DNA from: a virus
Length of the DNA: 37,300 nucleotides
Direction: 5' to 3' (one strand)
Virus record (IMG/VR): IMGVR_UViG_3300042863_000552
Location: 1-37,300 of that record
Made by a program: the position numbers and the translations under genes. The notes below the pieces were generated by a model. That model saw only the letters and a program-made list of their open reading frames with translations. It was not told the DNA's origin and searched no databases. This document shows, one piece after another, positions 1 to 37,300 of this stretch (positions are counted from its first letter, which is position 1; each line of letters opens with the position of its first letter).

Positions 1-127
1 GTGTCGAATTTCTCAAAGCATTGTTTAGGTGTTAAACCGCTCCAATACATTTCAAATCTGTAAATTTGTCGGTTGCCTTTCCAAAAGGTGTAACCGCTTA
101 TCTGTTGGTTAAAATCGAAGTATTCCA
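1..127. repeat. Terminal direct repeat, left copy (probable circular-assembly overlap)
   Basis: These 127 bases are identical to the last 127 bases of the window (37174-37300). A perfect repeat of exactly 127 bases is the largest k-mer size used by common short-read assemblers, so I infer an assembly overlap on a circular contig rather than a biological terminal repeat. The non-redundant molecule would be 37,173 bp. Confidence 0.9.
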
Positions 128-128
128 T
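1..128 (-). CDS. Small hypothetical protein spanning the circle junction (5' part)
   Basis: An ATG at 126-128 opens a frame that reads to position 1 (42 codons) and continues on the other side of the circular junction. It starts MEYFDFNQQISGY. Read straight through the 59-bp duplication at the far end it stops after about 52 codons. If one copy of the duplication is removed, it reads 53 codons and ends in TAA just 2 bases before the ATG of the next gene (37078), the spacing typical of this genome. I do not recognise the family. It is the first gene after the methyltransferase and probably belongs to the operon that runs on into the Rad52-like gene. Confidence 0.6.
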   Translation of the reverse strand, partial: MEYFDFNQQISGYTFWKGNRQIYRFEMYWSGLTPKQCFEKFD

Positions 129-214
129 AATATTAATTTTTAAAGTTAAAAAAATTTAAGCTATTACTTTTGTTGTTGCAATAGGTAAGCGTAATTTAGA
201 ATGAGTTTAGATAG

Positions 215-1246
215 TTACATTTCTACATCAAAACTAATTATACCTTGCTTTGCTTGTTGTTCTTTAAATCTTTTTTCCGCCTCTTTTAAATTTAATTTAG
301 CTTGTTTAAAGTAACTATCTTTTAACTCTATACCAATTGCTTTTCTACCCATTGAAACTGGACTAAAAACTTCACTACCTACACCCATAAAAGGCGTTAA
401 AACAACCTCGTTAGGATTAGAATATAGTTCAACAATTCTATCAATAACATCTAACTGCAAAGGATGTACGTGTTTTTCGTCGTCCTCTTCTTTACTATCT
501 CTAAAAGGTAAAACATTATCTATTCTAATATCATCCCAAACACTTGAGGCGTAACGTTGCCAAATGTAATGGTTTAACTTTGTGATTTTATCCGCCTCGT
601 TAATGTTATTTAAGTGTTCCCACAATTCAACCTCGTTTAAATTTGAGTTATTTGCATTGTTCCACGCTCTTAAAATATTTGGTAAAATAGGCACTTCACC
701 AGCATAATGATTAATTCCAAAAGGGTGTGTTACTGGTACTTCGTTTTCGCCTTTTTTAGTAAATACAAGTACATAGTCGGGCATTGCAGTAAAACACTTT
801 GTACTATCTTCAACTATAAATTTATGCATTAAGCTTTGTACCATTGTACGCATACGAACTTTTAAAGGCTCTTTCCAAATCGTAATTCTATTTCTATACT
901 CAAATCCATACTTTTGATGTATGCGTATAATTTCGTTTGGAAAATCCCACAATCTACAAGTATTATCAAATACATCGGTAGCGTGTACCGCAGTTATACG
1001 ACCTTTTTTTGTTACTCTTGCTATTTCAGCTACTAAAAATTCGTATTGCTCCAAAAATTGCTCTTTACTTTCGCAGTTACTAAAATCATTTTCGCTACTT
1101 GAATAATTGTATAATCCCGCAAAAGGTGGACTATAAACCGATAAATCAATACTTTCATTTTCAAGTGTTGGAAGTACTAACATACAATCACTATTATAAA
1201 TTGCGTAGTTTTCTGTAACTACTTGGTCTTTTACTTTGTTTTCCAT
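215..1246 (-). CDS. Amino (N4/N6) DNA methyltransferase
   Basis: A 343-residue S-adenosylmethionine-dependent DNA methyltransferase of the N6-adenine/N4-cytosine class. The catalytic motif IV is SPPF at about residues 39-42, and the SAM-binding motif comes late (TPFMGVGSEV followed by GRKAIGIEL near residue 285). Motif IV before motif I is the beta-group order, and the leading Ser is commoner in N4-cytosine enzymes, though specificity cannot be read with certainty. It starts 3 bases after the stop of the helicase-like gene upstream, so the two are probably co-transcribed. No restriction endonuclease is visible, so self-protection of phage DNA against host restriction is the likely role (inference). 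Confidence 0.9.
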   Translation of the reverse strand: MENKVKDQVVTENYAIYNSDCMLVLPTLENESIDLSVYSPPFAGLYNYSSSENDFSNCESKEQFLEQYEFLVAEIARVTKKGRITAVHATDVFDNTCRLWDFPNEIIRIHQKYGFEYRNRITIWKEPLKVRMRTMVQSLMHKFIVEDSTKCFTAMPDYVLVFTKKGENEVPVTHPFGINHYAGEVPILPNILRAWNNANNSNLNEVELWEHLNNINEADKITKLNHYIWQRYASSVWDDIRIDNVLPFRDSKEEDDEKHVHPLQLDVIDRIVELYSNPNEVVLTPFMGVGSEVFSPVSMGRKAIGIELKDSYFKQAKLNLKEAEKRFKEQQAKQGIISFDVEM

Positions 1247-1249
1247 TTT

Positions 1250-2620
1250 TTAAATAAATTTAGGTTTAATAATTACTTTGTTAAATTCTTTTGTAACGTG
1301 TTCAAAACTACGATTAACATTTTCAGTTAGATTTTTATGTAGTTGTATTGCTTTTTGTGTTTTTTGTTCAAGTGCCTCTAATACCCTTGTTTGTCCGTCT
1401 GATATAACCATATCAATAGTAACGTCATTCTTTTGCCCAAATCTCCAAAATCTACGAATAGCTTGATAATATTGTTCATAACTCCACGTAGGAAAAAATA
1501 CCGAGTGATTGCAATGTTGCCAATTCAAACCCATTGAAGTCATTTTTGCCTTTGTAATTAAACGTTCTATTTCTCCATTTGCAAAAGCTAAAAGTATTTC
1601 TTCTTTTTTATCGATGCTTTGACTTCCTATAATTTCAACGGCTTTACTGTCTGACGATTTTAAAATTGCACTTTCGTTATTTGTGTTACACCAGTAAACC
1701 GATGTTTTGCCTTGTGCCAATTCAATAGCTTTTTCACATCTTTTTTCTTCGGTTTGTTTTTGTTCAAGTCTAACCTCTGTCATACTTTTAGCAATAGGTG
1801 TAAACATTGTTATTTGACCGTTAATGTCGAACATTTCTTGATTTTCGACAATATGCCTATTTATAAAAAGTTCTGGCAAATTATAACGTTCGTTACTAAA
1901 TCCTAAATCACTAGGCATTTTAGCCATAATTGACCATTGATTTACCCAAGCGAAAAAATCCTTTTCAGCGTGTGGTTTTAAATAGAATTTTTCGCCAATA
2001 TTTCTGTTATTACTATCAACACTATTTTGATTGTTTTTAAAAAACTTACCTAACATATCCATATAACCCATATATCCTAAAGCCTCGCTACTTGTTCCCA
2101 ATTCTATAAAATCGTTTGGACTTGGTGTTGCAGTTGATAAAAAACGATAAGGTATTTTTTTAACAAAAGATGTTACCTCTTGTTTTATTTTTCCGTCAAA
2201 GTTTTTTAAAATACTACTCTCATCTAAAATAACTCCTTCAAAATCCTTTTCGTTAAAGTAGTGTAAACGTTCGTAATTACATACAACTATTTTTTTAGTA
2301 TGCTTTCCGTCTTTAGAATATTCGATATCTTCAATACCTAACTTTTCAGCCTCTAAGATAAATTGAAACGCAACCGCTAAAGGTGTTAATATCAATACTT
2401 TTTTATTAGTATGATTTACGATGTTTTTTGCTAATGATAATTGAACTAAAGTTTTGCCTAACCCAGTATCTAAAAAAACTGCGCTTCTACCTTTTTCAAT
2501 AGCTTTTTCAATAACATATTTTTGGAAGTCAAAAGCAATATCGGGAATATAATTTGCTTTAAATCCGAAGTTACCTATTGAGTGTTTTTTATTCTCAATA
2601 AATTTTAAATAATCATTCAT
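1250..2620 (-). CDS. SNF2/DEAD-like superfamily 2 helicase
   Basis: A 456-residue SF2 ATPase. It shows a Q-like entry at about residue 33 (FQKYVIEKA), Walker A DTGLGKT at 51-57, Walker B LDESS at 132-136, motif III STATPSPND at 162-170, and a C-terminal motif VI region QAIRRFWRFGQ followed by a valine-rich strand. The QxxRRFWRxGQ motif is typical of the SNF2 branch. Helicase-methyltransferase pairs are common in Bacteroidota phages; the role may be DNA processing or counter-defence. The gene lies directly downstream of a structured leader (2633-2732) and 3 bases before the methyltransferase. Confidence 0.85.
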   Translation of the reverse strand: MNDYLKFIENKKHSIGNFGFKANYIPDIAFDFQKYVIEKAIEKGRSAVFLDTGLGKTLVQLSLAKNIVNHTNKKVLILTPLAVAFQFILEAEKLGIEDIEYSKDGKHTKKIVVCNYERLHYFNEKDFEGVILDESSILKNFDGKIKQEVTSFVKKIPYRFLSTATPSPNDFIELGTSSEALGYMGYMDMLGKFFKNNQNSVDSNNRNIGEKFYLKPHAEKDFFAWVNQWSIMAKMPSDLGFSNERYNLPELFINRHIVENQEMFDINGQITMFTPIAKSMTEVRLEQKQTEEKRCEKAIELAQGKTSVYWCNTNNESAILKSSDSKAVEIIGSQSIDKKEEILLAFANGEIERLITKAKMTSMGLNWQHCNHSVFFPTWSYEQYYQAIRRFWRFGQKNDVTIDMVISDGQTRVLEALEQKTQKAIQLHKNLTENVNRSFEHVTKEFNKVIIKPKFI

Positions 2621-2632
2621 ATTAAAAGAAAA

Positions 2633-2732
2633 GCCTTACTTCTAATCATACAACTGGAACTTGTATTTTCAAAATAAGGCGTTGATGTTTTTTGTTAGGT
2701 AGTTCCAGTACCTTTTTGATTTGTCAAAGATA
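2633..2732 (-). promoter_or_regulatory. Structured 5' leader of the helicase-methyltransferase operon
   Basis: On the minus strand a TATCTTTG box (2725-2732) matches the Bacteroidota -7 consensus TAnnTTTG, although no good -33 box sits at the right distance. The roughly 97-base leader that follows contains two interleaved complementary pairs. AGTTCCAGT (2701-2709) pairs with ACTGGAACT (2653-2661), and TAAGGC (2675-2680) pairs with GCCTTA (2633-2638). The order A-B-A'-B' is that of a pseudoknot. On the transcript the second pair is followed by a U-rich run, so it could also act as a terminator. Function is inferred from pairing only. Confidence 0.45.
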
Positions 2733-2761
2733 AATATAATTTTGTTAAGAATTATTCTAAA

Positions 2762-2881
2762 TTAGCATTCCTTAAACAATATTTTTAGTATTAATTTTCT
2801 TTTGTAGTACTCTTTGTTGTATGCTTTTTTACGTTCTTTATTTTTAGCGTACCAAATGCGTGTTTTTTCTGCTTTAGTCAT
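2762..2881 (-). CDS. Small basic hypothetical protein
   Basis: A 39-residue Lys/Arg/Tyr-rich peptide (begins MTKAEKTRIWYAKNKERK). It overlaps the stop of the preceding DnaA-domain gene by ATGA, the coupling used throughout this genome, which supports translation. The basic helical composition suggests nucleic-acid binding, but no family can be named. It is the last gene before the leader region of the helicase operon. Confidence 0.6.
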   Translation of the reverse strand: MTKAEKTRIWYAKNKERKKAYNKEYYKRKLILKILFKEC

Positions 2882-3207
2882 CTTAAACTTAAATAATTAA
2901 TGGTACAAGGATTGCAATTACTTAAATCTTTAAATTGATATTTATTGATTTGATTTTCCAATGCTTTAAAATCTTCATATTGTTTATTTAATTCGTAAAC
3001 CTTTAAAGCGTGAATTATAGACGAATGATGTCTATTGAAATAACTACCTATTTTACCCAAACTATAATTGCTTTTTTTGTAGATAGTATTTATTAAAATA
3101 GCTCTTAAATAAACGTATTTTCGTTTTCTTTAATTACTTCTTAAATTAACATCAAACTTTATTTCAGTTGTTTTAATAAGTGTTTTAATACTTGATTCTT
3201 TCATCAT
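2878..3207 (-). pseudogene. DnaA domain IV-like small DNA-binding protein, interrupted by an in-frame TAA
   Basis: The frame opens with an ATG at 3207 that overlaps the upstream stop by ATGA. It runs 25 codons to a TAA at 3130-3132, then stays open for 83 more codons to 2878. The second part reads RKRKYVYLRAILINTIYKK, then SLGKIGSYFNRHHSSIIHAL. This matches the DnaA C-terminal domain, in which an R-A-I helix is followed by an IGxxFxxRxHSxxIHA helix-turn-helix that contacts DnaA boxes. Stand-alone versions occur in Bacteroidota phages and start with a short segment like the one before the TAA. One base change (for example AAA or CAA to TAA) would explain the break. The alternatives are a recent nonsense mutation, an assembly error, readthrough, or internal initiation at TTG (3060). 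Confidence 0.7.
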
Positions 3208-3542
3208 CTTAATATTTTATTAGTTATACCATTCATACTTTTAGCGTCTTTATCGTAGGCATCAATCATATAACAGATATTTTCCATATCGTATATTGGA
3301 ATTTTCGATATACGTTTTATAAAGTTTTCAAACACTTGGTAAACGTGGCCGGTGCTATCTGATTCCTTTTCAAAAAACTTGTCGTAATGCTCTTGCTCAG
3401 CTTTCATCAACAAAGGTAAAACTAAATTTAACTTTTGCTTTAGTTCTTTTTGATAGTATCCAGTGTGTTTAATAGCCTCGAGTTGATTCAAGGCTATTTG
3501 AGTACTCATCACACTTGTAGTTATTTTATCTACTAATTCCAT
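3204..3542 (-). CDS. Hypothetical phage protein (112 aa)
   Basis: A soluble, mostly helical, acidic protein starting MELVDKITTSVMSTQ. It contains no membrane segment and no metal-binding Cys/His cluster. It begins 2 bases after the stop of the 284-residue gene and ends in an ATGA overlap with the broken DnaA-like gene, so it belongs to the same accessory operon. I do not recognise the family. Confidence 0.65.
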   Translation of the reverse strand: MELVDKITTSVMSTQIALNQLEAIKHTGYYQKELKQKLNLVLPLLMKAEQEHYDKFFEKESDSTGHVYQVFENFIKRISKIPIYDMENICYMIDAYDKDAKSMNGITNKILR

Positions 3543-3544
3543 AA

Positions 3545-4399
3545 CTAAACATTTTTAGAAAGGTTTTTAACTATTTTACCCAACTTTTTATCACTATCGG
3601 TTAACGTAATAATTGACAAAGGGATTTTAATGTAGGTTTCTTCTTGTGGGTATGTTTTTGCCCAAATACCATTATTAAAAATAGTATAACAACCATTTTC
3701 CATTTGATATATCAAAGTATTGCTAAATCCTGAATAAACAAATTTACCATTTACTAATTTCTGACAAGACTTTGAACCGATTTGTCCAGCAATACAAATA
3801 ATATGATTATTTTCGTATTGTTTCTTAACCGCCTCATTTTTCAAAGCAGTTTCTACTTCTTGGGGTGTAGCTTTTCTGAATTTACCATTATGCGAATGTG
3901 AAACCCATTCACATTCATTGCACCAAGTTTTATAAGCACAAATACCATAACCTTTGCCATCTTTTACATTAAATTGTAATGCTCCGTTTTCAAATATATA
4001 ATAAGTATTGTCTTCCAACTCATTTTTTACCACTCCGTTATTAATCATTACTTCTTTTATTTTCTCATCTCTGCAAAGTTCTGTTATTAACTCGGGGGTT
4101 AGTTTTGAAAGGTCGATATTACTATTACTATTATCCTCAACTATTCCACACGCTTTTAAGAATGTTTCTTTATCAAATGTTTCGTAAACTTTAGCTCCGA
4201 TATTATTGTTATAAGTTCCTAATCCTAATTTATCATCATTTTCATACCAATTAATTAAATAAGGATTTGCATCATCAGTTTTAGTTGACAAAACTTCTAA
4301 ATCTAATTTTTTAAATATACTTACAATTTCTTGTATTTCATTTTGATTTGCTAACATACAAATCGGTGTAAACTCTTCTATTTTTTTGTAATTTGTCAT
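3545..4399 (-). CDS. Hypothetical phage protein (284 aa)
   Basis: The largest unknown in the accessory operon. The N-terminal 90 residues are mixed alpha/beta. Around residue 110 comes LTPELITELCRDEKIKEVM, then two similar beta-rich repeats, one near residue 132 (YYIFENGALQFNV) and one near residue 233 (MENGCYTIFNNGIWAKTY). The middle carries CNECEW and a His-rich patch. The duplicated F-x-N-G strands suggest tandem small beta domains. No catalytic motif is evident. It starts 1 base after the preceding 59-residue gene. Confidence 0.65.
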   Translation of the reverse strand: MTNYKKIEEFTPICMLANQNEIQEIVSIFKKLDLEVLSTKTDDANPYLINWYENDDKLGLGTYNNNIGAKVYETFDKETFLKACGIVEDNSNSNIDLSKLTPELITELCRDEKIKEVMINNGVVKNELEDNTYYIFENGALQFNVKDGKGYGICAYKTWCNECEWVSHSHNGKFRKATPQEVETALKNEAVKKQYENNHIICIAGQIGSKSCQKLVNGKFVYSGFSNTLIYQMENGCYTIFNNGIWAKTYPQEETYIKIPLSIITLTDSDKKLGKIVKNLSKNV

Positions 4400-4400
4400 C

Positions 4401-4580
4401 TTATTTTATTATTTGTGGTTCTACTACTTCGATGTTGTTAATCGGTTTTTTTAATTTGATACTTGTTATTGAAAAGCACCAATATAAAAATGCAATCATT
4501 AAAGATTTTGTTTCAATGTCAAATCCTACTCCTAAATTGATTTGAGTTACGTCTCTTGTTAATTTAAAATTTAGTGTCAT
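4401..4580 (-). CDS. Small hypothetical protein (59 aa)
   Basis: Starts MTLNFKLTRDVTQ and ends in TAA one base before the ATG of the 284-residue gene. The middle (SLMIAFLYWCFSIT) is hydrophobic and could be one short membrane or amphipathic segment. Family unknown. Tight spacing on both sides is the main support. Confidence 0.55.
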   Translation of the reverse strand: MTLNFKLTRDVTQINLGVGFDIETKSLMIAFLYWCFSITSIKLKKPINNIEVVEPQIIK

Positions 4581-4582
4581 AA

Positions 4583-4705
4583 TTATTTCTGTTTATTAAT
4601 TAATATTTCAATTATTGTTTTTTTTAAAATCGGACTTACTAAACTAATCCGATTAATTGATTTTTTGTTAATGAAATTTAGTATTTCGTCGTCGGTGGGT
4701 GTCAT
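4583..4705 (-). CDS. Small hypothetical protein (40 aa)
   Basis: The frame MTPTDDEILNFINKKS to a C-terminal NKQK is flanked by an ATGA overlap with the gene before it and 2 bases to the gene after it. The N-terminal MTPT resembles the next gene upstream (MTPTPQLK), possibly a shared translation-start context. No function can be assigned. Confidence 0.5.
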   Translation of the reverse strand: MTPTDDEILNFINKKSINRISLVSPILKKTIIEILINKQK

Positions 4706-4914
4706 AATCTATCTTTACTTACATAAGTCCCTAAAACGTAATCGTCAATAATTCCTAATTCGTAATCGTAATTAAAATTAACTACCATTTTTTCATCTCT
4801 AAAATATCCACTGCCAAAATCCTCTAACATAATTTCAGCGTCATATTTTTCTAATAAAATTTTAAAATCTTTTTTAAAATCTTCTACTTTTTTAAGTTGC
4901 GGTGTTGGTGTCAT
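4702..4914 (-). CDS. Hypothetical protein (70 aa)
   Basis: The N-terminal helix (LKKVEDFKKDFKILLEKYDA) is followed by beta-hairpin-like acidic strands (IMLEDFGSGY, MVVNFNYDYELG). The order resembles small alpha/beta inhibitors or binding proteins carried by phages, but no family can be assigned. It ends in ATGA with the next gene. Confidence 0.55.
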   Translation of the reverse strand: MTPTPQLKKVEDFKKDFKILLEKYDAEIMLEDFGSGYFRDEKMVVNFNYDYELGIIDDYVLGTYVSKDRL

Positions 4915-4953
4915 ATCAACTTTTTTAAATTGTTTTTTACTCCTTGAATTTTG

Positions 4954-5262
4954 TTAGATGCCATAAATACCATAATAAGGGTCGCTTTCTGCATCGTTGT
5001 TTGTCCCAAATTCCTCAACTTCGTTTTCTCTGTAAGGTGTATCGTTTAATATTTTCCACATTGTTTGAAGTTGCTCATCTGTTGGAATAACTTCAACCCA
5101 TAATCCTTTTTGATTAACACAAAACTCCTCGACGTGGTTTATTCCGCTTTCGTCTTTGTAGAAGTCAACACATATAAACTGATTTTCAAATCTGTAAGCC
5201 CATTCAATATCTGAAATATATTCTAATTTGGCTTGTGCTATTGCGGTGTTAAAGTCTTTCAT
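4954..5262 (-). CDS. Hypothetical acidic protein (102 aa)
   Basis: Starts MKDFNTAIAQAKLEY and ends with a strongly acidic tail (ENEVEEFGTNNDAESDPYYG). No membrane segment is present. Small, very acidic phage proteins are often host-takeover or DNA-mimic factors, but that is only a possibility here. Its start lies inside the last codons of the preceding 51-residue gene (14-base overlap). Confidence 0.55.
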   Translation of the reverse strand: MKDFNTAIAQAKLEYISDIEWAYRFENQFICVDFYKDESGINHVEEFCVNQKGLWVEVIPTDEQLQTMWKILNDTPYRENEVEEFGTNNDAESDPYYGIYGI

Positions 5263-5404
5263 AATCTTGTTGTAATTGGTTAATAAATTGGTTTACTTTT
5301 TGTTGTAGTTGCTCGGGTGTAAATGCGTCAACTATCTTTTGTTTTACGAAAACCCGAATGAGTGTTTTTTTCTCACTCGGGTCAATTGCTTTTCTTCCTC
5401 TCAT
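5249..5404 (-). CDS. Small basic hypothetical protein (51 aa)
   Basis: Begins MRGRKAIDPSEKKTLIRVFV and ends LQQDYERL. Its form, a basic N-terminus followed by an amphipathic helix and a Gln-rich helix, recalls small DNA-binding or ribbon-helix-helix-like proteins, without a certain match. It starts 7 bases after the stop of the 104-residue gene and overlaps the next by 14 bases. Confidence 0.55.
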   Translation of the reverse strand: MRGRKAIDPSEKKTLIRVFVKQKIVDAFTPEQLQQKVNQFINQLQQDYERL

Positions 5405-5411
5405 TATTGTT

Positions 5412-5726
5412 TTAGTTTATAAATTTTATTAATTTTTTAGTGTTATTTATTAATTGTAAATTATGTTTTATAGAGTAATCTAAGTTATCTAAATTTATTT
5501 GTTGAAAAGTATTTACTTCATAATAATCTAAATAAAAACTATCTACTACATTTTGTAAGACTTCTGTTATTTGTTTAAAATCATTAGATAAAGATTTATT
5601 AAACTCTAAATTGTGATATTTAGCATTATTTTTTGCTTTTGTATAATCCAATCTATTTTCTAAAGAATTAACCATATTTGTAAATAATTCAACCGTTATT
5701 ATTTTTTCTATTTCTGTTGATTTCAT
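5412..5726 (-). CDS. Hypothetical protein (104 aa), first gene behind a clear promoter
   Basis: Entirely helical, Asn/Lys/Leu-rich protein (MKSTEIEKIITVELF), with no motif I can name. It is the first gene of the accessory operon transcribed from the promoter at 5766-5796, with a leader of about 35 bases. The operon probably runs through the small genes down to 2762, because no terminator is visible in between. Confidence 0.6.
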   Translation of the reverse strand: MKSTEIEKIITVELFTNMVNSLENRLDYTKAKNNAKYHNLEFNKSLSNDFKQITEVLQNVVDSFYLDYYEVNTFQQINLDNLDYSIKHNLQLINNTKKLIKFIN

Positions 5727-5765
5727 AATTTCTATTTATTAAATTGTTTTGCTTTATTGCTGGTA

Positions 5766-5796
5766 CAAATATACAACCATTATTTTAATTTCAAAA
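5766..5796 (-). promoter_or_regulatory. Bacteroidota-type promoter
   Basis: On the minus strand TTTTG (5792-5796), an 18-base spacer and TATATTTG (5766-5773) match the -33/-7 consensus of the Bacteroidota primary sigma factor. It lies between a terminator (5857-5884) and the 104-residue gene at 5726, so it drives the accessory operon 5726 to 2762. This is a normal host-type promoter, so expression probably does not need a phage factor. Confidence 0.75.
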
Positions 5797-5856
5797 CTTT
5801 TTTAATACTTTTTTAAAATTATTTATTAATTTATAATCATTCCAAATAACAACGCA

Positions 5857-5884
5857 CAAAAAAAGCATCGGTTAAGATGCTTTT
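5857..5884 (-). terminator. Rho-independent terminator after the spanin operon
   Basis: On the minus strand AAAAGCATC, a 6-base loop and GATGCTTTT form a 9-bp stem that runs into TTTTTTT. It lies 11 bases past the stop of the gene at 5895, ending that operon just before the next promoter. Confidence 0.85.
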
Positions 5885-5894
5885 GGTGGTGGAT

Positions 5895-6215
5895 TTATAA
5901 ATTTAACTTTTCTTTTAAATCTGTTTCCATTTGTATAATTTTATTTTCAATATGGTTTTTTATCATTTTTAAAAAATCTATATCATCATCTAAAACCAAA
6001 CAAGAAAAATATTCGTCTTGACTAAAATTGTATTTAGTTTCTTTTCTAAATAACTTAAAAATATGATGCATTAATGATTCTTTTCTAACTGGTTTTTTAG
6101 TAGTTCCGTTTATAATGTTTATTCTATAAGTTATCTCTGGATATAATTCTTTATACTCATTAATTTTACACTGCAAACGTTTTATTTCTTGAATTTTATT
6201 ATTTATTTCGCTCAT
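5895..6215 (-). CDS. Hypothetical coiled-coil protein (106 aa)
   Basis: Both ends are predicted long helices: MSEINNKIQEIKRLQ at the N-terminus and KNHIENKIIQMETDLK at the C-terminus. A basic central stretch (RKESLMHHIFKLFRKETKY) lies between them. No membrane segment is present. It overlaps the spanin-like lipoprotein gene by 4 bases and is the last gene of that operon. Function unknown. Confidence 0.6.
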   Translation of the reverse strand: MSEINNKIQEIKRLQCKINEYKELYPEITYRINIINGTTKKPVRKESLMHHIFKLFRKETKYNFSQDEYFSCLVLDDDIDFLKMIKNHIENKIIQMETDLKEKLNL

Positions 6216-6760
6216 AACTCTAATTTTTCTTTATCCTTTACTATTTTTCTACTCCACAAAACAAACCAAGTAACACCGATTAAAATAACGATTAACCAAA
6301 TCCAATTCCAAAAATTACCTTTGTTGCTTTCGGTTGCTTTTTGTTTTGCTTGAACTTTCGCTTTATACTTTGTTTTTATATCTTTTTTTATCGTTTCAGC
6401 TACTTTTTTTCGTTCAACAACATTTGCATTAGCTTTTGTTTTTTCGTTCGTTTTACGTGTTGTTTTGGTTTTTGTCTTTTTAGTGTTGTTTAAACTTTGA
6501 CTTTTACCATTTTCGTCAACATAAGTAGCTGGTTTTGTATTGTCAATAGGCTCTAAAGTTTCCGTTTCTGTAACTTCTCCAGTTTCTTTGTTGGTTTCTG
6601 TATTATTGGTAACTTTTAAGTTACTATCGGTTTTCGTTTCAATTACTGAATTATCAGTAGTTACCTCTTTAGTAGTTACATCGGTTTTGGTTTGTTGAGT
6701 TTTTCTTGAACCACACCCTATTAATAAAAGTGCGGATAGTAGTATTAGTTTAGTTTTCAT
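6212..6760 (-). CDS. Probable unimolecular spanin (lipoprotein with C-terminal membrane anchor)
   Basis: 182 residues. It has a lipoprotein signal with lipobox LLLIGC (Cys16), then about 130 residues of Thr/Lys-rich, repeat-prone sequence without Cys. A hydrophobic segment at about 149-169 (WNWIWLIVILIGVTWFVLW) and a basic tail end the protein. An outer-membrane lipid anchor at one end and an inner-membrane segment at the other is the architecture of u-spanins such as phage T1 gp11, which fuse the two membranes in the last step of Gram-negative lysis. It is separated from the endolysin by about 1.4 kb, so the assignment rests on topology. It overlaps both neighbours by ATGA. Confidence 0.7.
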   Translation of the reverse strand: MKTKLILLSALLLIGCGSRKTQQTKTDVTTKEVTTDNSVIETKTDSNLKVTNNTETNKETGEVTETETLEPIDNTKPATYVDENGKSQSLNNTKKTKTKTTRKTNEKTKANANVVERKKVAETIKKDIKTKYKAKVQAKQKATESNKGNFWNWIWLIVILIGVTWFVLWSRKIVKDKEKLEL

Positions 6761-6945
6761 TTTTTAACTTTTTTTATTAGTTGTTTTCTATAAATTAACG
6801 TACAAATTAATGTGTCTTTAAAGTTACTAATTTTGATATGAATTATATCAAAACTATCTTCAAGTTGATTAACTCTTTTATTTATTTTAAACTCAAAATC
6901 CTCAATACTATCGTTGTGGAATTTTTGTAAAATTTCTACATTCAT
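6757..6945 (-). CDS. Small hypothetical protein (62 aa)
   Basis: Starts MNVEILQKFHNDSIEDFEF and ends with a basic tail (YRKQLIKKVKK). Helical, no membrane segment. The 4-base overlap with the spanin-like gene and its place in the same operon could fit a lysis accessory, but nothing in the sequence proves it. Confidence 0.55.
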   Translation of the reverse strand: MNVEILQKFHNDSIEDFEFKINKRVNQLEDSFDIIHIKISNFKDTLICTLIYRKQLIKKVKK

Positions 6946-6973
6946 AATTATTTATTTAATTGGTTAAAAATTT

Positions 6974-7324
6974 CTACTGCTTTTTTTCAAAAGATTTATT
7001 TATTAATTCATTTGTTTTAATAATTGCCTCTCTTTGAACTTCTGCTCTTGAAGTGTATAAAAAATCAGATTTATAGTTTTTTATGTAAAACATAAATACT
7101 TCTTTTTGCTTTCTTTGTCCAAATTTACTTTTAAAATTTATATACCAGCCAACACTATCAAACCACTCGATAATAAGTGCGTTTAAAAGCGTTTTGCCAA
7201 TTCCAACATAACTAATAAATAAATCTTTTTGATTATATATTTTAATCATTCTTTGTGAATCGTGTCCTTGCGGATTGTTTAATATCCACTTCTCAAACTC
7301 CTCTTTTGCTTTTCCTTGTAACAT
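6974..7324 (-). CDS. Hypothetical protein (116 aa)
   Basis: Begins MLQGKAKEEFEKWILNN. It has a WFDSVGWYINF core and a basic patch (KSKFGQRKQKEVF), then a helical C-terminus (REAIIKTNELINKSF). The N-terminal L-x-G-KAKEEFEKWxxxN pattern recurs in small proteins of Bacteroidota phages, but I know of no function. It starts 2 bases after the stop of the broken gene at 7327-7434. Confidence 0.6.
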   Translation of the reverse strand: MLQGKAKEEFEKWILNNPQGHDSQRMIKIYNQKDLFISYVGIGKTLLNALIIEWFDSVGWYINFKSKFGQRKQKEVFMFYIKNYKSDFLYTSRAEVQREAIIKTNELINKSFEKKQ

Positions 7325-7326
7325 AT

Positions 7327-7434
7327 CTATTCTTTTTTTAGTTTCTCAATCAGTTCATCTGCTTTGGGTTTTAAAAATTTCGTTTCTATTAGAAGTAAAA
7401 ACGAAATTAACTAGGTGCGTAATTCGGGTGTCAT
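7327..7434 (-). pseudogene. Small gene interrupted by an in-frame TAG
   Basis: ATG at 7434 reads MTPELRT to a TAG at 7411-7413. The same frame then stays open for 27 codons (LISFLLLIETKF, then KPKADELIEKLKKE) to a TAG 2 bases before the next gene. The tight spacing at the far end and the coding-like helix after the first stop suggest a 35-codon gene broken by one base change. Alternatives are suppression of the amber codon or chance. Confidence 0.4.
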
Positions 7435-7448
7435 AGGTTAGTTATTTT

Positions 7449-7688
7449 TTAATTGTAATAATCTGTATTTCCATTAGAATCACACTCAACATATTTACCA
7501 TCAATTAATGATGGCAAACTCTCAGGATATTGTCCTTCGATATAATATTTGTAAAATTTACCATTTATATAATAAATAATACCATTATAAACTGTTTGAT
7601 GTAATTTAATACCATTTTCGTTTAAGTAACTATTTAGTTTTTCAAGTTCTTTAAAATTAATCGATGTTTCTTTTAATACTTTTATCAT
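7449..7688 (-). CDS. Hypothetical protein (79 aa)
   Basis: MIKVLKETSINFKELEKLNS begins a helical N-terminus, followed by Tyr-rich strands (YNGIIYYINGKFYKYYIEG) and an acidic end. It is the first protein-coding gene after the long gene-free stretch. It lies about 90 bases beyond a terminator, so it needs readthrough or an unseen promoter. Family not recognised. Confidence 0.6.
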   Translation of the reverse strand: MIKVLKETSINFKELEKLNSYLNENGIKLHQTVYNGIIYYINGKFYKYYIEGQYPESLPSLIDGKYVECDSNGNTDYYN

Positions 7689-7778
7689 AATCTCATTTGT
7701 TTAAATTAATAATAACAAAATTAACGATAAAAATAACACCTACAACAATGGATTGAAATTTACAATTAATCTAAATAA

Positions 7779-7900
7779 TAAAAGCAACCCTTGTACTTCG
7801 AGTTGCTTTGTTGTTCTTATCGTTTTGGCTTACGATTTAACCTATATTAGAATTGTATTGGTGCGCTTCATTTAAAGCCGAGAGGCGTAACAATTACTAT
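7779..7900 (-). ncRNA. Candidate small RNA 2 (promoter to terminator, no convincing ORF)
   Basis: A TATATTTG -7 box (7906-7913) would start transcription near 7900, and a terminator ends it near 7779, giving about 120 nt. The only ORF is a 9-codon peptide (MKRTNTILI), which could be a leader peptide. The -33 box is poor, but the palindrome TGTCACA-N15-TGTGACA lies where an activator could bind. It is either an independent RNA or a long attenuated leader of the gene at 7688. Confidence 0.4.
7781..7809 (-). terminator. Rho-independent terminator (third in the gene-free stretch)
   Basis: On the minus strand an 8-bp stem, AAAGCAAC with GTTGCTTT, is followed by TTATTATTT. Its right half contains AAGGGTTGCT, which is exactly complementary to a segment of the upstream small-RNA candidate at 7949-8012. 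Confidence 0.7.
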
Positions 7901-7949
7901 TGATGCAAATATAGTAATTCTGTCACAATTATAGCATATATATGTGACA
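7892..7949. promoter_or_regulatory. Promoter-like box with two palindromes
   Basis: AATTACTAT (7892-7900) and ATAGTAATT (7911-7919) form a perfect 9-bp inverted repeat around the TATATTTG box on the minus strand (7906-7913). TGTCACA (7921-7927) and TGTGACA (7943-7949) form a second perfect pair just upstream. Such nested dyads around a promoter are typical of operators, but no phage repressor gene was recognised. Confidence 0.45.
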
Positions 7950-8012
7950 AAAAAACCACCTCGTTAGAAGTGGTTTAAATATCAGAAATCAACTTTAGAA
8001 GGGTTGCTCTTG
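7949..8012 (-). ncRNA. Candidate small RNA 1
   Basis: A full promoter (8019-8050) points into this interval and a strong terminator closes it after about 63 nt. No ORF is present. The RNA would contain AGCAACCCTT near its 5' end, exactly complementary to AAGGGTTGCT in the terminator of candidate RNA 2. Promoter and terminator quality are the evidence; no known RNA family is recognised. Confidence 0.55.
7953..7976 (-). terminator. Rho-independent terminator of candidate small RNA 1
   Basis: On the minus strand AAACCAC, a 10-base loop and GTGGTTT are followed by four more T, giving a run of seven T in all. The next 430 bases have no protein gene, so it ends only an RNA transcript. Confidence 0.75.
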
Positions 8013-8018
8013 ATTTGT

Positions 8019-8050
8019 CAAATATAAACAATTTATTTTAATACACAAAA
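8019..8050 (-). promoter_or_regulatory. Bacteroidota-type promoter without a downstream ORF
   Basis: On the minus strand TTTTG (8046-8050), a 19-base spacer and TATATTTG (8019-8026) match the -33/-7 consensus exactly. The -33 box is formed by the T-run of the endolysin terminator. Transcription would start near 8012 and meet a terminator at 7953-7976, with no ORF between. Confidence 0.7.
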
Positions 8051-8076
8051 AAAGCGCACCATTTCTGATACGCTTT
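8051..8076 (-). terminator. Terminator after the endolysin
   Basis: On the minus strand AAAGCG and CGCTTT enclose a 14-base loop and run into TTTTTTT. It lies 43 bases past the endolysin stop codon and ends the lysis/late transcript. Confidence 0.7.
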
Positions 8077-8118
8077 AATTAATTAACCAACAAAAATTAT
8101 TATGAAAGTGTAAATATA

Positions 8119-8616
8119 TTAAATAATTGGATAATTCACACTATTATTTTTAATTAATTTTCCGCTATCTAATAACGCTTTTAATTCTTGCCATTTAAAA
8201 CTTGTTCCGTTTGCTTTTTTGTATTGAAAATGTGGAGCATCTTTAAACTTCCAACGACCTCCCCACTCGAAACCTAACTTTTCTAATTCCTTAACTACAA
8301 AATTAAAATGTGTTCCGTTCCAAACCGCTTTCTCAAATGTTCCGTTGTTATCCTCGTCTAATAAAATAACAATATCAAAAGCTAATCCGTAGTTATGTAT
8401 TGATTGACCGCCTTTAGCATTGGTAACTATTGAACCGCCACGTGTACGCCCTTGACTATATAGGTAATTTTGCTCCTCAATAGTTCTTAAAGTATGTGTA
8501 AAACGTAATCTAACGCCTTTAGGAAGTTGATTATTGATGTTAATATAAATCTGTCTTAATGAATCCCTTTTATCAGGGTGCATTAGTTTTATTCTGTCAA
8601 TTGTTACGTTGTCCAT
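8119..8616 (-). CDS. Endolysin, M15-family L-alanyl-D-glutamate/D-Ala-D-Ala peptidase
   Basis: A 165-residue zinc peptidase that cuts peptidoglycan cross-bridges or stem peptides at lysis. The M15 zinc signature is complete: SIHNYGLAFD gives His74 and Asp81, and EWGGRWKFKDAPHFQ gives the catalytic Glu and third ligand His129. The length fits small phage endolysins such as that of T5. No signal peptide is present, so export should depend on a holin, and three small membrane proteins lie immediately upstream. It is the last gene before a terminator. Confidence 0.92.
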   Translation of the reverse strand: MDNVTIDRIKLMHPDKRDSLRQIYININNQLPKGVRLRFTHTLRTIEEQNYLYSQGRTRGGSIVTNAKGGQSIHNYGLAFDIVILLDEDNNGTFEKAVWNGTHFNFVVKELEKLGFEWGGRWKFKDAPHFQYKKANGTSFKWQELKALLDSGKLIKNNSVNYPII

Positions 8617-8618
8617 AA

Positions 8619-8924
8619 TTACTTCAAATTAAATAGTTTAGCAAAGATACCTAAAAGAATTACAACCATTGCACCAATAACAAATTTAGCTTGTCTAACG
8701 TAAATATTAACCTCTCCTTTGAACTCCTCAAGGTCTTCTACCCGGTTATCAATTTCGGTTAATTGTTTAACAACTCCTTTGTTACCATTCAAATCACTAC
8801 CTACTAAAGCGTTTTTAATATCGTTTAGTGTTTTAGTGTTTTCTTCATTTACTTTCTTTTGTAAATCTTGGTGGTGTCTTATGCGTTCTATTTCTGCGGT
8901 TACTTTTGCTAAATCTGGGTTCAT
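8619..8924 (-). CDS. Coiled-coil protein with C-terminal membrane segment (lysis cassette)
   Basis: 101 residues. The N-terminal two-thirds is a coiled coil with heptad-like spacing (ITAEIERIRHHQ-type helices and EIDNRVEDLEEFKGEV). It is followed by one membrane segment at about 80-98 (FVIGAMVVILLGIFAKLF). Small proteins of this form next to phage endolysins often act as holins or antiholins. It starts 2 bases after the 54-residue membrane protein and ends 2 bases before the endolysin. Confidence 0.65.
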   Translation of the reverse strand: MNPDLAKVTAEIERIRHHQDLQKKVNEENTKTLNDIKNALVGSDLNGNKGVVKQLTEIDNRVEDLEEFKGEVNIYVRQAKFVIGAMVVILLGIFAKLFNLK

Positions 8925-8926
8925 TT

Positions 8927-9091
8927 TTATTTATTTAAATATGTTTCAACTCCTATATAAAGCATAGCAATTGACATCCATTGTACATTGGTTATAAGTC
9001 CAAAAATAAGGAAAAAAGAGGATATAAGAAAAACAAGTAATTTTCTACTAATCCATTTACTAACTAATTTATCAAATTGCTCTTTGCTCAT
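8927..9091 (-). CDS. Small membrane protein, holin candidate (54 aa)
   Basis: Starts MSKEQFDKLVSKWISRKLLV, a basic amphipathic N-terminus. Two hydrophobic segments follow, at about 19-34 (LVFLISSFFLIFGLI) and about 39-52. Size, topology and place two genes ahead of the endolysin fit a holin, though the family is not certain. The start overlaps the stop of the 116-residue membrane protein by ATGA. Confidence 0.6.
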   Translation of the reverse strand: MSKEQFDKLVSKWISRKLLVFLISSFFLIFGLITNVQWMSIAMLYIGVETYLNK

Positions 9092-9438
9092 CTATTCCTA
9101 TTATTATCTAAAATTATGGTTATCGGTAAAATTACTAAAATTAAAATATTATAAAAAACAAATGATTTAAAATTAAATAAAATGTAATTGTCTAATACTT
9201 TAAAACCTAAATAAATTACTACGCTACTAAAATAAACCTTCGCATTAAATGTGTATTTACGCCAATATAATAAAAAATGTATAAAAGCTAAAACGTAGAA
9301 AGGAATGTCGCAATAATCAACTATTTGCCAATTTTTCTTATACCATTCGTTATTATTCAAACTTAAACAAAACAAACTATACACCATTAATAATAACGAT
9401 GTATAGCTTAAAATTCTATTTAATTTTGATAGTTTCAT
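9088..9438 (-). CDS. Membrane protein with about four segments (116 aa)
   Basis: Hydrophobic segments lie at about residues 10-28, 44-58, 69-83 and 91-109. The loops are short and the ends basic (N-terminal MKLSKLNR, C-terminal DNNRNR). It is part of the lysis cassette. It could be a holin or a superinfection-immunity membrane protein; no motif decides. The ATG directly abuts the TAA of the preceding 42-residue gene. Confidence 0.6.
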   Translation of the reverse strand: MKLSKLNRILSYTSLLLMVYSLFCLSLNNNEWYKKNWQIVDYCDIPFYVLAFIHFLLYWRKYTFNAKVYFSSVVIYLGFKVLDNYILFNFKSFVFYNILILVILPITIILDNNRNR

Positions 9439-9567
9439 TTAATCTCTTGGTCTTGGTGCGCCAATCTCTAAAGTTAAACCTAAACTTTCGCAAGTTTCTT
9501 TTAATTTTTCGATTTGCTCCTCTTTTGGATCTGTCGTAAATACGATGTAAACGTCTGCTTGTGTCAT
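9439..9567 (-). CDS. Small hypothetical protein (42 aa)
   Basis: The frame MTQADVYIVFTTDPKEEQIE to APRPRD overlaps the fibre-chaperone-like gene by ATGA and ends directly at the ATG of the membrane protein. The alternating beta-alpha pattern looks like a half ferredoxin fold. No function known. Confidence 0.55.
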   Translation of the reverse strand: MTQADVYIVFTTDPKEEQIEKLKETCESLGLTLEIGAPRPRD

Positions 9568-9920
9568 TTTAATTGTTGTTTTAAGTTGTGAAATTTTTCT
9601 CTTATTGCTTTACGTTCTTCTACTATTTCAATTGGTACTTCAATACCCAACTCTCTCTCACGAATGTACGACCAATCTGTTCTTGAAAGTTCTTGAAATT
9701 GAAGTTGGTTTAATTCTTCGATTTTCTGATTGTTTATTTCGGTAATTTCTTCTTCGGTAATTCCTTCAACTACTTCTGTGAAAACAATAGAATTTGCTTT
9801 TGGTTTTATGAAATTTGAATTTTCAGCAGTTACCAAAACACTATTCTCTGGTTGTTCATCTGAACTTACAATAAACAAATCCAACGTTTCATTGTCTTTT
9901 ATTTTAAAATATTTTGCCAT
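9564..9920 (-). CDS. Probable tail-fibre assembly chaperone (118 aa)
   Basis: An acidic N-terminal part is followed by a helix-rich C-terminus with LSRTDWSYIRERELGIEVP and ERKAIREK. The pattern LxxTDWxxIRxxExGxxVPxxxxxxRxAIR is that of tail-fibre assembly (DUF4376-like) proteins that fold and trimerise the fibre gene just upstream. It directly follows the tail fibre gene with a one-base stop/start overlap, as expected for such a pair. Not found in the virion in known systems. Confidence 0.6.
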   Translation of the reverse strand: MAKYFKIKDNETLDLFIVSSDEQPENSVLVTAENSNFIKPKANSIVFTEVVEGITEEEITEINNQKIEELNQLQFQELSRTDWSYIRERELGIEVPIEIVEERKAIREKFHNLKQQLK

Positions 9921-11014
9921 TATACAACTGGATTTTTAGTTAAAATGATGTTTGTTTGCATTGTGTTTGGACCAGTAGTACCTGTGTAAGTTGAAGCAAC
10001 TATTAAAAATCTATAATCGTTCAAATTCACGTCGTTTATAATGTTTTGAGCAAGATTATTTAATGAAGCAAAATCAGTTGATGCAGCAGTTGTACCAGCT
10101 ATCCTACAAGATAAAATCGAAGATGTACGTCTGTGAAAGATACGTTCAAAATTAACAGAACCACCACCAGCACCTAAAGAACTACTTGTTGCAATTTTAA
10201 CCGCATCTGTTACAGAAATTGAATTGCTTACTTTTGATAGATACAAAAAAGATTGTATAGTACCATTAACAGATGTATTTTTAGTAATTACCGCTTCAAA
10301 ATTCAAACTTTCTCCAACTGCTAAAAATCCAACTCCTAAATCATAATTATCGACAATAGCTTCAGTTGCAACAGGAGCAGTTAGCGTGTTTGGAGTGAAG
10401 TTATTTTTTAAAATTATTGGTGTTGTTGACTTATCGGCTTTTAAACTTAAAGCATCAAAAACCGCATTTTGACTTGGTGCTTTGTCTGTAACGTCATTTA
10501 CTATTGTATCTTCTACCTTTGCATTTGCATAACTTTCAGTTGCTAATCCGCTTATACTTGGAATAGTTGGTAGATTATCTAAATCATTATAATCATTTGA
10601 TGTTGCTACTGCTCCTAAATCGCTTGGTTGTATAGCAGTATTTATTAAACTTTCTTGTGCTGGCGTTACAAATACTCTCGTTGCGGTTTCTGTAATGTCA
10701 TCTGCATTAGTAGAACCACCAATAATATCAATGTTACCACTTCCTAAAATACTTTCGGAGTTAATTGTTTTAATATTTGTTCCCGATACTAATAAATTTT
10801 GTTTTAAATTCAACAAATTATCAATAGCGGTTTTAGTATATCCAACAACCCAAGACAAAGCACTCCTAACATAAGCGTTTGAATTGTTTGGTGCGTCGGG
10901 TATTCCACCACCGCCCCCGCTTTGAGTTGTAACAATAATTTGTGTAACGTTTGGCGTTGCATTTATTGTAACTTCCTTCTCAACTTTAGTAACATTTATA
11001 TTTACCTGCTCCAT
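9920..11014 (-). CDS. Tail fibre / receptor-binding protein
   Basis: 364 residues. A short N-terminal beta domain is followed by a GGGGG hinge (about 33-37) and low-complexity fibre repeats typical of trimeric fibres (AYVRSALSWVVGYTKTAID, LLNLKQNLLVSGTNIKTIN, SILGSGNIDI, ALSLKADKS). The C-terminal beta-rich head spans about residues 200-364. The segment KQNLLVSGTNIKTINxxSILGSGNI is a recurrent phage fibre motif. It probably binds the host surface. Its neighbours, a BppU-like protein before and a chaperone-like protein after, agree. Confidence 0.8.
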   Translation of the reverse strand: MEQVNINVTKVEKEVTINATPNVTQIIVTTQSGGGGGIPDAPNNSNAYVRSALSWVVGYTKTAIDNLLNLKQNLLVSGTNIKTINSESILGSGNIDIIGGSTNADDITETATRVFVTPAQESLINTAIQPSDLGAVATSNDYNDLDNLPTIPSISGLATESYANAKVEDTIVNDVTDKAPSQNAVFDALSLKADKSTTPIILKNNFTPNTLTAPVATEAIVDNYDLGVGFLAVGESLNFEAVITKNTSVNGTIQSFLYLSKVSNSISVTDAVKIATSSSLGAGGGSVNFERIFHRRTSSILSCRIAGTTAASTDFASLNNLAQNIINDVNLNDYRFLIVASTYTGTTGPNTMQTNIILTKNPVV

Positions 11015-11355
11015 TAGTTTGTAATTGTTTTAACAACTTGAAATAAACCCCCTACATAATAATCAACTTCGCCACTTGCTAAAGTAATTTTAATATCATA
11101 CTCATAGTTACAAGTTGGTATATCAATAATTTGCTCATTGATTTTAAATTGTCCGTTAACTGCATCTGTTATCGTAATTCCTGCACTTCCAACACTTGTT
11201 AGTGTTAGCACTGCACTTGAACACGCATCTTTTTTTACTTGCATACGTATAACCGCACCTGTTAAATCTAAAGGCACACTATCAATTAAAATCTCAAAAG
11301 GTACTTCGTTAAACGTTGCGTTTCGTTGTGCTTGTAGGTTTAATATTCCTATCAT
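11014..11355 (-). CDS. BppU-like baseplate/fibre adaptor protein
   Basis: 113 residues with an all-beta pattern. RNATFNEVPFEILIDS is followed by PLDLTGAVIRMQVKK, ITITDAVNGQFKI and YEYDIKITLASGEVDYYVGG. This order of strands, with D-L-T-G-A at the second strand, resembles the N-terminal domain of lactococcal-phage BppU, which attaches receptor-binding proteins to the baseplate. It immediately precedes the fibre gene with TAATG overlap, which fits. Detailed assignment is by pattern only. Confidence 0.6.
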   Translation of the reverse strand: MIGILNLQAQRNATFNEVPFEILIDSVPLDLTGAVIRMQVKKDACSSAVLTLTSVGSAGITITDAVNGQFKINEQIIDIPTCNYEYDIKITLASGEVDYYVGGLFQVVKTITN

Positions 11356-11437
11356 TTTGCTCTTGCTTTTTTAAATATAACTCGATTTTCTCGATGTTAA
11401 TTTCTTGTTTTACATTCGTTTTCTTAATTGATGCCAT
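11309..11437 (-). CDS. Possible small overlapping gene (42 aa)
   Basis: ATG at 11437 inside the end of the connector gene opens a 42-codon Lys-rich frame (MASIKKTNVKQEINIEKIEL). It fills the 54-base gap between the connector and BppU-like genes and overlaps both (28 and 47 bases). It may link the two by translational coupling, or be chance. Confidence 0.35.
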   Translation of the reverse strand: MASIKKTNVKQEINIEKIELYLKKQEQNDRNIKPTSTTKRNV

Positions 11438-11955
11438 AATACGTATTCATCTTCTGTTATTGTACTTTTTGGTAAATACCAACCGCTATTACTTGCTCTT
11501 TGTGGATTAACTATTGCATCTGAACTTGTAACATACTCTGGTAATTGCTTTTTACATAACCATTTTTTCATTCTTTCAGCGTACATATCCGCTACTAATC
11601 TACGCTCGTTTACTAATCTTGATAGCGTTTGCTCACTTACTGCGGTTGTATTTGCAGGTGTTGGAATTGTTATACCATTATTAGCAATGCTAAAAGCACC
11701 AATTTTTAGGTATTCCGTTGCGCTCTGTTGAATTAAAAAAGGTTTTATGTAATCATTATACAAAGTTAAGTATAAATCCTGTAAATCGTCGTTTTCAAAG
11801 TCGGTTTCTATCTTGTTATATAAGGTTTCTCCTAAAAGTTCCTCCAACCTTGTAGCTTGTGCATCTAAAATACACTGACGTAGTTTGTCCGTGTCGATGT
11901 TACCACCTAAAGGAGTGTTTTTTGTTATGTCGTTATCTGTTAATAGTATTACCAT
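11410..11955 (-). CDS. Head-tail connector / head completion protein (DUF6712-like)
   Basis: 181 residues, mainly helical. It starts MVILLTDNDITKNTPLGGNI, has an LRQCILDAQATRLEELLGETLYNK helix pair and ends EYVLWHQLRKRM. This matches the small all-alpha connector proteins that follow the portal in Bacteroidota phages and form the ring joining portal and tail. It starts directly after the portal stop, supporting the call. Confidence 0.65.
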   Translation of the reverse strand: MVILLTDNDITKNTPLGGNIDTDKLRQCILDAQATRLEELLGETLYNKIETDFENDDLQDLYLTLYNDYIKPFLIQQSATEYLKIGAFSIANNGITIPTPANTTAVSEQTLSRLVNERRLVADMYAERMKKWLCKKQLPEYVTSSDAIVNPQRASNSGWYLPKSTITEDEYVLWHQLRKRM

Positions 11956-11956
11956 T

Positions 11957-13822
11957 TTACTCTGCTTTAAAATAATTATTACTTGCTTGTGCAGGTTGTG
12001 CCACTAAAGGGTTATTCTCTTGAAACTTTGCATCTTTACGTTTGTCAGGGTCTAAATCTAAAATCATTTTTTTAGCATCGTTAACAGATATTGAAGTATT
12101 GTTTTTTCTTAAATATATTTTACGCATCCAAAAATGCTTACAATTAACACCGCCTTTGTATAACCAAATAGAATAAGTATCTGCTCCTTTTAATCCTAAT
12201 CCTGCATTTACTACCTTACTACCTGCTAATTCAATATCCTCTTTACGATATACTTTATTAGCTGAAATCATTTTATTACAAAAATCTCTTTCGCCCTCTT
12301 TTGCTCCTGCGTATTGATAACGAATTTTGAAAAGACTTGTGTCTTGTTCACTTGTTGCGTTTGGAAACGAACTCGGTACTTTTGCTAAATGTAAAGCGGT
12401 TTCAGTTAGTTGTGGTTCGCCACTAATTGCGGTTTCGTCTATACATTCCCACTCGTTCTCGTCGATGTCCTCGCCAAGTTCAATTAATGGTTCTGCAATT
12501 GGGTTTTGTAATTGAACTTTAGAAAGCATTGCCAATTGTTCAATTGGTGCTTTGCCACTTGTAAAAAGAGTTTCTGCGACACTTGCGTCTATGTTTAAGA
12601 ATTGAACTAAAAATACTATTGCTTGTTCTGTTGTTAAAATACCCTCTTTTACTTTTGCAAAAATATCAATAGCACTTGCAATTTGCGCTCCGTTATAACT
12701 TATTTTAGCGTCTGATATTGCTTGTTGCTCAGGTGTTAGAATTGCGTTATCTTCGCCACTTTTCGCCTCGTCTGTTTTCGCTTGTCTTAATGGAACAAAC
12801 TCTAAAGTTTCTTTACCTCCTGCTAAAGTGAAAACCTCTTGAAAAGCATCTAAAATTATTTCCTGTTTTGGTTGAATAACATTTAACATAGTTTCATTAA
12901 ATGCGGTTTCGATTTCTTCTGCATTACTTGAAAATCCTGTTGCGTTACTTATTCCTAAAATTGCACTCGATACAACTTTATGCGCAACCATTAACTTCTG
13001 TTGTGCCTCACGACTTAAAAACTCATATTGTTGATAAGCGTCAACTATCTGTACTTGCTCTATTGTTGTTGCGTTTTCTTTACTATCGTTAAAAGCTACA
13101 ACAACCACACCTGCATTATTAGTCCCTGTTGTTCCGCCTTTGTATTCTCTTGATATTTTTGCTCTATCATCTTCACTTTCAGGAATACCATTGTTTAAAT
13201 TTATGATAGTTGAAACCATAAATTTATTTTGTACGTGGTTAATAAAAAAGTTTGAAATCTCCTCTTCTACTTTTGCATATTGCAAAGCACTTACGTAACT
13301 TGGATTTGAAAAATAAAATTGCCCTACTTGATAATCCTTAATTACAAATATTTCGCTACGATTACCGCCTTTACCAAAGCCGAAAGCATCAATTCTTTTA
13401 GGCGGATATTTTCTTTGATTGCTCCAATCATAACAATAGTAATATCCTGTTATTTTCCCCTCGTCATTTGCTTTTTCGGGTGCGAGTTTTTCTTTAGGTG
13501 TATGAACTATTTTTAAAGGTTTACCACCTTTGTAAATAATTTCAAAAGATGCCTCTTCAAACATTTCAAAATCTTTTACGATTTTACGTACTTCTTTTTT
13601 ATTAAATAAAGGTATATCAATATTTAAACCTAATCCGTAAATCATACGACTATACGAATCAATAATAGCTGTATTTGTTGGACTTCCGTTATATCTGTCG
13701 ATAATATATTGGTAAAACTCGTTATTTTCGCCATTTAAAACCCAATCATTGTTGTTTTTTTCAACGATTTGCGGTCTTACATAACTTGATAATTTAATAA
13801 TTTCTATATTTGGTTTACTCAT
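11957..13822 (-). CDS. Portal protein with C-terminal extension
   Basis: 621 residues. The first 420 fit a phage portal: an N-terminal YQYIIDRYNGSPTNTAIIDS helix, a long helical stem and a wing (GGKPLKIVHTPKEKL). A region near 260-330 resembles the HK97-type pattern (FLSREAQQKLMVAHKV, then AEEIETAFNETMLNVIQPKQ). From about residue 505 an extra domain reads RDFCNKMISANKVYRKEDIE, then GADTYSIWLYKGGVNCKHFW. Its Cys/His residues could bind metal. That extension recurs in Bacteroidota phage portals; its role is unknown. The portal is the dodecameric DNA gate to which TerL docks. Confidence 0.85.
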   Translation of the reverse strand: MSKPNIEIIKLSSYVRPQIVEKNNNDWVLNGENNEFYQYIIDRYNGSPTNTAIIDSYSRMIYGLGLNIDIPLFNKKEVRKIVKDFEMFEEASFEIIYKGGKPLKIVHTPKEKLAPEKANDEGKITGYYYCYDWSNQRKYPPKRIDAFGFGKGGNRSEIFVIKDYQVGQFYFSNPSYVSALQYAKVEEEISNFFINHVQNKFMVSTIINLNNGIPESEDDRAKISREYKGGTTGTNNAGVVVVAFNDSKENATTIEQVQIVDAYQQYEFLSREAQQKLMVAHKVVSSAILGISNATGFSSNAEEIETAFNETMLNVIQPKQEIILDAFQEVFTLAGGKETLEFVPLRQAKTDEAKSGEDNAILTPEQQAISDAKISYNGAQIASAIDIFAKVKEGILTTEQAIVFLVQFLNIDASVAETLFTSGKAPIEQLAMLSKVQLQNPIAEPLIELGEDIDENEWECIDETAISGEPQLTETALHLAKVPSSFPNATSEQDTSLFKIRYQYAGAKEGERDFCNKMISANKVYRKEDIELAGSKVVNAGLGLKGADTYSIWLYKGGVNCKHFWMRKIYLRKNNTSISVNDAKKMILDLDPDKRKDAKFQENNPLVAQPAQASNNYFKAE

Positions 13823-14106
13823 AATAGTTTATAATTTTCTAAATCGGTTTCGGTTGTTGCGTATGCTTTACCTCTCCAAACTAAATCGTTGTTATTTCTG
13901 CATACAATTTCATAACTTCCACCATCTTTAAATTCAAAATCAAAATCAAGTCTTAAATATCCGTTATCTTTAAACGATGTTATATTTTCAATTGTAGTAT
14001 TAGTATCTGTTAACTCGTGGCGTATTGTTAAAGTAATGTTTTCGACGTATAAACGTGGAACTACTTTTAAAGTATGGTTTAAATTGTTTGAATTAAATAC
14101 TTTCAT
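13819..14106 (-). CDS. Small beta-rich structural candidate (95 aa)
   Basis: Starts MKVFNSNNLNHTLKVVPRLY and is mostly beta strand, with alternating FKDNGYLRLDFDFEFKDGGS and YEIVCRNNNDLVWRG. It overlaps the portal start by ATGA, so it is translated together with it. It could be a minor head or tail component; no family match. Confidence 0.55.
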   Translation of the reverse strand: MKVFNSNNLNHTLKVVPRLYVENITLTIRHELTDTNTTIENITSFKDNGYLRLDFDFEFKDGGSYEIVCRNNNDLVWRGKAYATTETDLENYKLL

Positions 14107-14135
14107 ATATACATAACGAAAAAGTTTGATTTTTT

Positions 14136-14170
14136 TGCAAAAAAAAAGCTATGAATTTAATCATAGCTTT
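14136..14170 (-). terminator. Strong terminator after the tail-tube candidate
   Basis: On the minus strand AAAGCTATGA and TCATAGCTTT form a perfect 10-bp stem with a 6-base loop, followed by a long T run. It lies 19 bases past the stop at 14189. Readthrough or a weak unseen promoter must serve the portal gene beyond it. Confidence 0.88.
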
Positions 14171-14188
14171 TAAAAAAATAGAAATTAC

Positions 14189-14722
14189 TTACACCTCCCC
14201 GATTATTTCATTTGATACTAATGCTAATAATGCAGTTTTCATTGATGAATTTAAAAATGGTGCGCCAAGTTTTTCAGTTCCTGTTAACTCAATTGTGTAT
14301 CCTGTTAGGTCTCCACCTGCCCCACCTGTAACGATACTTCCTGCAGTCATTTCCATTCCATTTTCAACACCACATAAAAATATATTTCCGTTGTAGTCCT
14401 CCACAAATACCTGCGGTCTGCCGTACATCATTAGTTTTAACTCTTGTTGAGTTTCTGCATCTAATTTTGGAAACGTTGCTGAAACAACTTGATTAAAAAA
14501 AGCTGTTCCGTTGTCTCTTGATACGTTTGGAGTTTGTGTTAACGTGTTTGTCGTGCCTTTTAATTCCCACTTGAAAACCTCTGCTAAAGTTCCTAAAGCG
14601 GTAACTATTTCATTTGCTATTGTATATCCGTATGCGTCGAAATTAGCGAAGTATAACGCTTTAATTCCGCCCATTTGGTCTTTACATACAATTTTTTTTC
14701 CTTTACCTAAATCACAAGCCAT
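14189..14722 (-). CDS. Probable major tail (tube) protein
   Basis: 177 residues, mainly beta. It begins MACDLGKGKKIVCKDQMGGI and ends with LTGYTIELTGTEKLGAPFL and a helix. The pattern of long hairpins, with a C-terminal strand LTGYTIELTGTEK, is that of siphovirus tail-tube or related head-decoration folds. It sits directly behind the major capsid gene and between two strong terminators, a position used for highly expressed structural genes. The alternative is a capsid decoration protein. Confidence 0.5.
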   Translation of the reverse strand: MACDLGKGKKIVCKDQMGGIKALYFANFDAYGYTIANEIVTALGTLAEVFKWELKGTTNTLTQTPNVSRDNGTAFFNQVVSATFPKLDAETQQELKLMMYGRPQVFVEDYNGNIFLCGVENGMEMTAGSIVTGGAGGDLTGYTIELTGTEKLGAPFLNSSMKTALLALVSNEIIGEV

Positions 14723-14732
14723 ATTCGATATG

Positions 14733-14763
14733 TTTTAAAAACCGCCTTAATTAAAAGGCGGTT
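14733..14763 (-). terminator. Strong terminator after the major capsid gene
   Basis: On the minus strand AACCGCCTT and AAGGCGGTT form a 9-bp GC-rich stem (6-base loop) followed by TTTTTAAAAC. Between the capsid stop (14774) and the next gene (14722) it can set the ratio of capsid to downstream proteins. Confidence 0.88.
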
Positions 14764-14773
14764 ATGTTAATAA

Positions 14774-15778
14774 TTATCCTACGTAAAGAACGTTGAATTT
14801 TTGATTTACAACGTGTGCAAAAATTGTAAAGATAACATCATAGAAGTAATCTTTTCTCGGCGCTGGATAAGGTGCAATATTAATGTTTGCATAGTCATCC
14901 ATTAAATCAGTACACCACATAAAGTTACTCGGTACACCTGCTATAATTACATTATCAGCTAAAGGTACAAATACAATTTCTACATCTAAATAGAAATATT
15001 TACCTGTTGCTAAATCAACACTAAACGTGTCTCTATAAGTTTGTGCTAAATTGAAATTATTAATTAATTTTTTAACACTTCTTGGAGCATAGATATATGG
15101 TTTTTCAGCACCTGCCAAAACTTCATTCGGAATAGCGTTGTAAACCTTTGCCATTTCAGTAGCAATATTTGTAGATGTTAAAGTAGTTCCTGCAACTTTA
15201 ATTCTTTTTCCAACTGCTGCTTTATTATAAATCATTTTTGCAGTTAATGAATCAAATAAAGTAGTTGGCATTGCTGCAACTAAAGTTTTTTCCGCAGCAC
15301 CTACTGACGTTTGACCTGTGCCTGCTGTTAAAGCTGCAACCGCAGTTTGTGTAGCGGCAGTTGCGCCATTCCAAAACTTATTCTCTGCATCTAAAGAAAT
15401 TAAAGGAGCAACACCATTTAAAACCAATCTATTAAATTCGTCTGAAACGTCATTAATTGCGCCTGGTCTCATATCTCTATTGAAACGAGTTGAACGTAAA
15501 TCGTCTGGTGTAAACTTGTCAATAAATTCAACTTTTACAGGTGTAACAACTGTATCTTCTAATCCAATATCTCCTGCTTCTGAACCTGTTGGATTAACAC
15601 TCCACGCCTGCATAGTTACAGAGTTAATGTTTTCTGTAATAACTCGACCTGCTTTTATTCCTGTTTCAAAAGAAACCAATCCTTTTTCAATTGTCTCATT
15701 TCTGAAAAGGATTTCAGCAATGATATCCTCTTTAAAGTCTGTAGGGATTTGCGCCCCTGTATAAGTAATTCCACTCAT
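14774..15778 (-). CDS. Major capsid protein
   Basis: 334 residues, HK97-like by pattern. The N-arm is followed by QAWSVNPTGSEAGDIG and by DKFTPDDLRSTRFNRDMRPG. A Gly/Ala/Thr-rich central loop lies near residues 140-165, and the C-terminal region reads IYAPRSVKKLINNF, then DVEIVFVPLADN. Context supports it: the XkdF-like protease/scaffold gene ends 13 bases upstream and a strong terminator follows. The Thr/Ala-rich composition differs from the acidic Asn/Lys-rich neighbours, as usual for capsids. Confidence 0.85.
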   Translation of the reverse strand: MSGITYTGAQIPTDFKEDIIAEILFRNETIEKGLVSFETGIKAGRVITENINSVTMQAWSVNPTGSEAGDIGLEDTVVTPVKVEFIDKFTPDDLRSTRFNRDMRPGAINDVSDEFNRLVLNGVAPLISLDAENKFWNGATAATQTAVAALTAGTGQTSVGAAEKTLVAAMPTTLFDSLTAKMIYNKAAVGKRIKVAGTTLTSTNIATEMAKVYNAIPNEVLAGAEKPYIYAPRSVKKLINNFNLAQTYRDTFSVDLATGKYFYLDVEIVFVPLADNVIIAGVPSNFMWCTDLMDDYANINIAPYPAPRKDYFYDVIFTIFAHVVNQKFNVLYVG

Positions 15779-15791
15779 CTTTTATTTGTTT

Positions 15792-16763
15792 TTAGTTTTT
15801 AAATCTTTTGTTGTGTTGTCTGAATTTTTCAAATGCGTTAGTAGGTTCTTTAACCTCTTTTGTCTCTGGTTTCGATGCTGTTTGTGCGCTCAAAGTTATT
15901 TCAGTTGCTTTTAGAAATTCTGCTTTAAGGTTTACATTGTTAGCCTCAATCATTTTACCGATTGCTACTAAAGTGTCGTTTTTAAAAGCGCTCAATTGTG
16001 CTTCCATATCCATTGGCTCTTCCTCTGTCTTTGGTTCTGCTTTCATTACTTCCGTAACTTCGCCACCAACTAAAACCAATGTTGTTCCGTCTTCGCCTGT
16101 ATATTTTCCGTCAGGCGCATCAATCGACAATTTAACAACTTCTTTAGGTTGCTCAACTATCGGTTGCTCTGTGCTTAACTCTACAACCTTTTCGGTTTCT
16201 ATGCCAAGCAAGGACTTAATCCCTTTTAAAATTTCATTTTCTTTACTCATTTTATAGTTATTTAATTTAAACTCTCCCTCAATAGAAATTCCTTTAATTT
16301 CTCCGCTTTTAATTTTTTCTCTTACCTCTTCATTTTCAACTTTCATAATTGCAAACCAAGTTCCAATAGGTAAATCAAATCCGTACTCATTCGATTTGTC
16401 TTGCTCAAATTCCTTAATCCAACTTTCTACAATTGTAACTCCGTTTAACTTTAAATCGGTATGCTCTGAATTACTATTACTTTGATGTCCGTTAATATGA
16501 AAATGTCTTTGTGCAAGTTCAATTGTTTCTTTTGGAAACATAATATTATATGGTTCGCCACTTTGCGAAACTCTTAATATTTTTTGATTAGGAATTAAAA
16601 CAGGTGTCATTAACAAGCCCTTTTCAATTTCTTTTAGCATTACAATTTCTTCCTCTTTAGATAGGTATATTCCAACCTCTTCAATTGCAGGTTCTTTTAC
16701 TAATGCGAAACCGAAAACCCCTCTTTTTTCTTCTGGGTTAAAATCTACTAAATACGTTTCCAT
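15792..16763 (-). CDS. XkdF-like prohead protease/scaffold protein
   Basis: 323 residues. Residues 1-165 match the XkdF-like domain: GVFGFALVKEPAIEEVGIYL, then QRHFHINGH, ESWIKEFEQDKSNEYGFDL and GTWFAIMKVENEEV. GISIEGEF at about 160 resembles the end of other prohead protease domains. The rest is acidic and Gln/Glu/Lys-rich (TEEEPMDMEAQLSAFKN and on to the C-terminus), as in scaffolds. It is likely to act inside the procapsid and then be removed. It lies immediately ahead of the major capsid gene. Confidence 0.75.
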   Translation of the reverse strand: METYLVDFNPEEKRGVFGFALVKEPAIEEVGIYLSKEEEIVMLKEIEKGLLMTPVLIPNQKILRVSQSGEPYNIMFPKETIELAQRHFHINGHQSNSNSEHTDLKLNGVTIVESWIKEFEQDKSNEYGFDLPIGTWFAIMKVENEEVREKIKSGEIKGISIEGEFKLNNYKMSKENEILKGIKSLLGIETEKVVELSTEQPIVEQPKEVVKLSIDAPDGKYTGEDGTTLVLVGGEVTEVMKAEPKTEEEPMDMEAQLSAFKNDTLVAIGKMIEANNVNLKAEFLKATEITLSAQTASKPETKEVKEPTNAFEKFRQHNKRFKN

Positions 16764-16819
16764 AACTCTATAACGAAATTAAATTAAAATCTTTGCTTTT
16801 TATTTGTAAGTTTTTTTTA

Positions 16820-16860
16820 TTACAGGTTTAAGGTTTAAACCGATTTAACTAAACCGATAC
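16820..16860 (-). repeat. Short direct repeats upstream of the capsid operon
   Basis: On the minus strand ATCGGTTTA occurs twice, 14 bases apart, followed by AAACC repeated 7 bases later. They lie about 60-100 bases upstream of the protease gene, where the late capsid promoter should be. A regulator binding site is possible; no convincing -7 box is seen. Confidence 0.35.
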
Positions 16861-16892
16861 TATTTGTAATCAATATAAATTACATTTATCTA

Positions 16893-16922
16893 TTGTAGAT
16901 TAAATAATAATTTATATATTTG
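16893..16922 (+). promoter_or_regulatory. Plus-strand promoter
   Basis: TTG (16893-16895), a 19-base spacer and TATATTTG (16915-16922) match the Bacteroidota promoter on the plus strand. The -33 box is ATTG rather than TTTG. Everything else in this genome is on the minus strand, so this would be the only plus-strand transcription unit. Confidence 0.55.
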
Positions 16923-16927
16923 TCCTG

Positions 16928-16992
16928 CCTGTGTATTTCTATTTTTACACTTAAAAACTCCTTGTGAACAATAGTAGCTTGGAGTTTTTTTT
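16928..16992 (+). ncRNA. Candidate plus-strand small RNA
   Basis: The promoter at 16893-16922 is followed after about 65 bases by a hairpin and an eight-T run at 16953-16992. No ORF is present. A GTGTA/TACAC stem (near 16931-16950) precedes the terminator stem. It lies between the tape-measure and protease genes. An independent RNA regulator or a bidirectional terminator with a fortuitous promoter are the two readings. Confidence 0.4.
16953..16992. terminator. Terminator after the tape measure gene, possibly bidirectional
   Basis: AAAAACTCC (16953-16961) and GGAGTTTTTTTT (16981-16992) pair over 9 bp with a 19-base loop. The plus strand has the eight-T run. On the minus strand the stem is followed by TTTTTAAG, so it can also end transcription from the tape measure gene, which stops at 16997. 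Confidence 0.7.
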
Positions 16993-16996
16993 ATTT

Positions 16997-19054
16997 CTAC
17001 AAAGTAGCATTTTTTACAATATTCCTATCCATTTCCTGTTGGTTTGTCATTTGTTTAGAAACCACAAACGCTTGAACAGGAGGTTGCTCTTTACCTAAAG
17101 TAGTCGCTATTTGATTAACTCCTGCATTACCTACTACATTAAATGTTGGTGCTTGACTTGGTGCTCCACCACCGCCACCAGCTCCGCCTGTTGAACCTGA
17201 GCTTGAAGACGCACTACCACTAGCTCCACTACCAGACAATAATTGTTTTGCTCTTGCTATATTTGAAACAACTGATAATCCTGTTGATGCATAAGATAAA
17301 ACTCTTGCAACTGTACCAATTCCAGGAACTAAAGGAAAAGCTAATTGTGCCGCCACACCTTCCGCATTTGCTAAAGTACTTGCTTTTGATATTGCCACTG
17401 CTGAATCAATAGCAATTTGTGTTAAAGCTATTCCTTTTGATATAACTTGACCTGCTTTAGTTTTTGCTAATCCACTTGCCTCTAATCCTTGAATTATATT
17501 ATTAAGATTTTCTTTTGATTTTGCAATTACACTATCTTTATTTTTTTCAAATTCAATTTCTTCAGCTGCTACTTTCTCTCTTTTCTTCTTCGCTTCCTCA
17601 TTCCTTGCAATAGATTTTTCAGCTTCTTTAGCCCAATAATCTAATTCTCTTTGTTCATCTTCTGCTTTAAACTTATCTTGTAATTCTTTTTCTTTTGTAC
17701 GTTGCGCTTCTTTTAAAGCGGTTGTGTCTTGTCCGTATTTATTAGCTTCTTCAATTAATAATCTATATTGTTCCTGTACTTGTCTTATTTCCTCTGCTCT
17801 ACGTTCCGCCTCTGTATTTATTTCGCCTAATCTAATACGTTCTAATGCTTCGGCTTTTTGCTTTGCTAATTCTATTTCTTTGTCCGCTATTTCTTTTGCC
17901 TTTGCTTTGCTATCTTTAGCCTCTTGTAGATTTATTTCATTAATAGCTAATCTATATCCTGCTCTGTCGTTTTTTAATTTAGTTAATGCTTCTTGACTTT
18001 CTTTAATTGTTGCCTCTCCATCTGCTTTTACTTGTTCAGGGTCAAATCCTAATTTAGCTAAATAATCTACAGCTTTATCTCCTAATGTTTCGTCTAACTT
18101 ACTTTTTATATTAATGCCAGGAATTTTATTTAATAAATCAATAATACCATTAATAGATTCTGCACCTGTTTTATATAAAAATCTTAAAGGAGTTGAAACA
18201 AAATCAATATAAGATTTAAGAAGTTCATAGTTTCTTTGCGCTCCTTGAACAGCTAACTTATTTGTTTGTATTTGATTTTTTTGATTTATTTCAGTAGCTA
18301 AAATAGCCTCGTCAGTTTGTTTTATTTTAATAGCTAATATTTCTTTTTCACTTTTACCTTGAAGTTTTAAAATATTATCTTGAGCGCCTATTGTTTTTAA
18401 TTTTTCATTTTGTAAGTTTACATTTTTTTGACTATCTGCATTAAGTTTCTTTTGCTCTTCACTAACTCCACTAACCGCTTCTTTAATATCATCCCAATAA
18501 GCATAAATAGTTCCTAATGCAATAACTAATAAACCAATTCCTGTACTACCAATAGCTGTTTTTATTCCTTTAAAAGCATCAATAGCAACCGCTTTTAATT
18601 GTTTAAACGAACGCCCTGCATCTTCTAATCCTGCCAAACCATCAGCTAAAGCCATTGCGGATTGAACTTTTAAAAGTTGTTCTTGCACGTCTTCACTTTC
18701 AACTCCAATTAATCCCATCGCACCCTGCACCGCTCCGAAACCACTTGCAACTGATGATAATGCTTTTGATGTTGCTAAGAAAGTTCCCTCGCCTTTAAAC
18801 GCTTGAACTGCATCGTTAGCATCTTCAATTTTATCTTTTAATTCTGCTGCACGTTTAGCAGCGTTAATAGCTTCTTTTGAAGTTTCGCCAAACTTCTCAT
18901 TCATTTGCTGAACTTCTGTTATAGCTTCCCTTAATTGTGCTTTTAAAGATTTGGTATTTTTTTCTACGTCTTCAAATGTTTTACCCAACGAGGCAATTCC
19001 ACCTTGCGCATTTAATACGTCAACATCAATTTCAATTACCTTTTTGAGTGCCAT
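16997..19054 (-). CDS. Tail tape measure protein
   Basis: 685 residues. The N-terminal 80 residues are coiled coil (SLKAQLREAITEVQQMNEKFG). A Gly-rich hydrophobic region lies near 95-190, with the segment TAIGSTGIGLLVIALGTIYAYW. Long Glu/Lys coiled coils span about 380-510, and a second hydrophobic part lies at about 540-610. A Ser/Gly linker (about 615-640) precedes the tail. This is the standard make-up of siphovirus tape measures. At roughly 0.15 nm per residue the tail would be near 100 nm (established rule). It overlaps the preceding 49-residue gene by 19 bases. Confidence 0.85.
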   Translation of the reverse strand: MALKKVIEIDVDVLNAQGGIASLGKTFEDVEKNTKSLKAQLREAITEVQQMNEKFGETSKEAINAAKRAAELKDKIEDANDAVQAFKGEGTFLATSKALSSVASGFGAVQGAMGLIGVESEDVQEQLLKVQSAMALADGLAGLEDAGRSFKQLKAVAIDAFKGIKTAIGSTGIGLLVIALGTIYAYWDDIKEAVSGVSEEQKKLNADSQKNVNLQNEKLKTIGAQDNILKLQGKSEKEILAIKIKQTDEAILATEINQKNQIQTNKLAVQGAQRNYELLKSYIDFVSTPLRFLYKTGAESINGIIDLLNKIPGINIKSKLDETLGDKAVDYLAKLGFDPEQVKADGEATIKESQEALTKLKNDRAGYRLAINEINLQEAKDSKAKAKEIADKEIELAKQKAEALERIRLGEINTEAERRAEEIRQVQEQYRLLIEEANKYGQDTTALKEAQRTKEKELQDKFKAEDEQRELDYWAKEAEKSIARNEEAKKKREKVAAEEIEFEKNKDSVIAKSKENLNNIIQGLEASGLAKTKAGQVISKGIALTQIAIDSAVAISKASTLANAEGVAAQLAFPLVPGIGTVARVLSYASTGLSVVSNIARAKQLLSGSGASGSASSSSGSTGGAGGGGGAPSQAPTFNVVGNAGVNQIATTLGKEQPPVQAFVVSKQMTNQQEMDRNIVKNATL

Positions 19055-19185
19055 TGTCTTTTTATTTTATTTTTTAAACCTTTAAAATCTTTTGGTAATT
19101 CGTACTTACCTTTTGCTATTTCTACATTTTTGCTGACGTTTAGAAAGTCGTCTTGTTGTAGCAATTTTATAATAATTCCTATCAT
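19036..19185 (-). CDS. Small basic protein ahead of the tape measure (49 aa)
   Basis: MIGIIIKLLQQDDFLNVSKN begins a basic frame ending NKIKRQWHSKR. Its ATG overlaps the stop of the 758-residue gene (TAATG) and its end overlaps the tape measure start by 19 bases. The coupled arrangement supports translation. The function is unknown. Confidence 0.5.
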   Translation of the reverse strand: MIGIIIKLLQQDDFLNVSKNVEIAKGKYELPKDFKGLKNKIKRQWHSKR

Positions 19186-21461
19186 TATGGTTCTTGTATT
19201 ATGTCGATAAATCGAGTTGATGTTACTGCTCCGTTGTTGTAATAATCTATTTCTATTTGCGTTTGTTTTACGTTTCCTGTTCTATTTTGCGTAACATTAT
19301 TTTTTAATGTAGTATCTTCATTGTAAAAACTTGAAGTAACACCATTATACTTAAATCTAAATGAATCATTTTTACCAATAAAAAATGTTGTTTCAATTGT
19401 TTGCGCATCCGCACTTAAATTATATCGTGTTTTTAGCGCAAATGGTTGCTCTACAGGTCTAAAATCTGTAATTAATTCAAAATTTACCTCGCCATTTGTT
19501 AGATTTGAACTAAAATTATTGATAGTATATTTCTTATCTTTGTAAATTATCCTATCGTTTAGCTTAATATCGGATAACATTGTAACAGGAATTTTTGTTT
19601 TTAAGTTTAAAATCCTGCATCGAATGTCATAAAGCCCACCAATATAATTTTTATACCATAAAAAGAATAGTCCGTTTGTTGCTAATGCGTTGGGATTGTT
19701 TACGCTTTGCTCCTCTCCCCAATTTAACGACGCTATTGTACTACCTGTTATTAACTCATTACTAAACTTTCGATATGTTGAAATGTTGTTATAGTTAGTA
19801 TCATCAAAGAATTTAATCGGTGTTGGTAAAACTACGCCCTCGTTCATATACATTAGCATAGGTTTTGGCTTATATGCGTTTTGGTCTTTATCGATTAACG
19901 ATGCAGTAACAAAATTATATCCTGTTGTTTTCTCAAACATTACATTCTCGAACGGACTTTTAATTTCATAACTCGAACTCTCATTGCTTAATAAATCGCT
20001 ATACTCTAAATCTCCATACTCACGATTAAATAAATTTCTAAAAGCGTTGTTTAAAATGTTTTCGCTTTTTTCGTGCATAAACGATAATTTCTTAAATAAC
20101 TTCGGTCTATTAATATCAATACTATCTGTTACAACATAAGGCGTTATGTCTGTATATTTACCAAATGCGTAGTAAAGGTCAAGCGGTGCAAGTTCAAAAT
20201 TATTAACGCCTTTTGGTATGATAGTAAGATTAAACATTTTAATAATTCCCATAACGAAATCAACTACTTTTATTTTAGGTAAATAAGTTTGTATGTTTAT
20301 TTCGTTTGCGGTTGTTTGCGATGTTGAATATCCTCTACGTGTTTCAGAAGTTATTCCACTTGCAAACCTATATTTAACGTTAACCATTTCTGCTGAAAAT
20401 GTCATCGGTGTTGCGCTTTCAACTTCAAATGTAAATTTGCCTTGTATATTTTCCGCTCCGTTTCTCCACCAATCCACAAATAATAACGTTTGCGTACCTA
20501 CTAATCCGTTAAAGGTTGTAAATATCGAACCATTAACAAATGCAGTATTATCATAAATTCTAACAACTACTTTATATTGTATTGCTGGATTTGTTGGTGT
20601 TACAATTATTCCTGTTTTTTGATAGTCAACTATTGCGCCACTTTGAAAACTAAACTTCGCAAAATAGGTGTCATTAGTTAAATCAAGTTCTGGAAACGTA
20701 GCACTTACACTTGTCCAATTAATCTTAACAGGCGGTGTGTAATTAATCGTGTTTTCGCTATTCTTACAATACAAATATAAATCTGTAAAGTAGGTTGTAT
20801 TTAAAAAGAAACCCTCAAAAGTAATTCCGTACCTATTACCGATAAACTCGAATATTCTTGAAACAGGTATTGCAGGAAATAAATCAGAGAATACAACCGA
20901 ACGATTTAAAGCACCTCCAATTGTTACATCGTTTGCACTTCCTGTTAAATACTCATACCTACGATTTGGGTTTATAATTGGATAACGAACATCGTCTAAT
21001 ATAGAACCATCGATACGCCCTACTACTTCACTATAACTATACGGGTGATTTAAACTTGAATAATCTAAAACAGACAACTCTTCTTCTTTGAATAAGTCTT
21101 TTAATTGTTTTGCTTGTCCATAGAAAGTAATCGTAAAACTTTCTATTTCGTTTGCTTTCTCGTTTGCTTTTTCAATTTGTATTTGTCCGTTACGAAATGG
21201 AATAGTATCAAGTTCGATTTTAGCATCGTATCTAATGCGGTGGTCGAATGCATCGTTAACTACTCCGTTATCATTCCAATAGTTAAAAATAATATTATTG
21301 TTTGGACTTGCAGGAATAGTGAAACTTTGCGAAAAATCTGTAAAGACTTTCGATAAATCGTTAATATTTTGAATAGAACTATTTACCGAAATTGTTTCGT
21401 CTTTAAACAAATCAATTCGTTTATATTTATCGTTTACTTTTATGTAAATTTCTACACTCAT
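19185..21461 (-). CDS. Tail / baseplate protein (758 aa)
   Basis: Predominantly beta. The N-terminal part (MSVEIYIKVNDKYKRIDLF, then DFSQSFTIPASPNNNIIFNYW) is a signature of large tail proteins encoded ahead of the tape measure in Bacteroidota phages. An RYPIINPNRRYEYLTGS region follows. The middle has FKFSFQ-type repeat strands, and the C-terminus resembles an oligosaccharide- or baseplate-binding beta domain. It probably builds the baseplate or tail tip. It overlaps its neighbours by 4 bases and 1 base. A catalytic site is not evident. Confidence 0.6.
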   Translation of the reverse strand: MSVEIYIKVNDKYKRIDLFKDETISVNSSIQNINDLSKVFTDFSQSFTIPASPNNNIIFNYWNDNGVVNDAFDHRIRYDAKIELDTIPFRNGQIQIEKANEKANEIESFTITFYGQAKQLKDLFKEEELSVLDYSSLNHPYSYSEVVGRIDGSILDDVRYPIINPNRRYEYLTGSANDVTIGGALNRSVVFSDLFPAIPVSRIFEFIGNRYGITFEGFFLNTTYFTDLYLYCKNSENTINYTPPVKINWTSVSATFPELDLTNDTYFAKFSFQSGAIVDYQKTGIIVTPTNPAIQYKVVVRIYDNTAFVNGSIFTTFNGLVGTQTLLFVDWWRNGAENIQGKFTFEVESATPMTFSAEMVNVKYRFASGITSETRRGYSTSQTTANEINIQTYLPKIKVVDFVMGIIKMFNLTIIPKGVNNFELAPLDLYYAFGKYTDITPYVVTDSIDINRPKLFKKLSFMHEKSENILNNAFRNLFNREYGDLEYSDLLSNESSSYEIKSPFENVMFEKTTGYNFVTASLIDKDQNAYKPKPMLMYMNEGVVLPTPIKFFDDTNYNNISTYRKFSNELITGSTIASLNWGEEQSVNNPNALATNGLFFLWYKNYIGGLYDIRCRILNLKTKIPVTMLSDIKLNDRIIYKDKKYTINNFSSNLTNGEVNFELITDFRPVEQPFALKTRYNLSADAQTIETTFFIGKNDSFRFKYNGVTSSFYNEDTTLKNNVTQNRTGNVKQTQIEIDYYNNGAVTSTRFIDIIQEP

Positions 21462-22477
21462 ACGTAGTTATTAATTAATGGTGTTGACAATTCAAAATCA
21501 ATTTCGTAATTAATTACTTTATCATTTAGGTTTGTCTTTTCAATGAATGATGAAGTTTTAACGACTGCTTTGCCATCTGTGATAGTATCGGCACTTATTA
21601 AATGTACGTACTCGCTTAACAATAATTCCTTAATCAACAACTTTATTCCCTCATTAACCCAACCTGTATTTAGTTTTACGTTTTGCGTTCCATTAATATT
21701 TAAAGATTGTTTTAATCCTTGTAAATTGTAATCAGTACCTTTTACTTCGTTACCTATTGTTGACTTTTTAAAGAATGTTAATTTAGATAAGCCACCTCTC
21801 GAATTTATAAAAGAAACTACAAAAGGTGTAAATTTAGGCTCACAAACATTTTCAACGTTATACGTTTCGTATGGTATGTAATCCGTTCCGTTAAATATTT
21901 GTAGTTGCACTTGGTTACTATCAATAAAAAAAGCGTTATCTATTGTTAAAGGCACTTGAACTAATTCAACTCCTGTGCCTGTATAATCTACAAAATCAGT
22001 TCCTAAACTACTTGTATAAACAACTCTTAAAGTAGTGTATAAATCAAAATCAAATACCACATCAATTTTAGGAATTAAAGAACCAAATACTATAAAATCG
22101 TTAGGTCTAAAATAACGTTTATCGTATTCGGCAATTAAAGTAGTAGGTAAATTAATATCACCATTTACATATCCATAGGCACTTACATATTCCAACTCCT
22201 CATCAAGAATCCAATCAGTAACAAGTTTATAATATTTTTTTACTTTAACGTTAACAACTCGATTAGTGTTACTTGTTTTATCAGCTACAAATGGACTAAT
22301 ATTATATTTTCCTTTGTATTGAGTAGGTGTGAAAATTTCCTTTTCAATTATATGCGTTGGTGTTGTTGGTTCGGTTGCTCCTAAATTCCAAATAAACAAC
22401 TCTATTTTTGTTGCTATTTGCGAAACATCCGCATCAACTTCAATTATAAATGGCGTTCGACAATAAAATAAATTCAT
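21458..22477 (-). CDS. Tail protein (339 aa)
   Basis: Beta-rich. It begins MNLFYCRTPFIIEVDADVS, contains PKIDVVFDFDLYTTLRVVYTS, and carries CEPKFTPFVVSFINSRGGLS near residue 215. The C-EPKxTPxxVxFxNxxG segment recurs in paired tail proteins of flavobacterial phages. It is encoded between the neck/tail-completion genes and the 758-residue tail protein and overlaps both by 4 bases. A distal-tail or baseplate role is inferred. Confidence 0.55.
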   Translation of the reverse strand: MNLFYCRTPFIIEVDADVSQIATKIELFIWNLGATEPTTPTHIIEKEIFTPTQYKGKYNISPFVADKTSNTNRVVNVKVKKYYKLVTDWILDEELEYVSAYGYVNGDINLPTTLIAEYDKRYFRPNDFIVFGSLIPKIDVVFDFDLYTTLRVVYTSSLGTDFVDYTGTGVELVQVPLTIDNAFFIDSNQVQLQIFNGTDYIPYETYNVENVCEPKFTPFVVSFINSRGGLSKLTFFKKSTIGNEVKGTDYNLQGLKQSLNINGTQNVKLNTGWVNEGIKLLIKELLLSEYVHLISADTITDGKAVVKTSSFIEKTNLNDKVINYEIDFELSTPLINNYV

Positions 22478-23004
22478 ACTTTTAAACTTTGTTTCATTAA
22501 TTTTTCTAAATCCAATCCGTAGCTTTCTATAACTTCGTCGGGTAACTTTTTAAATCCTTGTTCAAATGGTTTACTAAAAAAGAAACTCGGTTTAATTCCT
22601 TTTTGATATATTGAACGAGTAATTAAAAATGCGGTACTTTCATAACTCATAAACTTTCCGCTTTCCCTGTCTTTAAATTGGAAACGTCTTGCTTTAACCC
22701 ACTCTAATATTCCACTTGTTAAACCGCCTTTTTTACCTGTACCACTTCCAAATCGAAACGGACTATTAGGTGCTTTTGCTGAACTGCTTTTACCTTTAAC
22801 TCCTTTGTCTTGGAACTCTCCATACTCTTCCATTTCAAAGTAAATACCAATTGAGTTTTTATTTACAACCGAATCACCTTTGATTGAATTATAAAGTTTC
22901 TTTTTTACATTTTTATCAGTTCGTGTTAAGTTACTTTTACTTTGTTGAACTACAAACTTTGTAAATTTAGAAAGTGTTTTATTTAATTCATCGTTAGCAT
23001 CCAT
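22474..23004 (-). CDS. Neck / HK97 gp10-like tail-completion protein
   Basis: About 176 residues from the second good ATG (23004; MDANDELNKTLSKFT). An upstream ATG at 23052 would overlap the previous gene by 59 bases, so I prefer 23004. A basic helix (QQSKSNLTRTDKNVKKKLYNS) precedes a YFEMEEYGEFQDKGVKGKSS loop, then the IKPSFFFSKPFEQGF helix. The Y-x-x-F-x-x-x-G-x-K-x-x pattern and size fit gp10-like neck proteins that join head to tail. Confidence 0.6.
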   Translation of the reverse strand: MDANDELNKTLSKFTKFVVQQSKSNLTRTDKNVKKKLYNSIKGDSVVNKNSIGIYFEMEEYGEFQDKGVKGKSSSAKAPNSPFRFGSGTGKKGGLTSGILEWVKARRFQFKDRESGKFMSYESTAFLITRSIYQKGIKPSFFFSKPFEQGFKKLPDEVIESYGLDLEKLMKQSLKV

Positions 23005-23461
23005 CACAACAAACATTTGTATCGTTATCAGGATATTGTAAAACGATTTCAATAGTCATTCCATCCATTCCGTTAGTATACGCTTTAAAAAATATTTGTG
23101 GCTCGGTTGCACTAATAAATTGTATATCAAAATCATTATTCAATAAACGTAACTTCTTAACCAAATTATTTAATACAGAGTGCGCACATTGAATGTTATC
23201 TACTCGATTATCGTTACCCTCTAATTTGTTTGTAATCGTTGTTTTAACGTCATCACGTTGCGTAATAAATAGTACTTCAAAACCAATTGTTTTAGTTTCA
23301 AAGTTACTCGATACTATTCCAATATTAACTAAATTATAAATGTTCTTTTTATTAAAATCTATATCGTCATCAGTTTGAAATATAGTAATAGTATTTACAT
23401 CTATATCCTCGTTTAAATATCCTACTAATAACTCTAAACAATTACTAACTGCGTTTCTCAT
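22994..23461 (-). CDS. Tail terminator-like protein (155 aa)
   Basis: Mixed alpha/beta. MRNAVSNCLELLVGYLNEDI is followed by TIGFEVLFITQRDDVKTT, NLVKKLRLLNNDFDI and a final CCDGC. The last residues (NVCCDGC) form a Cys cluster that may bind metal or be disulfide-linked. Its position between the chaperone pair and the gp10-like protein suggests a tail-terminator or joining role. It overlaps the frameshifted chaperone end by 17 bases. Confidence 0.5.
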   Translation of the reverse strand: MRNAVSNCLELLVGYLNEDIDVNTITIFQTDDDIDFNKKNIYNLVNIGIVSSNFETKTIGFEVLFITQRDDVKTTITNKLEGNDNRVDNIQCAHSVLNNLVKKLRLLNNDFDIQFISATEPQIFFKAYTNGMDGMTIEIVLQYPDNDTNVCCDGC

Positions 23462-23706
23462 TTGCTTTAATTTGTCTTATCTCCTCTTTGTTTTTGTCTT
23501 GTAAAAACTCTAAATGTGTTAAGAATTGATATATTGTGAGTTTGTAAACCTCATCGTGTTTAAATCTATCTCCTCCAGCAACTGCGTCAATTGAGATATA
23601 CCAACCCCATTTTTGGCTAAAATAGTTTTCTCCTCCTCCGTTGTCACTCGCTCCAAATATTGAGGAATATAATTCTTTAATTCCGTCCCTAAATTCCAAA
23701 AAAAAA
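23445..23706 (-). CDS. Frameshifted C-terminal part of tail assembly chaperone (GT-type product)
   Basis: An open frame of 84 codons, overlapping the 217-codon gene in the -1 frame, has no ATG near its start, only TTG. It reads GASDNGGGENYFSQKWGWYI, then SIDAVAGGDRFKHDEVYKLT. This WGWY...GGD...FDEVxKL pattern is that of the C-terminal module of fused tail chaperones in Bacteroidota phages. A -1 slip on the nine-T run (23698-23706) would join residue 158 of the first protein to this frame, giving a product of about 241 residues. In known systems the shorter and longer proteins assemble the tail around the tape measure. Confidence 0.75.
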
Positions 23707-24172
23707 CCTTTGCACCTAAAAATACACTTGCAGGAGCATCATTCATTATTTCAAAACCATCAGTACCATTGTACTCTTTGATGTTGTATAAGTCTTTACC
23801 AAATTTATTTTCAATCGGTCTATACATTACCATCATAGCTTTTAATACATCAGTATCAATATAGGTGTCAAGGTCAACATATTCCGCAGTCGTTACATTA
23901 TCAAAGTTTGGAATGAATCCGTAATCAATTCCATTCATAGTAAAACGTCTAACGTGTTTTGGTGTTTCCTCTAACGCTTGACCTATTGTAAATATAATCT
24001 CTTCAAATTGTTTTAATGGTATTCTTATTACCTCGTTCAATTCAATATTACAAAAGATTGAAACTAACTGAAAAGGCAAAAACTCCTCTGAACTATTCTC
24101 TGTTGCGTGTTTCCATTTAAGGAACTGCTTAATAGTTATTTGTTCTAACGATGTTGGCACTTCTATTCTCAT
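23519..24172 (-). CDS. Tail assembly chaperone (G-type, non-shifted)
   Basis: 217 residues beginning MRIEVPTSLEQITIKQFLKW. The central part is helical (FEEIIFTIGQALEETPKH, then DVLKAMMVMYRPIENK), and the segment before the slip reads MNDAPASVFLGAKVFF. The unshifted C-terminus (ELKNYIPQYLERVTTEEEKT, then GISQLTQLLEEI) is itself well formed. Both frames are therefore likely expressed, as for phage lambda G/GT. It lies between terminase and tail genes. The nine-T run inside the gene is the slip site. Confidence 0.75.
   Translation of the reverse strand: MRIEVPTSLEQITIKQFLKWKHATENSSEEFLPFQLVSIFCNIELNEVIRIPLKQFEEIIFTIGQALEETPKHVRRFTMNGIDYGFIPNFDNVTTAEYVDLDTYIDTDVLKAMMVMYRPIENKFGKDLYNIKEYNGTDGFEIMNDAPASVFLGAKVFFWNLGTELKNYIPQYLERVTTEEEKTILAKNGVGISQLTQLLEEIDLNTMRFTNSQYINS
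23698..23706 (-). promoter_or_regulatory. Slippery site for -1 ribosomal frameshift (nine T on the minus strand)
   Basis: TTTTTTTTT on the coding strand satisfies X-XXY-YYZ in the 217-codon frame. The unshifted frame is GTT TTT TTT TGG, and a -1 slip reads TTG GAA TTT instead. The downstream frame is coding and in the conserved arrangement of tail chaperones. Polymerase slippage on the run is a rival mechanism. Confidence 0.7.
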
Positions 24173-24173
24173 C

Positions 24174-24362
24174 TTAAATATTGTAATTTTTATCCGTAGC
24201 TATTTCATAATCGTAATGCCAACTATCATTAGTACCCTCTGCAAGTCTATAAATAATACTATTTTTAGATATTTGAATACCCGTAACTAATCTTTGTCGC
24301 TGTTCAATATCCGTTATTAAAAAAACAACATCTTCTATTTCAAACTTATTATCTATTATCAT
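24174..24362 (-). CDS. Small hypothetical protein (62 aa)
   Basis: MIIDNKFEIEDVVFLITDIE begins a beta-rich frame with QRLVTGIQISKNSIIYRLAEG. The pattern F-x-I-x-D-x-V-F-L-x-T-D followed by R-x-V-T-G-I is found in small beta-barrel proteins of phage late regions. The ATG is one base after the previous unit and the stop is one base before the chaperone ATG. Function unknown. Confidence 0.55.
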   Translation of the reverse strand: MIIDNKFEIEDVVFLITDIEQRQRLVTGIQISKNSIIYRLAEGTNDSWHYDYEIATDKNYNI

Positions 24363-24396
24363 ACTTATATAACGAAAAAAAAGGATAATTTTACAA

Positions 24397-25665
24397 TTAC
24401 CCTGTATAATATTTTCCTTTGTTTGTGTTTAACTCGTAATACATTCGCATCATTAATGCATCGGAGTAATCGGGTGACCTGCCTATTTTCTTTTTTATCT
24501 CGTCTTTGCTTAATAATGAAATTTTATTTGCATCAGTTTCTTTTGATAATCTAACCATTTCTAATTCCTCCGACAATAAACGTTCTTGTTTACTATCACA
24601 ATTAACATACAAATCATTTCGATTAATAAACTCTGCTAATCTATAATAACATTGAGTTTTTAAATTACTAAAGTTTTCCTCTTTACCTTTTATCTTTAAT
24701 GGCTTTGAATTGTTTACAAATCCTAAACATTTTAAATAATCTTTAACACCACCACCAACACCATCCTCATCAACAATAATATTACTACGATTAACATTGT
24801 ATTTACTTGCTAATTCGTTTATGGCATTTACGCTTTCGTCAACCCTTGATACTGCCATTTCTGAAACCTCAATAACTCGCAAACCATCCCAAACCATAAA
24901 GACGCTTTTATCTTTTCCAAGACGTGCAATATCTCCTGTAATATATTTAACTCCGCTTTTTAAATGAGTATTTGAAAATAATTTACTAATACTTTCATTC
25001 ATTATTAATTGTCCCTCGTCCTCTGACTGCTCTGCTTCATATAGTTCTTTGAAAATCTTTTCTGGTAAATCTCGTTTGGCTTGTTCAACTTCTGCTTCAT
25101 CCAAAATTCCCTCACGAATTGCGTCCCAACAAGTAACTTTAAAATACTCATACTCTTTATCGTTTTTAGCTTTCTCTTTTAGTTTGTGCACCCAATTAGA
25201 AATACCTCCAAAGTTACCAATAATTTTACAAGGTGCTTTAGTTGCGGTTAATGTAGAACGCAAAGCAAACCAAGCTTCCTCTTTTGCTCTCGGTGCTTCA
25301 TCAAATACACAAGCGTAAACATCCTCTCCATATAAGTTGTCTGGATTGTCTGCTGATTTGAAATGTATCTCCGCTCCGTTTGGACAAGTAATAATTAAGT
25401 TACTTTCATTAAACGAATAAACCCCATATTGAATGAGGTTTCTTTTTAATCTTTTAAATGCTATTTTAGATTGGTTATAAACAGGAGCAACCCACCAATA
25501 ATTTTTACCTTGTACGCTTTCGTATTCGTGTGCTTTACCAAACAACCAAATAATATGCGAATGAGTTTTACCTGCTTTAGTTGATGCCTCTGTTATTGTA
25601 AACCTCGCTTTAGAAAATAATATTGCTTTTTGATAACTTGTTAAATGTGGTTTGTTTACTTCCAT
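24397..25665 (-). CDS. terL: Terminase large subunit (TerL)
   Basis: 422 residues. It packages DNA by ATP hydrolysis and cuts it with an RNase H-like nuclease. Walker A is STKAGKT at 28-34 and Walker B CVFDEA at 119-124, followed by a motif III-like LRSTLTATKAPCKIIGNFG. The nuclease domain has three acidic sites: TGDIARLGKDKS near 237, VDEDGVGGGV near 296 and SPDYSDALMM near 398. The length fits the family. It overlaps the small-subunit candidate by 10 bases. Confidence 0.93.
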   Translation of the reverse strand: MEVNKPHLTSYQKAILFSKARFTITEASTKAGKTHSHIIWLFGKAHEYESVQGKNYWWVAPVYNQSKIAFKRLKRNLIQYGVYSFNESNLIITCPNGAEIHFKSADNPDNLYGEDVYACVFDEAPRAKEEAWFALRSTLTATKAPCKIIGNFGGISNWVHKLKEKAKNDKEYEYFKVTCWDAIREGILDEAEVEQAKRDLPEKIFKELYEAEQSEDEGQLIMNESISKLFSNTHLKSGVKYITGDIARLGKDKSVFMVWDGLRVIEVSEMAVSRVDESVNAINELASKYNVNRSNIIVDEDGVGGGVKDYLKCLGFVNNSKPLKIKGKEENFSNLKTQCYYRLAEFINRNDLYVNCDSKQERLLSEELEMVRLSKETDANKISLLSKDEIKKKIGRSPDYSDALMMRMYYELNTNKGKYYTG

Positions 25666-25904
25666 TCATTCATATCAATAGTTGGTATCTTTAACTCTGT
25701 TTTTTGGTCTATTGTTTGTTTAGGCATACCAAAATTGTATTGAAAAAATAATTTAACCGCCCAATCTTTACCATCATTTAAAGCGTTTGTAAGTGCCTCA
25801 AATGCTATTGGCTCTAATGGTGTTAACTTCTCAATTAAACTTTGCTCTTCTGCTTTGCTTTTACGTCCTGCGCCCTCTCTTGCGCCTCCTCTTTCTTTTT
25901 CCAT
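25656..25904 (-). CDS. Terminase small subunit-like protein (82 aa)
   Basis: Starts with MEKERGGAREGAGRKSKAEE, a Gly/Arg/Lys-rich DNA-binding segment (the GGAREGAGRKSK pattern is common in TerS-like proteins). Helices with LTPLEPIAFEALTNALNDGK follow, and the end fits contact with TerL. It recognises phage DNA and hands it to TerL in known systems. The 10-base overlap with TerL supports the call. Confidence 0.75.
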   Translation of the reverse strand: MEKERGGAREGAGRKSKAEEQSLIEKLTPLEPIAFEALTNALNDGKDWAVKLFFQYNFGMPKQTIDQKTELKIPTIDMNEWK

Positions 25905-25927
25905 TTGAAAAAAATTGATTATTCAAA

Positions 25928-26191
25928 TTAATTACATTCTATTTTAAAATATCTATTACCTGCAATAGGAATATAGTTTGAGCTTTCACTATCGCAATTT
26001 AAACTTGTTGGTAATCTGTTTACTTCTTTGTAACTCCAAATCGGTGTAATTCCGTCTGGTTGAAATTGCCAAACTCCATATTGATATTCAACCCTATCAC
26101 AATTGCAATCTGCAACTAGTATTTCATCTTCTGAACATTGCACCGCCATTAATGGAATGGTTAAAAGTGCTAATAATAATAATTTTTTCAT
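25928..26191 (-). CDS. Small lipoprotein
   Basis: 87 residues with a basic start and hydrophobic signal (MKKLLLLALLTIPLMAVQC, Cys19). The lipobox AVQC is a weak variant, but QC and similar sites are frequent in Bacteroidota. Three further Cys lie in CNCDR and elsewhere; the mature part is acidic. A lipoprotein before the terminase could be an immunity or superinfection-exclusion factor (inference). Confidence 0.65.
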   Translation of the reverse strand: MKKLLLLALLTIPLMAVQCSEDEILVADCNCDRVEYQYGVWQFQPDGITPIWSYKEVNRLPTSLNCDSESSNYIPIAGNRYFKIECN

Positions 26192-26203
26192 AATGTTTTA
26201 ATT

Positions 26204-26455
26204 TTAAAAGGTTCTCCAAACTCTAATAATATTGTTTGGTTGTAATCGTGTGCCGAATTTCATTTTTGAGTTAGTTGAATTTATAAATTTTCTTGCTTGA
26301 TTAAGTACTTTTAATCTTTGATTAGATACGTCTTTTTCTGTTTTACAATTTATAGCGAAACTATCTCCAACTTCCATTTCTGAAAAAGGATAAATTTCTT
26401 TATGAACTAATCCTTTAGTCATTGGTATATTTTTTTCTATTTTGTATTCGCTCAT
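26204..26455 (-). CDS. Conserved small phage protein (83 aa)
   Basis: The sequence YPFSEMEVGDSFAI with KMKFGTRLQPNNIIRVWRTF at the end follows a pattern recurring in phage genomes (a P-F-x-x-M-x-V-G-D-S-F opening and a G-T-R...R-V-W-R end). Residues 40-62 are a basic helix that could contact nucleic acid. Function not established. It follows the 57-residue gene by 4 bases. Confidence 0.6.
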   Translation of the reverse strand: MSEYKIEKNIPMTKGLVHKEIYPFSEMEVGDSFAINCKTEKDVSNQRLKVLNQARKFINSTNSKMKFGTRLQPNNIIRVWRTF

Positions 26456-26459
26456 AATT

Positions 26460-26633
26460 TTACTCTTCTATTTCTTCAACAAGCATTTGGTCTGTTACTT
26501 TCAAATATCCTCTTCCTGTTGTTTGTGTTATTTTAACTGCCTCTTCTTGTGTTTCTGCATCGATGTAATCACCGAAGTATTCGATTAGTTTACCATCTTG
26601 AATTGTATGTACTTTAGTTACCCAACGTGGCAT
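26460..26633 (-). CDS. Small hypothetical protein (57 aa)
   Basis: MPRWVTKVHTIQDGKLIEYF with DYIDAETQEEAVKITQTTG and a helical acidic end. The strand-helix-strand pattern recalls a small ferredoxin-like fold. Its ATG lies 20 bases inside the end of the 114-residue gene and its stop is 4 bases before the next gene. No family assigned. Confidence 0.55.
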   Translation of the reverse strand: MPRWVTKVHTIQDGKLIEYFGDYIDAETQEEAVKITQTTGRGYLKVTDQMLVEEIEE

Positions 26634-26958
26634 CGTATAGTTTTTTTAAATCTTTAATAAATGCGGTTTGGTATTGTGAACCACAACTTTTGCAACTTTC
26701 GGTCTTTACGTTAAAAACTCTTAACCAAACTTTCTCTGCTTTCTCAATGTCTTTAACCTTTTCAATTGGTATTGGTAATCCGTTATACCATTCAAAAAAC
26801 TCTTTTAAGAATTTAGTTTCTTGCTTTGTAAGTTCAAAAGGTTTACTAAAAGGAAACAATCTGTTTAAAGTTTCTTTTCTTTCATTACATTTTACACAGG
26901 GTTTAATACCTACTGCGGTTGTAATGTTTGCTATTACGTCTCCAAGTCCTTTAGCCAT
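26614..26958 (-). CDS. Zinc-ribbon-like protein (114 aa)
   Basis: Begins MAKGLGDVIANITTAVGIKP. It contains CVKC with a following ERKETLNRLFP, and ends with CKSCGSQYQTAFI. The two CxxC pairs, one near residue 21 and one near 90, could bind one zinc ion. The KGLGD...T-x-xGIKxC...RKExLNxLFP pattern recurs in Bacteroidota phages next to late genes. The function is not established. It overlaps the sigma-like gene by 25 bases. Confidence 0.6.
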   Translation of the reverse strand: MAKGLGDVIANITTAVGIKPCVKCNERKETLNRLFPFSKPFELTKQETKFLKEFFEWYNGLPIPIEKVKDIEKAEKVWLRVFNVKTESCKSCGSQYQTAFIKDLKKLYDATLGN

Positions 26959-27419
26959 ATCTTATTTTTTATTTTCTTTAAACCTCGATATAAAACACTA
27001 TACTCTATTCCTGTTTTTTTTGACAGATTTGCAATACTTGTACCTTGAATGTGTTTTACGATTTCGTTGTTTTCGTTTGTTATAACTCGACCGCATATTG
27101 CATCAACTAATAACTGCTCCCACTTTGTTAAGTTCTTAATTTCGTAATTGATTAATGTATTTTGCTCATCAATTATATTTGGGAACTCATCAACTAAAAT
27201 AACTCTATTTTTTGTAAGGCTTTTTTTCTTACTATCTAACCAAACAGATTTAATAGTAAAATATAAGTAAGCATCATTTATTTCATCAAAATTCTTGCCA
27301 CTATCGTAAATTTTTAAATAAGCATCTTGTAAAATATCGTTTGCACTATCATAATCGCCTGTAAAATTATAGGCAACTTTTAACAATTGTGATTGATGTT
27401 TTACAAGTTCGTGGAGCAT
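26934..27419 (-). CDS. Sigma-factor-like protein, probable late-gene regulator
   Basis: 161 residues. An N-terminal region-2-like helix pair (LLKVAYNFTGDYDSANDILQ, then DAYLKIYDSGK, then YLYFTIKSVWLDSKKKSL) fits ECF sigma factors. The C-terminal region-4-like HTH (GTSIANLSKKTGIEYSVLYRGL) fits -35 recognition. The central linker is short. It stands just before the late genes (zinc protein, lipoprotein, terminase), as a phage late sigma factor would. Known phage examples divert host polymerase. Target promoters were not identified. Confidence 0.7.
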   Translation of the reverse strand: MLHELVKHQSQLLKVAYNFTGDYDSANDILQDAYLKIYDSGKNFDEINDAYLYFTIKSVWLDSKKKSLTKNRVILVDEFPNIIDEQNTLINYEIKNLTKWEQLLVDAICGRVITNENNEIVKHIQGTSIANLSKKTGIEYSVLYRGLKKIKNKIWLKDLET

Positions 27420-27420
27420 A

Positions 27421-27594
27421 TTAAGGTTTTAAATAAGTAAAATAATATCCGAATAATTCAAAAGGCTTTTTATATCCGTTTCTTATTGAAAATTTTACTC
27501 TTCCAAAATCTTTTTTTTCAATACAAAATCCGTATAAGTTCCACAAACGAAACCAAAATAACCCTTTATTTTTAAATATATGAAATAATCTCAT
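27421..27594 (-). CDS. Small hypothetical protein (57 aa)
   Basis: Aromatic-rich: MRLFHIFKNKGLFWFRLWNL, then YGFCIEKKDFGRV and ending FGYYFTYLKP. It fits between the 66-residue gene (TAATG overlap) and the sigma-like gene (one base apart). Highly hydrophobic aromatic segments suggest membrane association or a small beta sandwich. Not recognised. Confidence 0.5.
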   Translation of the reverse strand: MRLFHIFKNKGLFWFRLWNLYGFCIEKKDFGRVKFSIRNGYKKPFELFGYYFTYLKP

Positions 27595-27794
27595 TATTTA
27601 GTTTTACGTTTACGTGTTTGTTTTGGTTTTTCAACAATAACAATACCTCTTTCTAATTCTCTTTCAACTGCTATACAAAAATCTTTATCAATCAAAACCT
27701 TTGCTCTTTCGTTTGATGTTTCAAACTCTGTGCCTACTACCATATTTTTAGATAGTTCCTTGTCTGTATATGGTTTTATAACTTTTACTTTCAT
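27594..27794 (-). CDS. Small conserved-type phage protein (66 aa)
   Basis: Begins MKVKVIKPYTDKELSKNMVV and continues GTEFETSNERAKVLIDKDF, then a basic tail (KPKQTRKRKTK). The pattern K-V-K-x-I-K-P-Y-T-D...ERAKxLIDKxxC recurs in small proteins of phage late regions. Its beta-rich core and basic end could be an adaptor; no function is established. Confidence 0.5.
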   Translation of the reverse strand: MKVKVIKPYTDKELSKNMVVGTEFETSNERAKVLIDKDFCIAVERELERGIVIVEKPKQTRKRKTK

Positions 27795-27823
27795 TTTTTA
27801 AGTATTTGATTTAAACGAAATTA

Positions 27824-27831
27824 CAAAAATA
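27824..27831 (-). promoter_or_regulatory. Possible -7 promoter element upstream of the sigma-like operon
   Basis: TATTTTTG on the minus strand matches TAnnTTTG, 30 bases before the gene at 27794. No good -33 box is found at the right distance, so this may need an activator. Confidence 0.35.
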
Positions 27832-27849
27832 TTTTACAATAGCAAGTTT

Positions 27850-28029
27850 TTAACTAAATAATCTTTCATACCAATATTTATTTCTGTAAATTATAGATAC
27901 TTCTTGACCTCCAAACCTACTTTTATATTGTTTAACTTCAATTATTTTAAATCCGCTATTTTCTAATTCATTAAGTTTGTCCTTACTATTTAGTAAAATA
28001 CAACTTGTTCTATTCCAAATTTCTTTCAT
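27850..28029 (-). CDS. Small hypothetical protein (59 aa)
   Basis: ATG overlaps the previous stop by ATGA. It reads MKEIWNRTSCILLNSKDKLN, then ELENSGFKIIEVKQYKS and ends YERLFS. Strand-helix-strand pattern with aromatic end; no recognised family. Overlap and lack of other ORFs support it. Confidence 0.55.
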   Translation of the reverse strand: MKEIWNRTSCILLNSKDKLNELENSGFKIIEVKQYKSRFGGQEVSIIYRNKYWYERLFS

Positions 28030-28280
28030 TGTTTAAATTTTTGGTTGTAGTAGTCTTGTGCGTCATCGAAAACATTATCACCAAAAGATTTATTTTCTTT
28101 TCCGTCAATCCAAGCGCACTCAATAACTAGCTTTTCTTTTTCGAGTAGTTCAATGCATTTATTATCAACTTCCTCTAACTCTTGAATTACATTTCTATAA
28201 TATTCTGGATTTGAGTTAATCATATCTTGTATCACGTCATCTAAATAACTTCTCAACTCTTGCATCGGTGTTTTTTCCAT
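28026..28280 (-). CDS. Hypothetical acidic helical protein (84 aa)
   Basis: MEKTPMQELRSYLDDVIQDM with IQELEEVDNKCIELLEKEK and an acidic end. All-helical, likely self-associating; no motif. It starts 2 bases after the 46-residue gene and couples by ATGA to the next. Confidence 0.6.
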   Translation of the reverse strand: MEKTPMQELRSYLDDVIQDMINSNPEYYRNVIQELEEVDNKCIELLEKEKLVIECAWIDGKENKSFGDNVFDDAQDYYNQKFKQ

Positions 28281-28282
28281 AG

Positions 28283-28423
28283 TTATAATTTTTCTAAAAT
28301 TTCTAATTCTAACTCATCAGTCAATTCAATTTCTTTTCCGTTTAAGTCTTGAACCGAATAAATATTTATTTCATATTCTACTGAATAATCAACACCTCCT
28401 AAATTTACTATCTGTATTTTCAT
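28283..28423 (-). CDS. Small hypothetical protein (46 aa)
   Basis: MKIQIVNLGGVDYSVEYEIN begins a beta-rich frame ending LEILEKL. Its ATG overlaps the TGA of the HTH-like frame by ATGA, the genome's usual coupling, which is the best evidence that the HTH frame is translated. Not recognised. Confidence 0.55.
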   Translation of the reverse strand: MKIQIVNLGGVDYSVEYEINIYSVQDLNGKEIELTDELELEILEKL

Positions 28424-28590
28424 AACTTCACATTTATTTTAATTTTACCATTATCGAAATTAAACTCTTTTATTTCTAATTTTTGCATAAACTCAAACAA
28501 GCGTTCTCTGTTAACGTTTTTTGATTTTCTATACTGAATTACTTGAGTTATAGAAACGTTTAAAATTTGCGCTAATTTGTAGTTATTCCG
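28420..28590 (-). pseudogene. Helix-turn-helix frame without a start codon
   Basis: The frame is open from 28590 to a TGA at 28420-28422. It codes YKLAQILNVSITQVIQYRKS, which fits a Cro/CI-type or similar HTH, followed by RERLFEFMQKLEIKEFNFD. No ATG precedes the HTH; the first one in frame lies within it. Just upstream, in the other frame, the 112-residue gene ends with TAA at 28583-28585. A one-base deletion there would fuse the two into a single protein. Either a frameshift (programmed or mutational) or a non-AUG start is required. Confidence 0.5.
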
Positions 28591-28894
28591 CTATTATGGT
28601 TTCAACTACTGAATTAGAACTTAAACAATTTTTGTTTTCGTCAAATTTTTTAATTTGAAAGAAACCTATTCTTTTTAAACTTAACAATTCTTTGATTGTC
28701 ATTTTCAATAACAATGTATCATCGCAAATAAAAGATATTTCGTAAGTTATATTTCCTCTTTTTATTTCGTATGTAAATATTTGTGAATCATAACAAACAA
28801 ACTTTGCTTTACTATAATACATTTTAAATAATCTAAATTCTTTTTCCTCTTCTTGTAAAAACTTCTTTAATCTGATTTGAAATAAATTTTCCAT
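28583..28894 (-). CDS. Hypothetical protein (103 aa from the preferred start)
   Basis: The promoter at 28919-28950 should start transcription near 28912, downstream of the first ATG (28921). I therefore prefer the ATG at 28894 (MENLFQIRLKKFLQEEEKEF). Beta-rich middle (AKFVCYDSQIFTYEIKRGN, ITYEISFICDDTLL). No family match. It stops just where the HTH frame begins. Confidence 0.6.
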   Translation of the reverse strand: MENLFQIRLKKFLQEEEKEFRLFKMYYSKAKFVCYDSQIFTYEIKRGNITYEISFICDDTLLLKMTIKELLSLKRIGFFQIKKFDENKNCLSSNSVVETIIAE

Positions 28895-28918
28895 TTTTAA
28901 TAAATTTTTAATTTTTAT

Positions 28919-28950
28919 CAAATTTACTAAATTGTTTTAATACTACCAAA
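28919..28950 (-). promoter_or_regulatory. Bacteroidota-type promoter
   Basis: TTTG (28947-28950), a 20-base spacer and TAAATTTG (28919-28926) on the minus strand match the host consensus. The likely start is near 28912. It serves the HTH-region genes downstream and shows that the internal ATG at 28894 is the start of the next gene. Confidence 0.7.
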
Positions 28951-28974
28951 CTTTTGAGTTAATTTAGAATGGTT

Positions 28975-29133
28975 TTAAATAACTTGCACCGCTTTATAAT
29001 AATAATTTTTGTTTCTTTTTAGTGTTTGGTATTCGTGGAATGTGATTAACTCAAAACTTTCTTCAAATGTTACTTTGTCAATTTTAATTAGTTTGAGTTT
29101 TGTTTCCATTGGTAAAAGATATTGTTTTGCCAT
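28975..29133 (-). CDS. Small hypothetical protein (52 aa)
   Basis: Its ATG (29131-29133) shares a base with the NinG stop (TAATG). It reads MAKQYLLPMETKLKLIKIDK, then VTFEESFELITFHEYQ and ends with Lys/Tyr-rich KNYYYKAVQVI. Not recognised; the coupling supports it. Confidence 0.55.
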   Translation of the reverse strand: MAKQYLLPMETKLKLIKIDKVTFEESFELITFHEYQTLKRNKNYYYKAVQVI

Positions 29134-29681
29134 TAGTTTAATTCTTTTATTTTTTGCCTATATTTTGAAATAATTTCTTTAACATCATTTATCGAATACA
29201 ACGATGCTTTGTTTCTGTCTTGTATAAGTTGTTCAAAATTTTCTTTTCCTATCCTTAAAGGTAGTCTTATTGAATATTCCGCTATATTTCCGTGAAGTTC
29301 TTTATTGCATCTGATACAACTATTGTGAACGTTATTTTCATTAAATCGTAAGTTAGGACTTGAACCTACACTATAATAGTGGCTGGCGTTAATATCGTTT
29401 GGTTTTAATGGTTTATCACAACTTACACAAGGTTTATCTTTATCTCTTAATCGAATGTAAGTATTAAAAACTTTTTGAGCAATGTTTAAATAATCGCTTT
29501 TAGTCATTAACTTTTCTTTAATCTCTTTTTTTTCTTTTTGCCATTGCTTTGCTTTTTGCCTTTCCTTTTGAAGTTTTACACTTTCGTTAAATGCTTTTAT
29601 ACATTCTTCGTCAGATAAACAAAACTTTTGGTTGAAGTATTTAGCATCGAATTTAGTTTTATGGTATTTACAACGTGGCAT
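29133..29681 (-). CDS. ninG: NinG/Rap-like recombination nuclease
   Basis: 182 residues. NinG (Rap) of phage lambda is a structure-specific endonuclease for recombination and Holliday junctions. Here an N-terminal Cys/His segment (MPRCKYHKTKFDAKYFNQKF) and a Lys-rich coiled coil precede the NinG core: RDKDKPCVSCDKPL, then NASHYYSVGSSPNLRFNENN, then HNSCIRCNKELHGN. The two CxxC pairs and the HY...NxxN...HN..C..CN pattern match the HNH-type nuclease. It is downstream of the small-gene array and partners the Rad52-like gene in phage recombination. Confidence 0.88.
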   Translation of the reverse strand: MPRCKYHKTKFDAKYFNQKFCLSDEECIKAFNESVKLQKERQKAKQWQKEKKEIKEKLMTKSDYLNIAQKVFNTYIRLRDKDKPCVSCDKPLKPNDINASHYYSVGSSPNLRFNENNVHNSCIRCNKELHGNIAEYSIRLPLRIGKENFEQLIQDRNKASLYSINDVKEIISKYRQKIKELN

Positions 29682-29886
29682 ATTTTAATTTTCCTAATCG
29701 TTTACGTGTTACTAATTGTCCGTTTATGTAAAAAGCATTTCTTTTAGAATTAAAAGTTAATTTCCTAAATACTTTAGTTCTTTTTTTTGGACAATGTTCT
29801 AATTGATAAAGAAAACCATCGTGTAAACATACGATGTTTTCAAATAATTTGAATTTATATTGTATCTGATAATTAGTTGTTTTCAT
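29668..29886 (-). CDS. Small basic hypothetical protein (72 aa)
   Basis: MKTTNYQIQYKFKLFENIVC begins a basic beta-rich protein. The segment PKKRTKVFRKLTFNSKRNAF followed by YINGQLVTRKRLGKL recalls small phage DNA-binding proteins with the YINGxxVTxKxL motif. It overlaps NinG by 14 bases. No function known. Confidence 0.6.
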   Translation of the reverse strand: MKTTNYQIQYKFKLFENIVCLHDGFLYQLEHCPKKRTKVFRKLTFNSKRNAFYINGQLVTRKRLGKLKYATL

Positions 29887-29922
29887 AATTTAGTTGCGAC
29901 AATCCAATAGTTGTGCGAGATG

Positions 29923-30132
29923 CTACGAAACCGCATAAAAAGTGAATACATCAGAACATTTACGTAAATAAGTTACGATATGATATTCTTTGTTTTCTAT
30001 TTCAAAAGAAGTTAAATAACAGTATTGTTTACCATTATTAGAAATTCTACCATTTTTTATAACTCTTTGAACTAAAGTTAATACTGAAATATCATCCATT
30101 TCAGTTTGATTTTTGATTATTATTTTTGACAT
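29923..30132 (-). CDS. Small hypothetical protein (69 aa), beyond the last attC-like site
   Basis: MSKIIIKNQTEMDDISVLTL, then VQRVIKNGRISNNGKQYCYL and ending KCSDVFTFYAVS. Small alpha/beta; no motif. It is the first gene after attC-like site 5 and precedes the 72-residue gene by 36 bases. It may be the last cassette or the first ordinary gene. Confidence 0.55.
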   Translation of the reverse strand: MSKIIIKNQTEMDDISVLTLVQRVIKNGRISNNGKQYCYLTSFEIENKEYHIVTYLRKCSDVFTFYAVS

Positions 30133-30171
30133 TTTATTTAATTTATTAAGTTAATATTTAAAAGCACCATC

Positions 30172-30250
30172 GCACAACAGCAGTTACACAATACCAGCCG
30201 AATAAACGCAACCGCATAGGCTGGCATCGTGTAGCTGCCGAACGTTACCA
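30172..30250 (-). repeat. attC-like site 5 (79 bp)
   Basis: Plus-strand left box GCACAAC and right box GTTACCA bound an imperfect inverted repeat. The left arm CAGTTACACAATACCAGCC pairs with the right arm GGCTGGCATCGTGTAGCTG apart from three transitions. As in the other sites, 5 unpaired bases (CGAAC) lie next to the right box and 1 next to the left. The short central part makes it the smallest of the five. Confidence 0.7.
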
Positions 30251-30256
30251 GTAATA

Positions 30257-30478
30257 TTACAGAAGAAGTGAATACTCATATAAAACTCTCATTTTATCAT
30301 AAGAATCTATCTCATTTGAAAGTTTAGGATAAACATATTTTAAAGTTCCCTTAATATCTTCAATTCTTTTTTCTGAATATTTATCTAATTCTTCTTGAAG
30401 CATTTCGTAAAATTTAGAATATTTACCACCAATTGAAGTGTCTTGAATAATTTCATTTAACAAATCTTGCTCTATCAT
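30257..30478 (-). CDS. Cassette-like gene, hypothetical acidic protein (73 aa)
   Basis: MIEQDLLNEIIQDTSIGGKY, then a helix-rich acidic end (IEDIKGTLKYVYPKLSNEID). Single gene between attC-like sites 4 and 5. Its stop lies 7 bases from site 5 and its ATG about 26 bases from site 4. The family is unknown, as is usual for integron cassettes. Confidence 0.6.
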   Translation of the reverse strand: MIEQDLLNEIIQDTSIGGKYSKFYEMLQEELDKYSEKRIEDIKGTLKYVYPKLSNEIDSYDKMRVLYEYSLLL

Positions 30479-30503
30479 AATAATTTAGTTTAAAAATACT
30501 ACT

Positions 30504-30636
30504 GCTAACAACGGTTATACAATAGTTGGGTTAATTGTTTAATTTAAAGTTTTGTTTGTGTCGGGATAATTTGTGTTAATCTGAAAAATTACGGCTTACT
30601 TAATACCAACCATCGTATAGCCGTCGAACGTTATAA
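30504..30636 (-). repeat. attC-like site 4 (133 bp)
   Basis: Plus-strand left box GCTAAC and right box GTTATAA. The inner arms ACGGTTATACAATAGTTGG and CCAACCATCGTATAGCCGT pair over 19 bases with three transitions only, at the same places as in sites 1 and 5. The TAA stop of the 108-residue gene lies within the right box. The centre shares GGCTTA-TTAA with site 2. Confidence 0.75.
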
Positions 30637-30957
30637 GCAAGCAATCCCAAAATCACGTTTAAGAATTTTTAACACGTTCTTTTTATTAAGTGCGGAAATG
30701 TAAACGCAGTTTTCTTTTTTAGTAACTTTCTTTTGTACTACTATATTTCCTTTCATTGCTTCTGTATATTTTATTGCGGGTATTTCGTCAAACTCCGCAA
30801 TTTCAATAGTTTTTAAAACTAAATTAACTTCAAATAAAGTATGGTTTTTTTGAGGAATAATTTTATAATCAAAAACATTTTGTATCTCTTGAACTTGTTG
30901 TTTTACTTGTTCAATTTTGTCTTTTTCTTGATCTGTGTTAAAAGTTTCAAATCTCAT
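30631..30957 (-). CDS. Cassette-like gene, hypothetical protein (108 aa)
   Basis: MRFETFNTDQEKDKIEQVKQ, a coiled-coil start, then a mixed part with FEVNLVLKTIEIAEFDEIP and a basic IVVQKKVTKKENCVY. Its C-terminal LKRDFGIACL is followed by TAA that lies inside the right box of site 4. The ATG begins 12 bases from the left box of site 3. Its function is unknown. Confidence 0.6.
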   Translation of the reverse strand: MRFETFNTDQEKDKIEQVKQQVQEIQNVFDYKIIPQKNHTLFEVNLVLKTIEIAEFDEIPAIKYTEAMKGNIVVQKKVTKKENCVYISALNKKNVLKILKRDFGIACL

Positions 30958-30969
30958 ATTTTGCCTGCT

Positions 30970-31102
30970 TATAACAGCAATTACACGCTATTGCTACATT
31001 GTGATTAATTTAATGATTGTTTTGTACCTTTCAATTCCGTGTTAAACTGAAAGGTATTTTTGTGTTTGCACGCAACAGACCTGTAGTTGCAAAACGTTAG
31101 CC
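30970..31102 (-). repeat. attC-like site 3 (133 bp)
   Basis: Plus-strand left box TATAAC and right box GTTAGCC. The arms GCAATTACACG...ATTG and CAACAGACCTGTAGTTGC pair imperfectly. A second hairpin (ACCTTTCA/TGAAAGGT) forms in the centre. It separates the 98- and 108-residue genes. Confidence 0.7.
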
Positions 31103-31108
31103 GTCAGT

Positions 31109-31405
31109 TTACAGAACATTGCGTTCAATAGAAATGTTTTTATCTGTAACAACAACTATATAACCGTTTCTCTGAACAGCTAAAGGATATTCTTTTTTTA
31201 AGTGTTGCATTACTCTTTGTGTTCCAGCAATCAAAGAACCTTCTCTATTTTTTGCACGCTCTAAATCTTTTTCTAATTTTTCAATTATTTTTTTATTTTC
31301 TTCCATTTCGTTTGCAATACTATCTAAAACAGAAGCGCCTTTTTCTTCATTTCCATCTATTAAAGAAACTATGCCAGAAAAGCTTAAATCATCTATGTAT
31401 TTCAT
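31109..31405 (-). CDS. Cassette-like gene, coiled-coil protein (98 aa)
   Basis: MKYIDDLSFSGIVSLIDGNE is followed by a coiled coil (KKIIEKLEKDLERAKNREG) and a beta end (RNGYIVVVTDKNISIERN). It is a single gene between attC-like sites 2 and 3. The stop lies 6 bases from site 3. Not recognised. Confidence 0.6.
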   Translation of the reverse strand: MKYIDDLSFSGIVSLIDGNEEKGASVLDSIANEMEENKKIIEKLEKDLERAKNREGSLIAGTQRVMQHLKKEYPLAVQRNGYIVVVTDKNISIERNVL

Positions 31406-31430
31406 TTTTTTTTGATTTTAAAAACCGAAC

Positions 31431-31563
31431 GGCTAACAAGTGTTTTACGCCATTGTGGGTTTAGGTTTAATATTAAGTTTGTTTTGCATCAGTTTTGTTT
31501 CGTGATAACAGGAAAGTTAGGCTTATTTAACCACAACGGACGTAAAGCACTCGAACGTTAGCA
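31431..31563 (-). repeat. attC-like site 2 (133 bp)
   Basis: Plus-strand left box GGCTAAC and right box GTTAGCA give the clearest box pair (GCTAAC with GTTAGC). AGTGTTTTACG pairs with CGTAAAGCACT next to the boxes, and ATTGTGG with CCACAAC further in. The central segment GGCTTATTTAACCA is shared with site 4. Same size as sites 3 and 4. Confidence 0.8.
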
Positions 31564-31569
31564 AACAGC

Positions 31570-31845
31570 TTATGAAGTAGTTTGCGTTAATAATTCGGGA
31601 TTTTCAAAAAGATTACCTAAAACTTCTAACTCTATTTTTCTCTCTTTAATAACTTTTTTAAATCTTTTAACAGTTCCCCAATATCCTAAACCAATCTGCC
31701 AAACTAAAGGCTCTGCAAATTCTGTATATATCTTATAAAAAACTTTATTATCTTTTTCTTTAAGTAAATTGCCGTCTATAAAAAGCCGATTTGCTAACAT
31801 CGGTTTTGACGCATTGCTTTGTTCAGTGGAATTATCGTTTTTCAT
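31570..31845 (-). CDS. Cassette-region gene, hypothetical protein (91 aa)
   Basis: MKNDNSTEQSNASKPMLANR, then FIDGNLLKEKDNKVFYKIYT and EPLVWQIGLGYWGTVKRFKK. Aromatic-rich core and a basic helix. Its stop lies 6 bases from attC-like site 2. It shares its inter-site segment with two other genes and follows a 64-base gap that carries no clear site. Confidence 0.55.
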   Translation of the reverse strand: MKNDNSTEQSNASKPMLANRLFIDGNLLKEKDNKVFYKIYTEFAEPLVWQIGLGYWGTVKRFKKVIKERKIELEVLGNLFENPELLTQTTS

Positions 31846-31909
31846 TTCGTTTAGTTTTAAAAATTAATATTGTTTTTTATAAGTCGCAACGCGACAAAGC
31901 CGAGAAACT

Positions 31910-32161
31910 TTATGCTTCAGCTTCGTTGGATTCGTTAGAAATTAAGTCGATAATTTCAACTTTCCACTCCATGCAATCACGCTCTCTAATATTTTCGCTT
32001 AACCAACTTTCAGCAGATGAATATTTCATTGAGTTCATTTTAATATCGTCTCCACGTTCAGAAGCTCTTAATAATTGTTTATAAACTTCTTTTGGCATTT
32101 CTAAATCTCCCAAACCTACTTCATAAGTTACTTTTACAGTTAAATCTTTAATGTTTTTCAT
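31910..32161 (-). CDS. Hypothetical acidic protein (83 aa)
   Basis: MKNIKDLTVKVTYEVGLGDL begins a beta strand followed by EMPKEVYKQLLRASERGDDI, then WKVEIIDLISNESNEAEA. The strand-helix pattern with V-x-Y-x-V...MPxxVY is seen in small phage proteins of unknown role. Its start overlaps the preceding 51-residue gene by 14 bases. A 64-base gap separates it from the 91-residue gene. Confidence 0.6.
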   Translation of the reverse strand: MKNIKDLTVKVTYEVGLGDLEMPKEVYKQLLRASERGDDIKMNSMKYSSAESWLSENIRERDCMEWKVEIIDLISNESNEAEA

Positions 32162-32303
32162 TTGTTTTTAGTTTTTCAATTTCGTTAATAAAATATTGAG
32201 TGCATTCTTCCATTTTTTGGAGTTGTAATTTTGAATAAGGTTTAGAATATTTAGCTTTTTTTGGCTTTTTATTCTTGTGAATTGTAAAATAATTTGATTT
32301 CAT
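32148..32303 (-). CDS. Small basic protein (51 aa)
   Basis: A longer reading would start within attC-like site 1; the ATG at 32303 (MKSNYFTIHKNKKPKKAKYS) lies 31 bases beyond the site and fits better. Lys-rich, with a Tyr/Gln C-terminal helix. Not recognised. It is the first gene after site 1. Confidence 0.5.
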   Translation of the reverse strand: MKSNYFTIHKNKKPKKAKYSKPYSKLQLQKMEECTQYFINEIEKLKTNEKH

Positions 32304-32334
32304 AATTTGAAAATTGTTAATAAAAAAGCCGAAC

Positions 32335-32459
32335 GCATAACAGCAGTTACACAAGATGCAAGGTTTATTGGAATTGCCGTTTCGCATTGAACTTTTTACT
32401 TAAATAGAAAATATCCAGTCACGAAGCCTTGCACCTCGTGTAGCTGCGAAACGTTAGTA
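32335..32459 (-). repeat. attC-like site 1 (125 bp)
   Basis: Plus-strand left box GCATAAC and right box GTTAGTA. The left arm GCAGTTACACAAGATGCAAG pairs with the right arm CTTGCACCTCGTGTAGCTGC save for three transitions at the usual places. The TAA of the DUF1367-like gene lies inside the right box. Confidence 0.8.
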
Positions 32460-32870
32460 GTATTGCATTATTTCATTTTCGATACTATCATTGGAAATTC
32501 CCAACCAACTACAAATAACTTCTTTTGTTTTGTCGTATAGGTCACTAAATTCGTTTTCATCCATTGAATCAAAACTTATTGAATTAGCTTTTTTATAAAC
32601 TTCGCCAGTAATTAGATTTACTATTTCGTTATAAAATCCAGCGGTTACAATTATATCGTGTCGCATTGTTTCCATAGTTCTATAATCGCTTTGATTTTCA
32701 AATGCTAATTTTAAAAGTCCAAAAAATTTACGATGAAAACGAATATTTCTTTTTTTCTTATATTCGATTTCTACTATTTCATTAGTTGGTATTTTTTTAA
32801 AAGCATCACTATCTGAATCGTATGCTGGTTTTAAAAATCCGTTTATGGTTTTAACTACTAAAATTTTCAT
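32454..32870 (-). CDS. DUF1367 (YbcN)-like protein
   Basis: 138 residues. KKRNIRFHRKFFGLLKLAFE with ENQSDYRTMETMRHDI matches DUF1367 (a KxRxxxFHRKFFxLLxxAxENQ signature), a family found in phage recombination/replication regions and related in position to lambda nin-region genes. The C-terminus SWLGISNDSIENEIMQYY is followed by TAA within attC-like site 1. It may be the first cassette of the array or an ordinary early gene. Confidence 0.75.
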   Translation of the reverse strand: MKILVVKTINGFLKPAYDSDSDAFKKIPTNEIVEIEYKKKRNIRFHRKFFGLLKLAFENQSDYRTMETMRHDIIVTAGFYNEIVNLITGEVYKKANSISFDSMDENEFSDLYDKTKEVICSWLGISNDSIENEIMQYY

Positions 32871-32873
32871 AGA

Positions 32874-33107
32874 CTAAGGTAATAAATTTTCATCATTTAT
32901 CAAAATATATTCAGCGTAATTACATACGTTATAATTTCTGTCTAAAACACATTTGTTAATTGTGTTGATTTGAAAACCTCTATTTCGTAGGTTGAAAATA
33001 ATAGCACTTAATCTCGTTGCTCCGTAAAGTTCAATAGCTTTCCAAGTATCTATTTTTCCGTTAGCAATTAAATGATTTAATACTTGTTTTGTTTTGTTTG
33101 TTTTCAT
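32874..33107 (-). CDS. Winged helix-turn-helix protein (77 aa)
   Basis: MKTNKTKQVLNHLIANGKID, then TWKAIELYGATRLSAIIFNL and RNRGFQINT. This is the common phage HTH pattern (QVLxxLxxxGxIxxxxAxxxYGxxRLSAxIxxLRxxGxxI), a small DNA-binding winged helix of the HTH_39 type. A regulator or partner of the replication genes is likely. It starts 5 bases after the small gene at 33113. Confidence 0.8.
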   Translation of the reverse strand: MKTNKTKQVLNHLIANGKIDTWKAIELYGATRLSAIIFNLRNRGFQINTINKCVLDRNYNVCNYAEYILINDENLLP

Positions 33108-33112
33108 AATTT

Positions 33113-33277
33113 TTAATTTAAGTTTATAATAAATAAATGTTTTACTTTGTTGTAATGGTATTCGTATTTTTCGTAATCTGAATAACTAATAATTCCATCA
33201 ATAAACTTTTGAGTTATTTTATCGTGCCTATTTTGTAATAGGTTTGTAGTTGGATTAAAAAGGAACTTCATCTTCAT
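33113..33277 (-). CDS. Small hypothetical protein (54 aa)
   Basis: Reads MKMKFLFNPTTNLLQNRHDK, then ITQKFIDGIISYSDYEKYEY and ends FIINLN. I chose the ATG at 33277; it overlaps the helicase end by 23 bases and a later ATG at 33271 is equally possible. Not recognised; the 5-base spacing to the HTH gene supports it. Confidence 0.5.
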   Translation of the reverse strand: MKMKFLFNPTTNLLQNRHDKITQKFIDGIISYSDYEKYEYHYNKVKHLFIINLN

Positions 33278-35060
33278 CGTTATAAGGTAAATCGTCAAAC
33301 ACTCCTTTTAACTCTTCCATTTTAATTAATGGAAAAGGACTTAACTCTTGTGCAAATTCTTTTTGCTTATTCTCTTCTAATTGATTTTTAAATCTAATCC
33401 AATTATAAATATCTTCGTTTTCGTTTTCTAAATATCGACCGCTTTCTAAATGATATTTAAACTCACACATTCCAACTTCGCCCCAATGCGAAAACTTTAC
33501 TTTTTGAATATAAACTTCTGTTTTTTCAGTTTGATAATTTCTGTAAATTGTTAATCCATTATCTGTTTTGTTGTAGAAGTTTGCTGAACCGCTTATGTTA
33601 TAAAGATTTGGTATTTCATACATTTGCGTTTCTTTATTCTTTAAAATCTTTGTAGGGTGCGCAACTAAAAAACAATGCACATTGTTCTCTTCGCAAAACG
33701 TAGCCAACTTATCCAAACTTTCGCCAATGTATTTAGTTTCGCTTTGTCCGTACTTATGCTCTAATTTATTCCACGCATCAATAACAAACGCATCAACTCC
33801 ATTAGTAGCTTTTAATTGTTTAACGTGTTTTAAAATAGATTCTAAAGTAAAATCCTTTTCGGGTTTAATAAACCAAAACTTTTTATTTAGATAATCTTTA
33901 ACATTATTTAGTTCGTCTAAAGTTATACGATTTTCGCCAAACCATTTTTTACCAACCAATTTACGTGCAAGTTTCGAAATATGTAAACGTGTTGGTTTAT
34001 TTTCTGGACTATAAAAAGCAAACTTCCAATCGTTTTTAATATTAAGTTTTAATGCAATTTGGTCTAAAAAGTCTGACTTTCCATGTCCAGGCACTCCCGT
34101 AATAGTTGTAATATATCCTTTTGCAAATCTTAACTTTGTATCAAAATCTCTCATTCCAGTTTCTACACCATTATCTAAACCATTTTGATACATATCGTTT
34201 ATTTCTAAATCAATATCCTCAATAGTAAAAACACCCTCTAAAGGAAAACTTTTAGCATTATTAAAAGCATTTATTATTTCGCTTTGCCCTTTAAACTTAT
34301 ACAAATCGTTTGCATCTTTGTATTCTTCAAATTCAATATATTTGCATTTTTCAATACCTAAACGTTCTGCAAGGTCTATTCTTAATTTACGCCCAGCAAT
34401 ATCATTGTCAGTTGCTAAATAAAACTTTTCAATATGTTCTAAATATTCAATGCAATTATCTAAATAAATTAAGTTATTAGTATTTATGTTTGCGCCATTT
34501 GGAACTGAAACAACATTTTTAAAACCGCATTGATAAAAAGTTAAAGCGTCTATTTCGCCCTCACAAATAATCAATTCTTTAAAATCCTTAACCGCATCTA
34601 AATTGTAAAATATCAATTCACTTCCTTTATGTAGTTTAAAAGATTTTTTTGCTCCTCTATACTTTACATTTACAAGTTCGTTATTTCGAAAATAATTAAA
34701 TTGTATTGTTTCAACTTCCTTTTCAAGTTGTGGCATAAATTCCAATCCGCAAGTAACTTTTAAATCTGTTAAAGTATTTTGATTTATTTTTCTTTCACTT
34801 TCGAAATATTTTACTACTACGTCAGATAGTTGTGTTTTATTTTTCCATTGTGGCAAAATATAATCTACCTTTTCAATTCTATTTAATAACCCACCTTTCC
34901 AACCGCAATGATGGCAAAACCAATTTGACTTATCTAAATTAACAGACAAGCATTTATCTGTTTTCTTTTTTCTTGTATGGCTACATTGCGGACAAATAGT
35001 TTGCACCTCTCCCGATGTTTTACTACTTCTTATATCTATGTTAAAATCTCTGAAGTCCAT
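33255..35060 (-). CDS. Primase-helicase (T7 gp4-type)
   Basis: 601 residues. An N-terminal zinc ribbon (CPQC at 23-26, CHHC at 49-52) precedes a TOPRIM domain. Its motifs are ELIICEGEIDALT near 165 and FYLATDNDIAGRKL near 214. A RecA-like helicase domain follows, with Walker A TGVPGHGKSD near 318, Walker B DAFVIDAW near 415 and HCFLVAHPTK near 452. The protein primes and unwinds at the phage fork. The ATG shares a base with the stop of the DUF4373 gene (TAATG), a typical replication operon. Confidence 0.92.
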   Translation of the reverse strand: MDFRDFNIDIRSSKTSGEVQTICPQCSHTRKKKTDKCLSVNLDKSNWFCHHCGWKGGLLNRIEKVDYILPQWKNKTQLSDVVVKYFESERKINQNTLTDLKVTCGLEFMPQLEKEVETIQFNYFRNNELVNVKYRGAKKSFKLHKGSELIFYNLDAVKDFKELIICEGEIDALTFYQCGFKNVVSVPNGANINTNNLIYLDNCIEYLEHIEKFYLATDNDIAGRKLRIDLAERLGIEKCKYIEFEEYKDANDLYKFKGQSEIINAFNNAKSFPLEGVFTIEDIDLEINDMYQNGLDNGVETGMRDFDTKLRFAKGYITTITGVPGHGKSDFLDQIALKLNIKNDWKFAFYSPENKPTRLHISKLARKLVGKKWFGENRITLDELNNVKDYLNKKFWFIKPEKDFTLESILKHVKQLKATNGVDAFVIDAWNKLEHKYGQSETKYIGESLDKLATFCEENNVHCFLVAHPTKILKNKETQMYEIPNLYNISGSANFYNKTDNGLTIYRNYQTEKTEVYIQKVKFSHWGEVGMCEFKYHLESGRYLENENEDIYNWIRFKNQLEENKQKEFAQELSPFPLIKMEELKGVFDDLPYNDEDEVPF

Positions 35061-35758
35061 TAGTACACCATTTTAGGTTTATTGTCTTTTACTACGTCTT
35101 TTTCAATATAAATCAAAGTTTGAAGTAATGCTGACTTCCAATTTTTTATAGGTCTGTCGTTTCCATTTTTCCAATCATTAACTACCCACGCATCGTATTT
35201 ATTTTGCAACGCTTTTAAATTAACACTTGGCTCTTTTTCTTTTGCATATTCTGAAAATTCTAAAAATGTTGGAATATCTTTAGTTTTATCTTCTTTAGTA
35301 TCCTTTACTATACTTTGTGTATTATCGGTAGTAGTAAGTTTACTTTTAATAGGTTTACGCGCCCCTAAACTAACTAATAGTTGTAATAAACCATCATAAG
35401 TAATACATTTATTTTTTCTCTTAATGTAAGCATCTTGAATACTATCTATAAAATCTTGACACCATATTATATAATTTTCTTCCCAAAGTAGTTTATCAAA
35501 CTTACCTAAATCAACTAAATCTTTAATAATAGATAAAAGTATTTCTTTACTAATTTTACATTTAGCACTTAAAAACATTTGTGTAGTAGGTTTTGATAAA
35601 TCTAAATAATGATAGTTTGTTTTTGCTAGTTCACGCAATAACTTTACAAATGTTGCAAATCCATCATTTCCGTATGTTTCCTCAATGTAAAACATTTTGT
35701 TTCCATCTTCACATATAAATGGAAAATAATCTACGTTGTTTCTTTCTGGTCTTGCCAT
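35060..35758 (-). CDS. Replication initiator-like protein (DUF4373)
   Basis: 232 residues beginning MARPERNNVDYFPFICEDGN, then KMFYIEETYGNDGFATFVKL, which match the Lin1244/Lin1753-like N-terminal domain (DUF4373). The winged helix (KISKEILLSIIKDLVDLGKF) and the C-terminal DnaD-like end (YDAWVVNDWKNGNDRPIKNW) suggest helicase loading or origin binding. It is the first gene behind a promoter and an attenuator-like leader, and leads into the primase-helicase. Confidence 0.85.
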   Translation of the reverse strand: MARPERNNVDYFPFICEDGNKMFYIEETYGNDGFATFVKLLRELAKTNYHYLDLSKPTTQMFLSAKCKISKEILLSIIKDLVDLGKFDKLLWEENYIIWCQDFIDSIQDAYIKRKNKCITYDGLLQLLVSLGARKPIKSKLTTTDNTQSIVKDTKEDKTKDIPTFLEFSEYAKEKEPSVNLKALQNKYDAWVVNDWKNGNDRPIKNWKSALLQTLIYIEKDVVKDNKPKMVY

Positions 35759-35784
35759 AATTTTTAATTTTTTAATAAAACAAA

Positions 35785-35883
35785 AAGCCCTTAAATAAAG
35801 GGCTAGACTTTCTTTACTTAAGGGTGTTTGCTTTCTGTTTTTACTTCAAAATGGAACACCTACTTTTCAATAGGTGTCTAGCC
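35785..35883 (-). promoter_or_regulatory. Attenuator-like leader of the replication operon
   Basis: Downstream of the promoter the RNA reads GGCTAGAC (complement of 35876-35883), a hairpin ACACCTA/TAGGTGT (35856-35877) and GTCTAGCC (complement of 35801-35808). It ends with a terminator stem AGCCCTT/AAGGGCT (35785-35804) followed by TTTTTGTTTT. GGCTAGAC is exactly complementary to GTCTAGCC, which overlaps the first half of the terminator stem. Pairing of the former would break the terminator, so two mutually exclusive states are possible. Confidence 0.65.
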
Positions 35884-35894
35884 ATATTGAGTTA

Positions 35895-35926
35895 CAAAGT
35901 TAATCAATTATTCCAATATACCAAAA
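35895..35926 (-). promoter_or_regulatory. Bacteroidota-type promoter of the replication operon
   Basis: TTTTG (35922-35926), a 19-base spacer and TAACTTTG (35895-35902) on the minus strand fit the consensus. A start near 35888 places the attenuator-like leader at the very 5' end of the transcript. Confidence 0.78.
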
Positions 35927-35977
35927 TTTTTTTAATAAAGTTCAAAAGTTTTTATTAGAAGTTGGAGCATTGGGTTT

Positions 35978-36319
35978 TTAAAAGGGCGGTTCATTCTCTT
36001 CTGAATTTGGATTAAAATCTGTAGCAACTGGCATTGGAGGTGCTTGTTCGCTTGCTAACTTTTCAATTCTCCAACCATTTAAAGAAACATAATACTTTGA
36101 ATTATATTCGTTTCCTCTAATGTTAATTCCTACCTTTACATCGTTTCCAACTGCGTAATTATCTAATAAACTACATTTGTCTTGCACGAAATCAATAGGA
36201 ATTTTTTGTTTGTATTGTTCGTCGGTTTCTACAACCAATAATCTTTTTTTGAAAGTTCCGGCACTTCCTACAATTTCCTCATTACCTATTACGATAATTT
36301 TTCCAATTACTTCACTCAT
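35978..36319 (-). CDS. Single-stranded DNA-binding-like protein (DUF3127)
   Basis: 113 residues. An OB-fold-like start (MSEVIGKIIVIGNEEIVGSA, GTFKKRLLVVETDEQYKQKI) and a low-complexity acidic tail ending EENEPPF resemble DUF3127 proteins of Bacteroidota phages. The acidic tail with a final Phe is how bacterial SSB binds partner proteins. It lies next to the Rad52-like gene (18 bases apart) and likely coats phage ssDNA for annealing. Confidence 0.75.
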   Translation of the reverse strand: MSEVIGKIIVIGNEEIVGSAGTFKKRLLVVETDEQYKQKIPIDFVQDKCSLLDNYAVGNDVKVGINIRGNEYNSKYYVSLNGWRIEKLASEQAPPMPVATDFNPNSEENEPPF

Positions 36320-36337
36320 TTTGTTTAATTTTAATTT

Positions 36338-36862
36338 TTATTGATTATAATTTCCAAATGTAAATCTTAATTTACTATTTTGGTCTTTTGCTCCTAAATA
36401 ATTTAACTTGCCATCTTTATCGAATTGACTAAACCAAACCCACTCTTTTAATTTAAAATTCCAAGTCGGCTTATTTGTTGTTTTATCAAATTCGTCATCA
36501 TTTAACTTTATTTGTATAATTGGATAATCGTATAACTCTCTTCCAATACCTAAATTAAAACACGCTCTTTTAAATGCATCAGACGCTTGTCCTTTTTCTT
36601 TTTCTGTGTTGCTTTCAGTTCCTACGTCTTGAACCCAAACCCACTGACTTAATTCTTTGTTCCAAATACCAACGCTACAAAATAAATTATCATTTATAAC
36701 ATCGTATTTTTTTTGCCAAAATCCTACTCCGTAAACTGCATCAAGTCTATTCATATCCACTCTTGCATCTTTATAAGCTAATATAGTTGCAAAACCGCCT
36801 TTGTTAATCGATTGCACTCTAAAATCAATTTCGTTTATTTCTAAAGGTGTGTTAATTTTCAT
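36338..36862 (-). CDS. Rad52/Sak-type single-strand annealing protein
   Basis: 174 residues. AYKDARVDMNRLDAVYGVGF and VGTESNTEKEKGQASDAFKR, then ACFNLGIGRELYDYPIIQI, match the Rad52-like Sak family (the GxGxxSNxEKEKGxxSDAFKRACFxLGIG signature). It anneals single strands during phage recombination. It starts after 3 bases from the 70-residue gene and shares its operon with the DUF3127 protein. Confidence 0.9.
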   Translation of the reverse strand: MKINTPLEINEIDFRVQSINKGGFATILAYKDARVDMNRLDAVYGVGFWQKKYDVINDNLFCSVGIWNKELSQWVWVQDVGTESNTEKEKGQASDAFKRACFNLGIGRELYDYPIIQIKLNDDEFDKTTNKPTWNFKLKEWVWFSQFDKDGKLNYLGAKDQNSKLRFTFGNYNQ

Positions 36863-36865
36863 AAT

Positions 36866-37078
36866 TTAACTATTTCTTTTTTTAAATAAATATTCTTGCT
36901 CCTCATTCCAAGCATCAATACGATGTTTTTTTATTTTTTTGTAGTTCTCATCGTTTAAATCTTCGTTTGTTGGTAGTTGTCTAACTTCCATACCTAACCT
37001 ATTTAAGTAAAGTTTTTCCATATCGGGTAAATCGTTGTAAATCTGCTCCGATAACTTTAAGAAATATTCTTTACTCAT
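36866..37078 (-). CDS. Small hypothetical protein (70 aa)
   Basis: MSKEYFLKLSEQIYNDLPDM, helical, ends with a basic tail (YLFKKRNS). Its ATG lies 2 bases after the TAA of the junction gene in the duplication-free reading. Function unknown; it starts the recombination operon. Confidence 0.6.
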   Translation of the reverse strand: MSKEYFLKLSEQIYNDLPDMEKLYLNRLGMEVRQLPTNEDLNDENYKKIKKHRIDAWNEEQEYLFKKRNS

Positions 37079-37114
37079 CTTTAATTCAAATTCATTTGTT
37101 TAACAATTACTCTC

Positions 37115-37232
37115 GTGTCGAATTTCTCAAAGCATTGTTTAGGTGTTAAACCGCTCCAATACATTTCAAATCTGTGTCGAATTTCTCAAAGCATTGTTTA
37201 GGTGTTAAACCGCTCCAATACATTTCAAATCT
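37115..37232. repeat. 59-bp tandem duplication at the circle junction
   Basis: Bases 37115-37173 and 37174-37232 are identical 59-bp units; the second begins the terminal repeat. Because 59 is not a multiple of 3, the duplication shifts the small gene crossing the junction. It is either an assembly fault or a real variant. Confidence 0.85.
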
Positions 37233-37300
37233 GTAAATTTGTCGGTTGCCTTTCCAAAAGGTGTAACCGCTTATCTGTTGGTTAAAATCGAAGTATTCCA
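37146..37300 (-). CDS. Duplicated junction gene, window-end copy lacking its first base
   Basis: This is the same small gene as at 1-128 and begins one base before the window end (the A of ATG is absent). It reads through the duplicated unit and stops at TAA 37146-37148 after about 52 codons (final residues DLKCIGAV). Confidence 0.45.
   Translation of the reverse strand, partial: EYFDFNQQISGYTFWKGNRQIYRFEMYWSGLTPKQCFEKFDTDLKCIGAV
37174..37300. repeat. Terminal direct repeat, right copy
   Basis: Identical to positions 1-127 (see there). Confidence 0.9.

Follow-up and report, generated by a model that had tools for sequence, protein, structure and literature searches.

The replication operon of a 37.3-kb phage record (hereafter the window, i.e., the whole stretch of 37,300 nucleotides analyzed here) is preceded by an RNA leader in which the loops of two successive hairpins, P1 and P2, are complementary to each other over eight bases (segments A and A'). 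The same layout, consisting of a promoter, P1, an A/T linker of about 15 nt, P2, usually a U-tract and then the start codon, was found with unrelated loop sequences before genes for DUF4373 initiators, an unrelated initiator, SNF2-type helicases and homing endonucleases. Leaders of this kind occur in many viruses of Flavobacterium-like bacteria and very likely serve as switches that restrain expression of the replication genes. A preliminary description of the window had proposed that the leader controls the operon of the DUF4373 initiator and the primase-helicase; it does lie ahead of both genes, but the specific tie to DUF4373 was not retained since other gene families carry it as well.

Organization of the leader

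The window contains portal, terminase and endolysin genes, no match to a tyrosine integrase was found in it, and all of the genes scanned are on the minus strand. The leader is located between a preceding SSB-like gene and the DUF4373 initiator gene, in the order promoter, P1 (A in its loop) and terminator hairpin P2 (A' in its loop). The features discussed below are the following:

35922..35925, minus strand: promoter -33 element TTTG, as read from the sequence
35895..35902, minus strand: promoter -7 element TAACTTTG (TTTG-N19-TAACTTTG, Bacteroidetes -33/-7 type)
35867..35890, minus strand: hairpin P1, TCAATA-[TGGCTAGACACC]-TATTGA, with segment A in its loop
35876..35883, minus strand: segment A, GGCTAGAC, in the P1 loop
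35856..35877, minus strand: alternative hairpin ACACCTA/TAGGTGT, mutually exclusive with P1
35788..35824, minus strand: 13-bp terminator hairpin P2, CCCTTAAGTAAAG-[AAAGTCTAGCC]-CTTTATTTAAGGG
35801..35808, minus strand: segment A', GTCTAGCC, exact complement of A, located in the P2 loop
35804-35786, minus strand: short terminator AGCCCTT/AAGGGCT, real as sequence
35777..35787, minus strand: terminator U-tract CTTTTTGTTTT, as sequence
35749..35758, minus strand: possible second copy of A (A2) in the start codon region, ATGGCAAGAC, with one mismatch to A; uncertain
35060..35758, minus strand: DUF4373 / Lin1244_N replication initiator, first gene behind the leader
33255..35060, minus strand: primase-helicase, second gene behind the leader
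2621..2732, minus strand: second leader, ahead of the SNF2-type helicase gene (1250-2620)

The promoter and the terminator are sequence predictions. A promoter had been placed at 35895-35926, and its TTTG, 19-nt spacer and TAACTTTG were borne out, with TAnnTTTG lying at most 30 nt from P1 in 39 of 52 leaders against a background of 4%. Taken by itself the match is weak because the Bacteroidetes-type pattern occurs five times in the window where 2.1 occurrences are expected; a sigma-70 promoter scan was uninformative at this promoter. The RNA would be expected to start a few nucleotides past the -7 element, at approximately 35888-35892.

The single-strand leader folds with an energy of -42.5 kcal/mol, compared with -20.0 kcal/mol for shuffled sequences (z = -7.5; 0 of 200 shuffles reached it). 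The preliminary description was right in placing a structured, terminator-bearing leader ahead of the replication genes. The layout predicted for an intrinsic terminator was observed, namely a promoter-proximal G+C-rich hairpin followed by a U-tract before the first gene, and the U-tract is missing in some other leaders (e.g., L159, L166, and L292). P2 nearly always relies on G-U pairs of the sense RNA strand, in part by construction. One or more U-G pairs are found in most P2 outer stems, frequently just behind a CC in the 5' strand (CCU/GGG), and these pairs possibly tune terminator strength. A DNA-level element (operator or origin hairpins) was rejected on account of the promoter placement, the U-tracts and the G-U pairs.

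The exact complementarity reported between GGCTAGAC (35883-35876) and GTCTAGCC (35808-35801) was found as stated, and P1 (TCAATA/TATTGA) exposes GGCTAGAC in its loop. The ACACCTA/TAGGTGT hairpin, said to lie between the two segments, exists but not in such a clean position, since it overlaps GGCTAGAC by 2 nt and is incompatible with P1. Likewise, the short terminator AGCCCTT/AAGGGCT is present, but the folded and conserved form is the longer 13-bp hairpin (35824-35788) with the loop AAAGUCUAGCC, and thus with GTCTAGCC in the loop. The overlap of GTCTAGCC with the stem of the short terminator is peculiar to the window, A' being in the apical loop in nearly all relatives.

A 14-codon ORF, MARHLLKSRCSILK (window 35841-35885, minus strand), begins within P1, and its first codons resemble the start of the initiator. 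A leader peptide does not look like a general feature; several other leaders have no ATG ahead of P2 (judged by eye, uncounted).

The second leader of the window has the same architecture and another loop pair (ACTGGAACT/AGTTCCAGT). Its parts are the promoter TATCTTTG, P1 AGGT-[ACTGGAACT]-ACCT, P2 GCCTTATTTT..AGTTCCAGT..GAAGTAAGGC and a U-tract. Near the contig end (window 37079-37300), a tandem repeat was seen with a unit of about 60 bases (ACAGATTTGAAATGTATTGGAGCGG...AATTCGACAC).

Spread of the element among viruses

Relatives of the initiator in viral contigs have leaders of unrelated sequence and identical plan. Their P2 comprises an outer stem, usually a short inner stem, and an apical loop with A', while the A/T-rich P1-P2 linker is typically 12-20 nt long with a recurrent ATTAT-like core and no other strongly conserved positions were seen. 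When the initiator is the second gene of its operon, the element is located ahead of the first one. The element is also present in the isolated Flavobacterium phages hattifnatt9-1, snusmum6-1, 11b, and elemoC.

Leaders were counted with a scripted detector (hairpin, hairpin, and loop-loop complementarity of at least 7), using dinucleotide shuffles of the same regions as control. With thresholds picked after examples had been seen, a score of at least 17 was reached by 15 of 96 regions upstream of DUF4373 genes (0.8 expected), 24 of 46 upstream of the unrelated initiator family, that of L035 (0.5 expected), and 13 of 68 upstream of SNF2-type helicases (0.6 expected). Loop-loop complementarity was about 20-fold above dinucleotide shuffles; for the near-identical loci L119 and L216, the loop-loop score was matched by 0 of 40 shuffles. 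In other viral contigs, retrieved with a 14-base pattern, there were five hits at 840 promoter-like anchors, including the true L035 leader.

A near-copy of the window leader (L035:134-276) precedes the unrelated replication initiator, which suggests that the leader moves as a cassette. In the sister contig L005, the second leader precedes a GIY-YIG endonuclease-like gene, named from a sequence motif without a profile search, rather than an SNF2-type helicase gene. An orphan copy (L344:656-790, plus strand) immediately follows a tyrosine integrase gene and has no nearby ORF on its downstream side. This diverged copy resembles the window leader most in its plan, down to a CACCTT/AAGGTG pair as the counterpart of the alternative hairpin. 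A host RNA origin for this orphan was rejected, with short partial matches only, in 2 of 150 Flavobacterium genomes. The HNH homing-endonuclease leaders of two phage isolates (L496:9823 and L497:9823) have the loop GTCGTCG in common, which is also found at L170 and L125:516 and may travel together with the endonuclease gene.

Comparing the leader region with isolated phages by blastn returned short initiator matches only. At the gathering threshold, Rfam gave zero matches in the window and 20 leader loci, including to any known riboswitch or ribosomal-protein leader family, and a permissive scan of the window leader gave chance-level matches only.

Covariation of the two loops

Cognate loops of 32 selected leaders pair over 7-9 bp and non-cognate loops over a mean of 3.4 bp, perfect pairing in this set being partly by construction since the detector selects complementarity. 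Independent evidence comes from substitutions in scaffolds that can be aligned outside the loops. Among six hand-picked near relatives (L006, L011, L171, L259, hattifnatt9-1, and snusmum6-1), every cell of the loop-loop helix was paired (100%) and five of its eight pairs showed double changes; the P1 stem was likewise 100% paired. When the partners were slid by 1-3 columns, 35-45% of cells were paired compared with 94.5%. The very similar leaders of hattifnatt9-1 and snusmum6-1 differ in their loop pairs, which are GTGAGACG/CGTCTCAC and GTGGAACG/CGTTCCAC, respectively. The mean loop-loop duplex energy was -10.7 kcal/mol. An alignment of whole leaders with MAFFT left P1 unaligned and two registers in P2. 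Covariation of the two 8-base segments in relatives, which the preliminary description had named as its test, was detected. At the level of sequence, these substitutions show that the A/A' complementarity is under selection while the loop sequence changes.

A repeat of A close to the start codon

The second copy of A (A2, at least 6 nt) was identified in 13 of 52 detected leaders (about 25%), compared with 1.7% of non-cognate comparisons, and begins 5-10 nt ahead of the ATG in 12 of these 13 cases; about 75% of leaders have no clear A2. The most telling case is a pair of leaders that are about 91% identical (L374 and L382), where A (GTTGCAG to GTCGCAG), A' (CTGCAAC to CTGCGAC) and A2 (GTTGCAG to GTCGCAG) changed jointly and the inner stem P2b changed on both sides. 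In the window, the A2 candidate differs by one base (ATGGCaAGAC vs. ATGGCtAGAC) and is suggestive at most, because of this mismatch and because the match is partly trivial, half of it being MA, the usual protein start. That roughly one leader in four offers A' another pairing site by the start codon points to a role in translation besides termination.

Number of leaders per genome and their orthogonality

In phage genomes read whole or nearly so, the number of clear leaders was one or two; it was three in the two mumin isolates that were read in part. In hattifnatt9-1 and snusmum6-1, the leaders are found at the helicase, the HNH endonuclease and the replication operon. Loops within one genome do not cross-pair, the cognate ones forming 7-9 bp and the others 2-4 bp. 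Segment A of the window is present nowhere else in it, and no convincing additional trans target of A beyond A2 was found at gene starts in most genomes read. Where A is short, as in L292 and L276, scattered copies were seen at a level resembling chance.

Proposed mechanism and alternatives

Our preferred reading, to which we give an even chance, is that the leader forms an RNA circuit complete in itself, where the P1 loop competes for the terminator loop A', joined in some phages by the translation start as a further competitor. It would probably serve the autogenous control of early or replication operons, with a logic resembling that of the P4 CI RNA. A' would be the active element: when held by the P1 loop in a kissing complex, the downstream gene would be expressed, whereas free A' would let P2 fold as a terminator and/or would cover the translation start at A2, lowering expression. 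This direction of control (P1-bound A' being the ON state) is a guess. The terminated leader RNA of about 100 nt would pair with the P1 loop on newly made transcripts or else with A2 itself; alternatively, the trans agent would be a P2 fragment cut free in the A/T-rich linker, the role of this linker as a cleavage site being speculation. Expression would then drop as the leader RNA, and hence the phage genome number, rises. Every cassette would respond solely to its own sequence, and this proposed specificity would account for the divergence of loops and the absence of cross-pairing within a genome. We infer that self-limiting feedback in trans best explains loop diversification and orthogonality, both of which could also be obtained by drift under a cis constraint. 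A more far-reaching version, which we put forward only tentatively, holds that lytic Bacteroidetes phages use these orthogonal, self-targeting leaders to sense their own genome number through feedback in trans on their own P1 loop and start codon; coinfecting phages with the same loop would interfere with each other, and loops would diversify like plasmid incompatibility groups. Several points argue against the circuit as preferred here. A contact between A and A' outside the P2a stem need not disturb the terminator. With P1 and A' on one molecule, a leader that has terminated would mostly pair with itself, unless cleavage intervenes or its action precedes folding. Most leaders, moreover, have no clear A2, and the candidate in the window carries a mismatch.

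A serious, though less likely, alternative is an attenuator acting in cis only, with P1 and P2 in contact within one nascent RNA and kissing slowing or stabilizing the folding of P2. This would give a fixed read-through or a rate-dependent switch, and the loops would drift freely as intramolecular complementarity alone counts. The constant P1-linker-P2 order and the short linker suit an intramolecular contact, the terminator ends near the AUG in many leaders, and most leaders lack A2; however, cis action alone leaves unexplained the A2 copies that change with A and why leaders of one genome never share loops. The antiterminator model of the preliminary description, in which GGCTAGAC excludes the terminator stem in response to a signal, draws on the overlap of GTCTAGCC with the base of the short terminator in the window. 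The terminator-bearing leader was borne out. The exclusion was not supported as stated: in nearly all relatives A' is in an apical loop outside the stem, and in the window it is the 13-bp hairpin that folds rather than the short terminator. With A' in the apical loop, A:A' pairing (as a kissing complex or pseudoknot) could coexist with the terminator, and we regard this model as very unlikely.

The kissing complex might also act as a sensor, bound by a Rop-like protein of phage or host origin or by a ligand that reads its shape rather than its loop sequence. Such a role would fit an architecture kept without loop sequence and the ATTAT-like core of the A/T-rich linker; the absence of other strongly conserved positions, the lack of an Rfam riboswitch match and the unexplained A2 make it improbable. 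Even harder to sustain is an immunity RNA of the P4 CI or P1 c4 kind, by which the leader RNA of a prophage would silence the replication operon and exclude related phages. The order A-A'-A2 before replication genes matches seqA-seqB-seqC of P4 (PMC4825925), and loop diversity resembles immunity groups. Nevertheless, an integrase was found in only four of the leader-bearing records tested and none in the window, leaders are also located ahead of homing endonucleases, and the mumin phages (hattifnatt, snusmum, and tooticki), carriers of several leaders here, have been described as lytic only (PMC7077304). Few integrases and lytic carriers thus disfavor lysogenic immunity as a general role.

Significance and comparison with known systems

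The leader would represent an unrecognized class of RNA regulators in phages, serving genes for replication, helicases and homing endonucleases, and this in a phylum (Bacteroidetes) for which phage gene control is little known. Its presence in isolated phages with cultured hosts makes it immediately testable. As natural parts that are orthogonal and follow a simple code, the loops would be useful as RNA switches in Bacteroidetes and, if they act in trans, RNA-based interference between coinfecting lytic phages becomes directly testable. In the open-access literature searched, no phage kissing-loop RNA at a Bacteroidetes replication operon was found, which is not proof of novelty, and no paper on DUF4373 and phage.

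In phage P4, the CI RNA causes premature termination, its seqB being complementary to seqA upstream and seqC downstream (PMC4825925). Both systems have a leader of the replication operon (alpha operon in P4) and a tie, predicted here, to transcription termination (PMC4825925), and a segment with two complementary targets would be paralleled where A2 is present. In the leaders studied here, A and A' are present in all those detected (by selection) and a clear A2 in about 25%, with the joint change of all three in L374/L382 and one mismatch in the A2 candidate of the window. Unlike in P4, the pairing partners each occupy a hairpin loop (kissing), the terminator loop itself provides the antisense sequence, the downstream copy is at the start codon, most carriers have no integrase, and several orthogonal cassettes occur per genome. 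No Rfam match supported P4-type homology for the window and 20 leader loci, and Rfam may lack a CI RNA model. Given the lack of an Rfam match, the other structure, the many integrase-free carriers and the lytic mumin phages, we did not file the leader as a P4 CI member.

The c4 RNA of phages P1 and P7 (c4-a1b1) has an antisense segment with targets upstream and downstream, the latter at a translation start, on one transcript. Leaders with A2 would share this arrangement of one antisense segment and two targets, but c4 controls an antirepressor gene, in phages of Proteobacteria, and has another structure. The c4 antisense RNA family (RF01695) is listed in PMC2864571, and its covariance model found no match in the window, 20 leader loci or a permissive scan of the window.

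A 5' hairpin loop that pairs with a segment beside the start of a replication gene is also common to the leader and the repZ pseudoknot. In the IncI-alpha/IncB plasmids (ColIb-P9, pMU720), the specificity of this loop sets incompatibility. The repZ system differs in requiring translation of a leader peptide as well as an antisense RNA from a transcript of its own; neither was seen here as a conserved feature. Plasmids pIP501 and pT181 have a terminator in the rep leader, and RNAI-RNAII of ColE1 form a 7-nt loop-loop kissing complex with sequence-specific incompatibility. The leader resembles these systems in its predicted terminator ahead of a rep gene or in its loop-loop kissing; their antisense RNAs are transcribed from the opposite strand, whereas here both complementary loops are carried by one transcript.
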